Below, piece after piece: positions 1 through 64,000 of a DNA stretch of 64,000 nucleotides. Numbering within the stretch: the first letter of the stretch is position 1; each line of letters opens with the position of its first letter. The DNA is from Stieleria varia. GTDB taxonomy: Bacteria > Planctomycetota > Planctomycetia > Pirellulales > Pirellulaceae. The position numbers were made by a program, and so were the translations under genes. Location of the stretch: assembly GCF_038443385.1 (NCBI RefSeq), contig NZ_CP151726.1:7068001-7132000 (forward strand), written 5' to 3'. The notes beneath the pieces are model-generated. The model saw nothing but the letters and a program-made list of their open reading frames with translations, was not told the DNA's origin and made no database searches.

Positions 1-960
1 GAACACATTCAACCTCGCGACATCGCCATCCTGTTCCGCACCAACGAACAGCCACGACTCTTTGAAACCGAATTGCGCAAAGCCGACGTGCCCTACGTGA
101 TGCTCGGCAGCCAGTCGTTCTTTGATCGTCGCGAAGTACGTGACATCGTCGCTTATCTGAAATGGATCGATCAGCCCAACGACGAAGTCTCCCTGCTCCG
201 CGTGATCAATACTCCCGCACGCGGCATCAGTACCAAAACGATCAAGACCCTGATGGAGAATGCGGTCAAAGTCGGCAAGCCGATTTGGCAAGTCATGATG
301 GATCAGGAGGTGGTCGATATGCTGCAACCGGCAGCCCAACGAGGCATCGCCGATCTTCGTTCGATCCTGGAAGACGTCCAACAAAGAGCGACCAACGAAA
401 GCCTGACGGCCGCAATGGATACGCTGATCAGTCGGACCGGATACGCGGGCGAAATCACGCGACTCTACGATGATCCGCTGGAACGTGAATCCAGAATGGC
501 GTCGATCGGCGAAGTCAGCAATGCGATCGGAGCGTTCGAAGACGGTCGCGAAAAGGCGGACCTGACCGGCTTCTTGGCGGACATCGCGCTGAGCGGCAAA
601 GAAATGGGCAACGAAAAGGACAAGCTCGCGGCGCAAAATGCAGTTTGGCTACTGACCATGCACGCAGCCAAAGGACTGGAGTTTCCTGTGGTGTACATGG
701 TCGGCATGGAAGAAGGCCTCTTGCCCCACAGTCGCAGCGTCAAAAGCGGTCGCGAGGAGGACATCGCCGAAGAACGCCGTCTGTGTTACGTCGGCGTGAC
801 CCGCGCCCAGGAAAAACTCACGCTCTCCATGGCCCTGACACGTCGCAAATGGGGCAAAGCACGTCCGACGATCCCGAGCCAATTCTTGTACGAGATCACC
901 GGGCAAGCGCAAAACCCGAATCAGTTTCGCAAGCGACGTTCCGCGACCATCAACTCATGA
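1..960 (+). CDS. pcrA: UvrD/PcrA-type DNA helicase, C-terminal part
   Basis: The C-terminal 319 codons of a superfamily 1A ATP-dependent 3'-5' DNA helicase involved in repair and replication; the reading frame is open from base 1, so the 5' end lies outside the window. Seen: the ILFRTNEQPR segment and the FFDRREVRDI..YLK block of domain 2B, the motif V-like TMHAAKGLEFPVVY, and the motif VI-like EERRLCYVGVTRAQEKL that supplies the arginine finger. The short basic tail after motif VI (KRRSATINS) is compatible with PcrA/UvrD. The stop codon overlaps the next start (ATGA), so the two genes are probably co-transcribed. UvrD, PcrA and Rep cannot be separated from this fragment alone. Confidence 0.93.
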   Translation, partial: EHIQPRDIAILFRTNEQPRLFETELRKADVPYVMLGSQSFFDRREVRDIVAYLKWIDQPNDEVSLLRVINTPARGISTKTIKTLMENAVKVGKPIWQVMMDQEVVDMLQPAAQRGIADLRSILEDVQQRATNESLTAAMDTLISRTGYAGEITRLYDDPLERESRMASIGEVSNAIGAFEDGREKADLTGFLADIALSGKEMGNEKDKLAAQNAVWLLTMHAAKGLEFPVVYMVGMEEGLLPHSRSVKSGREEDIAEERRLCYVGVTRAQEKLTLSMALTRRKWGKARPTIPSQFLYEITGQAQNPNQFRKRRSATINS

Positions 961-1394
961 CCCAAGATCCCGCAAAGTCGCTTCATCACTTCTTTGTCTA
1001 CGGAACTCTCAAACGTGGCCAGTGTCGCGAACGAATGTGGCCCGCCGCCCCGCTTCGCATCGCCCCCGCGTGGACCCTCGGTCACCTCTACGGCCGCGAT
1101 GATTACCCGGCCATGACAACGGGCACTGACAGGGTTTTGGGTGAGTGTTGGACCTACGAATCTAGCGACGTCGAGGCCGTCTTCAAAACCCTCGATGAGA
1201 TCGAAGGCACCGAGGGTAATTCCCCAACGGACCTGTACCATCGCCACGAGATCCAAATCCATTTGCTCGACGATGAAACACGCCTGTTCGCCCAAGCGTA
1301 CTTCTACGTCAAGCCACCCGAAACCGACGGCTTCCAGCGAATCCAGCCCGACGCCAACCACCACGTGGTTTGGCCACCATTCATCCCCTCCTGA
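957..1394 (+). CDS. Gamma-glutamylcyclotransferase-like (AIG2/GGCT fold) protein
   Basis: A 145-residue cytosolic protein. The N-terminal FVYGTLKRGQ is the YGTL/YGSL signature of the AIG2/GGCT fold, where this loop binds the gamma-glutamyl substrate. Further along are LGECWTYE and a LDEIEGTEG block, which typically contains the catalytic Glu of the family, then an LYHRHEI strand and an AYFYV strand near the end. The start was chosen because the ATG at 957 overlaps the helicase stop by four bases and begins just before the conserved domain; the same frame is open upstream only as a shadow of the helicase. Family members cleave or cyclise gamma-glutamyl amines, but the substrate here is unknown. 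Confidence 0.8.
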   Translation: MTQDPAKSLHHFFVYGTLKRGQCRERMWPAAPLRIAPAWTLGHLYGRDDYPAMTTGTDRVLGECWTYESSDVEAVFKTLDEIEGTEGNSPTDLYHRHEIQIHLLDDETRLFAQAYFYVKPPETDGFQRIQPDANHHVVWPPFIPS

Positions 1395-1730
1395 GATTCG
1401 CCTCAAAAAATAGTCGCTATCGATTTTCCAAATCGATAGCGAACTCATTGTCGCTCGATTTTCCAAATCGATAGCGGGCGCAACCAGAGGACTCACCAGT
1501 GCCGTACGTACGCACCCATGGAAAAAGCCGTCCAGATCATGGACGATGGCTGAGCGTACGACAGCCCGCGCTATCGATTTGGAAAATCGAGCGACTATTT
1601 GCGGGCGCAACCAGAGGACTCACCAGTGCCGTACGTACGCACCCATGGAAAAAGCCGTCCAGATCATGGGCGATGGCTGAGCGTACAGCAGCCCACGCTA
1701 TCGATTTGGAAAATCGAGCGACTATCTTGC
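1395..1730. repeat. 127-bp direct repeat flanked by GCTATCGATTT palindromes
   Basis: This gap has no gene. It opens with a perfect hairpin at 1416-1440 (11-bp arms GCTATCGATTT and AAATCGATAGC, 3-base loop), then a related palindrome at 1451-1476. Two direct copies of a 127-bp unit follow (1474-1600 and 1601-1727), differing at only a few positions. Each unit contains GTACGTACGCACCCATGG and ends in CTATCGATTTGGAAAATCGAG, which is inverted relative to the upstream palindromes. The second copy ends four bases before the stop codon of the next gene (opposite strand). Between convergent genes, the hairpins could act as a bidirectional transcription end. The unit looks like a dispersed element duplicated in place. 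Confidence 0.85.
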
Positions 1731-3929
1731 TCAGCCGATCAACTGAAACGAACCCAGCAGCCCGGCGGCGTTCGGGTTGCCTGCCGTGTCAACGATGGCA
1801 CCTTCGGCGACGGAGACGAAGTACTCGCCGAGTTCGAATGGCAAGCCGTCATCACGCGTCAGATAGAAAACCTCAAACACGGTGGCTGGAGCCTGACTGC
1901 CGCCAGCAATGGCTTGGGCCGTTGCCGAGAAACCATTGGGTCCGGTCACCGTCACGCGATCAGGAACCTGCCTCGTCTCAGGGTACGTGACGTTGTCGTC
2001 GTACTGCAGCGAAAACTGAATGATCCCATCAGGCCGAACATTGGTTTGCGTCGTCGTCAAGCTGACCGTTGGCGGCACAAAATCGATCGGGACCTGGACG
2101 TCGACCAAAAAGGTTCCCAGGACCTGCCCAGGGGCAACGTTGCCAGCTTCGTCACGAAGCGAATCCGGCAGCAGTTCGACCGTGTAGGTTCCGTTGGTCG
2201 AGGTGTCAAAGAATCCTGAGCTGGATGCCGCGTCGACAAACGTGATCGTTGTACGCTGGTCAGGATTGAACGCATTGGGATCATCAATCGAAAATGCCAC
2301 ACGAGCGATTTGGTCAAACCCGTTCGGGCCGGTCACACGAATTCGTCCGTCCGGTCCCAGCTTAAAATTGTCTTCGTACACAACGGAGAAACTGATCGTG
2401 CCTGTTCGTTCCGTGATGGTCAGGTTGCTGTCAAAGGATGCGGTCGGTGGCGTGGTGTCCGCCGAAGTGATTTTGTCGAGTGACACCGACGAAATGATTG
2501 CCGAACTTTGCTCCACCGCGACTGGACTGGGCCCGGCCAAGTCCGTGTTCTGAACCCAAACCCAGATCGATGCATATCGGGCGTCTGTGGGCGTAGTGAA
2601 TTGCAATGTATTCACATTTCCGTTGACGACATCATTTGTCTGCAAAGCGACGAATTGCTCGCCGATTTCGACCCCCGATTCATCATAGAAATCAATGCCG
2701 ACAACTGCGGGGCCAGCGGTCACAGCGAACGCCGACGTTTCTCCTTGGCGGAATCCGTCGACGGAGAACACGTATTCGGCACCGCCGTCGATCGTGGTTC
2801 CCGTCCACGCCACACCATCAGCTTGTCCCGCGGTGACCACCAATTGACCGGCACTCATGTAGGCCGTGGTGCCCGGGTTGTCGTTGAAGTATCGCCCGTC
2901 CAGATTCAGCAAACCGGTCGGCTGTGAGCCACCGTATTGGAAATAGCCGTTGGCGTGCAACGTATCACCACGCCCATACCCGGCGGCGATCCCGTCTTCA
3001 TTGAACCATGTCCCCGTTGAAAACGTTGCTTCGCTTTCTGACTCAAAACGTTGCCCGTTGATCTCGACATAATCGACGGTCAAGTTGCGGTCGATTCCCA
3101 ACTCAGGTTGATACAGATCGTTGACGAAGTGGACTTTGATTTGATCGGCCGTCAGCAATTGTTCGGATTGATAGACGAATGGGCTTTCGCTGGTGCCGAC
3201 GTCCCACTGCGCAACCACGGCATCGTCGATCAACAACTGAGCGATTTCTTGTCCGGTACTGCCCGTGGCCGCAACGGTGACATTCAATGTGCCACGAAAT
3301 CGGTTTCTGGAATCGACAGTGAACGCGATCACCGTATCGATCTGGCCAACGTGCCGTTCCAACGTCCAGTTGCCGTGCTCGCTATCGGCGCCGGTTCGGT
3401 CGATCGAAGCAGCCACATCAGCACCGGTCAAATCCGAGATCAATTCCATCAATGATTGGCCAGAGACTCCCGAACCAGAATGACAACCGTACAGCAAGAT
3501 ATCGGCGTCACTGGAAAGGGACTGAGACCAAAGAGAAACATCCGATGACCGAGCAGCCAGAGCCGACTCATCGATGACTTGCCCTCCCAGCACGATTCGC
3601 CCCTCAGCCCCATGGGTGACCAAGTGAACGGCCGATACGTTGTATCGCCCCGACAATCCCTTTCCAATTTGATCGATGAAATCTTGTTTGGGATCCAACA
3701 ACACGATCTCGGCCGACGGGTCGACTCCGTCAATGAGTGTCGTCAAATCGACGAGCGTCTGATCCACAAAGACGACCGAGGGGACGCTGGATTCGTTGGT
3801 CGTCTGCTCGGTGGTGGGCAAATCGACCGTAGCGACATCGGCCACGGCAAGCCCGGCGTCGCCTGCCAGCATGGTGCGAGCTTCCAAGGGCGCAAACGAC
3901 CATTGGGTTTGTTTCTTCATCCGTTTCAT
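1731..3929 (-). CDS. LEPR-XLL / DUF4347 cell-surface protein with carbohydrate-binding-like and Ig-like domains
   Basis: A 732-residue exported protein. Near the N-terminus (residues 10-22) is SFAPLEARTMLAGD, the LEPR-XLL motif typical of large planctomycete surface proteins. Residues ~49-205 match DUF4347: a VVFVDQTLVDL start, LVTHGAEGRIVLGG and DILLYGCHSGSG, a caspase-like His/Cys arrangement. Then comes a ~90-residue module (VTVAATGSTGQEIAQLLID...YVEINGQRF) resembling the Ca-dependent xylan-binding CBM60 fold. A beta-rich middle follows, then two repeats with DxTPPTAS/FVPPTVSLTTTQ starts and VTGPNGF cores that look like bacterial Ig-like domains. The protein ends abruptly after the second Ig-like unit, with its stop codon next to the repeat at 1474-1727. 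Function unknown; probably adhesion or polysaccharide binding. Confidence 0.85.
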   Translation of the reverse strand: MKRMKKQTQWSFAPLEARTMLAGDAGLAVADVATVDLPTTEQTTNESSVPSVVFVDQTLVDLTTLIDGVDPSAEIVLLDPKQDFIDQIGKGLSGRYNVSAVHLVTHGAEGRIVLGGQVIDESALAARSSDVSLWSQSLSSDADILLYGCHSGSGVSGQSLMELISDLTGADVAASIDRTGADSEHGNWTLERHVGQIDTVIAFTVDSRNRFRGTLNVTVAATGSTGQEIAQLLIDDAVVAQWDVGTSESPFVYQSEQLLTADQIKVHFVNDLYQPELGIDRNLTVDYVEINGQRFESESEATFSTGTWFNEDGIAAGYGRGDTLHANGYFQYGGSQPTGLLNLDGRYFNDNPGTTAYMSAGQLVVTAGQADGVAWTGTTIDGGAEYVFSVDGFRQGETSAFAVTAGPAVVGIDFYDESGVEIGEQFVALQTNDVVNGNVNTLQFTTPTDARYASIWVWVQNTDLAGPSPVAVEQSSAIISSVSLDKITSADTTPPTASFDSNLTITERTGTISFSVVYEDNFKLGPDGRIRVTGPNGFDQIARVAFSIDDPNAFNPDQRTTITFVDAASSSGFFDTSTNGTYTVELLPDSLRDEAGNVAPGQVLGTFLVDVQVPIDFVPPTVSLTTTQTNVRPDGIIQFSLQYDDNVTYPETRQVPDRVTVTGPNGFSATAQAIAGGSQAPATVFEVFYLTRDDGLPFELGEYFVSVAEGAIVDTAGNPNAAGLLGSFQLIG

Positions 3930-4417
3930 CGATCAATCACTCATGATGTGTATTTTCAAAGAGAGCGTCATCAGGATAAACCGCTGGGCAGGGGAAATGA
4001 ACGGTATGCCGCTGTGATGGATCGTTTTTTCCTGATCTCAGCAGTTAGGTCGGCAGCCGAGCCGGGGATTCTGAAATCGCTGGCCCTTCATTAGATCCTC
4101 TGGGCACCCAGTGAGTCGAACGATCGGATACAATCTCGCATCTCCTACAGGCAGCTACCATTTCGGTGGTTCCTGTCACACGAACATGGATTCCACGTGA
4201 CGCGGTCCGAGCAGATTTCTAGGGCCTTGATACCAGCACGACGCGCGAGCGAGTGGTTGATGGTTTCTTGTTCACTCGCTTGCGCTTCTTGCTGGTATTT
4301 GCCTCGTTTCCAACCACTGTCAATTCGCGCTCACAGCGTGCACCGAAAATCGACGCAGATAGTGAGGTTGCGTGGGTGGCCGAGGAAGCCTGATAACCTC
4401 AATGATCAACCAACCCA
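3930..4417. other. Gene-free divergent intergenic region
   Basis: 488 bases between divergently transcribed genes, so it must hold promoters for both. I could not assign convincing -35/-10 boxes. The only clear structure is the long imperfect palindrome at 4230-4298, listed separately. Short open frames here have no recognisable product. Confidence 0.6.
4230..4298. repeat. 26-bp-arm inverted repeat (ACCAGCACGA..GCGAGCGAGTG type)
   Basis: Left arm 4230-4255 and right arm 4273-4298 are complementary at 23 of 26 positions, with a 17-base loop. The sequence ATACCAGCACGACGCGCGAG and its inverse resemble a palindrome that recurs between genes in Rhodopirellula-type genomes (from memory, not searched). 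It lies ~120 bases upstream of the membrane/LRR gene. Confidence 0.8.
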
Positions 4418-7400
4418 ATGCGTCTGCCCCAAGTTCCCAAAGACCGCGTGATTGATGCCACGCCGGTCGCTCTTTCCCTGATTCTCATCAGTTTGCTGCA
4501 GGACGCCACTTACGTGGGGCTCGCACTGTTGCACCTTTGGCTTTGGTTGAGACATCCCCGATCGAAATCTCGTTACTGGGTTTTTGCGGCCGCCGTGTCG
4601 CTGTACCTCGGCCACTTCGTAGGACTGCCTTTGTTGATTGACTATGTAGGCAAGATCAACTCACCCTTCAAGTGTGATGCTTGGCAAAGAGTGTCCATGT
4701 ACATGCTGATCGCATCGGCAACGGGGATATTGCCGATCGCGTATCGGCTGATTTCGCGTTGCTCTCTGACGTACCGTGGTGAGCAGCAAGACGACGACGA
4801 TGCAAGTGATTCCCGTGCGGGAATCTCGGATCTCATCTTCCTCTCGCTTCTCTGCGCAGTCGCTTTGTTCAGTGCCCGGATACCGGAGTTCGCTTGGGAC
4901 TACTACTGGTCACCCTCACACACGCTGTTGGTGACGCTCTACTACTCCGCACTCGCGATCGCAGCGATGCGAATGGGAGCGTCCGGCTCTCGCACGACTG
5001 GCGTCGTTGTTTTTCTCGTCACCTGGATCGTTGGATACATCGGATGCAAATTCTTATTGCTGGGCGTCGGCGTTGTTAGCGATGAACTGCTAGATGATCC
5101 GTATTGGCTGACACCAAGGAATGCATCACGGTATCACCAGCCGAGTTTCATCGGAGCATTCTTTGTGGGTTTGTTCCCCAGCATTTGCAGAAAGTGTGGC
5201 GTAACGCTGAGGATTCCCAGGCCGTCTGTCGCCAACTCCGCAGTTTTTGCCGACACAAGCAGTCAACCAGCTCAACGTGAGCACGTGAGTCGATGGTCGC
5301 GTGTTGGCAGAATCCTGGGCTCATGGTTCTTGTTGGTCAGCCTGCTGATTCTGGTTCTTCATCCGTTCGGAACGATCGGTCGCTATGATTCAGACGGTTA
5401 TCGGGTCGCAGGCTGGCCATTGAGGTACCTGGAACAAGATCAAGTCAATCAATCGTCTGCTCCGTTGATTTGGACAGAGTCCGATACCTGGGCCACGGTG
5501 GACTTCAGTGTTGTATCACTCATCCTCAACCTCCTGATCGCGATCGCCATTTGGTTGATCTTTCTGCCTCCAAAGCGGCTCAAACAGCTGGTTTCAGCCA
5601 TGACGCTGCGTCGCGTCCGAATCACCACGTCTGTCTGTCTGGTGATTCTCATTTTGATGAGCACACATGGTATCTACTGGCTGCGCATGATCGCGCTTCG
5701 TTCTCAGGAGGGAGTGCGATATCATCGTTTTGAGCAATATCCCAAGCTCGGATCGATTGCCAGCCTCGCTGATAAGTTTGATTCCGCCATCCTGCCATCG
5801 GAATACCGAATCAAACGTGGTCGTCCGACATCGGTGACGTTGAGCGAAAGTCCACCCTCGGTAATCACGCATGTTTTGGGCTTGCCCGTGCTCCATGACA
5901 TCACCTTGCGGAGGTGTCGCTTGCTGCCGGAGCATGTTGAGCAATTGGCAACGCATCAAAATCTCGAATCGATTGAATTGGAGGACTGTGAGCTTTCCCC
6001 CGATGCCGTCCAACGACTTCTTGCCGTACCGCAACTGGTGGATTTGCAACTTGAGCGGACGCAGGGCGAGGAGGAACTCATCCGAATCACACGCTTGGAT
6101 TCGTATTACGGACGCAGGGACTCTGACGCAACCGATTCGCCGCGATTTGAAATGGCGTTGTCTCGCAACGGTGGCGATATCTCGGTGCCACAGCGGGTCA
6201 GTGAATTGACGATTCTGGCGCCCTATGATATCGATTGCGAGTTTCAGATTCGGTCTGCACCTGACCTGCAAGTGCTGCAAATCAGCAGCATGTCCGTAAA
6301 GATTTCTGAAGCGGTCACCCGTCTAACGATCATGGATGCCCCTGCATTGGAATCCGTCTTCTTGAGCAACTCACAGAAGGTCGATTTGGAAATCGAGTCT
6401 GCGGAGAGCGTCCACACGATCAGTGGTATCCCAATACGCGGCCTCGATCCCTTTGCGAGACTGACCGCGTTGCGGTTCCATCGTCCAACGCGTCTGGAGA
6501 AGCTATTCATTGATATTTCTCAATGCACAGAGTTTACAGTGGGCGGTCGTTCAAATGGGCAGGATTCCCGCTCGGGTGATGAGCCACAGGACGCGTCGGG
6601 CAAAGTTTTTGTGGAGCAACTGAGACTGGCAGGATTGTCAGGTGTGGAACACCGCGATGACGAGTTATCAAACGAGAACTTGGTGACCTCGTGGCTAGAA
6701 TTTTTTCCAGAACAAATCGACGCCACGTACCTTTCGGTCGAGCGGATGAGCATCTCTCAGGAAGCTCTGGAGTTGCTGCCGAGTTGCTCGGAAACTCTCC
6801 GTTTCATTGATTGCCGAGTTGCTGCAGATACATTCGATCACGCTGATGAAAGCGTCCCGTCAACACGTCGCTTGATTGCCCCCGATTACTCGCCCGATGA
6901 TGTGCAACTCGCAACTCTACTGAAAAAGGTTCCGAGTCTATCGGGAATTCATATCAGCGGGAGAAAACTCACAACCATTCCTCGTGCTTTGGCGAGGGAT
7001 ATCGTGCAAGTGACCATCGATGATCTCAGTTTGAACGGGGATGATTTGATGGGATTGGCATGGCCGGACGTTTTGAAAGCGAGATTCTGGAATCTGAAAG
7101 TTTCCGACGAAGTGTTCCAGTCTTGGAAGATGCCATCGCTCGAAGCCATTGATCTTGCCGGTTCATCCGTTTCGATCGAAGCCTTTGCCTTGTTCGCAGG
7201 CAAGTCTCCGAGTTTGAACTCCATCAATCTGGAGACCGAAGCGACGTCAGAATACGAGGATTACGAGAAAGAAGGCAAGATTTTCCTCAGCGGCCGACGA
7301 ATCACGAGTCAGGATTTGAAATCCATTGTTCGACTTCGATGCGAAATGGTCGACTTTCAAGGCTGCGAGATATCGCCTGCCACGCTGCGAGAAATCGAGC

Positions 7401-7435
7401 AAGACACATCCGAAAAGTACTTCATATTGGATTGA
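4418..7435 (+). CDS. Polytopic membrane protein with C-terminal leucine-rich repeats
   Basis: A 1005-residue protein not recognised as a named family. The first ~440 residues contain about ten hydrophobic segments, for example near residues 14-44, 53-77, 92-112, 135-155, 169-185, 194-220, 300-320 and 360-380. An acidic linker (EQQDDDDASD) lies near residue 125. From about residue 470 the protein is rich in irregular leucine-rich repeats: ITLRRCRLLPEHVEQLATHQ, LESIELEDCELSPDAVQRLL, and late ones such as LEAIDLAGSSVSIEAFALFA. The final repeat region probably faces the periplasm or cytoplasm as a binding surface. The next gene, convergent and 17 bp away, also encodes an LRR protein, suggesting a functional pair or duplication of the repeat module. 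Confidence 0.75.
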   Translation: MRLPQVPKDRVIDATPVALSLILISLLQDATYVGLALLHLWLWLRHPRSKSRYWVFAAAVSLYLGHFVGLPLLIDYVGKINSPFKCDAWQRVSMYMLIASATGILPIAYRLISRCSLTYRGEQQDDDDASDSRAGISDLIFLSLLCAVALFSARIPEFAWDYYWSPSHTLLVTLYYSALAIAAMRMGASGSRTTGVVVFLVTWIVGYIGCKFLLLGVGVVSDELLDDPYWLTPRNASRYHQPSFIGAFFVGLFPSICRKCGVTLRIPRPSVANSAVFADTSSQPAQREHVSRWSRVGRILGSWFLLVSLLILVLHPFGTIGRYDSDGYRVAGWPLRYLEQDQVNQSSAPLIWTESDTWATVDFSVVSLILNLLIAIAIWLIFLPPKRLKQLVSAMTLRRVRITTSVCLVILILMSTHGIYWLRMIALRSQEGVRYHRFEQYPKLGSIASLADKFDSAILPSEYRIKRGRPTSVTLSESPPSVITHVLGLPVLHDITLRRCRLLPEHVEQLATHQNLESIELEDCELSPDAVQRLLAVPQLVDLQLERTQGEEELIRITRLDSYYGRRDSDATDSPRFEMALSRNGGDISVPQRVSELTILAPYDIDCEFQIRSAPDLQVLQISSMSVKISEAVTRLTIMDAPALESVFLSNSQKVDLEIESAESVHTISGIPIRGLDPFARLTALRFHRPTRLEKLFIDISQCTEFTVGGRSNGQDSRSGDEPQDASGKVFVEQLRLAGLSGVEHRDDELSNENLVTSWLEFFPEQIDATYLSVERMSISQEALELLPSCSETLRFIDCRVAADTFDHADESVPSTRRLIAPDYSPDDVQLATLLKKVPSLSGIHISGRKLTTIPRALARDIVQVTIDDLSLNGDDLMGLAWPDVLKARFWNLKVSDEVFQSWKMPSLEAIDLAGSSVSIEAFALFAGKSPSLNSINLETEATSEYEDYEKEGKIFLSGRRITSQDLKSIVRLRCEMVDFQGCEISPATLREIEQDTSEKYFILD

Positions 7436-7452
7436 CGCCCGTACAGTGAACT

Positions 7453-8358
7453 TCAAAGCTTGAGTTTTTTGGTCAACAAGCTTTCTTCCTCTTCCGCAGT
7501 CAATGGTTCCCATTGGATTTCGATGTTGGGGCAATCGACCCTCAGACGCGCAACATCGGATTCGGTGACGTCGACCCATTTCAGTTTCAACGTTTTCAGG
7601 CTTGAAACTGATTTCAGTTGAATCAAGCCCGCATAGGTCAAACGGGCCTCTTGCAGTTCCAATGTCTCCAGGTTGGGCATTCTGGCGATCTCACTCAGCG
7701 TTGCGTCGGTCAGGCTCGGCGGTCGACTGCCTTTCCAATCGGGCAATCGTTGCCCCATTTTTAGCTTGGTGAGCGGCAGTTGTGTCAGATGCTTGATCGC
7801 GGCCGGCGACTCCGTGTTGTGCCACTGGCTGAATTCCTTCAGTTGAGTCAACTGCCCGACCGCCTGAAATGCAGCATCACCTGCCGTCGCACCAGCAAAG
7901 GTCAATCGTTCCAGTTTCGGGAGCGCCTTGAGATGGGCCAATCCGGCACCGGTGAAAGCATCAACGTCACGAGAGGGATGGAACAAGGAGAGTCGCTGAA
8001 GATTTTGAAACGCGGCAAAGTGCTTGTATCCATCGTCCGTCAAACGCGTGCCGTTGATTTGAAAGCTCTCCAATTGCGAAAGTCCACTGAGCAACACGAG
8101 CTGCTGGTCGGTCATCGATTTTCCGTCAAACGAAATCGACTTCAGCGTCTGGAGCCGAGCGACCAATTGATAATCGGCATCGGTCATCTGATCGCAGTTG
8201 ATCTTCAAGTCGACGATCTCTCCGGCGACTTCTTTGACCTTGGCGTCCAGTTCGTTTAACCGCTGTCCGGTGGGGGAATCAGCGAATGTGGTGACGCAGG
8301 CGAGTGTGAGAACGATTGGAATCGCCGGGAAGCGAAACGTGTTGAATACAGTTTTCAT
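7453..8358 (-). CDS. Exported leucine-rich-repeat protein
   Basis: A 301-residue protein with an N-terminal signal peptide (MKTVFNTFRF, hydrophobic IPIVLTLACVT, likely cleavage after TFADS or nearby). It then has eight or so leucine-rich repeats of the form LxxLxxLxFxGxxxTDxxLxxL, for example LKSISFDGKSMTDQQLVLL, LESFQINGTRLTDDGYKHF and LETLELQEARLTYAGLIQL. This is the long cysteine-free LRR type common in planctomycetes. The start ATG at 8358 is the only one giving a complete signal peptide. It probably acts as a periplasmic protein-binding scaffold; no catalytic domain is visible. Confidence 0.8.
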   Translation of the reverse strand: MKTVFNTFRFPAIPIVLTLACVTTFADSPTGQRLNELDAKVKEVAGEIVDLKINCDQMTDADYQLVARLQTLKSISFDGKSMTDQQLVLLSGLSQLESFQINGTRLTDDGYKHFAAFQNLQRLSLFHPSRDVDAFTGAGLAHLKALPKLERLTFAGATAGDAAFQAVGQLTQLKEFSQWHNTESPAAIKHLTQLPLTKLKMGQRLPDWKGSRPPSLTDATLSEIARMPNLETLELQEARLTYAGLIQLKSVSSLKTLKLKWVDVTESDVARLRVDCPNIEIQWEPLTAEEEESLLTKKLKL

Positions 8359-8499
8359 GAGCGAATTGTGATGGGAGAAAAATGCTGCGATGACTCAGGT
8401 ACAATCATGCAGTGTTGGTCGACTGCTGAGGCCATTGACTGCTGACGCTATTGTACCTCGACTGCCGCGGGTTGGCGGCGAACTTGTGTCAAGAACAGA

Positions 8500-8532
8500 C
8501 AAAGCCCAGTGCCGAAGGGACACTGGGCTTTG
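8500..8532 (-). terminator. Stem-loop terminator after the Ca-binding-repeat gene
   Basis: A perfect 12-bp stem (CAAAGCCCAGTG at 8500-8511 pairing with CACTGGGCTTTG at 8521-8532) with a 9-base loop lies 27 bases past the stop codon of the gene ending at 8560. On the minus strand it is followed by TCTGTTCTT, only a weak U-tract, so termination efficiency is uncertain. Confidence 0.7.
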
Positions 8533-8559
8533 CAAAAAGTTTCGATTCGATTGCGGCGG

Positions 8560-9321
8560 TCAGATCTCGGTTTCGTTCAGGATGTCCTCGTTGGGTTCAA
8601 AGTCGACCAGGATTTCTTCATCGTGTCGAACCGTGGTCGTGGTCGTTTGTATTGTCGGGCGACGATTAGAAATGAATCTGTTGAAGTTACGGATATCCAG
8701 TGTGATTCGTTGGAATACCGGCTGAACGACTTGGGTGATGGTTTCCAATTCGTAGAATTGAATAAAGGTGTCGACGCCGAGGCCTCCTTGCAGTCGATCT
8801 CGCTCGCCGTCGAAACCGCCATTGAGGACGTCATTGCCGTCTTTTCCGCTCAGGACATCCTCTCCCAATCCCCCTTGCAATCCGTCGTCCATCATGCTGC
8901 CCTGCAAGATATCGTTGCCATCTTCGCCAAAAGCAAAGATGATGACCGGAACATCGTTGTCTGTAATCACTACGTCGTTGCCGTCACGGCAAAGGATGAT
9001 GACCCGCTGGACATCGTCGAAACCGTTGCGGTAATGAAAGTCCTTGTCTGCCAAATTTTCCAATTCTTCTTCGTCGAAAACGAACGGATCGGGCACGTCG
9101 TCGAAGACATTGGAGTCAAACATCAATCCACGAATGTCAAGCTTGTCGTCATCACGTGAAATGTAGATGAGATCATGAGAGTCGTCCAGAATGAGCTGAA
9201 CGTATCCGTTTAACGGGTCACAATGATCGTCGATGTCGTAATCGGGGCCACCAGCGCTGGCGGATCCGATGAGGCAAGCGGTGGTCAGAAGTGCTGCTGC
9301 AAGTGTCTTGAAGTAACGCAT
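8560..9321 (-). CDS. Small secreted protein with hemolysin-type Ca-binding repeats
   Basis: A 253-residue protein beginning MRYFKTLAAALLTTACLIGSASA, a textbook signal peptide with AXA cleavage. This ATG (9321) is preferred over an upstream GTG (9351), which would add ten residues before the signal. An N-terminal beta-rich, Asp-rich region (YVQLILDDSHDLIYISRDDD) leads into RTX-like nonapeptides: GEDGNDILQG, GGLGEDVLSG, KDGNDVLNGG and DRLQGGLGVDTF. Such GGxGxDxLx repeats form calcium-binding parallel beta-rolls. The C-terminal ~70 residues have no repeats. A much larger protein with the same repeats lies at 59148-64000. Confidence 0.82.
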   Translation of the reverse strand: MRYFKTLAAALLTTACLIGSASAGGPDYDIDDHCDPLNGYVQLILDDSHDLIYISRDDDKLDIRGLMFDSNVFDDVPDPFVFDEEELENLADKDFHYRNGFDDVQRVIILCRDGNDVVITDNDVPVIIFAFGEDGNDILQGSMMDDGLQGGLGEDVLSGKDGNDVLNGGFDGERDRLQGGLGVDTFIQFYELETITQVVQPVFQRITLDIRNFNRFISNRRPTIQTTTTTVRHDEEILVDFEPNEDILNETEI

Positions 9322-9488
9322 AATAGGTATCCCGTGTTGGTTACCGCCCACGAAGGAGCGTGTGGTTGTTCGTCAAACAGCCAAGCGGTCGGGAAGCGAT
9401 TACGTTACATGTAGTGCAGAAAAACACGCTTGCATGAGTTCGGGAGACGCCAGCAGGCATTGGTTCGTTGGTAAACGTTTTCCCGCTG

Positions 9489-10184
9489 TCAGCCCAGTTG
9501 GCGACGGAGGGTTTTCATGCCGCGGTGCAGCAGTCCTGCGACGGCTCCGGTGGACTTGCCCATCTGCTCGGCGACTTCGCTGAGTTTCAGTCCATCCAGA
9601 TAATGCAACCGAACCGCATCGGCTTGAGTGCCAGGCAACCGGTTGATGGCGTCTGCGACTTGGATCACGTTTTCGCCGAGCACGAATTGTTGACTGGCGG
9701 TGGGACCTCGGCCGGCCAACAGTCCTTCCAAACGCATCGAGGACTGGGCCAGCTTTTGCTCCATTGATTGTTCGCGACGGATATCTCGTTTGTCTCGGTG
9801 CAGATCGCGATCCAAATGACACAGATGGCGAGCCAAGATCTGACGCAACCACGCCCTGAATTCGGCTTCGGTGGCTCCACGAAATCCGTCCAAACCCTGC
9901 ACGGCTTGCAACATCGCTTGCTGGACCATGTCCGACGCACCGATCTTTGCCTGGTACGCACGACGCATTTGAGTGCGTGCTAGCATTCGCAGATAGGGTT
10001 CGTATTGTGCGATGATCGCCGGGTCGCTGATGTCGACCGGTGGACTTTCCTGGCTACATGCCTCACCCGTATCTGGATCACTAGAATCTAGGGCATCCGC
10101 GAGGACACCCTTCTGGGAATCGGAACTCGATTCCGAGGCGTCTCTTGGAGAATTTGGGCTTTGGGGATTCGCGGATTCGGTCAT
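9489..10184 (-). CDS. ECF-type RNA polymerase sigma factor (planctomycete RpoE-like group)
   Basis: A 231-residue sigma-70-family factor. After a ~55-residue acidic, Ser/Pro-rich N-terminal extension come region 2 (YEPYLRMLARTQMRRAYQAK, ASDMVQQAMLQA, FRAWLRQILARHLCHLDRD) and region 4 (VADAINRLPGTQADAVRLHY, LSEVAEQMGKSTGAVAGLLH), the latter a helix-turn-helix for -35 recognition. Region 3 is absent, as in ECF factors. No anti-sigma gene is adjacent; its neighbours are a Ca-binding-repeat protein downstream and divergent ruvB. The N-terminal extension could carry regulation, but nothing recognisable is in it. Confidence 0.9.
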   Translation of the reverse strand: MTESANPQSPNSPRDASESSSDSQKGVLADALDSSDPDTGEACSQESPPVDISDPAIIAQYEPYLRMLARTQMRRAYQAKIGASDMVQQAMLQAVQGLDGFRGATEAEFRAWLRQILARHLCHLDRDLHRDKRDIRREQSMEQKLAQSSMRLEGLLAGRGPTASQQFVLGENVIQVADAINRLPGTQADAVRLHYLDGLKLSEVAEQMGKSTGAVAGLLHRGMKTLRRQLG

Positions 10185-10373
10185 TTATCGTCCATTGGCA
10201 GCGGAGGCAAGATTTTGCGGTTCGCTTGCAGCGTGTGAGTTTGTAAAACGGAGTGGTGCGGGGATTGCCGATTCTTTGAAAGCATCAATGTACGGCATTC
10301 CCCTGCGGGAATGATGTGGTCCACTGGCCCGATTTTCCCACCCCGAAACAGAAATTTTCCAGGCCTTGGCTCT

Positions 10374-11441
10374 ATGGCACGAGAAGCAGTTTACCAACAG
10401 ACCGATCCCCGAGTTCCCGGCGACGAGCCTCCGGATGGACCTACCACCCCAGGAATACTAGCGTCGCCGGCGCCGAATAATGACGGCGACGGGAAATTGC
10501 GGCCGCGGCGTTTGGACGAAATGGTCGGCCAGCGGGACGTGATCGAACGACTGAAAATCGCGATCGACGCCGCCACACGGCGTAGGGAACCGCTCGGGCA
10601 CATCCTCTTTGACGGACCACCTGGTCTGGGAAAGACGACTTTTGCGACCGTCATTCCTGCCGAAATGGGAACGACCGTCGAAATGGCCAACGGTGCCGGT
10701 TTGTCAGCCCCCAAGGATCTGTTGCCCTATTTGACGAACGTCTCCGAAGGTTCGGTGCTGTTCATCGACGAGATTCACCGAGTCCCCAAAGCCGTGGAAG
10801 AATACCTCTACACGGCCATGGAGGACTTTCGGATCGACATCGTGTTGGGCGACGGCGTCAACGCGAGGACTCTCAATTTCGAACTGAAACCCTTTACGTT
10901 GATCGGTGCGACCACTCGAGCCGGAATGCTGAGCGCGCCCCTCCGCGATCGATTCATGATCCGCGAACACCTCGGCTGGTACACCAACGATCAGCTCAAA
11001 GAAATCGTGATGCGGAACTCACGCAAGCTGGACATACCGGTGGACGATGATGCCGCAACGGAAATCGCTCGCCGCAGTCGCAGCACTCCGCGTCTGGCAA
11101 ACAACCGCTTGCACTGGGTGCGCGACTATGCACAAATCAAAGCGAACGGAAAGGTCACCTTGGATGTCGCTCGCAACTCGCTCGACATGATCGGTATCGA
11201 TGTGCTCGGCTTGGACAAACAAGACCGAAACTATCTGGACACGCTGTTGAGGGTCTTTGCCGGCGGCCCGGCTGGCCTGGAAGCGATCGCGCACACAATG
11301 AACGTCAGCAGCGACACGCTGGAGGACGAGGTCGAGCCGTTTTTGCTACGAAGCGAGTTGATGGTCCGAACACGTCGCGGTCGCATGGCCACGGCAAAAG
11401 GATACGAGCACATGAAGGTTAAGCCACCGGATGCCGCCTGA
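10374..11441 (+). CDS. ruvB: Holliday junction branch-migration ATPase RuvB
   Basis: A 355-residue AAA+ motor that, with RuvA, drives branch migration of Holliday junctions in recombinational repair. Seen: Walker A GPPGLGKTT, Walker B LFIDEIHR, sensor/pore segment LIGATTRAG followed by APLRDRF (arginine finger region), sensor 2 STPRLAN, and the C-terminal winged helix with RTRRGRMAT. The start at MAREAVYQQ (10374) was chosen because the upstream ATG at 10311 adds a non-conserved stretch. Oddities: the usual ARGTPRIANRLLRRVRDFA block reads SRSTPRLANNRLHWVRDYA here, and the N-terminus carries a Pro-rich insert (EPPDGPTTPGI). ruvA and ruvC are not adjacent. Confidence 0.94.
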   Translation: MAREAVYQQTDPRVPGDEPPDGPTTPGILASPAPNNDGDGKLRPRRLDEMVGQRDVIERLKIAIDAATRRREPLGHILFDGPPGLGKTTFATVIPAEMGTTVEMANGAGLSAPKDLLPYLTNVSEGSVLFIDEIHRVPKAVEEYLYTAMEDFRIDIVLGDGVNARTLNFELKPFTLIGATTRAGMLSAPLRDRFMIREHLGWYTNDQLKEIVMRNSRKLDIPVDDDAATEIARRSRSTPRLANNRLHWVRDYAQIKANGKVTLDVARNSLDMIGIDVLGLDKQDRNYLDTLLRVFAGGPAGLEAIAHTMNVSSDTLEDEVEPFLLRSELMVRTRRGRMATAKGYEHMKVKPPDAA

Positions 11442-11596
11442 TGGACGGATCGTGCTGATCTTGTTCCATTATGCCTCCCATCTCGGGCATCTACACACTT
11501 CTTTCGTTTGACCCGCAGCCGAGGCGCAGGCGACACCACCAGCCGGCTTCAATGAGTCAAACGACAGGCTGATGCAACTTCCCTCTACTGGCAACC

Positions 11597-12679
11597 ATGA
11601 GCGAACTCGACCTTTACGATTACGACTTACCTCGCGAGCGGATTGCTCAAGAGCCATTGCGCGTTCGCAGTGACGCACGGTTGATGCTCGTTGATCGCGC
11701 TAGTGGCAAAATCGAGCACTACCACGTTCGTGACTTGCCGGACCTGCTGCGATCCGACGATACCCTGGTGGTCAACGATAGCCGAGTGGTGCCCGCACGA
11801 TTGGTCGGCTACCGCAGCGAGACCCAAGGACGATGGCAAGGACTGTTCTTGCGTAGCGACGAAGACTCCGGGATTTGGGAAGTGCTCACCAAGACACGTG
11901 GCACCCTGACACCGGGTGAAACGATCACCGTCCAAGACCGTGATGGGCTGGATGGAATGCTGCTAAGCGTGGTCGCGAGGACCGACGAAGGTCACTTGTT
12001 GGTGGTGCCCGAGTTGCCGGAGAGATTTCCAGAAGAGTTGGATTTGAATGATCCCGCAGATTGGTTGCAGCGTTTCGGACGTGTGCCGTTGCCTCCCTAC
12101 ATTCGCGATGGCCACATGGTCGACGCGGATGTGGAAGACTACCAGACGGTTTATGCCAAGCATCGCGGCAGTGTCGCCGCACCGACCGCCGGACTGCATT
12201 TCACCGATGCACTGCTGAAACACATCGCGGCCAAACACGTGCCGATTGCCAACGTCACCTTGCACGTCGGCCTGGGGACCTTTCGTCCGATCGCGACCGA
12301 CGACCTCAGAGATCACGAGATGCACACCGAATGGGGGCAAATCACTGCCGAAAATGCTGCGGTGATCAACGAGCGTCGCCAAGCAGGCGGGCGATGTGTC
12401 GCCGTCGGGACGACATCCGTTCGCGTTCTGGAAAGTGCCGCGGCAGCGGGCGGTGGCAATTTGAACCCTTGGACCGGCCAAACCGACTTGTTCATCAAAC
12501 CACCCTACCAGTTCCAAGTTGTGGATGCGCTGATGACCAATTTCCACTTCCCCCGCAGCACCCTGTTGGTGTTGGTCAGCGCGTTTGCCACGAGAGAATT
12601 GGCCCTCAAGGCCTATCGGATCGCGATCGAAAACGAATACCGTTTCTTTAGCTACGGCGACGCGATGCTGATCGTGTGA
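11597..12679 (+). CDS. queA: S-adenosylmethionine:tRNA ribosyltransferase-isomerase
   Basis: A 360-residue cytosolic enzyme that transfers and isomerises the ribosyl group of AdoMet onto preQ1 in tRNA, giving epoxyqueuosine. Seen: N-terminal DLYDYDLPRERIAQEPL, RLMLVDR, the DDTLVVNDSRVVPARL block, GRVPLPPYI, YQTVYAKHRGSVAAPTAGLHF, VTLHVGLGTFRP, the MHTEWGQI segment and the C-terminal YRFFSYGDAMLI. The length is typical and all family blocks are present, so the assignment is firm. No other queuosine genes are next to it. The start at 11597 places the conserved LYDYDLP at the expected distance from the N-terminus; no Shine-Dalgarno is visible. Confidence 0.97.
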   Translation: MSELDLYDYDLPRERIAQEPLRVRSDARLMLVDRASGKIEHYHVRDLPDLLRSDDTLVVNDSRVVPARLVGYRSETQGRWQGLFLRSDEDSGIWEVLTKTRGTLTPGETITVQDRDGLDGMLLSVVARTDEGHLLVVPELPERFPEELDLNDPADWLQRFGRVPLPPYIRDGHMVDADVEDYQTVYAKHRGSVAAPTAGLHFTDALLKHIAAKHVPIANVTLHVGLGTFRPIATDDLRDHEMHTEWGQITAENAAVINERRQAGGRCVAVGTTSVRVLESAAAAGGGNLNPWTGQTDLFIKPPYQFQVVDALMTNFHFPRSTLLVLVSAFATRELALKAYRIAIENEYRFFSYGDAMLIV

Positions 12680-12762
12680 TGCTCCGGGTCCACGTCAACT
12701 TGTCCAAGCTGACATCGGACGCATGAATTCCAATCGCAATAACGAATGAAGGAGGCACTCAG

Positions 12763-13857
12763 GTGGGCGTGATTGTATTGAAAACACTTCCCGACGACTT
12801 GCGATCTCGGGTCACTGAACTCCGTTTGCAGGGTGACCAGTTTCGTGACGCCGGCGACGATCTAACGGCACTTGCGAAATACCAGGAAGCCTATGACTTG
12901 ATTCCCGAGCAAAAAATCGAATGGTCGCCGGGGTGTTGGCTGCTCAGCAAAATGGGAGAGGTGCATTTCCGCCTCGGCAATTTCAGCGACGCCGCACAAT
13001 GTTATCTGACGCAGTTGCCCGTCAATGATGAATCCGGTGTGTTGCAACTAAGCCTTGGTGAGTGCTTCTTTGAATTGGGACAACTTGAGTCTGCCACAAA
13101 ACACTTCGCCACTGCCGTGCAACTGAGCGGCATCACGATTCTAGAAGACCTCGATCCGCGATACTTGGAGCTGATCCATTCAACATGCCCGGCACCCTTT
13201 GGCGGGTGGCACGACGAGATCTTTGAGTTTGAGCCTTGGATCGATGTGAATACGCTTCGTGAGATGTATCGAGACGCCACTCGTCAAACGCTGCATCGAC
13301 TCGGCAACGAATGTGCTGGCCAAACCGTGTACGGGTTCACGCTTTGCTCGTTCTGGGACTGCCACGACTTCTTTCCATCCGCCTCAACGACAGAGGGGCA
13401 TCAATCGCGTTTAACAAAACACCCAGCCCTTGACCTGCAATGGTCACCGTTTGATTGGGAGCACGAGCGGTTCGGTGCTGAGCTTTTTGCGGACGTGGGA
13501 GAACTGATTCGAACAACAGTCGATCAAGAGCCAGCGTTTTGGCAGATTGGCAACGCATCCGCCCACTTTCACGGAGACGTGCTGTCTCAGATGGTTCTTG
13601 CACTTCACGACCTGCGCTGCGAAGGCGGCTTCGAATCCTTTCCAGGCGTCACTGTTTTTTGTGCAGAAACCGAATCGGACGGTTGGCTGGAGAGATATTC
13701 GGCGACACTGCTGAACCCAAGCCCGGTCGATACGCTACTGCTGGAGAATTTCAAGGCAATCAATCCAGCCTATGATGAGATGAACCCCATCTTCAGACGG
13801 TTTCGCAAACGCCTACGTCACAGCGGTGAAGGGCTCGACGTGTGGCAGGCAGAATAA
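12763..13857 (+). CDS. TPR-containing protein with DUF4303-like C-terminal half
   Basis: A 364-residue cytosolic protein. The first ~130 residues hold three tetratricopeptide-like helical pairs (DDLTALAKYQEAYDLIPEQ, LLSKMGEVHFRLGNFSDAAQ, LSLGECFFELGQLESATKHF). From ~185 on, QTVYGFTLCSFWDCHDFFPS resembles DUF4303, a domain found in bacterial immunity-type and uncharacterised proteins. The start is a GTG at 12763, favoured by an AAGGAGG Shine-Dalgarno at 12749-12755 with 7-base spacing, one of the few strong ribosome sites in the window. Function unknown; a role as a contact-dependent toxin immunity protein is possible but no toxin gene is beside it. Confidence 0.7.
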   Translation: MGVIVLKTLPDDLRSRVTELRLQGDQFRDAGDDLTALAKYQEAYDLIPEQKIEWSPGCWLLSKMGEVHFRLGNFSDAAQCYLTQLPVNDESGVLQLSLGECFFELGQLESATKHFATAVQLSGITILEDLDPRYLELIHSTCPAPFGGWHDEIFEFEPWIDVNTLREMYRDATRQTLHRLGNECAGQTVYGFTLCSFWDCHDFFPSASTTEGHQSRLTKHPALDLQWSPFDWEHERFGAELFADVGELIRTTVDQEPAFWQIGNASAHFHGDVLSQMVLALHDLRCEGGFESFPGVTVFCAETESDGWLERYSATLLNPSPVDTLLLENFKAINPAYDEMNPIFRRFRKRLRHSGEGLDVWQAE

Positions 13858-13925
13858 AGATCGGAATCATCGTCTTTTTTTTGGGCGGCGTTTTAAGTCA
13901 ATCGGGCAATTCGAGATTGACGCGT

Positions 13926-15254
13926 TCACTCCTCCATGTCGTGAAGTTTATAGATCAGCGACCGACGGCTGATCCCAAGTTTCTTTGCGGTCAGCGTTCG
14001 ATTTCCTTCACACTCCTCGAGCGTTGCCAGGATGGTGGCGCGTTCGACCTGTGACAACCTTCCAACGTCGACTGTGTCGGCAGTCGAGATGGTGGAAATG
14101 TTCACCGGCAAATGCTCTGGCAAGATGACGTCGCCTTGGCACAGAAGGCATGCCCGCTGAATCGCGTTTCGCAACTCGCGAACGTTTCCCGTCCACGAAT
14201 GTGTCAACATCGACTGGGACGCTTGCGGGGAGAACCGGACCTGCCGCTTTGAAAACTGGTTCGCGAAAAACTTAGCAAGCGGCAAAATGTCCTCGCGACG
14301 CTCTGAAAGCGGCGGAACAACCAATTCCACCACGTTCAGCCGATAGTACAGGTCTTCTCGGAAACGCCCCTCCCGGATCTCGTCCGCCAAGTTGCGATTG
14401 GTCGCAGCAATCAAACGCGTGTCGACTTCAATCGGTCGATCCGATCCCACCGGTGTGACCAAGTTCGTTTCCAAAGCACGCAGCAGTTTGGGTTGCATCT
14501 CCATCGGCATCTCGCCGATCTCATCGAGAAACAAGCTGCCACCGGTTGCCGTGCGAAACAATCCTTTGCGATCCTCCGACGCGCCGGTGAACGCGCCTTT
14601 GACATGTCCAAAGAGTTCGCTCTCGATCAGCGTTGCAGAGAGACCCGCGCAGTTGGTGGTCACGATCGGCCGATCGGCACGAGGGCTCCAGCGATGGATC
14701 AGTTGTGCAATTCCCTCCTTGCCGGAGCCGCTGGGACCCTGAATCAGGATCGGCGCATTGGACGGTGCCACGATTGCGATCGTTTGGATCAACCGTCTCA
14801 TCGCTCGACTTTCGACGATGAAGTCGGTGGGCAGATCGGGCAATTGAACATCGCTCTCGACCTCCTTGGAACTGGGAATGGCAAGCGCATCAAAGACAGC
14901 GACCTTCAATTCCTCCAGGTCAATTGGTTTAGCAAGATAATCGTCCGCGCCGCTCTTGACCGCAGCAACCGCTTGACGGACATCCGCGTACGCCGTGATG
15001 AGGACGACGGGAACGACTGGCAATCTCTCTCTGATCTTGGGCAAGGCATCAATGCCGCTCATCTGGGGCAATCGCACATCCAACAGAATCATGTCGGGCG
15101 TGTGCTCATCCAGCAGCTCCAGCATTGCTTCGGCAGAGCCAGCGGTGACGATGGCAAAACCCAATCCAGCGAAAAAGCCGCCGATCAATTTTTGTTGAGA
15201 CGGTTCGTCATCGACGACCATCAACGTTCGCTGGGCAAGAGAGTCTTTCGTCAT
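13926..15254 (-). CDS. Sigma-54-dependent NtrC-family response regulator
   Basis: A 442-residue transcription activator. The receiver domain (residues ~8-125) has acidic VVDDE, phosphoacceptor Asp59 in LLDVRLP and Lys in LAKPID. The AAA+ domain (~145-370) has Walker A GPSGSGKE, the sigma-54 contact loop GAFTGA intact in ESELFGHVKGAFTGAS, and Walker B GGSLFLDEIG. The C-terminus carries a Fis-type helix-turn-helix (NRTLTAKKLGISRRSLIYKL). Its start overlaps the stop of the kinase gene by four bases, so it is translationally coupled to that kinase. It should bind upstream enhancer palindromes and open sigma-54 promoters; a near-perfect -24/-12 element lies at 17830 upstream of the divergent gene. 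Confidence 0.95.
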   Translation of the reverse strand: MTKDSLAQRTLMVVDDEPSQQKLIGGFFAGLGFAIVTAGSAEAMLELLDEHTPDMILLDVRLPQMSGIDALPKIRERLPVVPVVLITAYADVRQAVAAVKSGADDYLAKPIDLEELKVAVFDALAIPSSKEVESDVQLPDLPTDFIVESRAMRRLIQTIAIVAPSNAPILIQGPSGSGKEGIAQLIHRWSPRADRPIVTTNCAGLSATLIESELFGHVKGAFTGASEDRKGLFRTATGGSLFLDEIGEMPMEMQPKLLRALETNLVTPVGSDRPIEVDTRLIAATNRNLADEIREGRFREDLYYRLNVVELVVPPLSERREDILPLAKFFANQFSKRQVRFSPQASQSMLTHSWTGNVRELRNAIQRACLLCQGDVILPEHLPVNISTISTADTVDVGRLSQVERATILATLEECEGNRTLTAKKLGISRRSLIYKLHDMEE

Positions 15255-16558
15255 TTGGCTACTTGTATACCATCGATCCAGATCACGCTGCCGCCATCCG
15301 TCCCCGGATGGTATCCGACTTGCCAGCCGTGTGCGACCGCAATGCGTCGAACGATGCTGAGCCCCAGCCCAGTGCCACCGGCTCGCCGCGTCACATAGGG
15401 CTCGAACAGATGGTCTGCAATCTCCGCCGGAACTCCGGGGCCTTGATCGATCACCTCCAAACAGAATGTTCCTCGACTCACTTCGGTTTTAACGCGAGAA
15501 GGGCCGAGCGAGATGGTGATGGTGCTGCCCGGTGGTGCAAACGCAATCGCGTTCTGAGTCAAGTTGAACAGGATCTGCCTGAGTTGATCTCGGTCGGCTC
15601 GGATCGTTGACGTCGGCTTGGGGATCTTGGTCTCTAATTTTAACTCACCCGCATCCAGGTCCGACTGCAGCAGGACGCTCAGCTCTTGGACAAGATCGAG
15701 TACGCACACCGATTGCAGATCGATTTCCGCTTGACGAGCAAACGCCAAGAACTGATTGATCCTCGCGGTGACGCGATCGCACTCCTCCAATACCGCTTCG
15801 GCTTGCTCCTGCTGCTCGGCGTTGGGAAGCCCCGCACTGGCCAATCGTTGGGTCCATCCGCGAATCAGGCCCAATGGATTGCGGGTCTCATGAGCCAATC
15901 CAGCGGCAGCCTGACCAAGCTCCCTTAGATGCCGCGTTTCCGTCTGCAATACGCGGTTGGTTCCCTCCGCTTGAGCTAACCTGACGGTGTATTGCCAAAG
16001 AGTCCCTGCCGCAATGAGAAACAATGTTCCCAACGCAAAGATCAAGAGCCGATTCCTGGCTTCGAAATAAACTTGCGCCATCATCGCCGTTCGATCCAAG
16101 ACGATGATGGATCGAAAATCGACCGTCTCAGGGACATCCAATGGCTCTCCAAAACGACCGTTCGGTGGCCCCGTGTTTTGCATCGAAAAGTGCTCAACGA
16201 CCTGTAGCGTGTTGTCGACAACATGCTCGCCGATCGGAAGCGAAAAATCGATAGCGTCTCTGTCTCCGGCGACAAAGACATCCTCCGATCCGTCCAACAC
16301 AACCACCGCGATCGCACGCACGTTCTTTGATCCGGCAAGGATCTCCAACGTGGAGGGAAGCTGTTGTCTGACAAAGGGGCCAAACCATCGATGCGACTTC
16401 ACGCCACTGGTGACCGCACCCGTCAAGGACTCCGCCTGCGATGAAAGTGACGCACGGATCAATGTGCATTGATGAACATGCTCAGACCGTTGCCAAACGG
16501 AAAACAAAATCCACAACACGAACAGAGCAATTAGACCGACAATCTTGGGTTTCGGCAT
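15251..16558 (-). CDS. Membrane sensor histidine kinase (NtrB/ZraS-like)
   Basis: A 435-residue kinase. Membrane helices lie at about residues 7-22 and 171-188, enclosing a ~145-residue periplasmic sensor domain of no recognised family. Then come the HisKA dimerisation helix with phosphoacceptor His223 (GLAHETRNPLGLIRG), N box (QILFNLTQNAIAFAPPG), G1 box (DQGPGVP) and G2 box (GGTGLGLSIVRRI). The ATG at 16558 is preferred over one 69 bases upstream, because it sits just past the preceding stop (TAG at 16563-16565) with a GAAGGTAG ribosome site, giving tight coupling to the DUF2202 gene. It is expected to phosphorylate the overlapping response regulator. Confidence 0.93.
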   Translation of the reverse strand: MPKPKIVGLIALFVLWILFSVWQRSEHVHQCTLIRASLSSQAESLTGAVTSGVKSHRWFGPFVRQQLPSTLEILAGSKNVRAIAVVVLDGSEDVFVAGDRDAIDFSLPIGEHVVDNTLQVVEHFSMQNTGPPNGRFGEPLDVPETVDFRSIIVLDRTAMMAQVYFEARNRLLIFALGTLFLIAAGTLWQYTVRLAQAEGTNRVLQTETRHLRELGQAAAGLAHETRNPLGLIRGWTQRLASAGLPNAEQQEQAEAVLEECDRVTARINQFLAFARQAEIDLQSVCVLDLVQELSVLLQSDLDAGELKLETKIPKPTSTIRADRDQLRQILFNLTQNAIAFAPPGSTITISLGPSRVKTEVSRGTFCLEVIDQGPGVPAEIADHLFEPYVTRRAGGTGLGLSIVRRIAVAHGWQVGYHPGTDGGSVIWIDGIQVAK

Positions 16559-16562
16559 TCGG

Positions 16563-17519
16563 CTACCTTCGTCCACCCCGATTACCGCCACCCTGTTTGC
16601 CTTTGCCCGGGTTTCCGCCACCGACATTTCCGCCGCCCGGACGATTCTGACCGGCGGCTCCGCCCACGCCGCCTGGCATGCCCTGACCTTGCCCCTGACC
16701 GAATCCTGCCGAACCCTGTTGACCCTGTCCCTGTTGACCCTGTCCCTGTTGACCCTGTCCTCGGCCTTGTTGCCCGCTGCCCGTACCGGACCCCCTCGCA
16801 GTCTGATCGAACTCAGCTTGCGTCAAGAACTCAGCGTTGTAAGTCCCACCCTGAATGGCGATCTGCGATGCAAATGCGCGCAAGTGGTTCTGGGAGCCTC
16901 GCATCAAGTGCTGCAGCACTTGACGAACCTGAGCATCGTTGGTCCTGGTCAACAATTGTCTCAAGTCCGCGATGTCCATTTCTTCCACTTTCGCACCGAC
17001 CATCAACGCGGCCAGCGGGTTCTGAGTTCCGCTGGCGACGAGTGATTGATAGAGCTGTTGGTATTCAGGATAGGAAAACACGCCGGGGACATCTTGCAGA
17101 GTTGCCCCATTGCCCGCACCGGTGCGCATCACGCGTTCGATGGACTGCATGTGCTGAGACTCCGCCCGAGAAATGTTGCGAAAGATCATCAGTTTAGACG
17201 TCTGTGCAAGTCGGTTGTAAACATCTCTCGCCAACTTCTCCTCCTCCCACATCCGTTGCAAGTCGAGTCCGCTGCCCGATGCGTTGATGGCTCCCCCTGA
17301 GCCTCCTCCCATTGGGCCTCCTCCCATTGGGCCTCCTCCGCGGATGTCTTGACGCGGGTTGATCGCTGCCTGATTTCCAGGGCGAGTTTGCGATTGGGAT
17401 TGGCCGGCGCCGCGCCCTTGACCGGCGCCTTTGCCACCACGCCTTTGCTGCGCAGAAGCGTCCGATAGGAACAGGGACAGGACCAACATGGTTCCGACTC
17501 CCATGAGATAACGTTTCAT
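16563..17519 (-). CDS. Exported DUF2202 (ferritin-like) protein with Gly/Gln-rich tails
   Basis: A 318-residue protein. The start MKRYLMGVGTMLVLSLF (17519) opens a signal peptide ending SDASAQQ; an in-frame ATG 48 bases upstream would spoil it. The core (~residues 85-235) is DUF2202: WEEEKLARDVYNRLAQ, FRNISRAESQHMQSIERVM and a LMRGSQNHLRAF helix, whose Glu/His residues fit a ferritin-like metal site. The flanks are low-complexity: GGGPMGGG repeats before the core and GQGQQGQGQQ, GGGN runs after it, encoded by 15-base tandem repeats (~16713-16762 and ~17306-17340). It is the first gene of an operon with the histidine kinase and the response regulator. The likely role is periplasmic metal or oxidative-stress handling (inference). 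Confidence 0.85.
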   Translation of the reverse strand: MKRYLMGVGTMLVLSLFLSDASAQQRRGGKGAGQGRGAGQSQSQTRPGNQAAINPRQDIRGGGPMGGGPMGGGSGGAINASGSGLDLQRMWEEEKLARDVYNRLAQTSKLMIFRNISRAESQHMQSIERVMRTGAGNGATLQDVPGVFSYPEYQQLYQSLVASGTQNPLAALMVGAKVEEMDIADLRQLLTRTNDAQVRQVLQHLMRGSQNHLRAFASQIAIQGGTYNAEFLTQAEFDQTARGSGTGSGQQGRGQGQQGQGQQGQGQQGSAGFGQGQGQGMPGGVGGAAGQNRPGGGNVGGGNPGKGKQGGGNRGGRR

Positions 17520-17568
17520 TGCTCGGTACTCCAGTGACTTGGTGATTCCATTTGACAATTCAATCAAC

Positions 17569-17582
17569 GCAAATCAGAGGCC
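17569..17582 (-). promoter_or_regulatory. Weak candidate sigma-54 promoter for the DUF2202 operon
   Basis: Read on the minus strand this is GGCCTCTGATTTGC: the invariant GG (-24) and GC (-12) with 10 bases between, plus matching GGC and TTTGC, but the -24 ACs are missing. It would start transcription ~40 bases before the DUF2202 ATG. Only a candidate. Confidence 0.35.
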
Positions 17583-17648
17583 GTTGTGCCTTGAAATCCG
17601 ATTCCTGCGATCCGCGAGCGTATTCAGTGAATGAGTTTCGCGCGACGC

Positions 17649-17695
17649 TGCAATTCATGCGCACCGCACCCCTGCGTCACGCTGCAAATCTTGCA
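17649..17695. promoter_or_regulatory. Paired palindromic candidate enhancer sites
   Basis: Two direct copies of ACGCTGCAA(T/A)(T/A)C occur here. The first holds TGCAATTCATGCGCA (17649-17663) and the second the perfect palindrome TGCAAATCTTGCA (17683-17695). They lie 135-180 bases upstream of the -24 element at 17830 and ~70-125 bases upstream of the weaker minus-strand candidate. That is the usual distance for enhancer sites of NtrC-type activators. Assignment to the neighbouring regulator is inference. Confidence 0.45.
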
Positions 17696-17829
17696 CACTT
17701 GGCCTGCTTCCTCGGCGACCGTGGAAATCATCGGCCAGAACCCCGTCTCAATGACTTTCTCAAAAAAAGGCTTCCCCACGCTATGCATGGTTGATACCGC
17801 TGAGTTCATTCGCACGGAATTGGCATCGA

Positions 17830-17844
17830 TGGCACAGTTCTTGC
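17830..17844 (+). promoter_or_regulatory. Sigma-54 (-24/-12) promoter
   Basis: TGGCACAGTTCTTGC matches the RpoN consensus TGGCAC-N5-TTGC at every defined position. It ends 85 bases before the ATG of the Cys-rich exported protein at 17930 and is on the same strand. A gene for a GAFTGA-bearing sigma-54 activator lies in the divergent operon. Confidence 0.75.
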
Positions 17845-17929
17845 CAAGCGAAGGTTCGTGACTGTGATCCAGTCGTTCGAATCGCACTCGTGTTCAGCCT
17901 GGCTGAATCAACCCACCAAGGAACCAATC

Positions 17930-18631
17930 ATGAAACGAATCATCGCCATCGCCTTTCTCGTCGTCACAGCCACGGCGCTGGGCACCGCATTGACGAAGGC
18001 CGACAATGGCTCTTCGTCGGCGGCTGAAAAAAACGTATCAACAACGACTGATTCATCCTGTCATCGTGGCCAACCATGCGAAAGCTGCAAAGACGCATGC
18101 AAGAAAGTGTGCAGTGATTGCAAGGAATCTTGCACCCCGATGCCCGATAATGAGCATGATTCTGCAGCAAAGTTGCCACCTGCGACAGCAGCGATGGCGT
18201 CTGTTCGCGGTCGCGGCCACGCTGGTGATTCGCAACACGCAAAGGATCACCAGGATTTCTTTTTTTTGATCGAGCACCGCGAGAAGATCCAACGCACTAT
18301 CAAGGAAATCCCCGACGGTGTCGAAACGCTTACCGAGTCCGATGATCCGGCGGTCGCCGCGATGATTCAAACGCATGTCAACGCGATGTACGACCGAGTG
18401 GAGCATTCTAACCCGATCCGCATGCGAGACCCACTCTTCCGTGAAGTCTTTGCCAATGGCAAAAAGATTAAAATGCAACTCGAACACACCGACAAAGGTA
18501 TCCGGGTCAAGGAGACATCGGACGATGCGTACGTGGTCAAGCTCATCCGTGCGCACGCGGCCGTCGTCTCGCTGTGGATCAAGAACGGCTATTCCGAGCT
18601 TCCCAAAAACCACGCCGCTCCGGCTCGATGA
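17930..18631 (+). CDS. Exported Cys-rich protein of an uncharacterised conserved family
   Basis: A 233-residue protein. It starts at ATG 17930 with AAGGA nine bases upstream; MKRIIAIAFLVVTATALGTA is a signal peptide. Next comes a Cys-rich segment (CHRGQPCESCKDACKKVCSD, six or more cysteines spaced CxxC/CxxxC) likely to bind metal or form disulfides. A conserved-looking C-terminal domain begins DHQDFFFLIEHREKIQRTIK, continues GVETLTESDDPAVAAMIQTH and NPIRMRDPLF, and ends VKLIRAHAAVVSLWIKNGY. I recall similar ~130-residue domains in other bacteria as hypothetical proteins rich in His, but no function. The position behind a sigma-54 promoter and opposite a two-component/DUF2202 operon suggests a stress-induced periplasmic metal-binding protein. 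Confidence 0.75.
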   Translation: MKRIIAIAFLVVTATALGTALTKADNGSSSAAEKNVSTTTDSSCHRGQPCESCKDACKKVCSDCKESCTPMPDNEHDSAAKLPPATAAMASVRGRGHAGDSQHAKDHQDFFFLIEHREKIQRTIKEIPDGVETLTESDDPAVAAMIQTHVNAMYDRVEHSNPIRMRDPLFREVFANGKKIKMQLEHTDKGIRVKETSDDAYVVKLIRAHAAVVSLWIKNGYSELPKNHAAPAR

Positions 18632-18731
18632 TTCGGAATCGGACCAGTCATTCGCGTCATCACGACGTTTTCCTCAGCGAATCACTCATGCGGGGTCGAA
18701 TGGTGGCTCGCTGTTGTGTCCAATAGCAGAA

Positions 18732-18790
18732 ACCTTTCGCGAAAGGTGTTCGATTTGTCTTTCTGAGACATAGGTCCCTAACAAATCGAA
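18732..18790. promoter_or_regulatory. Palindrome and stem-loop between exported-protein and aminotransferase genes
   Basis: ACCTTTCGCGAAAGGT (18732-18747) is a perfect 16-bp palindrome. Directly after it, TTCGATTTGT (18749-18758) pairs perfectly with ACAAATCGAA (18781-18790) across a 22-base loop. It could be an operator, an RNA leader of the aminotransferase gene (ATG at 18828), or a terminator of the upstream gene lacking a T-run. Confidence 0.5.
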
Positions 18791-18827
18791 GTTGACCTGC
18801 TGACACGACGATCGACTGGCTTAACGC

Positions 18828-20021
18828 GTGAATTTGCAACAGCACTGGATGCTCAATCCTGAGATTGATTTTCTCAATCATGGTTCGTTCGGGGCGACGC
18901 CGAAGGTCGTTCTGGAGACGCAGCGGCATTTTGCCGATGCGTTGGAGTCCGATCCGATCGAGTTCTTGGCGCCGGAGCGTCGGTTGCTGCCCAAGTTGGA
19001 CGCCGTGCGAAACCGACTAGCCGGACTTGTTAACACGCCACCCGATTCACTTGCTTTCGTCCGAAACGCCACCGACGGTGTGAATGCCGTTGTGCGATCC
19101 ATCGTCCTGGATCCAGGTGACGAAGTGGTGATCACCAACCACGGATACAACGCGTGTAACAACGCCGTGCGATTCGCGGCGGAGAGACAAGGTGCCACTG
19201 TCCGGGTGGCTGAGGTCCCTTTTCCGCTCCGAGACGCGGGAGAAGTGGTCGAGGCAATCGAACGCGTCTTTTCTAATCGCACGCGTTTGCTGGTGGTCGA
19301 CCATGTGACAAGCCCCACCGGCTTGGTTTTCCCCATCGATCGCATCATCGCTGCTTGCAAACAACGTGGGATACGAACACTGGTCGATGGTGCCCACGCA
19401 CCGGGCATGATGGAGATCGATTTGAATGAACTCGCCCCGGACTACTACACCGGCAATCACCACAAGTGGCTGTGTGCACCGAAGACATCCGGGTTCTTGT
19501 ACGTCCGAACGGAATACCACGACGAAGTGCGACCGACGGTGATCAGCCACGGTGCGAACACGGTTTGGCCGGGTCGATCCAAGTTTCAATCCGAATTTGA
19601 TTGGGTGGGAACCTACGATCCCACGCCTCTGCTGGCAGTTCCCGCCGCTCTGGATTTCCTTGAGTCGTTGCACGTCGGTGGGATCATAGGGCACATGCTC
19701 AGTAATCATCAACTGGCATTGGCTGCCCGGGCGATCTTGCTGGACAGACTTGCGATCGAAGCACCGTCGCCTGAATCCATGATCGGCAGCATGGTGACGA
19801 TCCCGCTGCCACAGCACATTGTTGATTCATTCGCGGCATGCGAATCGTTGCAGCAGTGGCTTTACAAAGAGCACAAGATCGAGTTGCCGATTTTTCGCGG
19901 CTCCCGCGATCGTTGGCTATTGAGAGTGTCGTTGCAGGCTTACAACACCATCGAACAGATCGAGCGATTGGTGAGGGTAATGCAAACCATCGGCATCCAT
20001 CGTAGGTCATGCTCAGCATGA
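18828..20021 (+). CDS. Class V aminotransferase (isopenicillin-N-epimerase-like)
   Basis: A 397-residue PLP-dependent enzyme of fold type I. Seen: the N-terminal FLNHGSFGATPKVV typical of the CefD/isopenicillin N epimerase-like group, FVRNATDGVNAVVRSI, the cofactor Asp in LVDGAHAPG (Asp187) and the Schiff-base Lys213 in GNHHKWLCAPK. Members of this group include epimerases, cysteine desulfurases and ergothioneine-type lyases, so the substrate cannot be named. The last seven or so residues (HRRSCSA) are encoded by the terminal inverted repeat of the element at 20002-20325, suggesting that element replaced or extended the original C-terminus. Confidence 0.88.
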   Translation: MNLQQHWMLNPEIDFLNHGSFGATPKVVLETQRHFADALESDPIEFLAPERRLLPKLDAVRNRLAGLVNTPPDSLAFVRNATDGVNAVVRSIVLDPGDEVVITNHGYNACNNAVRFAAERQGATVRVAEVPFPLRDAGEVVEAIERVFSNRTRLLVVDHVTSPTGLVFPIDRIIAACKQRGIRTLVDGAHAPGMMEIDLNELAPDYYTGNHHKWLCAPKTSGFLYVRTEYHDEVRPTVISHGANTVWPGRSKFQSEFDWVGTYDPTPLLAVPAALDFLESLHVGGIIGHMLSNHQLALAARAILLDRLAIEAPSPESMIGSMVTIPLPQHIVDSFAACESLQQWLYKEHKIELPIFRGSRDRWLLRVSLQAYNTIEQIERLVRVMQTIGIHRRSCSA

Positions 20022-20325
20022 CGAAATACGGTCCGCCCTGCGTCACGTTTGGAGTCCTGGATCCCGCAAAATCTCTTGCCGACGTCGGATGCGTTTCGGT
20101 TGCCGTTTGCGGAAGACGTCATGCAGGGAACATGAAAGGAATTGTTGCTGCATATGACCGTGAAGCGGTCTCAGACGGTAGCCGGCGATAGAGCGTAGCG
20201 ATCATCGCCGGTCGATTCTTCTGCGATCCCTTGCGGGATCCAATTTCGCTCTCACGAATCAGTACCCTTACAGCCGGGTAATCAAAGACGTCAGCAACAC
20301 ATTCCACATGCAGAGCATGACCTAC
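20002..20325. repeat. 324-bp element with 24-bp imperfect terminal inverted repeats
   Basis: GTAGGTCATGCTCAGCATGA (start of left arm, 20002-20025) pairs at 21 of 24 positions with the right arm 20302-20325. Inside is GCCGGCGAT...ATCGCCGG, a second palindrome, and an AGCGGTCTCAGACGGTAGCC segment of a type I recall from Rhodopirellula intergenic DNA. Both arms reach into coding sequence: the left one encodes the aminotransferase tail and stop, the right one supplies the TAG stop of the convergent phosphoesterase gene. No open frame of note lies inside. Confidence 0.7.
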
Positions 20326-22370
20326 CGGGATTCCAAGACCGTTTCTGTACCCACGATCGCTTGAGCCTGCGACGTGCTGTGATCCAGAAGGAACGGTCCG
20401 ACGGTTCCATCAAAGTGCAGCAGCAAGACGGTGTCGCTATCCGGCTCAAATCGTGTTTCCGGCTCGAAATCCGCGGTGTATCGAGCGGTTTTCGACAAAC
20501 GTACTTCGTCGATGCGACCGCTGAACTCGCGTGTCGGCTGGCCGGCACCATCAGGGTCGGCACCGATGATTAGCGGCAAGTCGTTCGTGCGGCGTTTTCC
20601 GGTTCCCGCTTGCGATGCGACCTTGTGGCCGTTCACGAACAAGGAAACGTTTTCGCCGTCAAAAACACCGGCGAGGTGCGTCCACTGATCGGTCGACATC
20701 AGAGTCTTTGAACCTGCCGAAACGTAACGGCCACCGAGATGGACATCGAACAAGGGCGCTCCCTCATCCGAAAACAACGCGTACTCGGCGTTCTCCGTCT
20801 TGGCAATGATTCCCCGATAGCCCGAAAGCTGATCGGGTTTGACCCAAGCCTCCACGGTCATTGGTCCATCAGGAATCTTGATTGTGTCCGCCGTCACACG
20901 AACGGCTGACGCGGGGCTGCTCACAACGAGGCACCGTGGCGTAGGGTTGCGAAAGTAATCCGTGGGTACTTCGCTCAGCAACAGATCGATCGGCACGAGT
21001 GCTTCCGGCAGACGTACGCGAGCGGTCTCGCCCAAGTAGTGGACTTGAGTCAGCACCTGCGGCATGGCCACACCTGCGGTATTACCTGGCCCGCGTTGCA
21101 GTCGAAACGACATTTCGATCGATTCGCCGGCAGGGATCGTCATTTCTTTCGGATCCAACGTCGACTGCCAACCGCTTCGCAGGCTAGCCATGTCCAAAAT
21201 AGCGGAGGCCACGACATCACGTTCGCTGGGGTTTTCGATTTGCATCGTCACCGTTGCCGCAGCGGAACCGTCGATTTCCAATTGAACCGGTGGGCTGGTT
21301 TGCTGGGGAATGACCGATCGAGCAAGTTTGATGTCACTGAGCAGTTCAGGCGTGAACTCCTTGGGATCGATCACTGCGCCGACGGGTATCGCACTGACGC
21401 TGACGCGATCTTTGCGGACGGTCACAATGTTAAAATGATGCAGCAGTCCCGCATCAGGGATGTCGGCTTGCAAGTGTCCGCCGGTGGTCGCGAGGGCAAA
21501 GTACTCGATGCCATCTTTTTGCCCATCGTATCGCATTTGGTGAATGTGTCCGGCAAACACGGCCGTGACGTTACCTGCACCGACAAGTCGATCGTGTACG
21601 GCGTCCCAGTTGCCGCCGCTGTATCCGCCGCCGATCCATCGCGGGTGATGCAGAAAGACAAACACGTGTTCGGTGTGCTTGAGTTCCGCCAAAGCTTTGT
21701 CCAGAAACGCAAGTTGCTCATCACTCATCGTCTGCAGCTTACCACTGCTAAACGATTTCATGTTCGTCACGGGATCTCCTTCGTCCGAGTAGAGAACGAT
21801 GAAGCCGGCATTCTTGTGCCGAAACGAATACCACAGCGGCCCAAAGTGTTCTTCGTAGTTCGCGTCGTGCTGTCCCTGAGGAGGCTTGCCGTTGCCACGC
21901 CAGTAGACATCGTGATTTCCGGCGACAGGGAACCAAGGCATTTTTAAGCCGTTCATGATCTGCTTGAACTCTTTCATCTGCGCCAGCCATTCGGGCGTCT
22001 CGTTGTAACCTTGGATCAAGTCACCGACGGTCATCACGAGATCGGGATCGATCAGATTGGTGTCCTGGACGGCTTGCTCCAAGACCTTCAGTCCCGCAGG
22101 GACGCCGCCGGTTCGATCGCCGTAGACGATGAAGTGAAAGACGTCTTGCTCAACGGTCGGCGGCAAGACCTTCGTCCCCTCGCGGGTCGTCATTACGTTG
22201 CCTTTCGGCTCGTCATGATCGTGTTTGTGATCACCCACACCATCGTGTGCGGAACACGAATCGGCGGACAGAGTGGTGAGTATCACGATCACAAGCAACG
22301 AGAAAACAACGCGAGTCGCTTTCACGAGCGGATAGAGAGTGATGGAACGTTGACTCGAAAGGAAAGACAT
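20322..22370 (-). CDS. Exported metallophosphoesterase with C-terminal LamG/concanavalin-like domain
   Basis: A 682-residue protein. The ATG at 22370 gives a basic N-terminus and the hydrophobic segment VVFSLLVIVILTTLS as signal; the frame is open 78 bases further up. A His-rich stretch (HDGVGDHKHDHDE) follows. The calcineurin-like phosphoesterase domain has the metal ligands in YGDRTGG, VGDLIQG, AGNHDVYW, LHHPRW and FAGHIHQM. A middle beta-sandwich region follows, then a LamG-type domain (MTVEAWVKPDQLSGYRGI, WTHLAGVFDGENVSLFVNG, GRIDEVRLSKTARY). The product is probably a periplasmic or surface phosphohydrolase; the substrate is unknown. Its stop codon lies in the terminal repeat of the adjacent element. 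Confidence 0.9.
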   Translation of the reverse strand: MSFLSSQRSITLYPLVKATRVVFSLLVIVILTTLSADSCSAHDGVGDHKHDHDEPKGNVMTTREGTKVLPPTVEQDVFHFIVYGDRTGGVPAGLKVLEQAVQDTNLIDPDLVMTVGDLIQGYNETPEWLAQMKEFKQIMNGLKMPWFPVAGNHDVYWRGNGKPPQGQHDANYEEHFGPLWYSFRHKNAGFIVLYSDEGDPVTNMKSFSSGKLQTMSDEQLAFLDKALAELKHTEHVFVFLHHPRWIGGGYSGGNWDAVHDRLVGAGNVTAVFAGHIHQMRYDGQKDGIEYFALATTGGHLQADIPDAGLLHHFNIVTVRKDRVSVSAIPVGAVIDPKEFTPELLSDIKLARSVIPQQTSPPVQLEIDGSAAATVTMQIENPSERDVVASAILDMASLRSGWQSTLDPKEMTIPAGESIEMSFRLQRGPGNTAGVAMPQVLTQVHYLGETARVRLPEALVPIDLLLSEVPTDYFRNPTPRCLVVSSPASAVRVTADTIKIPDGPMTVEAWVKPDQLSGYRGIIAKTENAEYALFSDEGAPLFDVHLGGRYVSAGSKTLMSTDQWTHLAGVFDGENVSLFVNGHKVASQAGTGKRRTNDLPLIIGADPDGAGQPTREFSGRIDEVRLSKTARYTADFEPETRFEPDSDTVLLLHFDGTVGPFLLDHSTSQAQAIVGTETVLESR

Positions 22371-22662
22371 GATGCAGGCGTTTTCTGGTGGGGTTGATGG
22401 ATGTTGTCGAAGACCACGATCCACAGCTTTTCGCAACAATCGCGACAATGGGAAAGGCGTCGGATGGGATGACTAACCAATCGTGTAAAGCCGGACAATT
22501 CAGGAGTCGCGTGCTACTAATCTACACCAACTGAAATCACCCGAAATACGGAATTGCGACTGCACACGAATTTTTCATCAGCCACATCGCGATCGTGAAC
22601 ATTCAGCTTAACACCAGCACTGCTTCACATCTGGGCTCAACATGTGTCGGCCCGACGGTTCC
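22371..22662. other. Intergenic, nothing recognised
   Basis: 292 bases between two minus-strand genes. I see no gene, no strong palindrome and no clear terminator. Confidence 0.5.
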
Positions 22663-23697
22663 TTAGCCGCTTGCCGCGTTCGTCGAAGTCACCAGCCCGA
22701 TAAACTCCGCTTCGTTCATGATTTGAATTTTGTGTCCAGATTTCGCTAATGCGCGAGCTGCATCCATTTCTGCTTGTTCTGGACCAGTCGCAGAATCAGG
22801 CGAGTCGCTCATTTCGTCGACGTTCGTGCCGACGATCAGGCAACTCGTATCGCCATCCACGCTCATTTGCGTCTTTCCGCCACACCGTTGCGTCAAACTC
22901 ATGGCCTCGTCCCGGCTCATGCAATTGAGCTTTCCCGAAAACACCACCGTGTGTCCTCGCAAGGGCTGGATGAACTCGGCGCGAATCAACAGGCGTTGCA
23001 AATCCAGCGACAACGATCGCGATTCCGCAGGTGTGGACGTGACGTCATAGCTCGCTCGATCTTCTGCCGCAACCTGCGCGGATCGTTTGCCGTTGGACGA
23101 TCGCTTGCCGCCGGGATGGGTGATGCCCCATGTGCCCGCTTTGCCACGACCGATTCGCAAGCGACGCTCCAAGCTAGGCAGATCATTGGCCTTCTTTTCG
23201 ATCCCGGCTGCCAACAACACCTTGGCGCATGCGATGGAATCCTCCAACGCATCGTGATGTCGAAACCGAACCCCCAGCCATTCAGATAAAGGCTTCAGCC
23301 CATAACGACGCCGACCGGGCCAAGTTCGCCGGGCGATCAAACGGGTGCAAGTGAACTCTAACTCCGGCACTGAGATCTTGTGGCGTGCCAAACAGCCCAG
23401 CAGCACGTTCATGTCAAAGGCGGCGTTGTGGGCGACCAAGCATCCGTCGGTCAGGTAGCCCGAAATCTCCTCCCAGTGACCAGAAAAATCAGGCTCCGAC
23501 TCGACGCGTTCGGGACGGATGCCATGAATCCGAATGTTTCCCGGACTGAAATAAAAGGGCTCTGGACGTATCATCCACATCCGCTCGTCGACGATCTTGC
23601 CGGCACGGACCACGACGGCAGCCAACTGACACGCGCTGTCCGAACGACGACTCGCGGTCTCAAAGTCGATCGCGGTGAAATCAGATGCGAACTCCAT
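22663..23697 (-). CDS. DEDDh 3'-5' exonuclease with BRCT domain
   Basis: A 344-residue protein resembling DNA polymerase III epsilon-type exonucleases fused to a BRCT domain. Exonuclease motifs: FTAIDFETA (ExoI), CLVAHNAAFDMNVL (ExoII) and RHHDALEDSIACAKVLL (ExoIII, with the DEDDh His). The C-terminal ~90 residues form a BRCT domain: LRGHTVVFSGKL, MSRDEAMSLTQRCGGKTQMS and TSCLIVGTN, as in the NAD-dependent ligase BRCT. The ATG at 23697 sits just before the conserved DFET block; the frame is open another 123 bases upstream with no homology-like features. A role in DNA repair or mismatch processing is likely. Confidence 0.9.
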   Translation of the reverse strand: MEFASDFTAIDFETASRRSDSACQLAAVVVRAGKIVDERMWMIRPEPFYFSPGNIRIHGIRPERVESEPDFSGHWEEISGYLTDGCLVAHNAAFDMNVLLGCLARHKISVPELEFTCTRLIARRTWPGRRRYGLKPLSEWLGVRFRHHDALEDSIACAKVLLAAGIEKKANDLPSLERRLRIGRGKAGTWGITHPGGKRSSNGKRSAQVAAEDRASYDVTSTPAESRSLSLDLQRLLIRAEFIQPLRGHTVVFSGKLNCMSRDEAMSLTQRCGGKTQMSVDGDTSCLIVGTNVDEMSDSPDSATGPEQAEMDAARALAKSGHKIQIMNEAEFIGLVTSTNAASG

Positions 23698-24297
23698 TGG
23701 ACATGCACTGCTGGCTAGGAATGACTGTTGCGCTGTTGTAACGGTGGTGAAAATTCTACCGCAGACACACTGTTCTGGCGACCAGCCCGGATGATTCACG
23801 CGACGCACTGCCGTCATCACAACACGTTTGCACGAAATGGTTCACGCGGATGGGGACGAAAACAGTCTGCTCATATCAGCCGCCACGCGATGGAGAGCGT
23901 CCTGCTTAGAACGTGGTGGAATCACAGTATTTCGCGGGAAATTTGGATTCAATCCGCAATAGCTCAACGTATCTAAACGGATGACGCTATTAAACGCCGT
24001 GAGCCGCGACGCGTGGGCGGCCGGGTTTTGCACGTATCGAGCATCCATTGCCAAGCGTAAAACCCGTGGCCTGACGGCCAGCGGCTCAGGGCGTATGACA
24101 CCACCCAGCGTTTGACAACACAACCATGCTAAGCGGGACGCTCTCGCGTGGCGGTTGATGAATAATCCGGGCTAGAGAGCGACTCTTAGACACATTTGCC
24201 AGCCCCCTTGGCCGCCCCGGTTTGAAACCTTTAAGCTCTATCACACTATCCAGATAGCCCGCCCGTGCGAATAACGCTACCGCCACACAAGAATTAC
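23698..24297. other. Gene-free region with decayed dispersed repeats
   Basis: 600 bases without a convincing gene. The stretch ACGAAAACAGTCTGCTCATA followed by TCAGCCGCCACGCGATGG (about 23857-23893) is related to the repeat at 45950-45990. Further on, GTGGCGGTTGATGAATAATC (24151-24170), followed by CGGGCTAGAGAGCGAC, is a half copy of the same family. These are remnants of the ATCAGCCGC..GATAGCGTCCGGTTC palindrome family. Confidence 0.6.
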
Positions 24298-24693
24298 ATG
24301 ATAACACTGCAAGCCAACGGAATCTCCACTCCGATTCTGATCGTCGGCATCGTGTTCCTGATCGTCAATTTGATCTTCTTGGCGATCTTGGTTTCGCTGC
24401 TGCGACCTTGGTTTCGTGCATTCTTAAGTGGCACGCCGATCTCACTGATGCGAATCGTGGGGATGAGATTTCGCAGAACCAATGTTGCTTTGGTGGTTGA
24501 CCAAGGCATTGCGGCACAACAAGCAGGCTGCCCCATTTCATGGCCCGAACTGGAGGTGGCACACTTGGCAGGGATCGACTTAGAGAAAGCCGTGCTCGCC
24601 TACATCACGTCGCGAAAACGAGACATGAACTACACCTTCCAGGAAATCGTTGACGCCGCACGAGAGTCACGTCTGGAAAAGCTGCTCCGCTGA
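24298..24693 (+). CDS. Short FloA/flotillin-like membrane protein (N-terminal part only)
   Basis: A 131-residue protein. One hydrophobic segment (STPILIVGIVFLIVNLIFLAILVSLL) is followed by PISLMRIVGMRFRRTNVALV and the LEVAHLAGIDLEKAVLAYIT block. These match the start of bacterial flotillin-like FloA (YqfA), where the same order of TM hairpin, GMRLRR and LE.HYLAGG is found. FloA is ~330 residues with a coiled-coil tail; here the protein stops after ARESRLEKLLR with a normal stop, so the SPFH-like core and coiled coil are missing. ATG 24298 is chosen over GTG 24265. It could be a degraded gene or a stand-alone membrane-domain protein. Its stop is one base from the stop of the convergent gene. 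Confidence 0.7.
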   Translation: MITLQANGISTPILIVGIVFLIVNLIFLAILVSLLRPWFRAFLSGTPISLMRIVGMRFRRTNVALVVDQGIAAQQAGCPISWPELEVAHLAGIDLEKAVLAYITSRKRDMNYTFQEIVDAARESRLEKLLR

Positions 24694-24694
24694 G

Positions 24695-26062
24695 CTATGC
24701 CAGCTTGTAGTACTCTTCCCAACCCGGACGTGGTGCATGTCCCTTGAGCAACTCGTTGGCTCTCGCGTTGTTGGTGATCTGCTTTGTCTTTGTGTCGAAC
24801 TGCAGGTTCTCTCCCAAACGCTGGGCGATGCAACCGAGCATAAAGACCTGCGTCAGTGGTCCAGACACTGCGAACGAAGAGTTGCAGTAAGAATCCAATC
24901 CGGCCGCGGCTCGCAAGAAATTGTTCATGTGATTGGTTGATGTTTCGCTTTCGGGCAACTCGGGCAAACTCGCTTTGACGTCGTCTTGCCTTTCGCCGCC
25001 GACAATCTTTAGCGAAGCACTGTGTGTTCCACCGACGAAGGTCAGGTCGTCGCTGAAGATCGCTTTGCCGCAGCTCGGGATATCCACATCCTCCGCACTG
25101 GCTGGCCGGTTCTTGACTCCGTCGTACCAGTTGATCGTCATCGCAGGCATGTCCGGGCCCCGCTCCGCAAAATCAAACGCGATCGTCGTTGCGTGTGGAA
25201 AGATGAACTCGTTTGGTTTCTCGATTTTTTCTGCTCGTATCTCATGTGGCAATCCAAGCTTCAAGAATCGATGCACGGTGTCCAAGGTGTGAGGTCCCCA
25301 GTCGCCGAACGCACCGTTTCCATAGTCATACCAGCCTCGCCAATTGCCAGGATCGTATTTGCCGTTGTACGGGTGCTTGGGCGCCGTCCCGGCCCAGACA
25401 TCCCAGTTCATACCTTGGGGCATTTTCTCCGCGGCTGGAAAGGACTGGATGTCACCCCACGGATGCCAGCGTCGTCCTTTGTTCATGCACGCATCGACAC
25501 GGCGAACATTCTTGATGATCCCCGCGTCCACCCAGGACTGGAACTGCAATCTTTGATTGCTGGAGTGTCCCTGGTTGCCCATCTGGCACTTGACGTTGTA
25601 CTTCTGCTCGGCCGCCATCAGCAGTTCGCATTCTTCGAATGTGTGAGCCAGAGGTTTCTCGACATAGACGTTGATTCCCAGGGACATCGCAAGCATCGCG
25701 ATGGGAAAGTGCGCGTGATCAGGAACGCCGATGGTGCAGACATCGATCTTGCCGGCCATCTTGGTGAACATCTCGCGAAAATCGTCGAAGACAACCGCAT
25801 CGTCACACTGCCCCTTCATCTTCGCCTTCAGCCCCTCGGCCCGTGAAGGAACGACGTCACACAGGGCGACGCAGTGTGTCAAGCTATTCTTGATCGCTTG
25901 TGACCCAATCGCTCCCCCTTGATTCGTGCATCCGATCACCGCCAAGTTCAGTTTCTCAGCAGGAGAGTCCTGTCCGGAGCCGGACCGGGGAAGTACAGCT
26001 GCTGCAGAGACGGCTACGGCTGAGGATTGGGCCAAAAACTGGCGACGTTTGATGTTTTTCAT
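24695..26062 (-). CDS. Tat-exported Gfo/Idh/MocA family oxidoreductase
   Basis: A 455-residue protein. ATG 26062 begins MKNIKRRQFLAQSSAVAVSA, a Tat-type signal (RRQFLAQ). The Rossmann domain follows (LNLAVIGCTNQGGAIGSQAI), then CDVVPSRAEGLK, the conserved EKPLAHTFEECELL containing the catalytic-type Lys of the EKP motif, and the C-terminal DUF-type domain with WYDYGNGAFGDWGPHTLDTV. Planctomycetes carry many such periplasmic NAD(P)-dependent enzymes acting on sugars; the substrate is unknown. The frame is open 48 bases upstream but the signal peptide decides the start. Confidence 0.93.
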   Translation of the reverse strand: MKNIKRRQFLAQSSAVAVSAAAVLPRSGSGQDSPAEKLNLAVIGCTNQGGAIGSQAIKNSLTHCVALCDVVPSRAEGLKAKMKGQCDDAVVFDDFREMFTKMAGKIDVCTIGVPDHAHFPIAMLAMSLGINVYVEKPLAHTFEECELLMAAEQKYNVKCQMGNQGHSSNQRLQFQSWVDAGIIKNVRRVDACMNKGRRWHPWGDIQSFPAAEKMPQGMNWDVWAGTAPKHPYNGKYDPGNWRGWYDYGNGAFGDWGPHTLDTVHRFLKLGLPHEIRAEKIEKPNEFIFPHATTIAFDFAERGPDMPAMTINWYDGVKNRPASAEDVDIPSCGKAIFSDDLTFVGGTHSASLKIVGGERQDDVKASLPELPESETSTNHMNNFLRAAAGLDSYCNSSFAVSGPLTQVFMLGCIAQRLGENLQFDTKTKQITNNARANELLKGHAPRPGWEEYYKLA

Positions 26063-26379
26063 TTGGGGGAGTCCAAAAAGGAACTGACTCGATCGATGCC
26101 AACGCGTCACGGTCTACTCAATCAACAAGCCGTGATCATAGTCGACCGCCACCCCGTTTTCCACGCTGCAACCGCCCACCTTCGTTTAACGCCAAGCCGC
26201 AGGCGACAACGATACCCACGCTCCACGACGTAGAAGCGTCTCTCCGAGACGCTCATCCGAGCGAGCAAAGCGAGCCGTCAAATGAGCAAGCATGCGTGTA
26301 CGGTCACCAAGGTCTGTTACCTCTCCCGGCGCAGGAGACTGCTGATTTAGTGAGCCGCGAGGCGCTAGCCCGGATTATT

Positions 26380-26453
26380 CATCAGCCGGTGCGCGATATC
26401 GTCCGGTTCCCGTGTATAGGTGTAAGAACCGGACGCTATCGCGTGGCGGCTGA
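26380..26453. repeat. Palindrome of the ATCAGCCGC..GCGATAGCGTCCGGTTC family
   Basis: Left arm 26380-26408 and right arm 26425-26453 are 29-base imperfect inverted repeats around a 16-base loop. Another full palindrome is at 45969-46043 and single arms occur at ~23875 and 36683-36711. It is preceded by GTGAGCCGCGAGGCGCTAGC, a second motif that recurs at ~36439 and ~46045. Confidence 0.75.
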
Positions 26454-26504
26454 TATGCGCAGATTGGACTGCTCAAGGTTTGGTGTTGACATAGTCTTTT
26501 CAGT

Positions 26505-27488
26505 CCATGCATCGCAATCAAAGTGAGCCTCAGGCGCTAGCCGTGGGTTGGCACCACAATCCGCCTCAGGCCCACGGCTAGCGCCTGAGGCTCACTGGGG
26601 CCACGAGCTGCGCCGGCAGTAGGGACATAAACTTGCGCAAACCCCAAAAGACACAACATCAATTTTCGTTCCATGCATCGCAATCAAAGTGAGCCTCAGG
26701 CGCTAGCCGTGGGTTGGCACCACAATCCGCCTCAGGCCCACGGCTAGCGCCTGAGGCTCACTGGGGCCACGAGCTGCGCCGGCAGTAGGGACATAAACTT
26801 GTGCAAACCCCAAAAGACACAACATCAATTTTCGTTCCATGCATCGCAATCAAAGTGAGCCTCAGGCGCTAGCCGTGGGTTGGCACCACAATCCGCCTCA
26901 GGCCCACGGCTAGCGCCTGAGGCTCACTGGGGCCACGAGCTGCGCCGGCAGTAGGGACATAAACTTGTGCAAACCCCAAAAGACACAACATCAATTTTCG
27001 TTCCATGCATCGCAATCAAAGTGAGCCTCAGGCGCTAGCCGTGGGTTGGCACCACAATCCGCCTCAGGCCCACGGCTAGCGCCTGAGGCTCACTGGGGCC
27101 ACGAGCTGCGCCGGCAGTAGGGACATAAACTTGTGCAAACCCCAAAAGACACAACATCAATTTTCGTTCCATGCATCGCAATCAAAGTGAGCCTCAGACG
27201 CTAGCCGTGGGTTGGCACCACAATCCGCCTCAGGCCCACGGCTAGCGCCTGAGGCTCACTGGGGCCACGAGCTGCGCCGGCAGTAGGGACATAAACTTGC
27301 GCAAACCCCAAAAGACACAACATCAATTTTCGTTCCATGCATCGCAATCAAAGTGAGCCTCAGGCGCTAGCCGTGGGTTGGCACCACAATCCGCCTCAGG
27401 CCCACGGCTAGCGCCTGAGGCTCACTGGGGCCACGAGCTGCGCCGGCAGTAGGGACATAAACTTGCGCAAACCCCAAAAGACACAACA
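26505..27488. repeat. Six tandem copies of a 166-bp palindrome-bearing repeat
   Basis: Units start at 26505, 26671, 26837, 27003, 27169 and 27335, each beginning CCATGCATCGCAATCAAAGT; the last lacks its final ~12 bases. Each unit holds a perfect 26-bp inverted repeat: in unit 1 AGTGAGCCTCAGGCGCTAGC... (26522-26547) pairs with 26571-26596, loop 23. Units are nearly identical, differing at a few positions (for example CAGACGC for CAGGCGC in unit 5 and TTGTGC/TTGCGC near the unit ends), which implies recent amplification. A lone related copy lies at 39541-39635. There are no unique spacers and no gene. The array separates the oxidoreductase start from the next gene's stop. Confidence 0.95.
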
Positions 27489-27541
27489 CCAAACTTTGAT
27501 CAGCCCAGAACCTCGGGTGCAGGTCAAACCGCGTGTTGCGG

Positions 27542-28300
27542 TTACTCGGCGCTGTCCCAGACTTTGACGTCGTCGACCCATGCGGACTTGTTCACGGCCA
27601 GACGGAGGCGGCTTTTGGTCTCGTGGCCGATGCCCGGGGATTGGAACTCGCCGACCGGTTCGCCGTCGACGGACACTCGCATCGTGTCGTCTTTGATTTG
27701 CACCTGCAAGTCGTGCCATTGATCGGGCGTCAGGTTCAGCTTGACGTTTTTGGTTTTCGATTTGATCAACGCTTTTTGTGCGGCGGTCAACGAGTTGTTC
27801 AAGCGGGCTTCGCGATTCTGGAGATTCATGGGACCGGTTTTCAAGTCCGTCATCTCGAGGCCCGTCAAGCGAACACGCGCTACGCAGATGTGTCCGGCGT
27901 GAACCGATTTTTCGTTCATGTCGGCGATATTGATCCCCAAGTCGTCTTTCTCGCCGAGCTTGAATCGCAACTGAATGGTTGCATCGCGGAACGAGACCTC
28001 GTGCGTGACCGATACGCCGTGGTCGGCGACCGGGTGTCGCGTGATGTGCATCGCGCCGTCCACCAAGTCGACTTGTTTGTTGCCCTTGGCTCGGGACTTG
28101 CTGTTGGTGCCCCAGTCGTTGCCGATTTGCTCCATCGCCGGATCGGCTTCCTCGCGATCAAACGAATCCGACAACAACAGCTTGCCGCCAGAGGGCGGGG
28201 CAGCATCAGCGGCGTTGATGGTTGCAGATGGGAGAGCAAACAGGCAGGTTGCCAGCACGCCGACACACGCTGTGCGGTTCCACGATTTCATTGATTTCAT
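27542..28300 (-). CDS. Exported DUF1080/concanavalin-like protein
   Basis: A 252-residue exported protein with signal MKSMKSWNRTACVGVLATCL...ATINA and cleavage near AADA. The mature part is one beta-sandwich domain: LLLSDSFDREEADPAMEQIG at the start, VSFRDATIQLRFKLGEKDDL, LTPDQWHDLQVQIKDDTMRV and the closing KSAWVDDVKVWDS. This pattern is that of the DUF1080 (3-keto-disaccharide hydrolase-like) and LamG-type concanavalin folds common in planctomycetes. A hydrolase or carbohydrate-binding role is possible. The gene lies 41 bases downstream of the diadenylate cyclase gene on the same strand and is probably co-transcribed with it. ATG 28300 gives the best signal; the frame is open further upstream. 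Confidence 0.75.
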   Translation of the reverse strand: MKSMKSWNRTACVGVLATCLFALPSATINAADAAPPSGGKLLLSDSFDREEADPAMEQIGNDWGTNSKSRAKGNKQVDLVDGAMHITRHPVADHGVSVTHEVSFRDATIQLRFKLGEKDDLGINIADMNEKSVHAGHICVARVRLTGLEMTDLKTGPMNLQNREARLNNSLTAAQKALIKSKTKNVKLNLTPDQWHDLQVQIKDDTMRVSVDGEPVGEFQSPGIGHETKSRLRLAVNKSAWVDDVKVWDSAE

Positions 28301-28341
28301 GGTGGGGATTTCAACATCAGGGGAGCAGCGGAGGAGAAGAT

Positions 28342-29289
28342 TCAGCCTTCGCCGGAGGACGGTGGTTTGTAGGCGATCTCTTGCCACTTGATGCCTTTGT
28401 CCATCGGCTCGATTTGCATCTTGAGAAATCCGTTCTGGTACAGACGCACGGTGCCGGTGGATTGGCTGACGACCACCGCAATGGCTTTCGTTCGGCGGGT
28501 GATCGCGGCGGCGGCCCAGTGACGCGAACCGAGGCCCTTGGACATGTTGAGGTCCTCGTGCAGAACCTCCAGCATCTGTCGGCTGCGTTCGATCGTTCCG
28601 TCGCTGGCGATGACGAACGCGCCGTCCAGTTGCGAGATTTCTTTGGCGTCTTCGCGGACCCGGGCGTCCATCAGATTACGTTCTTGACGCTTGTATCCGC
28701 GAAAGGGATCGACGCCGCTGTTGCTGGCGTGTTTGAGCACGTTGCGTGTGTCGCCGATGACGAACAGGGCACCGACCGGTTTGCCCTCGCGTCCTTCGAC
28801 GCCAATTTGGACGGCCAAGTCGACGACGGACTTGATGGTTTTCAGCGGCACGCTGCTTTCCAGCGTCTGCAGGTCCCGGCTGGAGAGTCGCCTCATCCGC
28901 TCGTCGAGTTTCAGATGGCTGATGGAATCCAGGCGTCCTTGTTGAAATCCGCCGTAGAGCGCGACGACTTCATCGTTGATCTTGATCAATTCATCCGCAG
29001 CGGCCTCCAGCAGGGCGTGCTGCAATCGCTCCAACAGGGGCGCTTTTTCTTTGTTGAGAGCCAGCGGTTTCAGCCCGGCTTCCGCGGCACCGTCCAGGTC
29101 GTCGGGCGAATCGACGGCGACGACCACGGTCTCCGTGATCTGTTCTTCCTTCGCCATTTCGGCGATCCGCTGCCAATCGGTCGACCCCTCTAACAGAATC
29201 AGCAACGCGTCTGCGTCAAGGCTTTTGACCAGCGAAAGCGATGCACGAAGCATCTGTGCGTTGTGTTTGGTCAGTCGCTGGGTTGCCAT
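28342..29289 (-). CDS. Diadenylate cyclase (DacZ-like, with N-terminal pyruvate-kinase-like domain)
   Basis: A 315-residue cytosolic protein. The N-terminal ~110 residues form an alpha/beta domain (LDADALLILLEGSTDWQRIA, TETVVVAVDSPDDLDGAAEA) like the pyruvate-kinase C-terminal-type domain of archaeal DacZ. A linker is followed by a DAC domain: GALFVIGDTRNVLKHAS, the DGA motif in QLDGAFVIASDG, and LGSRHWAAAAITRRTKAIAV, the RHR region. DAC enzymes make the second messenger c-di-AMP from two ATP. Oddity: the usual RHR reads RHW and the usual SEE reads SQS, so activity should not be assumed. The protein has no DisA DNA-binding domain and no CdaA-type membrane helices. Confidence 0.85.
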   Translation of the reverse strand: MATQRLTKHNAQMLRASLSLVKSLDADALLILLEGSTDWQRIAEMAKEEQITETVVVAVDSPDDLDGAAEAGLKPLALNKEKAPLLERLQHALLEAAADELIKINDEVVALYGGFQQGRLDSISHLKLDERMRRLSSRDLQTLESSVPLKTIKSVVDLAVQIGVEGREGKPVGALFVIGDTRNVLKHASNSGVDPFRGYKRQERNLMDARVREDAKEISQLDGAFVIASDGTIERSRQMLEVLHEDLNMSKGLGSRHWAAAAITRRTKAIAVVVSQSTGTVRLYQNGFLKMQIEPMDKGIKWQEIAYKPPSSGEG

Positions 29290-29415
29290 GCGTGGCGAGG
29301 GTCATTCGAGGAGGGACTGCTGAGGAGTTCCTCCTTATCTTATCGGACTTTGGCGAAGTTGGGCAGAGTGGACCGCCCAATTTTCGCTCTCGCCCGGCTT
29401 TTTTGGTACGACCGT

Positions 29416-32025
29416 TTATCGATAGCGATTGGTCGATTGAGGATGCGTGTTGGCTTGTTGGGTGGATCGCCGTGCCGGTTGCGACGTGGGCTGGACCCAG
29501 GGTGTTCCCGCCCGGTACAGACGCTGGTGGTACATCGCCAAGGAACGCAACGCATGGCCTTTGGGGCCGATGCTCCAGTCGTGATCCAGGTCCCGATACA
29601 TGGCGTTGTGCAGGTATCGAACGGAGCGAAGGAGCCGGGGGTCCTGAAGCTCCGAGTCGGGAGTCACGGTGAGCAACCATTCGACGATGTGGCCCGTCGT
29701 CTGGATTTTGCGATCCGTTTCACCGTTGTCTGCACGGCCTTCGAACCAATCGGTACTCATCGAACCGTCTCGGTTTTGCAGCGAGTACGCGTACCGGACG
29801 AAGTCTTGGGTGAACTTCTCCGCCCGCAACCAATGGCCGGTGATCGGCTTGCCCTCGGCGCGTCGTTTTCTCAGAGCGTGACCAAAACCCATCAAACGGT
29901 GTGTGCCACCGCAAGCGGCACCGACGATCGGCTGGCCGAGTTCTTCGTCGATCAATCGCTCGATGCTCCACATCTGGCCATCGGCGGCACGCCAAGTGGC
30001 GTCGGTGTCCAGGTAGTGCGAAAGAGAAATCAGCGTGAAGGTGAGTTCCTCTCCGGACTTGCAAGCCTTCTTTTCGGCTTCGACCAAGTCGTTCACGGTG
30101 TAGCGACGCTCGCCAGCGTAGAGCGTGTAAGAGCTGGGAACGTTGCACAGGGACATGACCGCCAGGAATTGCCCCTGGTGGCCTTGCAGTCCGACGCCAC
30201 TTTTGGCTTTGACCCCCGTGTGGTCATTCGTCAACAAACGTTGCCCGCGGCACAGGTTGTTGCCCGCGATCCAAGCGATCGCGTTGTACTTGGTCCGCCC
30301 CACTCTGACTTGTGTTTGAGCACCGAACACCATGATCGAGTGCATCATGCCCCAATTGCTGCGTTCAGGAGCGACTTCGGGACGATCGTAAAAGTATTTC
30401 AGGATGCGTTCGATGCCGGGCTTGAGTTGGGCGGATTCTTTGGTCAGGCGCAGCTCGGGCATGGGAAACCCGGTGTAATCCAAAGGCGAATGGGAGACGT
30501 CTTCGGCGGTGTCCTCCAAACTGAGATCCCCCACGCGAGCTTCAGCGGTACCGCTGGTGTCCATCTCGTTTTCATCCGAGGGGACAAATTCGTTTTCTCT
30601 CGGTTCGTTGTCACCAGAGTCAATGTCGTCTCGCTCGCTAGCGTTGGGTTTGCTACGCGAGACCACGTTGTTCTGGATTTCTTTGGCATCCGTGAACGCT
30701 GGCAGCGGAGTCGGGTCCAGCTTGCGAGGATCGATCGGTTTGCGTTTTTCAATGCCGGTGCTGGCACGCTCGTTCGGGGCGAGTGGGGCAGCGGTTTCCT
30801 TGCGAGGCAGTCGCGCGATCCGATCTGCTTCGTCGTCGAGATCACTCAAAGGTCGCGTGGCTTCGATCGTCGGCAGACGCTTGGGCAACTCCGGTGCTGC
30901 TTGATCGAGCAACCGCCGCGCGATCGCTTCGGCTTGCGCGTCCTCCGGCTGGTTTTTGGACGGTTTTGTTGACGGCGTTTCTTGCGTCGGAGCCTTCATG
31001 CTCGGCTTCGCGGACCCCAGTTCCAGCGACGGCGGAGGCTGCAATGCGGGAGTATCCAACACCGGTTCCAGTGGTTCCAGCTCGCTCATCGATTCGTCGT
31101 CGTCGCTGTGGATGGCAGAGGACTCGGATGGCGTCGGCTCATTGAGATCGAACGAAGGAACGGGGTTCGATCCTGGTAGCTCGGGCAGTTCGTCGGCCAG
31201 TTCGGACTCACTCGATGCATCGATATCGGCGTCAGTGCCAGCGTTGGCATCGACCGGCGTCGCAGGACTCGGTTCGATTGCATCGATGGCGCCAGATCGG
31301 AAGCTGTTTGATTGGTTTCGGTTCAGCCAGCCGTCAACAGCGGCGGGTTGTTTTGAGGCGGCCGATGGTGTGGTTGATGATTCGGTCGTTGGGGTCAGAG
31401 AGGGCGTCGCGGGCGTCGCGGCATTTGGAGATGAATTTGGAACAGCATCTGGCGTGATGTCCCCAACGGTCGCGCCCCCAACGGTCCCGTCGCCGACTTT
31501 CGATGGTGCGACAGTTGATGGTGCGACCGGTGTTGTCGCCGGATCGGTCAGTGGTGCGACACGATTGATGGCATCTCTGGCCACCCAGCCGTCACCGACC
31601 ACGGGGGCGCGAAAACTTGGCAACGGCTGGAGCGTTTCCTTGTTCGCCAGCGGCTGTTTCTCGGTCGGCTTGGGAGCGAAGGGATCGCGACCGGCGAAGC
31701 GATTGTTGATGGGAGATGCGGAGCCTGTCTTGGGCAGCTTTGGCAGTTGAGCCGCGGACTCCGCCGAATCATCCAATACGGATGACTTGCGTGGCGTTGC
31801 CGGCGCCGACACCGGGCGTGCTTGCCAAGTGCGCTCGGCCGGACGGACGGTGAGAGTCGAATTCAACGGAGCTTGCAATTGCAAGTCGCTCGGTTTGCCG
31901 TCGTCCGCAGTCACTGGATTGGCAGTGGTGGCGATCAGCGACCCGACAAGACAGCAACGCAGTAGGTTGCGTTGAAAACGGGCGCGGCGATGTTGAGTGG
32001 TACGTTCGGCAAGATGGGTCAGCAC
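29416..32025 (-). CDS. Large exported Pro/Ser-rich protein with C-terminal alpha-toroid-like domain
   Basis: An 869-residue protein. N-terminal signal-like segment RNLLRCCLVGSLIATTANPVTA, then ~500 residues of low-complexity Pro/Ser/Thr/Ala/Asp sequence (for example TPVAPSTVAPSKVGDGTVGG, TDADIDASSESELADELPEL) with no domain. The final ~320 residues are ordered: LKPGIERILKYFYDRPEV, NAIAWIAGNNLCRGQRLLTN, GHQGQFLAVMSLCNV, GAACGGTHRLMGFGHALRKR, YSLQNRDGSMSTDWFEGRAD and TTGHIVEWLLTVTPDSELQD. The helical spacing and QxxDGSxS motif recall terpene-cyclase or prenyltransferase-type alpha/alpha toroids, but the catalytic acid motifs are not evident. Function unknown; perhaps a cell-envelope structural protein. 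Confidence 0.75.
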   Translation of the reverse strand: MLTHLAERTTQHRRARFQRNLLRCCLVGSLIATTANPVTADDGKPSDLQLQAPLNSTLTVRPAERTWQARPVSAPATPRKSSVLDDSAESAAQLPKLPKTGSASPINNRFAGRDPFAPKPTEKQPLANKETLQPLPSFRAPVVGDGWVARDAINRVAPLTDPATTPVAPSTVAPSKVGDGTVGGATVGDITPDAVPNSSPNAATPATPSLTPTTESSTTPSAASKQPAAVDGWLNRNQSNSFRSGAIDAIEPSPATPVDANAGTDADIDASSESELADELPELPGSNPVPSFDLNEPTPSESSAIHSDDDESMSELEPLEPVLDTPALQPPPSLELGSAKPSMKAPTQETPSTKPSKNQPEDAQAEAIARRLLDQAAPELPKRLPTIEATRPLSDLDDEADRIARLPRKETAAPLAPNERASTGIEKRKPIDPRKLDPTPLPAFTDAKEIQNNVVSRSKPNASERDDIDSGDNEPRENEFVPSDENEMDTSGTAEARVGDLSLEDTAEDVSHSPLDYTGFPMPELRLTKESAQLKPGIERILKYFYDRPEVAPERSNWGMMHSIMVFGAQTQVRVGRTKYNAIAWIAGNNLCRGQRLLTNDHTGVKAKSGVGLQGHQGQFLAVMSLCNVPSSYTLYAGERRYTVNDLVEAEKKACKSGEELTFTLISLSHYLDTDATWRAADGQMWSIERLIDEELGQPIVGAACGGTHRLMGFGHALRKRRAEGKPITGHWLRAEKFTQDFVRYAYSLQNRDGSMSTDWFEGRADNGETDRKIQTTGHIVEWLLTVTPDSELQDPRLLRSVRYLHNAMYRDLDHDWSIGPKGHALRSLAMYHQRLYRAGTPWVQPTSQPARRSTQQANTHPQSTNRYR

Positions 32026-32293
32026 GGCGGTCTCTGGTACGACGTCGAGAACGGGAACAAAGTGGGCTCGCTCTGACAGCTATCGGATGCCAGAGCAACT
32101 AAGTTCACCGATAAAACGCGCCGAATCCGTACATGCGAACTGCCGTAGACTGGATAAAAGATGACGGCAGCGATTTCAGAACTCGCCTTGAAATGCCAAG
32201 AATCGCTCAAGTGGACGGGCGGGGTCTTGGGGGCCGTGAAACATGCCGGTGCAGCATGTTTTTCGGATTGAAATGTGCGGCGCCGGAAGTCTT

Positions 32294-32349
32294 GGCACCA
32301 GAGTCATGGCACCAGAGTCATGGCACCAGAGTCATGGCACCAGAGTCAT
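32294..32349. repeat. 14-bp tandem repeat, four copies
   Basis: GGCACCAGAGTCAT repeats four times without variation. It is intergenic, 34 bases before the MITE-like element. Confidence 0.95.
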
Positions 32350-32382
32350 TGGGCATCCGGGAACATTGCAGGGTAGGTCAGC

Positions 32383-32603
32383 CTAGTGCATCATCCGGTC
32401 TTGATTTTGGGGTTAGCCGTTTTGGCGTTAGCCACGGTTGTGTCTTGATTTTGGGGTTAGCCGTTTTGGCGTTAGCCACGGTTGTGTCTTGATTTTGGGG
32501 TTAGCCGTTTTGGCGTTAGCCACGGTTGTGTCACGAAAACCGTGGCTAACGCCAAAACGGCTCATCTACCGAACCCAAGTTCTGAGACTGGACGATGCAC
32601 TAG
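32383..32603. repeat. MITE-like element, copy with triplicated 44-bp segment
   Basis: The ends CTAGTGCATC and GATGCACTAG are inverted (longer arms CTAGTGCATCATCCGGTC and GACTGGACGATGCACTAG). Inside, a 44-bp unit starting TCTTGATTTTGGGGTTAGCC is repeated at 32399, 32443 and 32487. The last unit's AGCCGTTTTGGCGTTAGCCA arm then forms a near-perfect 25-bp hairpin with AACCGTGGCTAACGCCAAAA downstream. The second copy of the element (36275-36407) has the 44-bp unit once; the length difference, 88 bp, equals exactly two units. Confidence 0.9.
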
Positions 32604-32625
32604 AAAGGCTGACGTACGCGGGGAC

Positions 32626-32955
32626 TCAATAGAAGTGCTCGGGGCCGAGGGTGAACGTTTCGCCGAGACATTCGATCACGTCGCCCAACGCCAGTTGCTT
32701 TCGCCGACGAGTTTCGACCTCGCCGTTCAGACGCACGTCTCCGGCTTGGATCCAGTACTTGGCCTGCCCCCCGGTTCCCGCCATGCCGCATCGTTTGAGG
32801 AAATCATCCAGACGCATGACGGGCAATGGCTGATCAGTGTGTTCACTGTGATTACTCTGCTGGGTTGGCGCAGCTGACTCAGCGAGTAAGCCGTCCGAAT
32901 CGCTGTCTGGATTACTGTTCAGGTCGCTGGCAGTGTTGTTGTCGTTTGCGGTCAT
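32626..32955 (-). CDS. S4-domain RNA-binding protein (YbcJ-like)
   Basis: A 109-residue cytosolic protein. An acidic, disordered N-terminal ~45 residues is followed by an S4 domain: MRLDDFLKRCGMAGTGGQAK, WIQAGDVRLNGEVETRRRKQ and LALGDVIECLGE. The order RLDDFLK, GG.AK.I, GDV.VNGE, RR.KL matches the small YbcJ/RNA-binding S4 family. The start overlaps the stop of the nuclease gene by four bases (ATGA), so the two genes form an operon. It probably binds structured RNA, perhaps ribosomal; the target is unknown. Confidence 0.85.
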   Translation of the reverse strand: MTANDNNTASDLNSNPDSDSDGLLAESAAPTQQSNHSEHTDQPLPVMRLDDFLKRCGMAGTGGQAKYWIQAGDVRLNGEVETRRRKQLALGDVIECLGETFTLGPEHFY

Positions 32956-34106
32956 CGGACGTTGAACTTTGCGATCACGGGATAGTGGTCACTCAGGTCG
33001 CGGTCGCTGTCGGGTTGCCCCCAATAGTCGTCCCAATGCTGTGATGGAGTATCACGAGCACCACGGATGACCAAGTCTTGGCGAACCGTAATCGAATCGA
33101 ACACCAAGTCCGGCTTGCCCGGCGTGTCGGTCAACAGCGAAGGGCTGACCAGGATCCTGTCAAAGGATTTGCTCAGCAAGTGCGTGTCGCGTGCCGGCGA
33201 ACGGATTCGGGAGTGGAGATCGACCAAATCGTCACTCGTTTGCGGCGTGTGAAGACCGCATGCGACACCGAGATCGCTGTCCGGACGCGTCACGTCACCT
33301 GTTTCTTCGGTGTTGAAATCACCCAAGACGATGACGTTTTCGCCCGCGGCGACGGCTGAAGCGACCCAGTAGTGAATCAGCTTTGCTTGACGAATCCGCA
33401 ACGCTTCCGCTTCCGCCTTGGCTCGCAAGTGAACATTCAGCACGATCACCGTTTCGGTTTGCCCGCCAGATGTTTGGTTTCCCAGCGGGACTTCAAAGAC
33501 GCCGACCAAGTGTTTGGAAAGATTGAAGTACTGCTCGGACGCTTTCATTTGACGTGTCTGCATCCGTTGCGAGATCGATAACACATCCAGCGGCGAGCGG
33601 AAGAGGAAACCGACATCCTGTTCGGTGAAGTGGTCGGTGCTCTCGATATTCAGTTCGGTGTATTTCTGTTTGTGCTCGCGATCCAGGGCTCGAGAGAGAT
33701 ACCACAGCACGCGACGGTTCTCGACTTCTTGCAAAGCCACCACGCTGGGGCTGGCCGTCGCGATGCTTTGGGCGATCGCATCACGACGCCAATCCCATTG
33801 AGCACGACTGGGCGTCGTCATTTCTTTGGCGAGGTCGCTGAAGTTGTCGCCGTTGAAGTCGTCGTAGAACCATTCCAGGTTCCACGTCATGATCGAGAAC
33901 GGTTCGGCGTCAGCGGCGGAGGCGACGTTGGCGGGCAGTATCAGAGCGGGCAGTATCAGAGCGGGCAGTATCAGAGCGGGCAGTATCAGAGCGGGCAGTA
34001 TCAGAGCGGGCAGTACCAGCGTGGGCAATACATAGCCGGGCAGCAGGAAGCAAACGGACGCGGCCAGTCGGCGCAAGTTGAGTGATCGCAAGGCAGGTGA
34101 TCGCAA
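32952..34106 (-). CDS. Exported endonuclease/exonuclease/phosphatase-family protein
   Basis: A 384-residue protein. Its N-terminus is hydrophobic and built from a tandem repeat: after MRSPALRSLNLRRLAASVCF comes LPGYVLPTLV and then five copies of LPALI, before ANVASAADAE as a likely cleavage region. The catalytic domain has the EEP motifs MTWNLEWF (metal-binding Asn), ALQEVEN (Glu), VNLVH-like VLNVHLRAKAE, VLGDFNTEE (Asp/Asn) and the final LSDHYPVIAKF (catalytic His). The start is uncertain: the 34106 start is a TTG with AGGA ~9 bases upstream, and other TTG codons follow. The product is likely a periplasmic nuclease or phosphatase. It is co-transcribed with the S4 gene. Confidence 0.88.
   Translation of the reverse strand: MRSPALRSLNLRRLAASVCFLLPGYVLPTLVLPALILPALILPALILPALILPALILPANVASAADAEPFSIMTWNLEWFYDDFNGDNFSDLAKEMTTPSRAQWDWRRDAIAQSIATASPSVVALQEVENRRVLWYLSRALDREHKQKYTELNIESTDHFTEQDVGFLFRSPLDVLSISQRMQTRQMKASEQYFNLSKHLVGVFEVPLGNQTSGGQTETVIVLNVHLRAKAEAEALRIRQAKLIHYWVASAVAAGENVIVLGDFNTEETGDVTRPDSDLGVACGLHTPQTSDDLVDLHSRIRSPARDTHLLSKSFDRILVSPSLLTDTPGKPDLVFDSITVRQDLVIRGARDTPSQHWDDYWGQPDSDRDLSDHYPVIAKFNVR
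33931..34020. repeat. 15-bp in-frame tandem repeat in a signal-peptide coding region
   Basis: GCGGGCAGTATCAGA occurs five times (33931-34005), followed by a degenerate sixth copy and a more diverged seventh. On the minus strand each unit encodes L-I-L-P-A, so copy number changes the hydrophobic core length by five residues without altering the frame. Confidence 0.95.
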
Positions 34107-34185
34107 GGTGGGGGATCCTGGACGGGATGTCCTGGGCGGGTGTCAAAAACGCGACGCAGGAGTTCGGTTCCCTTGATCGCTGCCC

Positions 34186-34959
34186 TCAGGGTACCTCGAC
34201 CGGCTCGATTTGTAGAGTGTCGATCTTGGGGGATGGTGTGAAGGGATTGTTAAAAAACGCGACCCCTATTCCGATCATCCAGTCGTCGGAGTCCCGCCCC
34301 TCGGTCGAGACCATGTAGCGTCCAAACCCAGTCAGCCGGACTCCGGGTGTCCACCAAAAATGGGTGCCAACTTCTGGATAAAGGGCGGCAAAGGCACCGG
34401 AGAAAACCTCGTCCTGTTCGCGGTATTCATCGATCCGTCCGTCGTCGTCGTTGTCTTTGCCGTCGTCGTCCGCCAAGACTTCCTCGCTGGCAAACCCCGC
34501 GTACGCCCCTAGGCCCACGAACGGCGCCAGCCTCGTCGGCGTTTGCAGACGCAGGCCTGTGTCGACCCCGGTGAACCAATCGTCCGAGTTCGCCATGCCC
34601 ATCAAGGAGGCACGACCGGTCAAATAGCTGGACAGATAGTGTTCGCCGCCGATGTCCAATGCCAGCATGCCTTCGTCATTGTTGGTACGCTGAGTCACAC
34701 CGCCGGAGACAAACATGCCGCTGGCGTCGGCCATGAACCTTGCGTCCGCGGCTTGTTTCAGTTTCCCCAGCACATCAGACTTTTTCGCACCCTTGGCGTA
34801 TTTCTCCGCATACTCAGGGTCATCCATGGCCCAGCGAGAGCGGAGGATTCCGGTCGGCAACGCGCAACCGGTCGACAGACACAGCAGCACGACCGACAGC
34901 AGCACGACAAACACGGCGTCGCCCACGTGTTTGAAAGCAACAACGAGCCGATTCGCCAT
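34186..34959 (-). CDS. Lipoprotein, outer-membrane-barrel-like
   Basis: A 257-residue protein with a lipoprotein signal: hydrophobic VVLLSVVLLCLS followed by the lipobox LSTGC (Cys ~32). A GGAGAG ribosome site lies eight bases before the ATG. After a charged helical stretch (DPEYAEKYAKGAKKSDVLGK) the rest alternates short amphipathic strands: FVSGGVTQRT, MLALDIGGEHYLSSYLTGRA, FTGVDTGLRLQTPTRLAPFV, FWWTPGVRLTGFGRYMV and DWMIGIGVAFF. This suits a small beta-barrel or a porin-like surface protein. A DDDGKDNDDDGRIDE loop may bind calcium. Function unknown. Confidence 0.7.
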   Translation of the reverse strand: MANRLVVAFKHVGDAVFVVLLSVVLLCLSTGCALPTGILRSRWAMDDPEYAEKYAKGAKKSDVLGKLKQAADARFMADASGMFVSGGVTQRTNNDEGMLALDIGGEHYLSSYLTGRASLMGMANSDDWFTGVDTGLRLQTPTRLAPFVGLGAYAGFASEEVLADDDGKDNDDDGRIDEYREQDEVFSGAFAALYPEVGTHFWWTPGVRLTGFGRYMVSTEGRDSDDWMIGIGVAFFNNPFTPSPKIDTLQIEPVEVP

Positions 34960-35099
34960 GTTGCGTTCTCTCCACGCGTTGAAATGCTGGGGGCACGCCG
35001 GTCGAGCGTGGTAAACGATTGCTTGCTAGGCATTAACAAAAAACTCACCGCTGGATCAAGTTCACACGTTCCCATCAAGTTCAGCCCAAAAACGTTCTC

Positions 35100-36269
35100 G
35101 TGGAAAACCGCTTCGCAAACCTCCCCGTCCATTCCGCTCAATATGCGGTGCAAGCGATCGATGCCGTCTTGGCCGATGCGATCACCTCCAAAGCGAGCGA
35201 TATCCATTTGCAGCCGCGTGCCGATGGCTGGGAAGTGCTGTATCGAATCGATGGCGTGCTGGCTCCGGTCGGCGCGCTTGCCCGGCACAGTGATTGCGAT
35301 CCCGTCACGCGGTTGATGGTCCTGGCGGGGCTGCCGACTTATCGCGACACCCAGCCGATGGAAGGCCGGTTGAACTGGACATCGTCGACGGTCGCGACCG
35401 AAAACGATGGCGATGTGTCGATGCGACTGGGGGTCTTTCCCAGCGTCCACGGACCGCGAGCCGTTGTCCGGCTGTTGCGTCGCAACGACCAGTTCGACTC
35501 CATCGAGTCACTGGGATTGCCCGACCGTGTTCGCGAGCAACTGATCACGATGAGCGAGCGAACAAGTGGCGCGGTGCTGTTGGCGGGGCCGGCCGGTAGC
35601 GGCAAGACGACGACGATGTACGCGATGTTGCGTCGTATTGCAGGCATGCGTCCTCGACGCAGTGTGGTCACGATCGAAGATCCGGTGGAATCGCTGATCG
35701 ATTCGATCAGTCAAAGCGAGATCAATCGCGGCGGCGGGATGACGCTGGCAAGCGCATTGCGAAGCGCCGTCAGGCAAGACAGTGAAGTGTTGCTGGTCAG
35801 CGAAATCCGCGATCCGGAAACCGCCCAAGCCGTGATGCAAGCGTCCTTGACCGGTCACTTGATTTTTTCATCCATCCACGCGGGCGACATCCCTGCGGCG
35901 CTGCGACGTCTGGTGCAGTTCGGTGTTCCCCCGCATGCGATCCGTAGCGGGATCGGCGCGGTCGTCTGTCAACGCTTGCTGAGACGTCTGTGTTCGTCGT
36001 GTCACGGCAACGGTTGCGATGCATGCTCGGACACCGGCTATCATGGCCGATTGCCGATCGCCGGCGCGCTGACGCTCGACGGCATCGACCCGATCGGCGA
36101 CGCGTTGGCCGACAGCTTGGAGCGAGGTGACTCACTGGGTGCGATGCGTCAGTGCATGGTCGATGCGGCCGCCAGCAGCGGGATGGATGATCTGCGATCC
36201 TGTGCGGAGTCGTATGTCCAGCAAGGCTGGACGGACGAGAAAGAGGTCTACCGCGTGCTGGGTGGTTAG
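35100..36269 (+). CDS. GspE/PilB-type secretion ATPase
   Basis: A 389-residue ATPase of the type II secretion / type IV pilus superfamily. Seen: N2-type domain with ASDIHLQPRADGWEVLYRID and MRLGVFPSVHGPRAVVRLL, Walker A GPAGSGKTTT, Asp box RSVVTIEDPVE, Walker B EVLLVSEIRDPETA, His box LTGHLIFSSIHAGD, and a tetracysteine zinc site CSSCHGNGCDAC near the C-terminus, as in GspE. The N1 domain is absent, giving a shorter protein. The Walker B Gly before GEIRD is Ser here. The start is GTG at 35100; no better start is in frame before the homology begins. No other secretion genes are adjacent, so it is an orphan of its system. Confidence 0.9.
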   Translation: MENRFANLPVHSAQYAVQAIDAVLADAITSKASDIHLQPRADGWEVLYRIDGVLAPVGALARHSDCDPVTRLMVLAGLPTYRDTQPMEGRLNWTSSTVATENDGDVSMRLGVFPSVHGPRAVVRLLRRNDQFDSIESLGLPDRVREQLITMSERTSGAVLLAGPAGSGKTTTMYAMLRRIAGMRPRRSVVTIEDPVESLIDSISQSEINRGGGMTLASALRSAVRQDSEVLLVSEIRDPETAQAVMQASLTGHLIFSSIHAGDIPAALRRLVQFGVPPHAIRSGIGAVVCQRLLRRLCSSCHGNGCDACSDTGYHGRLPIAGALTLDGIDPIGDALADSLERGDSLGAMRQCMVDAAASSGMDDLRSCAESYVQQGWTDEKEVYRVLGG

Positions 36270-36274
36270 CCGAG

Positions 36275-36407
36275 CTAGTGCATCGTCCGGTCTTGATTTT
36301 GGGGTTAGCCGTTTTGGCGTTAGCCACGGTTGTGTCACGAAAACCGTGGCTAACGCTAAAACGGCTCATCTACCGAACCCACGTTCTAAGACTGGACGAT
36401 GCACTAG
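36275..36407. repeat. MITE-like element, basic copy
   Basis: 133 bp with inverted ends CTAGTGCATCGTCCGGTC and GACTGGACGATGCACTAG, enclosing a single 44-bp unit and the AGCCGTTTTGGCGTTAGCCA hairpin (one arm mismatch, GCT for GCC). It starts six bases past the stop of the ATPase gene. Confidence 0.9.
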
Positions 36408-36749
36408 TGAGCCGACGGGCTAGCGGGCTGTTGATTTAGTGAGCCGCGACGCGTAAGCGGCCGGGCCTACCGCATTGCCCGGTGCCTTACGGACCACGGC
36501 TCACCCTTGCGTTCCCAATTTCGATTAAATCAACGGCCCGCTAGCCCGGATGTTTCCTAACCCGACGCGTAAGCGAGGGATTGTGCTGTGTGTCTCTTGC
36601 TTATCCCTCGCTTACGCGTCGGGTTGTGAAAAACAATCTGTATTTCCCTCGCATTCGCCTAAACGGCTAGGCCGGATATTGCATCAGCCGCTGCGCGATA
36701 GCGTCCGGTTCCCGTGTTTTGTCGTGTGATTCGACTGAAACATGACCCG
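36408..36749. repeat. Stacked inverted repeats (two nested pairs) and family half-site
   Basis: Two pairs of inverted repeats follow each other. CGGGCTAGCGGGCTGTTGAT.. (36416-36438) pairs with 36526-36548 (22 of 23), enclosing GTGAGCCGCGACGCGTAAGC. AACCCGACGCGTAAGCGAGG.. (36559-36581) pairs perfectly over 23 bases with 36603-36625 around a 21-base loop. A half copy of the ATCAGCCGC..CCGGTTC palindrome (36683-36711) follows. No gene. Confidence 0.8.
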
Positions 36750-37811
36750 CTACGACGTGGCGACGGCTTGCTTTTGCTCTTCGGCTTGAATCATCTGGGT
36801 CAGGATGTCATGGAGCGAGACGCGGATGTCCCAGTCGGGATAGTCGCGACGAAGTTTTGCGAGGTTGCTGATGTAGCAAATGTGATCGCCTTTGCGATTG
36901 TCATCGCCGAGCGCGTAGTTGATTTTGTGTCCGCCGATTTCTTCGATCATCGAGATGCATTCCAGCACGCTGGCTGCGTTGTCGCGTCCGCCGCCGATGT
37001 TGTACACCTCGCCCGGTCGTGGATTCTTTGAGAACGCTTCAAAGGCTTTGACCACATCGCTGCATTCGATCTGATCGCGAACCTGTTTTCCTTTGTAGCC
37101 AAAGATCGTGTAGGGCTTGCCGGTCACGGCGACGTGAACGAGATAGCTGAGGAATCCGTGAAGTTCGACGCCGCTGTGGCTGGCACCGGTCAAACAGCCG
37201 CCGCGGAACACACCGGTCTTGAGTCCAAAGTAGCGACCGTATTCTTGAGCCAACACGTCGGCGGCGGTCTTGCTGGCACCGAACAAAGAGTGCATGGTCT
37301 GGTCGATGCGGCACGACTCATCGATCCCGTCATAGTCTTCGTCGCGAGCGTACTCCCATCGCGTGTCGAGTTCTTTCAGCGGCAGTTCGTTGGGCGCGTC
37401 ACCGTAAACCTTGTTGGTGCTCATGTGACAGAACACGGCGTCAGGTGCGAATTGCCGGGTGGCTTCCAACAAGTTCAGCGTTCCGTTCGCGTTGACTTCG
37501 AAGTCCAGGAACGGGATCGCGGCAGCTTTGTCGTGCGACGGTTGCGCCGCGCAGTGAATGATCAGATCGGGTGTTTCGTTCTTGAACAAGTCCAAGATCT
37601 TGTCTTTGTCGCGAATGTCGATTGACACGGTGCGAAAATTCTTTGTCTCGGACTCAAGCCGACTTTGATTCCACTTGGTGCTGCCTGCGGCGCCAAAGAA
37701 GGTGGCTCGCATGTCGTTGTCGATCCCGATGACTTCGTCGCCCGCGGCATCCCAATGACGCACCGCTGCCGAACCGATCAAACCGCTGGATCCCGTCACA
37801 ATCACTCGCAT
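36750..37811 (-). CDS. NAD-dependent sugar-nucleotide epimerase, CDP-paratose 2-epimerase-like
   Basis: A 353-residue short-chain-type (extended SDR) enzyme. Nucleotide-binding GSSGLIGSAA at the N-terminus, GIDND for the ribose, DIRDKDKILDLF, CAAQPSHD and MSTNKVYGDAPNELPL are typical of CDP-paratose/tyvelose epimerases. So is the block MHSLFGASKTAADVLAQEYG with GVFRGGCLTGASHSG and GYKGKQVRDQI. Note that the usual catalytic Tyr of YxxxK is Phe (SLFGASK). Such enzymes act on nucleotide sugars for surface glycans. No other glycan genes are adjacent; the downstream and upstream regions are repeat-rich. Confidence 0.87.
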   Translation of the reverse strand: MRVIVTGSSGLIGSAAVRHWDAAGDEVIGIDNDMRATFFGAAGSTKWNQSRLESETKNFRTVSIDIRDKDKILDLFKNETPDLIIHCAAQPSHDKAAAIPFLDFEVNANGTLNLLEATRQFAPDAVFCHMSTNKVYGDAPNELPLKELDTRWEYARDEDYDGIDESCRIDQTMHSLFGASKTAADVLAQEYGRYFGLKTGVFRGGCLTGASHSGVELHGFLSYLVHVAVTGKPYTIFGYKGKQVRDQIECSDVVKAFEAFSKNPRPGEVYNIGGGRDNAASVLECISMIEEIGGHKINYALGDDNRKGDHICYISNLAKLRRDYPDWDIRVSLHDILTQMIQAEEQKQAVATS

Positions 37812-38133
37812 GGAACTTCACTTCACCGAATCGAGAGTCAAAAAATATCACCGAACCCCGCGCAACAGACGTTTGGTTGAACGGGCTGCCTGGGACCGCC
37901 GCAGGAACGCATCCTTAACAAATGGCGTCGTGGATTTCGCCAGAAATCCTGTGCGAGAGGAATTCTGGCGAATGCCACTACCAAGTGCATCAACGGCCGA
38001 TCCAGGATCGCCGTCATTGTAATTGAGCAGATTTGCAAAGCGGGATCAGGTGAGGGAAAAGCAGGCAGTGCGATTTCGCGTGCCGTCAAAATCGGCATAA
38101 AGCCCAGCGACCGCCCCTTACGCCTCGAGCCAC
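37812..38133. other. Divergent intergenic region with one small palindrome
   Basis: 322 bases between divergent genes. TTCGCCAGAA (37936-37945) and TTCTGGCGAA (37963-37972) form a 10-bp perfect stem with a 17-base loop, a motif type I recall as common in Rhodopirellula. Nothing else is evident. Confidence 0.6.
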
Positions 38134-39477
38134 GTGGGAACCTGCCCGAACAGTCGTTACATTGACCACCCCATCATTCACCAACAGGACACGGATCCAT
38201 TGTCACATTCATCTGAACCTGACGTGACTTCACCCGAAGTCATCATCATCGGCGGCGGTCTCGCCGGGCTGACTTGTGCCAACGCGTTGACTCAAGCCGG
38301 CAAGTCGGTGGCGGTTTTGGAAGCGACCGATCGTGTGGGGGGACGCGTCCGCAGCGATGTCGTCGACGGGTTTGTTTTGGACCATGGTTTCCAGGTTTTA
38401 CTCACCGCTTACCCCGCTTGTCGCCAGTGGTTGGACTATGACGCTTTGAAACTGCGGTCGTTCCAACCGGGGGCGTTGGTGCGTGTCGCCGGTCGATTCG
38501 CGACACTTGCCGACCCATGGCGTCGCCCCGCTGCCGCGATCCAGACGGCGCTGAGTCCTGTCGGCAGCCTTGGGGACAAGCTCCGCATTGCAAAACTGCG
38601 TCGTGAGAGTCGCCGAGGCGATCTGGAAACGATCTATCAGCGTCCGGGCGTCTCGACGTTGCAGCGATTGCAAGCTGGCGGTTTCTCGGAAACGATGATC
38701 GATCGATTCTTTCGCCCGTTCCTCGGTGGAGTATTCTTGGACGAATCGCTGGAAACTTCGTCGCGAATGTTGGAGTTCGTGTTTCGCATGTTCGCCGAAG
38801 GAGACGTTGCGGTTCCGGCCGAAGGAATGGGAGCGATCCCAAGACAACTTGCTGAGAAATTGCCCAGGGGTAGCGTGCGATTGCGAACCACTGTGGCGGC
38901 TATCCGGGACGGTCAAGTTCACTTGACCGACGAATCGGTGATGAATGCGTCGCACATCGTCGTTGCAACGGAAAGCAACGCAGCGGCGCGGTTGCTCGGC
39001 CTGGAGTCGTTGACGACGCCTTGGGCCAGTGCCAGCACGTTTTACTACGCGGCAGATTTGATGCAGGAAAAACGTCCTGTGTTGATGTTGCGTGGGGATG
39101 AAAGCGGCCCGGTGCAGACGGCCGTTGTCATGAGTGACGTTGCACCCGAGTATGCACCGACGGGCAAGTCGTTGATTTCGGTGAACGTCGGCGATGAATT
39201 CAATTTGGATGATCCGGCCGATTTGGACGTCCAGATACGTCGGCAATTGAACGCTTGGTTTGGCGGCACGACGGAGCGATGGAGATTGCTGTGTCGCTAC
39301 GACGTGCCGTTCGGATTACCCAAGACATCGCTTGACCCGGTGCTGGCATCGGTGAGTGCAGCGGATTTCGGAGGTCCGTCCAACGTGTACCTGTGCGGCG
39401 ACCATCGTGAGACGCCCAGTATTCAAGGGGCGATGAACAGCGGGATGCGCGCGGCGAATGCGATCCTGACGCGATAG
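38134..39477 (+). CDS. FAD-dependent oxidoreductase (amine oxidase / protoporphyrinogen-oxidase fold)
   Basis: A 447-residue flavoprotein. The dinucleotide motif VIIIGGGLAGLTCANALTQA with downstream VLEATDRVGGRVRSD is the classic GxGxxG-(x)n-E plus GGR pattern of the NAD(P)/FAD amine-oxidase superfamily. DHGFQVLLTAYPACR, a substrate-side PFLGGVFLDESLETSSRM segment, and the C-terminal VYLCGDHRETPSIQGAMNSG (FAD-binding GD...GA) complete the fold. The substrate is unknown; carotenoid-type or phytoene-desaturase-like chemistry is possible. The start is uncertain: GTG 38134 has 34 extra residues, while TTG 38200 lies nearer the domain. Confidence 0.87.
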   Translation: MGTCPNSRYIDHPIIHQQDTDPLSHSSEPDVTSPEVIIIGGGLAGLTCANALTQAGKSVAVLEATDRVGGRVRSDVVDGFVLDHGFQVLLTAYPACRQWLDYDALKLRSFQPGALVRVAGRFATLADPWRRPAAAIQTALSPVGSLGDKLRIAKLRRESRRGDLETIYQRPGVSTLQRLQAGGFSETMIDRFFRPFLGGVFLDESLETSSRMLEFVFRMFAEGDVAVPAEGMGAIPRQLAEKLPRGSVRLRTTVAAIRDGQVHLTDESVMNASHIVVATESNAAARLLGLESLTTPWASASTFYYAADLMQEKRPVLMLRGDESGPVQTAVVMSDVAPEYAPTGKSLISVNVGDEFNLDDPADLDVQIRRQLNAWFGGTTERWRLLCRYDVPFGLPKTSLDPVLASVSAADFGGPSNVYLCGDHRETPSIQGAMNSGMRAANAILTR

Positions 39478-39540
39478 AGCACTCGGCGAAGCACGTTGCG
39501 CTATCAAACGCTCGGTGGTGTCATACGCCCTGAGTTCATG

Positions 39541-39635
39541 TTTTCGTTCCATGCATCGCAATCAGAGTGAGCCTCAGGCGCTAGCCGTGGGCCGGCACCA
39601 CAATTCGCCACAGGCCCACGGCTAGCGCCTGAGGC
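39541..39635. repeat. Lone diverged copy of the 166-bp repeat's palindromic part
   Basis: TTTTCGTTCCATGCATCGCA followed by the AGTGAGCCTCAGGCGCTAGC palindrome, with a few changes in the loop (GCCGGCACCACAATTCGCCAC). It lacks the CACGAGCTGCGCCGGCAG tail of the 26505-27488 units. This shows the palindrome with its lead is a dispersed element of which one copy was amplified in tandem. Confidence 0.9.
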
Positions 39636-39672
39636 TCACTGTCCTTGTCGCTCGAAACCTATTCGTTTCCAC

Positions 39673-40473
39673 TCAAGCGTTGTCGATCGCCGAGCGCAGC
39701 TCGCGTACAAACTGGGCGACTCTTTGGGGGGCTGTCGTTCCGTGTTCTTCGGCGGCGATGCGACGTACGACGGCCGAGCCGACGATCAGTCCGTCGGCCA
39801 CCGGGGCCAGCTTGGCTGCCGTTTCGGGGCCGCTGATCCCAAAGCCGATGCAGATCGGCAAGTCGGTTTCGCCACGCAGCCAAGTCACGCTGTCGGTCAA
39901 CTCCGGCGGCAGCTCGGTTCGTTCGCCCGTGATGCCGGTGACCGAAACGTAATACAAGAACCCGGAGGACGAATTGGCGATCCGCACCTGACGCTCACGT
40001 GGCGTCGTGGGTGTGACCAATTGGATCAGGCTAAAGTCTTCGCCACGGCAAACCGCGGACAACTCATCTGCTTCCTCGACCAGCAAGTCCGGAACGATCG
40101 CGCCGCAGTACCCTGCCGCCTTGGCCTTGGACACGTACTGGGTCAAGCCGACGCGATGGATGATGGCGTAACTGACCATGGTGACCAAAGGCATCGTGAT
40201 GTCCTTGGTGACTTGATGGCCTAGGTCGATCGCGTGTTGCAGTTTGAAGCCGTTGTCCAGCGCTCGCTGATAGGACGCTTGGATCACCGGTCCGTCGGCG
40301 ATCGGATCGCTGTAGGGGATGCCGATTTCGCAAAGGTTGGCGCCTGCATCGGGCAGTTCACGCAAGATCGCTGCGGTGGTTTCGACATCGGGATCACCCG
40401 CGGTCAAAAAGGGCATCAGCGCTTTCGTGCCAGACGATTTGAGTTGTTTGAAAAGTTTGTCGACGGAGGACAT
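39673..40473 (-). CDS. trpA: Tryptophan synthase alpha subunit
   Basis: A 266-residue cytosolic TIM-barrel enzyme that cleaves indole-3-glycerol phosphate to indole and glyceraldehyde 3-phosphate. Seen: ALMPFLTAGDPDVETT, the active-site Glu and Asp in CEIGIPYSDPIADGPVIQAS, PLVTMVSYAIIHRVG, APVPDLLVEE-like IVPDLLVEEADEL, SSGFLYYVSVTGITGERTEL and ICIGFGISGPETA. Length and motifs are typical. trpB and other trp genes are not beside it, so the operon is dispersed, as is usual in planctomycetes. It is followed downstream by the repeat copy at 39541 and lies just downstream of pgi on the same strand. Confidence 0.97.
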   Translation of the reverse strand: MSSVDKLFKQLKSSGTKALMPFLTAGDPDVETTAAILRELPDAGANLCEIGIPYSDPIADGPVIQASYQRALDNGFKLQHAIDLGHQVTKDITMPLVTMVSYAIIHRVGLTQYVSKAKAAGYCGAIVPDLLVEEADELSAVCRGEDFSLIQLVTPTTPRERQVRIANSSSGFLYYVSVTGITGERTELPPELTDSVTWLRGETDLPICIGFGISGPETAAKLAPVADGLIVGSAVVRRIAAEEHGTTAPQRVAQFVRELRSAIDNA

Positions 40474-40533
40474 GGAGTCGGGGGGATGGAAGTGGGCGTT
40501 GGTTTTCTAAAAGGCAATCAATGCACGAACATA

Positions 40534-41952
40534 TCAGGCTCTGCCGAGGTTTCGGTTCATGTTCTTTTTGTACTGTTCCACACCGGGTTGGCCGTAGGGG
40601 TTGATGCCCAGCAAACGGCCTTCGATCACCGTAGCGATCATCAGCATTTGGAACAGTTGCCCCATCACATGCGTGTCGATTCCAGGCAGCACGATGTCGG
40701 TGGTCGGTCGACCGTCCGCATGCAACGCGTCGTTGGTTCCTTTGATCGCTGCGGCCATGATGTCGGGCAGCGTCTTGTCGGCGATGTCGTTCAATCCGTC
40801 TTGATTGCGATCCGAGTGCCCGACGGGGATCGCGTCGCTGCGGTACGAGTCCACGATCACGTTATTGAATACTTTGTCGTTCGCACCTTGTTGGTGCTGT
40901 TGATGTCGGCTGTGCAAATCACGTGTGTTGACCGTGGTCAGCGGGGTGACGCCCAAGCCGTCTTTGCCGTTGGACTCGGCGAGCAGTTGGTCGTACCACA
41001 TGCCGAGTGACTCGAGAGCTTTGGTCCAAACACTCATCACGCGGATGGTCTTGCCGCGATGCTGGGACAGCAGATGATTGACGGCGACGTATTGCAGCAC
41101 CACGTTGTCGGCGTACTTGGCGGTTTTGAAGTGATCGTTCATCTCGACCGCACCGGCGAGCAATTTCATGCAATCGAGACCCAACATGGCAGCGGGCATC
41201 AATCCGACCGGTGACAGAACGCTGAAGCGTCCGCCGACGCCGTCGGGAACGCTGAAGATTTCTCCGCATCCGATCTCGGTCGCCAGGTCGTGCAGTTTGC
41301 CGCTTTCGCCGGTGACCGGAATGACAAGTCGCGACAACCACTGCGGGGCTTCGTCGCCAAGCGAAGATTCCAAGGTTCGCAAGAACTGGCGGAATGCAGC
41401 AGCCGTTTCCAGTGTGCCGCCGCTCTTGCTGATCACGACGATCGCCCAGCGTTCTTCGGCCGGGGAGTCACCGTAACCGCCGGCGATCAAGCGGTTCATC
41501 AACGCGGCGCTGGCATCGTTGTCGACATTGTTGCCTTCGAAATACATTCGAGGTTTGCTGCCACGAGCGGCGCGGGACAGTTCGTTGTGATAGGGATCGC
41601 AACAAGCGTCCATCATGGCGCGGGCGCCCATGTACGATCCGCCGATCCCCAAGACTGCGGCGGCGTCGAGATGATCGTGCAATCCATTGGCGACTTTGAA
41701 AATCCGGCCCAGTTCGCTCGATTCGCGGTCGGCCTCGTAGGCCGCCAGTTGTTCTTCGGGCAGCCAGAAAAAACGTGCGTCCAACGGTTGCTTTTCCGCA
41801 GGAATATCGCCGCTGTCGTACTGCTCGCGATCCGTCGTCACCATTTCGTCACGCAGTTCACCGAGCCGACCGGCCAAATCATTGATCTGCTGTTGGGTGA
41901 TCCCGTACTCGGGATGAATGCTGCCGGACGGGTCGAATTGGATCAGGGGCAT
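40534..41952 (-). CDS. pgi: Glucose-6-phosphate isomerase
   Basis: A 472-residue glycolytic enzyme converting glucose 6-phosphate and fructose 6-phosphate. SIS-fold motifs: VLGIGGSYMGARAMM, YFEGNNVDNDASAALMNRL, VVISKSGGTLETAAAFR, FSVPDGVGGRFSVLSPVGLM and the catalytic region MSVWTKALESLGMWYDQLLA with ESNGKDG. ATG 41952 (MPLIQFDPSG) is chosen because GGAGAAG lies nine bases upstream; the frame is open 45 bases further. It is shorter than the ~550-residue eukaryotic/enterobacterial form and close to the Gram-positive/short type. The divergent gene encodes phosphoglycerate mutase, so two glycolytic genes share the region. Confidence 0.96.
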   Translation of the reverse strand: MPLIQFDPSGSIHPEYGITQQQINDLAGRLGELRDEMVTTDREQYDSGDIPAEKQPLDARFFWLPEEQLAAYEADRESSELGRIFKVANGLHDHLDAAAVLGIGGSYMGARAMMDACCDPYHNELSRAARGSKPRMYFEGNNVDNDASAALMNRLIAGGYGDSPAEERWAIVVISKSGGTLETAAAFRQFLRTLESSLGDEAPQWLSRLVIPVTGESGKLHDLATEIGCGEIFSVPDGVGGRFSVLSPVGLMPAAMLGLDCMKLLAGAVEMNDHFKTAKYADNVVLQYVAVNHLLSQHRGKTIRVMSVWTKALESLGMWYDQLLAESNGKDGLGVTPLTTVNTRDLHSRHQQHQQGANDKVFNNVIVDSYRSDAIPVGHSDRNQDGLNDIADKTLPDIMAAAIKGTNDALHADGRPTTDIVLPGIDTHVMGQLFQMLMIATVIEGRLLGINPYGQPGVEQYKKNMNRNLGRA

Positions 41953-42262
41953 GGCGGATCTTCTCCAGCGGTTGGACGTCATTGACACAAGCCCCAAGCG
42001 TAATGCATCGGAGGCCGGTCATGCAGGTGTGGCAAACAGAACCAAGTCAGCCCAGAGATGACTGCTGCCCGCCTACCGCTGGCCGTCAGTCAAGATGACC
42101 GTCAAGGTGACCTTATCGCCCCCAATTTGCCGTGTACTGGCTCGCAAAAGCTGTGACCCTTTTCGTTCGTGCCGTTTCTCGACTAGGATTTCGAGCAAAT
42201 GAACCCAGTGGACGTCGTCCTGACCTCTCCGTTTCCCTCCCTCCCATCTGAGAATCGATCCT
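41953..42262. other. Divergent promoter region of pgi and gpmI
   Basis: 310 bases between divergent glycolytic genes. No palindrome, terminator or clear promoter was recognised; it presumably holds both promoters. Confidence 0.5.
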
Positions 42263-43870
42263 GTGACCGAAGTTCGCCGAAAACCCGTGGTTTTGATTGT
42301 TCGAGACGGCTGGGGCGAAAACCCGTTCCCACAATGGGATCACGCCAACGCGATCGTCCAGGCGTCAACCCCCGTCGCCGATGCCCTGACGCAGCAATAT
42401 CCCCACACCCTGATCCACACGTCCGGCGAGGATGTCGGGTTGCCCGATGGAGTGATGGGCAACAGCGAAGTCGGTCACCAAAACATCGGTGCCGGTCGCA
42501 TTGTGGACCAGGAGGTCATGCGGATCACGCGAGCGATTCGCGACGGATCGTTCTTTGAAAAGCCGAGTCTGCTGGGGGCGATCAAGCACATTGAGCAGAC
42601 CGGCGGCAAGCTGCACCTGTTGGGATTGATGTCCGACGGTCGTGTCCACAGCGATTTGGCCCACGCGTTTGCCATGATCGATTTTGCCAAGCAACACGGA
42701 CTGGGCAAAGATCGGTTTGCGATCCACGTCATTACCGATGGTCGCGACACGACGCCTCAAAGTGGACTCGGGTTTGTTCGACAGTTGGAGCAGCACATCG
42801 ACAAACAACAGACCGGTCGCATCGCCAGCGTGATCGGACGCTATTACGCGATGGACCGTGATTTCCGATGGGACCGTGTCGAGGAAGCTTACACGTTGCT
42901 GACCCAAGGCAGTGACACACGCGCCGAGTCCGCCAGTTCGGCCATTCAAGCCTACTACGACAATCCGACAGAGGCCGGGCGATCGGGTGACGAGTTCGTT
43001 CGCGCGACGACGGTCGACGATGGCAGCGGTCCGGTGACGGTGCAACCCGGCGATGCGGTCGTCTTCATGAACTATCGCGGCGACCGACCACGAGAGTTGA
43101 CCAAAGCATTCGTGTACGACGATGCGGCTTGGGCCGGAATCGAAGGCGGCGGTTTTGATCGCGGCAACAAGATCGACAATCTTTTCTTTGCCACCATGGC
43201 TGGCTACGAAACCGGATTGCCGGTGAACGTGATCTTTGACAAACCGGCCAAGATGCCCAATATCCTCGGCGAGTATGTCGAGGGCCTCGGCTTGAATCAG
43301 TTCCGCTGTGCCGAGACCGAAAAGTATCCCCACGTCACGTTTTTCTTCAATGACTACCGTGACGAACCGTTCGGGCACGAACACCGGCAAATGGCGCAAT
43401 CGCCCCGAGACGTCTCGACCTACGACCAAAAGCCTGAGATGTCTGCCGGCGAAGTCGCCGATGCGGTGCTGGCCGACATCGAATCCGGCGAAAGCGAACT
43501 GATCATCGTCAACTTTGCCAACGGTGACATGGTCGGACACACCGGGGTCCTGGCAGCGGCCGTCAAAGCGGTTGAGACCGTGGACGCGTGCGTCGGAAAG
43601 TTGGTCGAAGCGACGTTGGCCAAGGGTGGCTCACTGGTCGTCACGGCAGACCACGGCAACTGCGAACAAATGATTGACCCCGAAACCGGCGGACCGCACA
43701 CCGCGCACACCACCTACGACGTTCCCTTGATCGTGGTGGAAGCAGGCGTCGAAGGCAAAACGCTTCGAGCAGGAGGTCGCTTGGCCGACATCGCTCCCAC
43801 GGTGCTGGCACTGCTCGGTTTGCCCAAACCGGCAGAGATGACCGGCGAAAGTTTGATCGATCTTTCTTGA
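42263..43870 (+). CDS. gpmI: 2,3-bisphosphoglycerate-independent phosphoglycerate mutase
   Basis: A 535-residue Mn-dependent enzyme interconverting 3- and 2-phosphoglycerate. N-terminal VVLIVRDGWGENP holds the first metal Asp; catalytic Ser68 is in PDGVMGNSEVGHQNIGAGRI. HVITDGRDTTPQSGLGFV, ASVIGRYYAMDRDFRWDRVE, MNYRGDRPRELTKAF and the metal-ligand blocks NFANGDMVGHTG and VTADHGNCEQMID are all intact. The start is GTG at 42263, just before the domain. Planctomycetes use this form in glycolysis. The gene is followed, 49 bases on, by the mannonate/keto-gluconate genes, which feed the same central pathway. Confidence 0.97.
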   Translation: MTEVRRKPVVLIVRDGWGENPFPQWDHANAIVQASTPVADALTQQYPHTLIHTSGEDVGLPDGVMGNSEVGHQNIGAGRIVDQEVMRITRAIRDGSFFEKPSLLGAIKHIEQTGGKLHLLGLMSDGRVHSDLAHAFAMIDFAKQHGLGKDRFAIHVITDGRDTTPQSGLGFVRQLEQHIDKQQTGRIASVIGRYYAMDRDFRWDRVEEAYTLLTQGSDTRAESASSAIQAYYDNPTEAGRSGDEFVRATTVDDGSGPVTVQPGDAVVFMNYRGDRPRELTKAFVYDDAAWAGIEGGGFDRGNKIDNLFFATMAGYETGLPVNVIFDKPAKMPNILGEYVEGLGLNQFRCAETEKYPHVTFFFNDYRDEPFGHEHRQMAQSPRDVSTYDQKPEMSAGEVADAVLADIESGESELIIVNFANGDMVGHTGVLAAAVKAVETVDACVGKLVEATLAKGGSLVVTADHGNCEQMIDPETGGPHTAHTTYDVPLIVVEAGVEGKTLRAGGRLADIAPTVLALLGLPKPAEMTGESLIDLS

Positions 43871-43919
43871 TCGATCGTGGGTGCTTTTGTGTCCTATCAC
43901 GTCCAGCTAAACTACCGCC

Positions 43920-44732
43920 ATGAATGACCTTTTTCGATTAGACAATGACGTTGCCGTGGTGATCGGCGGAACCGGCGAACTGGGCGGCTTGATGGCCGAG
44001 GCACTGGGTGCCTACGGTGCCAAAGTCGCCGTCGTCGGGCGAAACCCTGAACGGGGCAACGCCCGCGCGGCCAAGATCGCCGAGGCCGGTGGCGAAGCCA
44101 AGTTTTTTGCCGCAGACGGACTCAGCGGCGATTCGCTCAACGAAGCCCGTGAGGCGATCAAGCAGTGGGCGGGTGCTCCTGCATCGGTGCTGGTTAGCGC
44201 CGCGGGCGGCAATCGTCCCGAAGCGACCATCGGACCGGGCGGCGATGTCTGCAAGTTGCCCCTGGACGCTTGGCGCGACGTGTTCGATCTGAACCTTGTC
44301 GGCGGTGCGTTGTTGCCCGCGCAAGTCTTCGCGCCCGACATGATCGATGCCGGCGTCGGTAGCATCATCAACATCGCATCGATGAGCGGAATCATTCCGC
44401 TCTCCCGCGTCGTCGCTTATTCCGCCGCGAAGGCCGCCGTGATCAACTTGACGCTGTGGCTCTCACGCGAGTGGGCAACCACCGGCGTGCGTGTCAACGC
44501 GATCAGCCCCGGTTTCTTTCCGGCTGAACAAAATCGCAAGTTGTTGTTCAACGAAGACGGCAGCTACACCGAGCGTGGCGGCCAAATCATCGGTCACACC
44601 CCGATGGGTCGATTCGGCAAACCGGACGAGTTAGCCGGCGCCACCGTATGGCTAGCCAGTCGACAAGCTTCCTCGTTCGTCACCGGTCAAAACATCGCCA
44701 TCGACGGCGGATTTGCATCGGTCACGATCTGA
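43920..44732 (+). CDS. SDR-family oxidoreductase, D-mannonate oxidoreductase (fructuronate reductase)-like
   Basis: A 270-residue classical short-chain dehydrogenase. Cofactor motif VIGGTGELGGLMAEAL, NAG-like SAAGGNRPEA, catalytic Ser (ASMSGIIPLS), Tyr/Lys (YSAAKAAV), and C-terminal VNAISPGFFPAEQNRKLLFN followed by EDGSYTER and HTPMGRFGKPDELAG. The C-terminal block matches the SDR-type D-mannonate oxidoreductases as I recall them. These reduce fructuronate to mannonate in hexuronate breakdown. The following gene, 51 bases on, is a PfkB kinase fitting 2-keto-3-deoxygluconate, the next intermediates in that pathway, which supports the call; a different keto-sugar substrate remains possible. Confidence 0.83.
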   Translation: MNDLFRLDNDVAVVIGGTGELGGLMAEALGAYGAKVAVVGRNPERGNARAAKIAEAGGEAKFFAADGLSGDSLNEAREAIKQWAGAPASVLVSAAGGNRPEATIGPGGDVCKLPLDAWRDVFDLNLVGGALLPAQVFAPDMIDAGVGSIINIASMSGIIPLSRVVAYSAAKAAVINLTLWLSREWATTGVRVNAISPGFFPAEQNRKLLFNEDGSYTERGGQIIGHTPMGRFGKPDELAGATVWLASRQASSFVTGQNIAIDGGFASVTI

Positions 44733-44783
44733 CCTTCCCTTTCCAAACGATCACCCATTCCCCCATACCCAAACAGAAATCTA

Positions 44784-45872
44784 ATGAGCGGATTGAACAT
44801 TCAAAGCGGCGATACAGAACTCGATTTCCTGGCACTGGGTGCCCTCGTTCACCGCTTGGATCCAGGCGTGATCCCTTTCCGCACTGCAACGTCGTTTGAC
44901 GTCCACGTCTCAGGCGGCGAGTACAACTGCGCCGCCAATCTTGCGTCCTGTTTCGGTTTGAAAACCGGTGTTGCCACCGCAATGGTCGACAACGGAATCG
45001 GTGAATTGATTCAACGCCAAGTCCGTGCGATGGGCGTTCGTCCTTACTACAAAAATTTCAAGCACGACGGCGTGCGTGGCCCAAACATGGCGACCGTTTA
45101 CAGCGATCGTGGTCAAGGCGTTCGCGCTCCCGTTGTTTTCTACAATCGCGCCAACGAAGCCGGCGCGATGCTCAAACCCGGTGACTTTGACTGGAAAGCG
45201 ATCTTCGCCGGCGGTTGCAAATGGGTTCACAGCGGAGGCATCTTTGCCGCACTGTCCAGCACCACCGCCGATGTCGTGATCGAAATGTTCAAGGCCGCAG
45301 GGGAAGCCGGCGCGGTTCGCTCATTCGACTTGAACTATCGTGCCAAGCTGTGGGACACGATCGGCGGCTTGGCCAAGGGCCAAGAGATGATCGCCAAGAT
45401 CGTCGAGCATGTGGACGTTTTGATCGGCAACGAAGAAGACCTTCAGAAGGGACTCGGCGTCAAAGGCCCTGATGTCGAAGAAAAATCCGACAGCAAGCTC
45501 GATCCACAAAGCTTCTTTGGAATGATCGGAAACGTCACCGAAAAATTCCCGCATGTCAAAGCCGTGGCAACGACGCTGCGTGAAGTCCACTCCACGAACC
45601 GACACTCGTGGAGTGCCGTGTTATGGTACGACGGAAAGAACCACGTCGCTCCCACTGCGGAACTTGATGTGATCGATCGCATCGGCGGTGGGGATGGATT
45701 CGCAAGCGGTTTGATCTACAGCTTGATTGATGGACGACCGGCTGAGGAAGCTCTCAAGATCGGTTGGGCACACGGTGCACTGCTGACGACATTCCCTGGC
45801 GATGTCACCCGTGCCACCCTTGCCGAAGTGGAAGCGTTTGCCGAAGGCGGCAGCGCCCGTGTTCAACGCTAA
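44784..45872 (+). CDS. kdgK: PfkB-family sugar kinase, probable 2-keto-3-deoxygluconate kinase
   Basis: A 362-residue ribokinase-fold enzyme. Glycine-rich N-terminal motif SGGEYNCAANLASCFG, the VLIGNEEDLQKGLG block, and the catalytic/anion-hole signature DRIGGGDGFASGLIYSLIDG (Asp base in GGGDG). PfkB kinases phosphorylate sugars with ATP. The pairing with a mannonate-type SDR suggests 2-keto-3-deoxygluconate as substrate; fructose or other sugars cannot be excluded. An insert around residues 225-245 (VKGPDVEEKSDSKLDPQSFF) is longer than in short PfkB members. The downstream ~650 bases are repeat-rich and without a gene. Confidence 0.82.
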   Translation: MSGLNIQSGDTELDFLALGALVHRLDPGVIPFRTATSFDVHVSGGEYNCAANLASCFGLKTGVATAMVDNGIGELIQRQVRAMGVRPYYKNFKHDGVRGPNMATVYSDRGQGVRAPVVFYNRANEAGAMLKPGDFDWKAIFAGGCKWVHSGGIFAALSSTTADVVIEMFKAAGEAGAVRSFDLNYRAKLWDTIGGLAKGQEMIAKIVEHVDVLIGNEEDLQKGLGVKGPDVEEKSDSKLDPQSFFGMIGNVTEKFPHVKAVATTLREVHSTNRHSWSAVLWYDGKNHVAPTAELDVIDRIGGGDGFASGLIYSLIDGRPAEEALKIGWAHGALLTTFPGDVTRATLAEVEAFAEGGSARVQR

Positions 45873-46530
45873 CGACTGACTCGGATCATTCACGCGACTC
45901 ACTACAGTCTACGCAACACGCTTGCGCGAAACGGCTTGCGTGGATCGGCACGAAAACAGTCTGCGCACATCAGCCGCCACGCGATAGCGCCCGGTTCTCA
46001 ATCCAATACTTCGGGAACCGGATGCTATCGCGCTGCGGCTGATGAATAATCCGGGCTAGCGCCTAGCGGCTCACTAAATAGGCAAGCTGCAGGCTCGACG
46101 GACGGAGCTTCGCAGAACAATACCTGAGAAGCCGAATTCCGAGTCAACACGAACCTTTGAATAGCCCTGGCGTTGAACCGGCAGCGACTCTCGCCAGCAT
46201 CTTTGGTCTCACTCAAGTGATCTGTTTTGACCGCTATTCTGCCGGGCTTTGCGGCAAAACACCGGGCGTTGCGGTAGCATAAAAGGGCTGCCGTCGTCGT
46301 GTTATGGATTAGCAATTCGCAGAAAAAAGACGGCAATACCTAAAAAAAAGCGGTACGAAATTCTGCCGAATTTTTCCCGGACATCGCTGGACAAAGGGGA
46401 CAAATCAGATTCCCAATCGGCTACCCTTACAGTAATCACGACACTGTCGTGGGCCTATGTCCCTCAGTATGCTGCTATCGCCTGCAGCGGCTGACTATTC
46501 AATCCTCGCTTCTATTTCAATGAGGTTCTC
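45873..46530. other. Repeat-bearing intergenic region upstream of the small lipoprotein
   Basis: 658 bases without a recognisable gene except that the next gene's promoter must lie near 46300-46530. It contains the palindrome at 45969-46043. From 46076 on it is lower in GC, with runs such as ACCTAAAAAAAAGCGG (46338-46353) and GACAAAGGGGACAAATC; this AT-rich part is the likely promoter zone for the lipoprotein/DUF1559 pair. Confidence 0.55.
45969..46043. repeat. Second full palindrome of the ATCAGCCGC..CCGGTTC family
   Basis: Arms 45969-45997 and 46015-46043 pair at 25 of 29 positions with a 17-base loop. Upstream, CACGAAAACAGTCTGC matches the flank at ~23856, so the repeated unit is longer than the palindrome. 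Confidence 0.8.
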
Positions 46531-46710
46531 ATGGCGTTTGTACGTTTCGGCCTTTGGGCGTTGCTTCCACTTTGTCTTTTTGTTGGTTGTGGCGATTCTG
46601 GCCCAACTGCCCCCAGTCAGGATGAGTTGACTACTTATGTCAACGAGAATCCTGGTGAACCAGAAGTAGACGGCGGCGACGTGGGCAATGGCGACACCGC
46701 GGGCAACTGA
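46531..46710 (+). CDS. Small lipoprotein (59 residues)
   Basis: ATG at 46531 with GAGGT eight bases before it; stop TGA at 46708-46710. MAFVRFGLWALLPLCLFVGC is a short lipoprotein signal with lipobox FVGC (Cys20). The 39-residue mature part (GDSGPTAPSQDELTTYVNEN then PGEPEVDGGDVGNGDTAGN) is acidic, Gly-rich and probably disordered. It lies 45 bases upstream of the DUF1559 gene, with a good ribosome site between, and is likely co-transcribed. Small lipoproteins beside DUF1559 genes are a recurrent planctomycete arrangement (from memory). Confidence 0.75.
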   Translation: MAFVRFGLWALLPLCLFVGCGDSGPTAPSQDELTTYVNENPGEPEVDGGDVGNGDTAGN

Positions 46711-46755
46711 GCCGAGTGTCGAGTTCTTTTTCTTTCTTTTTCTAAGAGGTTTTTT

Positions 46756-48021
46756 ATGCGCAAAACGATGAAGAGCGCTGGTTTCACGTTGGTCGAATTG
46801 TTGGTGGTCATTGCGATCATCGGCATTCTCGTCGGCCTGCTGTTGCCAGCCGTCCAAGCGGCTCGCGAAGCAGCACGGCGGATGAGCTGTAGCAACAATT
46901 TCAAACAGCTCGGATTGGCAATGCAGAATTACCATTCCAATTACAAGAACTTGCCCGCTCACTCGGCAGGCACGACTTACGCCGCCAACTCAGGCACGCC
47001 CGATCCACGACTACCGGTGGCCGGTGGTGGTGGTCACAACCGCAACGAACTGAGCTACCTGCCCGGCCTGCTGCCTTTCATGGAGCAACAAGGGTTGTGG
47101 GAGCAGATCAGCAACCCGATGGACTACAACGGAGACGGAACGGTTGACTATCAAGCCATGGGACCAGATCCTCGCATGACGCTTGCGCATCACGGAACTG
47201 CTCCGTATACGCCGTGGCTGACCGACATTCCGACGCTGCGTTGTCCCAGCGATCCCGGTGTGGGCTTGCCCGCTCAGGGACGTACGAATTATGCGGCATG
47301 CCTTGGTGATTCGCCTCACCACATGCACGTCGGTAACGAGCAAGACAACGGGCTTACTCCCAATGCCAACTGGGCTCTTGCAGAAAAGGCTGCTTGCCGC
47401 GGTGTGTTTGTGGCCAGCAACGAAACCAAGTTCCGCGATATCCTGGACGGGCTGTCGAATACCATTGCCGCTGGCGAAATTGCGACGAGCCTTGGTGACC
47501 GAGATAAGCGAACCCATCCGCCCCAGGCTCCGACGAGCATCATGGCAACCTCCGGAAACCCTCAGGGCCCGGACAATGCGTTGGCATGCCGGGGCATGTT
47601 GGATCCCATTCGCCCTCGTTTCTGGGTCGCCGGTGCGCCCTTTGTCCAATCTCCGATTGCCGTTGGTGGGTCTGTTCAAGAATGGACCCGGGGCATGAAG
47701 TGGGCGTACGGTCGCCCACTTCAATCAGGCATGAACACGATCTTGCCACCCAACTCGGAGATCTGCATGCAAGGCAACGTTCACAATGAAGGTATCTTGC
47801 CGCCCAGCAGTCGCCACCAAGGTGGTGCACACATCTTGATGGCCGACGGTGCGGTCGTCTTCATGAGCGATTCGGTCGAAGCGGGCAACTCAAGTGCTCC
47901 GCCCGTTCGCTGGGACTCATGGGCCATCAATCCCGCAGGCTCTCCAAGCCCTTACGGTCTTTGGGGTGCCCTCGGTACACGTGCTTCTTCCGAAGTGGTC
48001 GAAGAATCACTGAATCAGTAG
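46756..48021 (+). CDS. DUF1559 protein with prepilin-type N-terminus
   Basis: A 421-residue planctomycete-type protein. The N-terminus MRKTMKSAGFTLVELLVVIA is a class III (type IV pilin-like) signal, cleaved after Gly before FTLVE; the hydrophobic helix continues IIGILVGLLLPAVQAAREAA. DUF1559 follows: RRMSCSNNFKQLGLAMQNYH, YLPGLLPFMEQQGLWEQISN, LSNTIAAGEIATSLGD, and the C-terminal SRHQGGAHILMADGAVVFMS typical of the H-X9-DG family. Such proteins are thought to form pseudopilus-like or surface structures. AAGAGG lies six bases before the ATG. The gene ends with a strong terminator. Confidence 0.95.
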   Translation: MRKTMKSAGFTLVELLVVIAIIGILVGLLLPAVQAAREAARRMSCSNNFKQLGLAMQNYHSNYKNLPAHSAGTTYAANSGTPDPRLPVAGGGGHNRNELSYLPGLLPFMEQQGLWEQISNPMDYNGDGTVDYQAMGPDPRMTLAHHGTAPYTPWLTDIPTLRCPSDPGVGLPAQGRTNYAACLGDSPHHMHVGNEQDNGLTPNANWALAEKAACRGVFVASNETKFRDILDGLSNTIAAGEIATSLGDRDKRTHPPQAPTSIMATSGNPQGPDNALACRGMLDPIRPRFWVAGAPFVQSPIAVGGSVQEWTRGMKWAYGRPLQSGMNTILPPNSEICMQGNVHNEGILPPSSRHQGGAHILMADGAVVFMSDSVEAGNSSAPPVRWDSWAINPAGSPSPYGLWGALGTRASSEVVEESLNQ

Positions 48022-48049
48022 TGGCAGCAACGCTGTCATGATCAACACG

Positions 48050-48086
48050 ATGCTTCTCCCGTGGCTCACGGGAGAAGCATTTTTTT
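48050..48086 (+). terminator. Rho-independent terminator after the DUF1559 gene
   Basis: Perfect 14-bp stem (ATGCTTCTCCCGTG at 48050-48063, CACGGGAGAAGCAT at 48067-48080), 3-base loop GCT, followed by a run of Ts (48080-48086), 29 bases after the stop codon. The clearest intrinsic terminator in the window. Confidence 0.93.
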
Positions 48087-48128
48087 GGCGTTGGTGTCGC
48101 CGACCCGCTATCGGGTGTTGAATTAGTC

Positions 48129-48188
48129 GTAGCTTGGCCACTCTTGGCCGACATTCAATACTCAGACGGGCAAGAGTGCCCATCCTAC
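48129..48188. repeat. Imperfect inverted repeat (GTAGCTTGGCCACTCTTGGC type)
   Basis: Arms 48129-48152 and 48165-48188 match at 19 of 24 positions. The right arm GACGGGCAAGAGTGCCCATC resembles a dispersed planctomycete intergenic motif (from memory). Confidence 0.6.
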
Positions 48189-48280
48189 AGTCTTTCAATT
48201 CCAAAAACGGACTACATCAACGAACCGCTATCACGCTGCGGCTAACGAAGAATCCGGATTCGAAATCCGTTCGCACCCCG

Positions 48281-51200
48281 TTACTTCAACTCTCGCTCCC
48301 AAAGCTCATCCTGCCCCTGCGTCGCCAGGTATCGCTTGTTCACGGTCACGTTGCTCCAAACCTGAACCTCCCCAGTAGGCCATGTGACCTCAATGCTCTG
48401 CAGCATTGCTCCGACGCCCAACCCGAGATCCAGTATCGGTTGGTCCGTCACAAAGTAGCCATCGCCGGCTGTCATCCAAGTCGACAGGCTGCCACGGTTC
48501 GTGGTGACCAGCACCTTCGCACCAATCGCGTCGCGTTCACATTGAGTGCCGATCAGTTCCAGTTGAATCCACTGGCCATCGGAACGCGTCTGGTTTCTCA
48601 GTAGTGCAACCGGTCGGTCCAGATGGTTGATCACCAGGTCAATGGCCCCGTTGTTGTCAAAGTCAAACTGGGCCATCGCACGCCCAAGCACCGGTTCCGC
48701 CCAATAGCCAGACTCATCTTGGATATCTGCCGGTTCGAATCGGTCGTTCCTGCCGTAGAGAAACTGCTAGGACATACGAAACGGCTGTCCTTTGTGGGTC
48801 AAATCAAATATATGCCCATTGGTAACGAACAGGTCCTGCCAGCCGTTATGGTCGACATCGATGGCTTTGCACCCGAAACCGACCATGTTCTTGCTCGGCG
48901 AGTCCAGCTCGTATCGAATCGCCTGGTCAGAAAAAAATCCATTGTCTACCTGAAGATATAGATTGGCCGGTTCGTTGTAAAAGTTGGTGACGTGCAGGTC
49001 CACTCGACCATCGTGATTGAAGTCGCCTGTCGCGATTCCCATGCAGCCATACGACGCGCCACTGAAGGCGTTGGCCACTCCAGCGGAGTCGGCAATGTTT
49101 GCCAGCTTGCCGTTGCCGGTATGCTTCAGCAGATGGTTGGGGCGGACATCATTGGCGACGAACACTTCGTTTCGTCCGTCTCCATCGAAATCCGACACCA
49201 TCACACCGAGAGACGTCGCGGGCTTGGCAGCTTCACGATCGATCACGTGTTCAATGAACGCGCCGTTGGTCTGATTTGCAAACCAACGGTCTGGGCTCGC
49301 ATAGTGAGTCAGCGGCGATGGTGTCATGACGCCTCCTTCATCATCCAGCGCCGGTGCTGCATACGCGCCTTCGGTCTCGATATAATTGGACTCAAAAAGG
49401 TCTGGCAAACGATCGCCGTCTATGTCGGCGATCGCGACGGATGCCGTCACCATGTCGTTGCTGTTCATTCCAACAAGCTCAGTCGCGTCGCGAAACGTGC
49501 CGTCCCCATTGTTGATCATCAACCGGTTGGGACCTTGGTTTCCCAGCCACAGATCGGGCCAGCCATCCTGATTGACGTCGCCCGCGGCAATTCCGGCGGA
49601 GTAATGATGGTCATCGGTGCCAGCTTGGTGTCCCACGTCGGCAAACGAGTTGCCAACGTTGCGGAATAATTGGTTCGAAAGAGTGGCGGTCTCGTCGGGT
49701 GGCTGGCATCCACCTTGGGCAAAGTAAACGTCTGGCGATCCGTCCAAGTCGATATCGATCACGGCGATGCCGCCGCCAAGTGACTCATGCAACGCAATGG
49801 AGCTGAGGTCAATCTCGGTGTCCTTGTACCATTGAAAACTCAGTTTCATGTCTGAGGCGACATCCGAGAACACTGGCACCGCCAATGGCTGATCCGAAAA
49901 CGGGTCTTGGTTATCCGTGGGATCACGCATTCGTTCCAGTTGCTCGAGCGAACCGGCGATTTCGAATGTTTCGGGCTTCAAGCCCAACAAAGCAGCATCC
50001 CACGGCATTCTCAAGGCATCGGGATTTGCACGTAGGTCGGCACGACGTTGTGCGATGACCGTTCGAGCGGGCGTCGCGCTTGGCTCCAACGCCAGCAGTG
50101 TCCAATGCAACGCTTCAAAGGGACGTTGTAATTGCAGCATGTACTGGGCCATCAATTGTTTCAGCGCCGGATCGCTTGGGTTATCCAGGATGTCGGCCAA
50201 GAGTTCCTCGGATTTCGCCAATTGAATTGCACGGTACCGAAATTGCTCCGCCGAATCACGTTGATTTAACGCATCCAACACTTTGGCCAAACGTTGGCAA
50301 GACGATCGATCGGTTGGATTGCGACGAACCGCTTCGAGCAACGCTCGGGCACATGCTTCATAGGATTGTTGATCGAAAAGAAAAATTCCCAATGCCGCCC
50401 AGTAGTCGCTCAGCTCTTTCGCAGGCTCTGTTGCGTCAGCGAGCCATTGCCGCACTGCCTGATCGTCCTGTAACTCCGCCAAGAGGCGGCCTCGCAACGC
50501 GAATGGGGCAGCGTGGAATGCATCAATATCATTCGCTACCGTTTCGTGCTGCTGCAGTATCGCCAGTGCATGACTGAACTCGCCGCGACTGAAGAACCAG
50601 CGGGCGGTCTTGGGGGCGTCTTCCTTGGGGGCATCCATCACAGGTGCGGATTCATTGCGACGAATCAGCGAGCAGGTTTCCTCGAACGTGGCGACGCCGG
50701 TTTGCACCAACGCATCGACTTGCCGGGCGGCCTCTTCGCAGCGCCCCTGCTGGTTCAGCAGAAACGACAGCCTGCGGCGCAGCTCAATGACTTGTGAGAA
50801 CCGGCCGCTCGCTTCGGGCACGTTTCGCAATCGTGTCATCGCCTCGGAGAGGCACTCAATGGCTTCGGCGTTTTGATTCGATTGCAGTAAGGATTCCGCG
50901 AGTTGTTCAAGAGCATCCAAGCCCCGTTCCGTATCCAAGTCGATCGATTCGCATAATTCGATTGCGGCGGCGTGGTCACCGGATGCAACTGCAACCCGAA
51001 CTGCGAGCCAGCGAACTTTCTCTGAGCTTGGGTTCAGGACCAAAGCATCCTGAGAAAACTTTGCCGCTGCCTCCAGATCATTGGCGTCCAAAGCGAGTTC
51101 CCCTCGCGACAAGAGGCTTCGCAACCGAGACGCGTTTTCGTCACGCGATTTCGTGCCGTCCGTGGCAGCCGACTCCACACCGCCAGCGAACGAACCTGAA

Positions 51201-51337
51201 GACTGCCCCTGCTTCGATTCGTCCCCATTGCACCCCACGAGTATTCCGACCAAACAAAGCATGGAAATTTGTTTTCGGAACGGCCAACTGTTGTGTGTCA
51301 ACGAATTTTCCGATCGCTTCGATAAAAACACATTCAC
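48281..51337 (-). pseudogene. TPR/FG-GAP/UnbV lipoprotein gene interrupted by one in-frame TAG
   Basis: One continuous homologous frame of 1018 codons with a single internal stop (TAG, plus-strand 48767-48769). The first part, 856 codons, has a lipoprotein-like start (a GTG start; lipobox ILVGC), TPR repeats (for example LRSLLSRGELALDANDLEAA), then FG-GAP/VCBS repeats with calcium loops (GIAVIDIDLDGSPDVYFAQG, GIAAGDVNQDGWPDLWLGNQ, GIATGDFNHDGRVDLHVTNF). It ends GQPFRMS at the TAG. The next codons, QFLYGRNDRF.. then FDFDNNGAIDLVINHLDRPV and WIQLELIGTQCERDAIGAKV, are in the same frame and align with the paralogue at 53303-56200 (FRMPTQIFSGNG). They form the last FG-GAP unit plus the UnbV/ASPIC domain. 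No frameshift is needed. Either a nonsense mutation, a sequencing error or readthrough. Confidence 0.85.
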
Positions 51338-51485
51338 TCTGGGGACTTTGATGTATTGGAAAAATTAGCGAGACTCGATCTTTCTTGAACTTCGCGATTC
51401 CTTCCATACGACGAATTGCACGGCTGCTGCGAAAAAAGGTAAAATTTGAGAAAGTCGAGTGCCTCTCATTGCGTTGCCTATATTA
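51338..51485. promoter_or_regulatory. Shared promoter region of the two divergent lipoprotein genes
   Basis: 148 bases between the start of the minus-strand gene (51337) and the ATG of the split plus-strand gene (51486). TTGAGAAAGTCGAGTGCCTC followed by CGTTGCCTATATTAAT (TATATT-like box ~51478-51483) is a possible sigma-70 promoter for the plus strand. Nothing firm. Confidence 0.35.
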
Positions 51486-51578
51486 ATGCTGACTTCTATC
51501 CAACGTTTTTGCTTTTTGAATTGCGCCGTTTGGATTTTGATCGTAACGGGATGCACTCGTGACCTTAAGCAACAAAAG
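51486..51578 (+). pseudogene. Signal-peptide fragment of the IS-split lipoprotein gene
   Basis: 31 codons from ATG 51486: MLTSIQRFCFLNCAVWILIV then TGCTRDLKQQK. This is a complete lipoprotein signal with lipobox IVTGC (Cys23). It stops reading as a gene at the insertion point of the IS. The codons CAA CAA AAG at the end are the 9-bp target duplication, which reappears at 53303-53311 in the same frame as the rest of the gene. Removing the IS and one duplication joins QQK directly to VEPGNDEYTTKLDQAERLLI. Confidence 0.9.
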
Positions 51579-53302
51579 GAGTGTGACCGGCAACCCGCCG
51601 GTTAACATGCCATGGTAAGCGGAGTGTAGTGGCAGACCATGTTACGGTTTGGATGGGTGCTCTCGCTCAACTCCGTGACTCGCTGTTTGCAGAATTTATC
51701 CCAGTAGTCACTCTGAAATACCGCCCGCACGTTGAGCATGCTCCGTGCAGCTTCCAGCGTCCAACGCATCCCGCTTCGTTCCATGCGGTCCTTTACCAAG
51801 TGCCCGCACGCGCCTTCGATCACACCCGAGGCAATCGGGTAGCCTGCAGCAAGATATTCGTCGTAACGCATCCGATCCTTGTGTTTCTCGAAGTAACCAC
51901 AGATGCGTCGAAGGTCTTTGAGTTTATCGCCCTTGAGTTTCCCAAGCGAACCCATTCGACGTAGCCCTCGGATCACCCCGTTGACCTCACCACGCAGGAT
52001 TTTCAGCAATCGCTCCCGCGTAAACGCTGCTCGCTTTTCGCTGGATTTCTCGAACAATGACGAAGCCTCCCACACGTAAGTCGCTACGTGAATGATGTCC
52101 AAGATTGGCACCACTAATGGATCGTCGCCTAAGTGTAACTGCGCGACTTCCCAGAGGCTCTGCTGACCGTCCATTAACAGAATGATCACTTGGAGTTTCT
52201 TTCGGCGGACACTGACTTGATCTGCGAGCCATGCGATCCCCTCGTGGATACCGCTGATGGGAACCTCCGTATCGTCGTCCACGAAGGTCGCGGGAAAGTG
52301 AGCCGATGTATGCTTGTGCTTTGGCCGCGGTCGTTTCTTTTTGCTCTTGCGTGATTGCGTGCCGGGTTCTTTGTCATCACGGAACAAGGCAGCGACAATT
52401 TGCTCGGCTGTGCGAACATAGGGATCGACGGTGTAAGCACTCGTGACCGTTGCCATGCGACGGTTTCCGGGCCGTTTCTTTGCTGTCTCAAAAGCAGCCA
52501 CTTTGGCGGCATCGTCTTTGATCAAGGGAACGCCCTTGCAGTCGGCCGAAGCGACGAGAAGCTCGGCTTCATCCTTCTTTTTGGGCGTCGGCAAGTCGTC
52601 CAGAAAGGCATCGGCCTGGACCCCCATTCTCTGGCTGGTCTGTTCGAGCGTGTCGATCGAGAATTTCGCTCCGAAAACGAGTTCGAGATTATCAGCGGCC
52701 TGGTTGAATGCGGATTCGACGCAGAACATTTGGGAGAACTCTTGGAGCAGGTACGACCAGCGGTGCTCCGGCAGTTGCATGCGGGCGCTGATCGGATGCA
52801 GTTCGATTCTCTTGTTCTTTCCCGGGCTGTAGGTGTACTGTTGAAAGGCGTGTTCACCGAAAATCGACCGAACCACCGTGTCGGTCGGTTTCTCGCTGCG
52901 TCGCAGTGTTTTGCCTGATTCGCTGACCGCTTGATCACCAAGGTCCCCCTTGCCTTGGAGTTTGGTGAAGAGCTCCATCGCCAGAAAGCCGGTTTTCAAG
53001 ACAAGATTCCACACGGCACGCTCGGTTTCATCGAAAGACTGGCCGCATTTAGAAGCATTGACGACGTGTTCTCGGATGGTGTCGCCGCACTGCTGCAGTT
53101 TCTCGGCGATTTGCTCGGGCGACTGCGGAAAAGAAGACGAAGTGGGGTTGTCAATATCGCTTGAATGTTCGACGCTCATTTCAGCGGCCTCCTGCCTTTG
53201 ATACCTGGAAGTTAGAACCCAAATCATGGCAGGTTGGCCGCTTTTTGTTTACCCAGATTCCGCAATGCTCCGCAGAAGCCCCGCGGGTTGCCGGTCACAC
53301 TC
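51579..53302. mobile_element. ISKra4-type insertion sequence, complete
   Basis: 1724 bp. Perfect 20-bp terminal inverted repeats GAGTGTGACCGGCAACCCGC (51579-51598) and its complement (53283-53302). Flanked by the 9-bp direct repeat CAACAAAAG (51570-51578 and 53303-53311), the target-site duplication. It holds one transposase gene on the minus strand. Both ends, the duplication and the transposase are intact, so insertion is recent and the element may still be active. Confidence 0.95.
51602..53179 (-). CDS. ISKra4-family transposase
   Basis: A 525-residue transposase starting MSVEHSSDID (ATG 53179); the frame is open 48 bases further up, into the IS end. Seen: the N-terminal helical region (HVVNASKCGQSFDETERAVW), VASADCKGVPLI, RRMATVTSAYTVDPYVRTAE, the catalytic core VIILLMDGQQSLWEVAQLHL and ILDIIHVATYVWEAS, and the conserved C-terminal YDEYLAAGYPIASGVIEGAC followed by GHLVKDRMERSGMRW. 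These are the DDE-type blocks of the ISKra4 family as I recall them. The stop codon is 23 bases inside the left terminal repeat end. No disruption is visible. Confidence 0.95.
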   Translation of the reverse strand: MSVEHSSDIDNPTSSSFPQSPEQIAEKLQQCGDTIREHVVNASKCGQSFDETERAVWNLVLKTGFLAMELFTKLQGKGDLGDQAVSESGKTLRRSEKPTDTVVRSIFGEHAFQQYTYSPGKNKRIELHPISARMQLPEHRWSYLLQEFSQMFCVESAFNQAADNLELVFGAKFSIDTLEQTSQRMGVQADAFLDDLPTPKKKDEAELLVASADCKGVPLIKDDAAKVAAFETAKKRPGNRRMATVTSAYTVDPYVRTAEQIVAALFRDDKEPGTQSRKSKKKRPRPKHKHTSAHFPATFVDDDTEVPISGIHEGIAWLADQVSVRRKKLQVIILLMDGQQSLWEVAQLHLGDDPLVVPILDIIHVATYVWEASSLFEKSSEKRAAFTRERLLKILRGEVNGVIRGLRRMGSLGKLKGDKLKDLRRICGYFEKHKDRMRYDEYLAAGYPIASGVIEGACGHLVKDRMERSGMRWTLEAARSMLNVRAVFQSDYWDKFCKQRVTELSESTHPNRNMVCHYTPLTMAC

Positions 53303-56200
53303 CAACAAAAGGTGGAGCCTGGGAACGACGAATATACGACGAAGCTGGATCAAGCGGAGCGGCTATTGATCGCCGGACAGCTTCAGGAAGTCGAGCCGAT
53401 TGTAGCAGAGCTGTTGTTGCAGGACGAGAGAAACCCAAGAGCCAACCTGATCGCTGGAATTTTCTTTAAGCTTCAGGGGCGATCTGCCGACGCGAAGTCA
53501 ATCTTGCGGCCGTTGTCAGAAAGGGATTCGAGCGTGGGTGCCATCGCAAAGTTGCATCTATGTGAAATCCTTTTACGTGGTGGTGAGGTGGGACTTGCTA
53601 TCGAGACGTTTGAAGCGTTGAAGAATTCCAAATGGACGTCGAACCAGGACCGACATGCTGCGGCGCGGGTGTTGAATGAGCTAGGGTACCGGCATGATGC
53701 AAACGAGCAGATAAGAGCTTTGCTAAGGTTCGGGGAAGCGACGCTGGAAGAGTTGAGGTGTTTGGCTGCTCCCGAACGAGCTTATTTCCCTTTTGCGACA
53801 AAGCCTGGGGTTGAGTCGATTCCAAAGTTTGGATTGTTGAACGTCGCTAGGTGCCTGCACTCGGAGGGTGACATCCGTGATGCGGTCGAGATCATTCGCG
53901 AAAGCGAAGAACTCGCAGATGGGAATCCGGTTGTTGTTGCTTACTGGGGGCAACTTCTACTCGAATCACAGCAGTTTGACTTGCTCGACGAGTGGGTTGC
54001 CAGCACGGAAAGTAAATTGCAGCGTTATCCATCGTACTGGCTCGCCGTCGGAGGTTGGGCGATGAGGCGCAAGGATTTCACGAGTGCAGTGCGCTGTTTT
54101 GCGGAGGCGATTTGTCGTGAGCCAGCAAGCGTTTCGGCACACGATCAGTTGGCATTGGCGTTCGCGGGACTTGGGGATCTGCAGAACGAGACCCGTTTTC
54201 GCAGTCGAGCCACGGAAGTCGAGTCAGCTCTGTTGCAAACTCGAAAGGTCATTGAGAGCCCTGTTGCGAACTGGAGTGATGTTGTTGATCTGACCGTAAT
54301 GCTTCGTGGTTTGGATCGACCGTTCGAAGCTATCTGTTGGGCAAAACTTGGAGCCCAGCGTTTCGGTCTGTCCGCAGATCATCTGACAAAAATCGAAACA
54401 GCACGGCAGAATGAATTGCGAACTGAATCATCAACAAGCTCACTGAAATCTAGACTGTGTGGAATCGAGATCGACCGATACGCATTGAAGATCGACGACG
54501 TGATTGCTGCCGAACTTGGAAGCAAGAAATCGAAAGGGGGGATTGAATCGGCGAAGCTTGAAATGAAGTGTTTGCCACCGAAATTCGTCAATGTGGCGGA
54601 GCAGACCGGAATTCACTTTCTGTATCGAAACTCTGCTCCTCCGATCCAACGAGCTTTTCGCATTTACGAGGCGTATGGCGCGGGTATCGCCGCAATCGAT
54701 TATGACCAAGACGGCGCGGTTGACTTTTACCTAGGACAGGGAGCTGCCGATTTGCCTGATGGCCCAGCCTCTGACGCTAATGAGCTTTTTCGCAATCTTA
54801 GAGGCAGATTTCAATCGGTCGGTGCGGAAACTGGCAGTAACGATTTTGGGTACACGTTTGGGGTAACATCGGGAGACATTAATCAAGACGGCTTTCCTGA
54901 TATTGTCGTCGGGAACATGGGCGAAAATACCATTTTGATCAATCAAGGGGATGGGACATTTGTTTCTCATGCCCCTGGGACGGACTCCTGGAGAGAATCT
55001 TATTTCACGGCATCCGTTGCGATCGCGGATGTTTCAGGTGACAACGTTCCTGATGTCATCGAAGTCAATTACTTGGACGACAAATCGATCTACGAGAAAG
55101 TAAACATCGCCCCCAATGGGGTGATTGCGAACGGGCCCAGGCCATTGCAGTTCATTCCTGCAGTCGACAGAGTATTTGTCTCAGACCGCCAAGGTGATTT
55201 CATCTCGCAGAAGCTTGGTGACGGCGGAAGTTCCGACGCTGCGACAGGACTTGGATTAGTCGTCACAGACATTGATGACGACGGCAAGATCGATCTTTAT
55301 ATCGCGAACGACTTGATGCCGAACTTCTACTGGAAACCTACTTTTGAAAAAGACTCGGCAGTAAATTCACTCAAGTTCATCGATCAAGCAGTCGCAAAAG
55401 GTGTCGCTATTGGAAACCAGGGAATGCCTCTTGGGTCCATGGGCATTGCCTCCGCTGATTTTGATGGCAACGGCTTGCTCGATCTGCACGTGACAAACTT
55501 CTACAACCAATGGTCCAATCACTACATCCAAAGATCAGACAGTGGTTTTAATGACCAAGCCCTGCCGTCACAATTGGATACTGCAACCTACCCCATGGTT
55601 GGTTTCGGTGTCGAAGCACTTGACTACGACAACAACTCCACCATCGACCTGGTCATCGGAAATGGACACATCGAGGACATCGGTGATGGAAGTGAGTTTC
55701 GTATGCCGACGCAGATTTTTTCTGGGAATGGGACAACCTTCGAGCAAATGAATGTCGATGGCGATCCCTATTGGAATAGGCCGCATCTTGCACGTAGCCT
55801 GATCACTTGTGATTGGAATCGCGACGGACGTATCGACGTTGCGGTCTCAGATCTATTAGAGCCGTTTGTTCTCCTGGAGAATCGCACCCAGAGCCAACGC
55901 AACAAATGGATTCAACTTCGGCTCGTCGGGACGGAGACTGAACGGGATGCGATTGGCACTCGTGTTCAGGTCTCCTACACCTTGGCAGGTTCCTCTCGTA
56001 TGTTTACTCAATTTGTAACGACTGGAGACGGCTACATGTGTCGCAATGAGCCGATCCTGTCATTTGGTGGCGAGACGATGCCCGCTGGAGTTGACATTAG
56101 TATCCGTTGGACCAGCGGGATGATTCAGGAAATTTCAAATGTTCTCGTTAATCATCGATATCTCATTGTCGAGGGCGATGATGCGGTGTATTTCGATTGA
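53303..56200 (+). pseudogene. Main body of the IS-split TPR/FG-GAP/UnbV lipoprotein gene
   Basis: About 965 codons continuing the fragment at 51486-51578. TPR-like repeats (LDQAERLLIAGQLQEVEPIV, LHLCEILLRGGEVGLAIETF) fill residues ~40-400. Then come FG-GAP/VCBS repeats with DxDxDG calcium loops (GIAAIDYDQDGAVDFYLGQG, GVTSGDINQDGFPDIVVGNM, GIASADFDGNGLLDLHVTNF) and a C-terminal UnbV/ASPIC domain (WIQLRLVGTETERDAIGTRV, VDISIRWTSGMIQEISNVLV). A start codon borrowed from the IS end (TTG 53234) could give a chimeric protein without signal peptide, so any product would stay in the cytoplasm. Apart from the insertion the frame is clean. The protein is 45 kb-class-independent paralogue of the gene on the other strand. 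Confidence 0.9.
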
Positions 56201-56319
56201 TCTACGACTGAGGAGTTCGGATGCATGATCTAACGTCTGGCGTCGACTACAATGCTGTTCCAATGGCCAGACCCAGTGAAGCTGGCCAATGAATCAAATT
56301 ACCCCAACTCATTCCACGC

Positions 56320-57822
56320 ATGATTGCGTTTGCCTGTCCGAAATGCCAACATCGTTATCGAGTCCCTGTTGCAAACGCGGGACGTGTGGCGGCATGCAAA
56401 AAATGTGAGCACAAGTTTCGGATTCCGAAGCCCAAATCGGAGAACGAATCTCAAGAGCAGTCCAGCCCTTCACGAACATCAGGGGCGGTGCCGGCGACTG
56501 TACCCCAGGCAAAAAACGAGGGGAAAAGAGCGTCCACCGAACAACCGGCTTCGACTGCTGAAACACTGATGGAGCAGATACGCAAAGAATTTGAGGGCAA
56601 GGTTCCCAGGAACCTGTTCAACATCGGTTATCGCATCTCGCTCTTGGCCGTCGCGTTTCTGATGCTGCTCTTGCCCGTGCTTTATCTCAGTGTGATCGCG
56701 GGTGCCGGGATCGGGCTCTATTACTATTTCACGGAGGTCATGCCGGGGTTGATGGAGACCCTGCCGCGTGGTCGTGGGGCAGTGTTTGCGATGATGATCT
56801 ACGTCACACCCATCGTTGGCGGCCTGATCATGATCGTGTTCATGATCAAGCCGGTATTCTTCACGCTGGTCCCCGAGCGTGCACAGCGAAAGCGATCACT
56901 CACCAAAGCGTCAGAGCCGGACTTGTTTGAGCTGGTTGACCACATTTGCGGAGTGACGCGGAGTCCCAAGCCGAAGCGGATCGACATCGACTACGACGTG
57001 AACGCATCGGCCTCATTGCGAAACGGTTTCTGGAGTTTGTTTCGTCAAGACCTTGTATTGACGATTGGTGCTCCGTTGATAGCAGGGATGAATCTGCGTC
57101 AGCTTACGGGCGTTCTTGCTCATGAATTTGGACACTTTGCCCAAGGTGGCGGTATGAAATCCGTCTACGTCATTCGCATGATCAATTCATGGTTTGCACG
57201 TGTCGTCTATCAACGCGATCAATTGGATGAGCAGCTCGACAGCGCCATCGAAAATGGTGACTGGCGGATTTCCATGATTTTGCTGGTCGGAAAACTGTTT
57301 GTCTATCTCAGCCGGATGATCCTCTGGCTCTTCATGATGATCGCTCACGCAGTCAGTTGCATCATGATGCAACAAATGGAGTACGATGCGGATCGCTATG
57401 AAGCGTTTGTGAGTGGCAGCGACTACTTTGCCGAGACTCACAAACGCATTCTGCAGCTTAGTTTGGGTCAGCAAGGGACGATCAAGGCGGTGATAGAAGG
57501 CCTGGAAAGTCGGCATTTATTGGGCGACTTGCCGAAGCTGACGTCTTCTTTTGCAGAACAGGTCAGCGCTCGTGACCTGCAAAAAATGGACAAGGCAAAC
57601 GAGGAAAGCACTGGTTTGTTGTCGACGCACCCGTCACACACCAGCAGGATCAAGGCGGCCAAAAAACTGAATGCGCCAGGTATGTTTCACATCGAGCGTC
57701 CGGCTCGCGAAGTGTTTCGTAACTTTGAGGGACTTTGCCAAGGAGCCTCGGTCGATTTCTATCGCAACGAGTTTGGAGTGTTGGTCAAACCCGAGCAGTT
57801 GGTTTCGTGGGACGATGAATAA
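56320..57822 (+). CDS. M48-family membrane metallopeptidase with N-terminal zinc ribbon
   Basis: A 500-residue protein. It starts with a small zinc ribbon (FACPKCQHRYRVPVANAGRV, CKKCEHKFRIPK: two CxxC pairs, MJ0042-type), then a polar linker. Two membrane helices follow (LLAVAFLMLLLPVLYLSVIA and TPIVGGLIMIVFMIKPVFF). The peptidase domain carries the zinc motif HEFGH in GVLAHEFGHFAQGG and the third ligand Glu in MEYDADRYEAFVSG, with a further hydrophobic region between. These are features of HtpX/Ste24-type M48 peptidases, which cleave misfolded or prenylated membrane proteins. The final His segment LSTHPSHTSRIKAAKKL matches the HPS motif of the family. Confidence 0.9.
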   Translation: MIAFACPKCQHRYRVPVANAGRVAACKKCEHKFRIPKPKSENESQEQSSPSRTSGAVPATVPQAKNEGKRASTEQPASTAETLMEQIRKEFEGKVPRNLFNIGYRISLLAVAFLMLLLPVLYLSVIAGAGIGLYYYFTEVMPGLMETLPRGRGAVFAMMIYVTPIVGGLIMIVFMIKPVFFTLVPERAQRKRSLTKASEPDLFELVDHICGVTRSPKPKRIDIDYDVNASASLRNGFWSLFRQDLVLTIGAPLIAGMNLRQLTGVLAHEFGHFAQGGGMKSVYVIRMINSWFARVVYQRDQLDEQLDSAIENGDWRISMILLVGKLFVYLSRMILWLFMMIAHAVSCIMMQQMEYDADRYEAFVSGSDYFAETHKRILQLSLGQQGTIKAVIEGLESRHLLGDLPKLTSSFAEQVSARDLQKMDKANEESTGLLSTHPSHTSRIKAAKKLNAPGMFHIERPAREVFRNFEGLCQGASVDFYRNEFGVLVKPEQLVSWDDE

Positions 57823-57854
57823 CGATGGGGCAGATCGGACTGCGCCGCCGGAGG

Positions 57855-58964
57855 CTACTCCAAAGGCACGATCTTGAAACGGCCTTTGTTGAAGTCCACG
57901 TCGTAGCCTTTCCATGACAGCACCATGATTGGCAACATGAAGCAGGTGGCGGCGATGCCAAAGATTCCCATCAGCAACAACGCCATCGGTGTGTCCGTGA
58001 TATCGTCTTCGAACACCTGTCCCACGACCAGTTCGCTGATGTCGGGCCTGTCGGGGACGTAGCGAATCGCGACAGAATCACCGAAATGGATGGAGTCATA
58101 GAACTCACGGGTGACTTCCACATTGTGCGTTTCCACCGTGCCGTCGGTTCCGGTCACGCTGTAGTGAATTCTGCGTGTTCGACCATTGGGGGCAATCAGC
58201 TTGTTCGTCACGGTTCCGGTTCCGGCAACCGCACTGGACGCCATCAACTGATTCGCTTCGTGACGCCAATACGCCTGCAATGGTAGGAAGATTCCTGCCG
58301 TCCCCATCAACAGTGTTCCGACTCCTGTGATCAATGCCGTTCGACGTCCCTTCTTTTTGCCCGCGGCGGAGACCGCTCGTTTTTCGCCTGCCGGATTTTC
58401 CGTGATCCCAGCCATCCCACGGATTTGACTCAGCATGTCCCCGTGACGTTTGAATACGCCGGTGATTTTGCCAACCGGCTCGTTGTCAGCCCCAGCCAAG
58501 GTGATGACCTTTTGCATCATCGTTCCGGGGTTCGTGCTGTCAGCGACGCGAACATCATGGATATGTTGCCAAGGGATGGTCTGAGACGTCTTGCCGATCA
58601 ATTCGATGCCCTGCGGCCACAGTCGCACTTCCCTGATCGCTTTGTTATTGGACCACGCTCCCATCAGCGAAAACACGCCCCCAATGATCGGCATCGTGGT
58701 CGACAGGTGCATCGCCATCTGCCCTCCATTGAGGAACATCAAATGGACGACGAACATGATCAGACCGAATGCCACCAAGACGCATCCCAGAAAGCCCGGT
58801 AGCACGACTCCGGTCAGCGGCGTCGTCGATGAAGCGTATGTGAGCGGCCAAGTCACCGGAGCGGAATGGCCTTCCGTGTCGGCCGGCACCTGCAGCGACT
58901 TGGGGGCACGATATGGATTGTCAAAATACTGATCGTCACGTTGCGACAAAGGATCGTTGTGCAA
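57855..58964 (-). CDS. DUF3592-like membrane protein
   Basis: A 369-residue protein. Hydrophilic N-terminus, then two helices (LPGFLGCVLVAFGLIMFVVH, TTMPIIGGVFSLMGAWS). A cytoplasmic PH-like stretch follows (LWPQGIELIGKTSQTIPWQH, VITLAGADNEPVGKITGVFK). A third helix is ALITGVGTLLMGTAGIFLPL; then comes a DUF3592-like periplasmic beta domain (GTVTNKLIAPNGRTRRIHYS, FGDSVAIRYVPDRPDISEL), and a C-terminal helix MALLLMGIFGIAATCFMLPI. DUF3592 domains occur in planctomycete membrane proteins of unknown role. The stop is 33 bases from the stop of the convergent M48 gene. Confidence 0.75.
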   Translation of the reverse strand: MHNDPLSQRDDQYFDNPYRAPKSLQVPADTEGHSAPVTWPLTYASSTTPLTGVVLPGFLGCVLVAFGLIMFVVHLMFLNGGQMAMHLSTTMPIIGGVFSLMGAWSNNKAIREVRLWPQGIELIGKTSQTIPWQHIHDVRVADSTNPGTMMQKVITLAGADNEPVGKITGVFKRHGDMLSQIRGMAGITENPAGEKRAVSAAGKKKGRRTALITGVGTLLMGTAGIFLPLQAYWRHEANQLMASSAVAGTGTVTNKLIAPNGRTRRIHYSVTGTDGTVETHNVEVTREFYDSIHFGDSVAIRYVPDRPDISELVVGQVFEDDITDTPMALLLMGIFGIAATCFMLPIMVLSWKGYDVDFNKGRFKIVPLE

Positions 58965-59042
58965 TGGACCACCCTCCGATTGAGATAGCGTGTTACCTCA
59001 TCCTACGATTCAGTGTAACCAGATTCGATACTGGAAGGTGCC

Positions 59043-59145
59043 CCCACGTACGTCAGGCTTTCTAGCCTGACATACCCCGAGGTGTCAGGCTAGAAAGCCT
59101 GACGTACGCGCTGAGTGTCAGGCTGGAAAGCCTGACGTACGTGGG
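59043..59145. repeat. Three-arm palindrome (CGTCAGGCTTTCTAGCCTGA)
   Basis: Arm A 59043-59072; arm B 59083-59108 is its perfect 26-bp complement; arm C 59116-59145 is its complement over 30 bp with one mismatch. A can pair with B or C, and B and C are direct repeats 33 bases apart. It ends two bases before the stop of the giant repeat protein gene, so it may fold at the 3' end of that mRNA. A related fragment lies at 32605. Confidence 0.85.
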
Positions 59146-59147
59146 CT

Positions 59148-62100
59148 TTAAAACAGTGTGTCCACGTCGTCGTCGCTGACGCGTTTCATCACGCGGTCGG
59201 TCAATTCGGCAAAGAACCAATCGCTGTCACGTCCGCCGTGAACGTAGTCTTCGCTGCCGTCCGCGGTGATGGCTGCGGAAAGCTCATCGATCAAGCTGCC
59301 GATTCGTGTCGACACCGCTATGCTGTCGTCCGACCAAACCGACATCAATCGGTCCTCGTCGACTTCGCCCAATGAGTCGGCGATCAACAGGTCTTCGCCA
59401 TTGCTGCCTTCCAAGCGGTCTTTGCCCGATCCACCCACCAGCACGTCGTTCCCGTCGCTTCCGTGTAGGCGATCGATGCCAACTCCGCCGGACAGGAAGT
59501 CATTTGCCTTGCCACCGCGCAGTTTGTCATTTCCGCCACCTCCGTACAAACGCAGCGGAATCGTCAGCTGTCGATCGGCGGCGATGTCATCGTCGCCGTC
59601 ACCGCCAAAGATATCGATACGGCTGATGTTTTGGTACAAGGTGGTCGTGAACGGTCCTCCCGAACTGTGGCGTAGCTCCACCGAGTTGGGTTCGCCTTTG
59701 ACCCAAATCAGACGAATGTCGTCGTTCTCGCTGGTGGCTCCGAATACCAAGATCGACATGCCGGGCTGATCCAGGTCGGCGATCAATTGTGCCGCGTCGA
59801 CAACGATGGGAACCGTTCCCGATCCGATGCCGTTTTCACTATCGGTCGCTGTGACCGTGGCAGTAAAACTGCCCGAATGCGCCGGGGTGAAGCTGAAGGT
59901 AGCCCCGATGCCACTGTCGATCACTTGTCCATTGGAGTCGGTGATCTCCCAGATGAAGTTCGGCGTGGCACCCGGTGGCAGGTCGCTGATTGCAGCGGTC
60001 AACGTGATCGCTTGGCCGCTCACACCCGTTGCGGCAGTCGGGACATCGACGATTCGTGGAACCAATACCGGCGGATCCACCGGACCTGGATCAACGGGCG
60101 ATCCGCCGCCGGAATTCCAAGTGGCCGGATCGGCGACTCCGTTGGCCGAGTCGATCAAGAATTGGGTTTCGATCGGCGTGATGTTGTTGAAACGGAACAC
60201 GCCGATCTCGTCTCGCAAATCATTTCGTGGGAAATCACCGCCGTCGTCAAACAATCGATTGACGCCGCCGTCGGCTCGCAGGCTGTCCCTACCACTGCCA
60301 CCCATGATCTCGTCGTCGCCGTCGAGTCCACGAATGTTGTCGTCGCCGATCTGCCCCAGCAGTTGATCGTTTCCATCTCCACCGTTGATTCGGTCACCAT
60401 GCAGCTCCAATCGGATCTCGGCCAACGATGGATCATCGACGTAGTTCTGCAAACTGTCGTCAAAGTAGCCGATCTGATAGCCGCTGCGGTCAAGTGTTAC
60501 TTGTCTGGGCAAGTCGTCCATCATCATCGGTTGGATGATCGCGCCGTTGTCTCCCAGAACAATGTCATCTCCATCATCGCCATCGATTCGGTCCTCACCG
60601 ATCTCCCACCGAGCTTCGATCATCCCGATCCGACGTTCTGGCATCAGGGCGTCGGCCACTGTTCCGGTGGGTCGTGCGCGATCCAGTTGAGCCAAATGGT
60701 TCGCGTTCACCTCGGCTCGCTTCGCATTGGCAATCTGGTCGAGCAGTTCTTCGACGTGAATGTCCAAGTCTCGCAGTTCGCCGGCATCCGCAGGCGACTG
60801 CAGGACCATCGGTGTGACGATGATTCCTCGGTCGCCCAGGATCACGTCGTTGCCAAGTCCGCCGGTGATCTCGTCCAGATCCAACAGCCGATCCAGTGAT
60901 GGAACAAAGGCGATCCGATTGGCTGGCGGAGCCGCACCGAGTTGCGTCTGCACGGCACCGCTGCGGGAATCTTTGCGAGCCTGCAGATCGGATTCCAAGT
61001 TGTTGGTCAACACACGCAGGCTGTCTTCTAAAGCCGCAAGCGGTGCGCCAGAGATTCCCACCGTAACGACTGTGTCCGGCCAATCCGCTTCACTGCCGGT
61101 GACCAACGGTGCGATCAAAGTCCCTTCACCACCGATGATGGTGTCGTCACCGGCATCGCCATCAATGTCGTCTTCACCCATGATCAGACGATAGTTGTTG
61201 ACATAGTCGGCGCTGGCAGCCGTGATGGCTGGCAGACTTGGGCGAGTCGCTCTGGCATCATCAAACATGCGTTGCAGAACAGGCAAGTGTGCCAAATCGA
61301 CCATGGCTGCAGCGTCCGTGGCCAGGATTTCAAAGCCACTGAGGTAGTGATGCATGGCGGCAGCGTTTTCCTCGACGGTTCCGCCACCGGGCAGCTCTCG
61401 GGTCATTGGCATTTCGTAATAACCGTTGTCTCCTACGATCACGTCTTGCCCGTCGCCGCCGCTCAAATCATCGCCGCCGATTTCAATGTCGCGATCCATC
61501 ACGATGACACCGTCGATCTCATGGTCCACAACGGCTTGGTCCAAGGCTAGTCCCTCCAGCGAATGCATCAGCGTTGCGATGCGTTGCTTGGCTGCCCGCT
61601 GAAGTTCCTCCAGGGGTTCGATGTCGGTGTCCAGCTCGCTTTGTGCGATGAAATTGTCACCAAAGATCAAGTCGTCTCCCGCATCGCCTCCGATCGTATC
61701 TCCACCGGCCAAATCGTCGGCGTGGCCGATGACGGTCGGCGTCAAGGCAACAGAAGGCGTCAGCAGCAGTCCGTCACCCGTCGCGATCGAATCGTTACCG
61801 GCGAGCCAAGACAGTTCGGCATTGACACCTGAAACGCGGTCCCAACGGGGTTCCTGGGCAATCAGTCCGCCCGGTTCGGCGGTCATCTCCGGAATGATGG
61901 TTTGGCCGATGCTGGGCAGGTTGGGAACGATGCCCGTCAAGTTGCTGGCACCGGCATCAACGCCGATTAGCCGGATGCCGTCGATCATTTGCGACAGATC
62001 GCTTTCATAGGGAACCGTGTTGACACCGTAGTCACCGATCAGTGTGTCGTCGCCCGCGTCACCGTTGATCTGGTCGGCACCACGTTGTCCCAAGATCACG

Positions 62101-64000
62101 TCATTGCCGTCACCGCCACGCACGATATCGTCGTCGGAATCCACCAACTCGATCAACAAGGCAACCGTTTGCCACTGACCGGACAACGGATCGATCTTGC
62201 GTTGCCCGTTTGGCAAGTTCACACCAGCCAAGACGATGCGATCGGCATCCAAGATTTGACGTGCCGCATCAGCGGGCAGACTTGCCAAGCCGTTGGGGTC
62301 CAGCGGCAGGATGTTGCTGATCCGGCCTACTTGTTCGGTAACGATGTCGCGGTGCCATGTGCCGTCGGTGTCCAACTGTGGTGTGCCGTCTGCGTTGAAA
62401 TCTCGCAGGATGAGTCCGGCATCGGCGAGGATGTAGTCGCGTCCGGCACCGCCGTCGATGGTATCGCTGCCCAGGCCGCCAACGATTTCGTCCGAGTCGT
62501 CTTCGCCCAGAATCTGGTCATCACCGCGCTGGCCGATCAGGATGTCCTGAGCTTCGCCGCCCATCAGGATGTCGTCGCCACCGATCAAGTCCTGGTCGTC
62601 AAACGGCGTGATTTCTCGGATCGCGATCGTATCAAACGGCGCGAGATAGTTTTCCCAGGTGCCAAGCTGCGGCGACAGCAAGGTCCGCGTGATCAAAGCA
62701 TTATCACCCAAGATCACGTCTTCGTCTTCTTGACCGTCGATCGTGTCATTGCCATCGGCGCCGAAGGGAACATTGTGTCCACCGACGAGGTCGTCTTGTC
62801 CCAGACCGCCATGGATGGTGTCGTTTCCTTGGCCGCCGAAGATGAAGTCGTCACCGTCGTTGCCCTGGATCACGTCATTGCCACCCGCATCAGCGAGAGT
62901 AATGAAACGACTGATCGCATTGCGATCCACCGGTCGGGTGTAGTCGATTTCACCGTGGTCGCCCAGGATCACGTCATGTTCGCTACCTCCACTGATCGTG
63001 TCGTCCGCCGTGCCGCCGAAGATGATGTCGTTGTCTGCGTCACCATTGAGGATGTCGTTTCCGCCAGCGGTTGGATCGGTCACGATGATTTGATCCAAGG
63101 TCGCCGCATTGCCGTCACCGATCAGGAAGTCAATTTTTCCGTTGTCCCCCAAGATCGCATCGCGTCCGTTGCCGCCATGGATCGTGTCGCCATCGGCACC
63201 ACCGAGCAAGATGTCCTCGCCGTCTTCGCCAAAGATCGTATCGCCACCGGCGACCACGGACACACTGGTCAGAATTCGGTCCAGCGATCCCGGCGTCGCC
63301 CCCGACCCGACTGGTTCCAGATCGTAATCCAAACGTCCGTCGTCACCCAAGACGATGTCGTTGCCAGCGCCGACGTTGATTTGGTCACCCGCGTAACCAC
63401 CCAAGACAATATCGTCTCCGCCGCCGGTAGTGATCGTATCACTGCCACCACTGACGAGGTCCGTGGTTTCCAGGGCCAACGCGTTGCCAGCGTCGTCGAA
63501 CGTCGCGTTGCCGTTGTCACCCACCACGATGTCGCGAGAGACGTCGCCTGTCAGGTCGCTGCCGGCATCAATTTGGTCACCACCTGCTCCACCGAACACG
63601 ACGTCGGCACCCGCAGCGGTGTTGATCAAGTCACCAGCCCCATCGTCGGGATTGGTCGTGGTGATCAGCGTCAGGACGGAAGCACTGCCTCCGGTAAAGA
63701 ACACCGCCAAGCCGTTGTCACCGAGCACAATGTCGTCACCGCTGTCGTTGCCGATCGGCGACAAGTCCGCTCGGTTGACATCGATGGCATCGCTGCCAAA
63801 CCCGCCCAAGACGATGTCGTCACCGTTGCCCACGGTGATGTCGTCATCACCGCCGACTTGAGGAGCCGTTGTCGTTAGGTCGGCGATGATTCCCGCGTTG
63901 GAGAAATTCACCAAGCCGTTGTCGCCCAGCACGATGTCGCGAGACGCATCCGTGCCGCCTGCCAAGATCAGATCGTTGCCGACGCCGCCCAGCACGATGT
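59148..64000 (-). CDS. Giant secreted protein with hemolysin-type calcium-binding repeats and a PKD-like domain (5' end missing)
   Basis: At least 1616 residues; the frame is open to the end of the window, so the N-terminus is outside. Most of the protein is RTX-like repeats such as GDDIVLGDNG, GGDDTITTGGGDD, GNDIILGGTADDTISGG and NGRDAILGDN, in irregular blocks separated by ~60-100-residue spacers. They should bind calcium and form stacked beta-rolls. Near residues ~1360-1450 a PKD/Ig-like domain (VPRIVDVPTAATGVSGQAIT, PGATPNFIWEITDSNGQ) precedes a last repeat block (GGDGDDDIAADR, KLRGGKANDFLSGG) and a short tail ending DDDVDTLF. No catalytic domain is visible. Such proteins are probably surface or secreted adhesins. 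Confidence 0.93.
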   Translation of the reverse strand, partial: IVLGGVGNDLILAGGTDASRDIVLGDNGLVNFSNAGIIADLTTTAPQVGGDDDITVGNGDDIVLGGFGSDAIDVNRADLSPIGNDSGDDIVLGDNGLAVFFTGGSASVLTLITTTNPDDGAGDLINTAAGADVVFGGAGGDQIDAGSDLTGDVSRDIVVGDNGNATFDDAGNALALETTDLVSGGSDTITTGGGDDIVLGGYAGDQINVGAGNDIVLGDDGRLDYDLEPVGSGATPGSLDRILTSVSVVAGGDTIFGEDGEDILLGGADGDTIHGGNGRDAILGDNGKIDFLIGDGNAATLDQIIVTDPTAGGNDILNGDADNDIIFGGTADDTISGGSEHDVILGDHGEIDYTRPVDRNAISRFITLADAGGNDVIQGNDGDDFIFGGQGNDTIHGGLGQDDLVGGHNVPFGADGNDTIDGQEDEDVILGDNALITRTLLSPQLGTWENYLAPFDTIAIREITPFDDQDLIGGDDILMGGEAQDILIGQRGDDQILGEDDSDEIVGGLGSDTIDGGAGRDYILADAGLILRDFNADGTPQLDTDGTWHRDIVTEQVGRISNILPLDPNGLASLPADAARQILDADRIVLAGVNLPNGQRKIDPLSGQWQTVALLIELVDSDDDIVRGGDGNDVILGQRGADQINGDAGDDTLIGDYGVNTVPYESDLSQMIDGIRLIGVDAGASNLTGIVPNLPSIGQTIIPEMTAEPGGLIAQEPRWDRVSGVNAELSWLAGNDSIATGDGLLLTPSVALTPTVIGHADDLAGGDTIGGDAGDDLIFGDNFIAQSELDTDIEPLEELQRAAKQRIATLMHSLEGLALDQAVVDHEIDGVIVMDRDIEIGGDDLSGGDGQDVIVGDNGYYEMPMTRELPGGGTVEENAAAMHHYLSGFEILATDAAAMVDLAHLPVLQRMFDDARATRPSLPAITAASADYVNNYRLIMGEDDIDGDAGDDTIIGGEGTLIAPLVTGSEADWPDTVVTVGISGAPLAALEDSLRVLTNNLESDLQARKDSRSGAVQTQLGAAPPANRIAFVPSLDRLLDLDEITGGLGNDVILGDRGIIVTPMVLQSPADAGELRDLDIHVEELLDQIANAKRAEVNANHLAQLDRARPTGTVADALMPERRIGMIEARWEIGEDRIDGDDGDDIVLGDNGAIIQPMMMDDLPRQVTLDRSGYQIGYFDDSLQNYVDDPSLAEIRLELHGDRINGGDGNDQLLGQIGDDNIRGLDGDDEIMGGSGRDSLRADGGVNRLFDDGGDFPRNDLRDEIGVFRFNNITPIETQFLIDSANGVADPATWNSGGGSPVDPGPVDPPVLVPRIVDVPTAATGVSGQAITLTAAISDLPPGATPNFIWEITDSNGQVIDSGIGATFSFTPAHSGSFTATVTATDSENGIGSGTVPIVVDAAQLIADLDQPGMSILVFGATSENDDIRLIWVKGEPNSVELRHSSGGPFTTTLYQNISRIDIFGGDGDDDIAADRQLTIPLRLYGGGGNDKLRGGKANDFLSGGVGIDRLHGSDGNDVLVGGSGKDRLEGSNGEDLLIADSLGEVDEDRLMSVWSDDSIAVSTRIGSLIDELSAAITADGSEDYVHGGRDSDWFFAELTDRVMKRVSDDDVDTLF

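Follow-up and report, generated by a model that had tools for sequence, protein, structure and literature searches.

The window analysed here, a stretch of 64,000 nucleotides from the Stieleria varia genome (contig NZ_CP151726.1, forward-strand positions 7,068,001 to 7,132,000), contains a lipoprotein gene that is split into two parts by an insertion sequence (IS). A divergent paralogue of this gene lies beside it on the opposite strand and carries an in-frame stop codon. The features of the locus are listed in Table 1.

Table 1. Features at the split lipoprotein gene and its surroundings; positions are those of the 64,000-nt window
Feature	Position	Strand	Basis or remark
DUF1559 (PF07596) gene beside the divergent pair	46756–48021	+	Prepilin-type N-methylation motif
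Divergent paralogue, TPR plus FG-GAP	48281–51337	−	Lipobox LVGC; in-frame TAG at 48767–48769
5′ fragment of the split gene, 31 codons	51486–51578	+	Lipoprotein signal, lipobox IVTGC; sequence and joined-frame translation
9-bp target duplication, left copy	51570–51578	+	CAACAAAAG
ISKra4-family IS, 1724 bp	51579–53302	− (transposase strand)	Ends common to all 12 full genome copies
Left terminal inverted repeat, 23 bp	51579–51601	+	22 bp matching the right end
ISKra4 family transposase, 541 aa	51602–53227	−	NCBIfam NF033572
Right terminal inverted repeat	53280–53302	−	
9-bp target duplication, right copy	53303–53311	+	
Split-gene remnant, 962 codons plus stop	53312–56200	+	Signal and native start absent
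TPR-type helical arm, remnant residues 5–402	53324–54517	+	Model helices; profile matches to solved TPR proteins
FG-GAP beta-propeller region, remnant residues 424–872	54581–55927	+	Pfam, model strands, CRTAC1 match
UnbV_ASPIC domain, remnant residues 880–950	55949–56161	+	PF07593

A preliminary description of the locus had read the 5′ fragment as 31 codons with a full lipoprotein signal that close with CAACAAAAG, had noted that the same nine bases recur directly behind the IS, and had stated that removal of positions 51579–53311 leaves one open frame to 56200. All of this was borne out by our analysis. The nine bases form a perfect duplication, and joining the 5′ fragment to the remnant gave a single frame of 993 codons with a terminal stop only, in which no second lesion was found. 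The first 23 residues of the joined protein constitute a lipoprotein signal, with a basic N-terminus, a hydrophobic core and a lipobox ending in Cys, and the lipobox is unchanged if translation is taken to begin at either of the alternative in-frame starts, GTG 51459 or TTG 51474. In the present arrangement, the 5′ frame enters the IS for eight codons and stops at TAA 51603–51605, while the open frame of the remnant, counted from its first start codon, covers 53234–56200. The earlier claim that the remnant can only start at TTG 53234 was too strong, as TTG 53288, GTG 53312 and other start codons further downstream lie in the same frame.

The transposase matched the NCBIfam profile NF033572 with 256.7 bits (cut-off 205) over profile positions 6–422 of 422, and no Pfam family matched it. 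The ISKra4 family corresponds to the p-MULT 4 group, which has Mutator-related transposases; passages of the same paper give direct repeats of 8 or 9 bp, inverted repeats of 18–39 bp and a conserved terminal cytosine in the inverted repeats as properties of the family, and describe insertion upstream of sigma-A promoters for some members of the group (Guerillot et al., 2014; PMC3942029). The window IS resembles the family in its above-cut-off transposase, its 9-bp duplications and its inverted repeats of about 23 bp. The top strand of the element begins with G and ends with C. The preliminary description had taken both the terminal repeats and the duplication to be perfect; this holds for the duplication, whereas the inverted repeats match at 22 of 23 positions and are perfect over the first 20 bp only. 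In contrast to the ISKra4 members reported upstream of sigma-A promoters, the copy in the window, like at least four of the other copies, sits within a long reading frame.

Searching the window genome (9.72 Mb, single contig) revealed 12 full copies of the element and one 33-bp end fragment. All 12 full copies have identical end bases and each is flanked by its own perfect 9-bp duplication, the sequence of which differs from copy to copy; the ends of the IS are therefore fixed to the base. Given that 11 other copies share these ends and that the 12 duplications differ, the pattern in the window is not due to chance. The full copies differ from the window copy by 0–5 mismatches over 1724 positions, and the copy at C1:2700502 is identical to it. 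The GC fraction of the twelve 9-bp targets is 0.41; positions 2, 3 and 4 are each T in seven of the 12, and positions 7 and 8 are each A in six of them. Twelve near-identical copies are the type of repeat that is prone to misjoins in assembly. However, a misjoin would not yield matching 9-bp duplications around every copy, the frame continues exactly across the joined flanks and the genome is one contig, so that the chance of an assembly artefact at this repeated element is practically negligible.

A DNA search in which at most five candidates per genome were scored found the IS in none of the 13 congeners, and among 46 other relatives searched in this way only one (G021) gave matches, which were weak and partial. 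The near identity of the copies together with the lack of matches in the congeners indicates that the IS has probably spread recently in the lineage of the window genome. Four other copies (L043, L045, L047 and L048, each at about 4001–5725 of its locus) lie within frames of 1699, 680, 1419 and 794 aa, respectively, of which the 1699-aa frame extends to the locus end. Pfam searches with pieces of these frames identified a kinase that includes a partial FGE domain, a MacB/FtsX-type permease and a PQQ propeller protein in three of them, and just a sub-threshold planctomycete extracellular motif in the fourth. The frames around another two copies are shorter (312 and 243 aa), and the pieces of them that were searched matched no family. 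The insertion in the window is thus one of a recent burst and, being one among several by the same element, is an ordinary event. The lone 33-bp piece (L050 4001–4033; G000:C1:2285520–2285552) shares 97% identity with the right IS end, with the remaining element absent; it is either left over from an older copy or belongs to the end of another, related element.

The remnant encodes most of a multidomain protein. PF13517 (81.1 bits) and PF01839 (28.6 bits) both matched above their cut-offs, as did PF07593 (45.6 bits, cut-off 23.4), while matches to TPR_16 and TPR_19 stayed under theirs. An AlphaFold model built with 24 aligned sequences (mean pLDDT 85, pTM 0.81) is helical up to residue 402 and consists mainly of strands from residue 424 onwards. 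A profile search returned solved TPR proteins as well as CRTAC1 (E 4.1e-21). The best solved match found by Foldseek was murine CRTAC1 (9etn; E 4.6e-21, TM 0.72 by target length), followed mostly by integrin alpha chains with high rmsd. The protein therefore resembles CRTAC1-like/UnbV_ASPIC proteins in its three Pfam domains, in its structural match and in the order of an FG-GAP propeller followed by an UnbV_ASPIC domain, but is set apart from them by a TPR arm of about 400 residues at its N-terminus and by the bacterial lipoprotein signal that it carried until the IS inserted. On the basis of the model and the signal, we infer that the intact product was an exported, lipid-anchored TPR arm bearing a CRTAC1-like propeller, and that it was presumably located at the cell surface.

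The TPR-UnbV lipoprotein family has many copies per genome. A scan of genome contigs with the single protein did not find the relatives, whereas a scan with an alignment did find loci. The nearest relatives are about 40% identical to the split protein. At all 12 of the nearest-relative loci a lipobox-like motif follows a hydrophobic stretch near the N-terminus, as judged by eye. The preliminary description had named signal-less relatives starting at the equivalent of position 53234 as evidence contrary to its reading; none was present at these 12 loci, and none of them has a frame split like that of the window gene. In the wider family, 77 loci were kept by the alignment scan, and 72 of these have a frame longer than 850 aa. 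A crude lipobox rule was passed by 51 of the 72 frames and failed by 21, compared with 76 passes among 3600 shuffled N-termini and none among 72 interior stretches. The joined window protein passed the same rule and the chimera starting at TTG 53234 failed it. The proposal that the IS separated a protein from its lipoprotein signal thus gains support from the duplications around all copies, from the joined frame and from the lipobox-like starts of the relatives. The split protein shares its architecture with TPR-FG-GAP-UnbV lipoproteins of Stieleria, Rhodopirellula and Rubripirellula and differs from them in being split by an IS.

Of 241 genomes of the taxonomic family searched at E <= 1e-150, with at most three candidates scored per genome, 31 (the own genome included) had a match, and among the candidates scored only the own copy exceeded 42% identity. 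With the nearest relatives only about 40% identical, no uninterrupted relative permits a base-by-base alignment of the junction, and an empty site could thus not be aligned. Likewise, synteny cannot be used across the insertion site, because the downstream M48 peptidase gene (56320–57822) was not found at the 12 relative loci and has no close relative in the genus; some match to it exists in 12 of 14 genomes, the own genome included, with a best foreign E value of 3.0e-34. Three loci with over-long matches (L152, L161 and L170) were considered as similar insertions and rejected, since their tblastn pieces cover the same parts of the query repeatedly or lie in other frames, which is the pattern expected of neighbouring paralogues.

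A tree of 42 rows was built from the best locus per genome, the closest relatives of the divergent neighbour and the ten best members from the own genome, including both window genes; five weaker own-genome matches and further congener paralogues were omitted, and the midpoint rooting served display only. The split gene fell into a group of 13 rows (support 100/100) together with one gene each from 11 of the 13 congeners and one from G026. The other own-genome members in the tree, namely eight paralogues and the divergent neighbour, all lie outside this group. When a relative from G005 was used as the query against the window genome, the split gene came first with 740 bits and the next match had 566. 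At 1.2, the end branch of the split gene is long compared with the median of 0.47, and this speaks against a tightly conserved role. Its third-position GC (53312–56197) is also low, at 0.535 compared with 0.62–0.68 in five other measured window genes. The long branch and the low third-position GC could reflect a different origin or relaxed constraint.

Among the columns that are invariant in 12 relatives, the remnant keeps 138 of 151 (0.914). This lies within the range of 0.873–1.0 obtained when each relative was left out in turn, and the remnant therefore has no excess decay. Together with the duplications around all 12 copies, this result agrees with the earlier suggestion that the insertion is recent. 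We consider it most likely (probability about 0.88) that an IS inserted into an intact lipoprotein gene and that the resulting allele is null and young, since 962 codons have lost the signal and the native start. According to this interpretation, the gene would have come first and the IS second: a recently mobile ISKra4-family copy would have entered codons 29–31 of an intact gene through a staggered cut of 9 bp, and this gene would have encoded an exported, lipid-anchored TPR/FG-GAP/UnbV_ASPIC lipoprotein. The native start and signal would now lead eight codons into the IS and then to a stop, and the rest of what is predicted to be the folded protein would be left with neither. This is a textbook IS knockout, an ordinary event that is unusually clearly documented.

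It is conceivable, though improbable, that the remnant is still expressed, from an mRNA that begins in the right end of the IS or reads through from outside, and that it is translated from TTG 53234, TTG 53288 or GTG 53312 into a signal-less cytoplasmic TPR-propeller protein. An open frame does extend from 53234 to 56200, and a promoter-like match on the correct strand (53198–53227) lies just upstream of TTG 53234. However, such matches occur at near the chance rate (two in the region; mean 0.7, sd 1.0 in shuffled sequences), and a family member that is not exported would probably not reach the site at which it is likely to act. Visual inspection showed no well-spaced ribosome site in front of any of the three starts, which counts for little against expression, as the native ATG 51486 has none either. 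We thus read the allele as null, with an expressed cytoplasmic chimera as the weaker rival. A reversible switch, in which some cells of the population would regain the lipoprotein through precise loss of the IS, appears very improbable: a single copy of the duplication would restore the frame exactly, but the same holds for any IS insertion within a reading frame, and no feature of the element suggests regulated excision.

The divergent neighbour is also broken. Its TAG falls at residue 857 of 1018 and severs the UnbV_ASPIC domain, and all 38 other rows aligned at this column have a sense codon. Behind the TAG, the frame is intact up to the natural stop and keeps 41 of 53 conserved columns, compared with 255 of 328 (0.777) for the whole gene; as the columns behind it are kept at the whole-gene rate, the TAG is probably young. 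Read-through of the TAG is possible. The own genome has an intact relative of the neighbour, L078, with 46% identity. The relatives of the neighbour keep 0.941–1.0 of the conserved columns, and its lower score may be due to distance or to relaxed constraint; the score is ambiguous, because the neighbour branches outside the compared group in the tree, which alone lowers it.

These data bear on the question of whether the split gene was already dispensable or decaying, along with its neighbour, when it was hit, so that the insertion was a passenger. The broken state of the paralogue, its reduced share of conserved columns and the long end branch of the split gene are all consistent with this explanation. 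Nevertheless, no other lesion is present in the remnant, whose share of retained conserved columns is normal, the neighbour's position in the tree is sufficient to lower its score, and the neighbour keeps as many columns behind its stop as overall. Earlier decay therefore seems rather unlikely, although it deserves consideration, and we retain insertion into an intact gene as the preferred reading.

The second broken gene of the divergent pair and the group membership of the split gene are new points of this study. The double lesion gives some indication that the two genes can be lost jointly. More speculatively, the pair may be in the course of being lost together, each gene by a different and apparently recent lesion, or the IS allele may act as an on/off switch in the population; we regard this as a long shot. 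If joint loss were true, it would suggest selection in this lineage against displaying the two lipoproteins, for example because one of them serves as a phage receptor or surface marker. The locus is in any case a clean one, in which the ends are fixed by 12 copies and the former frame can still be read, and it probably provides a natural loss-of-function allele in the TPR/CRTAC1-like lipoproteins of planctomycetes. In the literature searched, including passages of PMC3942029, PMC3909097 and PMC11588811, this element is not reported and no role is described for TPR-UnbV lipoproteins; nothing was found that joins Stieleria with an insertion sequence, or UnbV with DUF1559.

At 11 of the 12 relative loci (L051–L061 and L012), a DUF1559 gene lies about 0.6 kb or less from the lipoprotein relative, the match at L012 being of 38 residues at a contig edge; at the twelfth (L056), the DUF1559 gene adjoins a neighbouring paralogue instead. 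In the own genome, three of seven UnbV clusters lie within 3 kb of a DUF1559 gene, a count reached by 118 of 20000 random placements with a limit of 3 kb that was picked post hoc, after inspection. A functional link between the pseudopilin and the lipoprotein is a guess. Further downstream in the window, a minus-strand frame of more than 1600 aa (59148–63998) runs to the window end and contains RTX calcium-binding nonapeptide repeats (PF00353).
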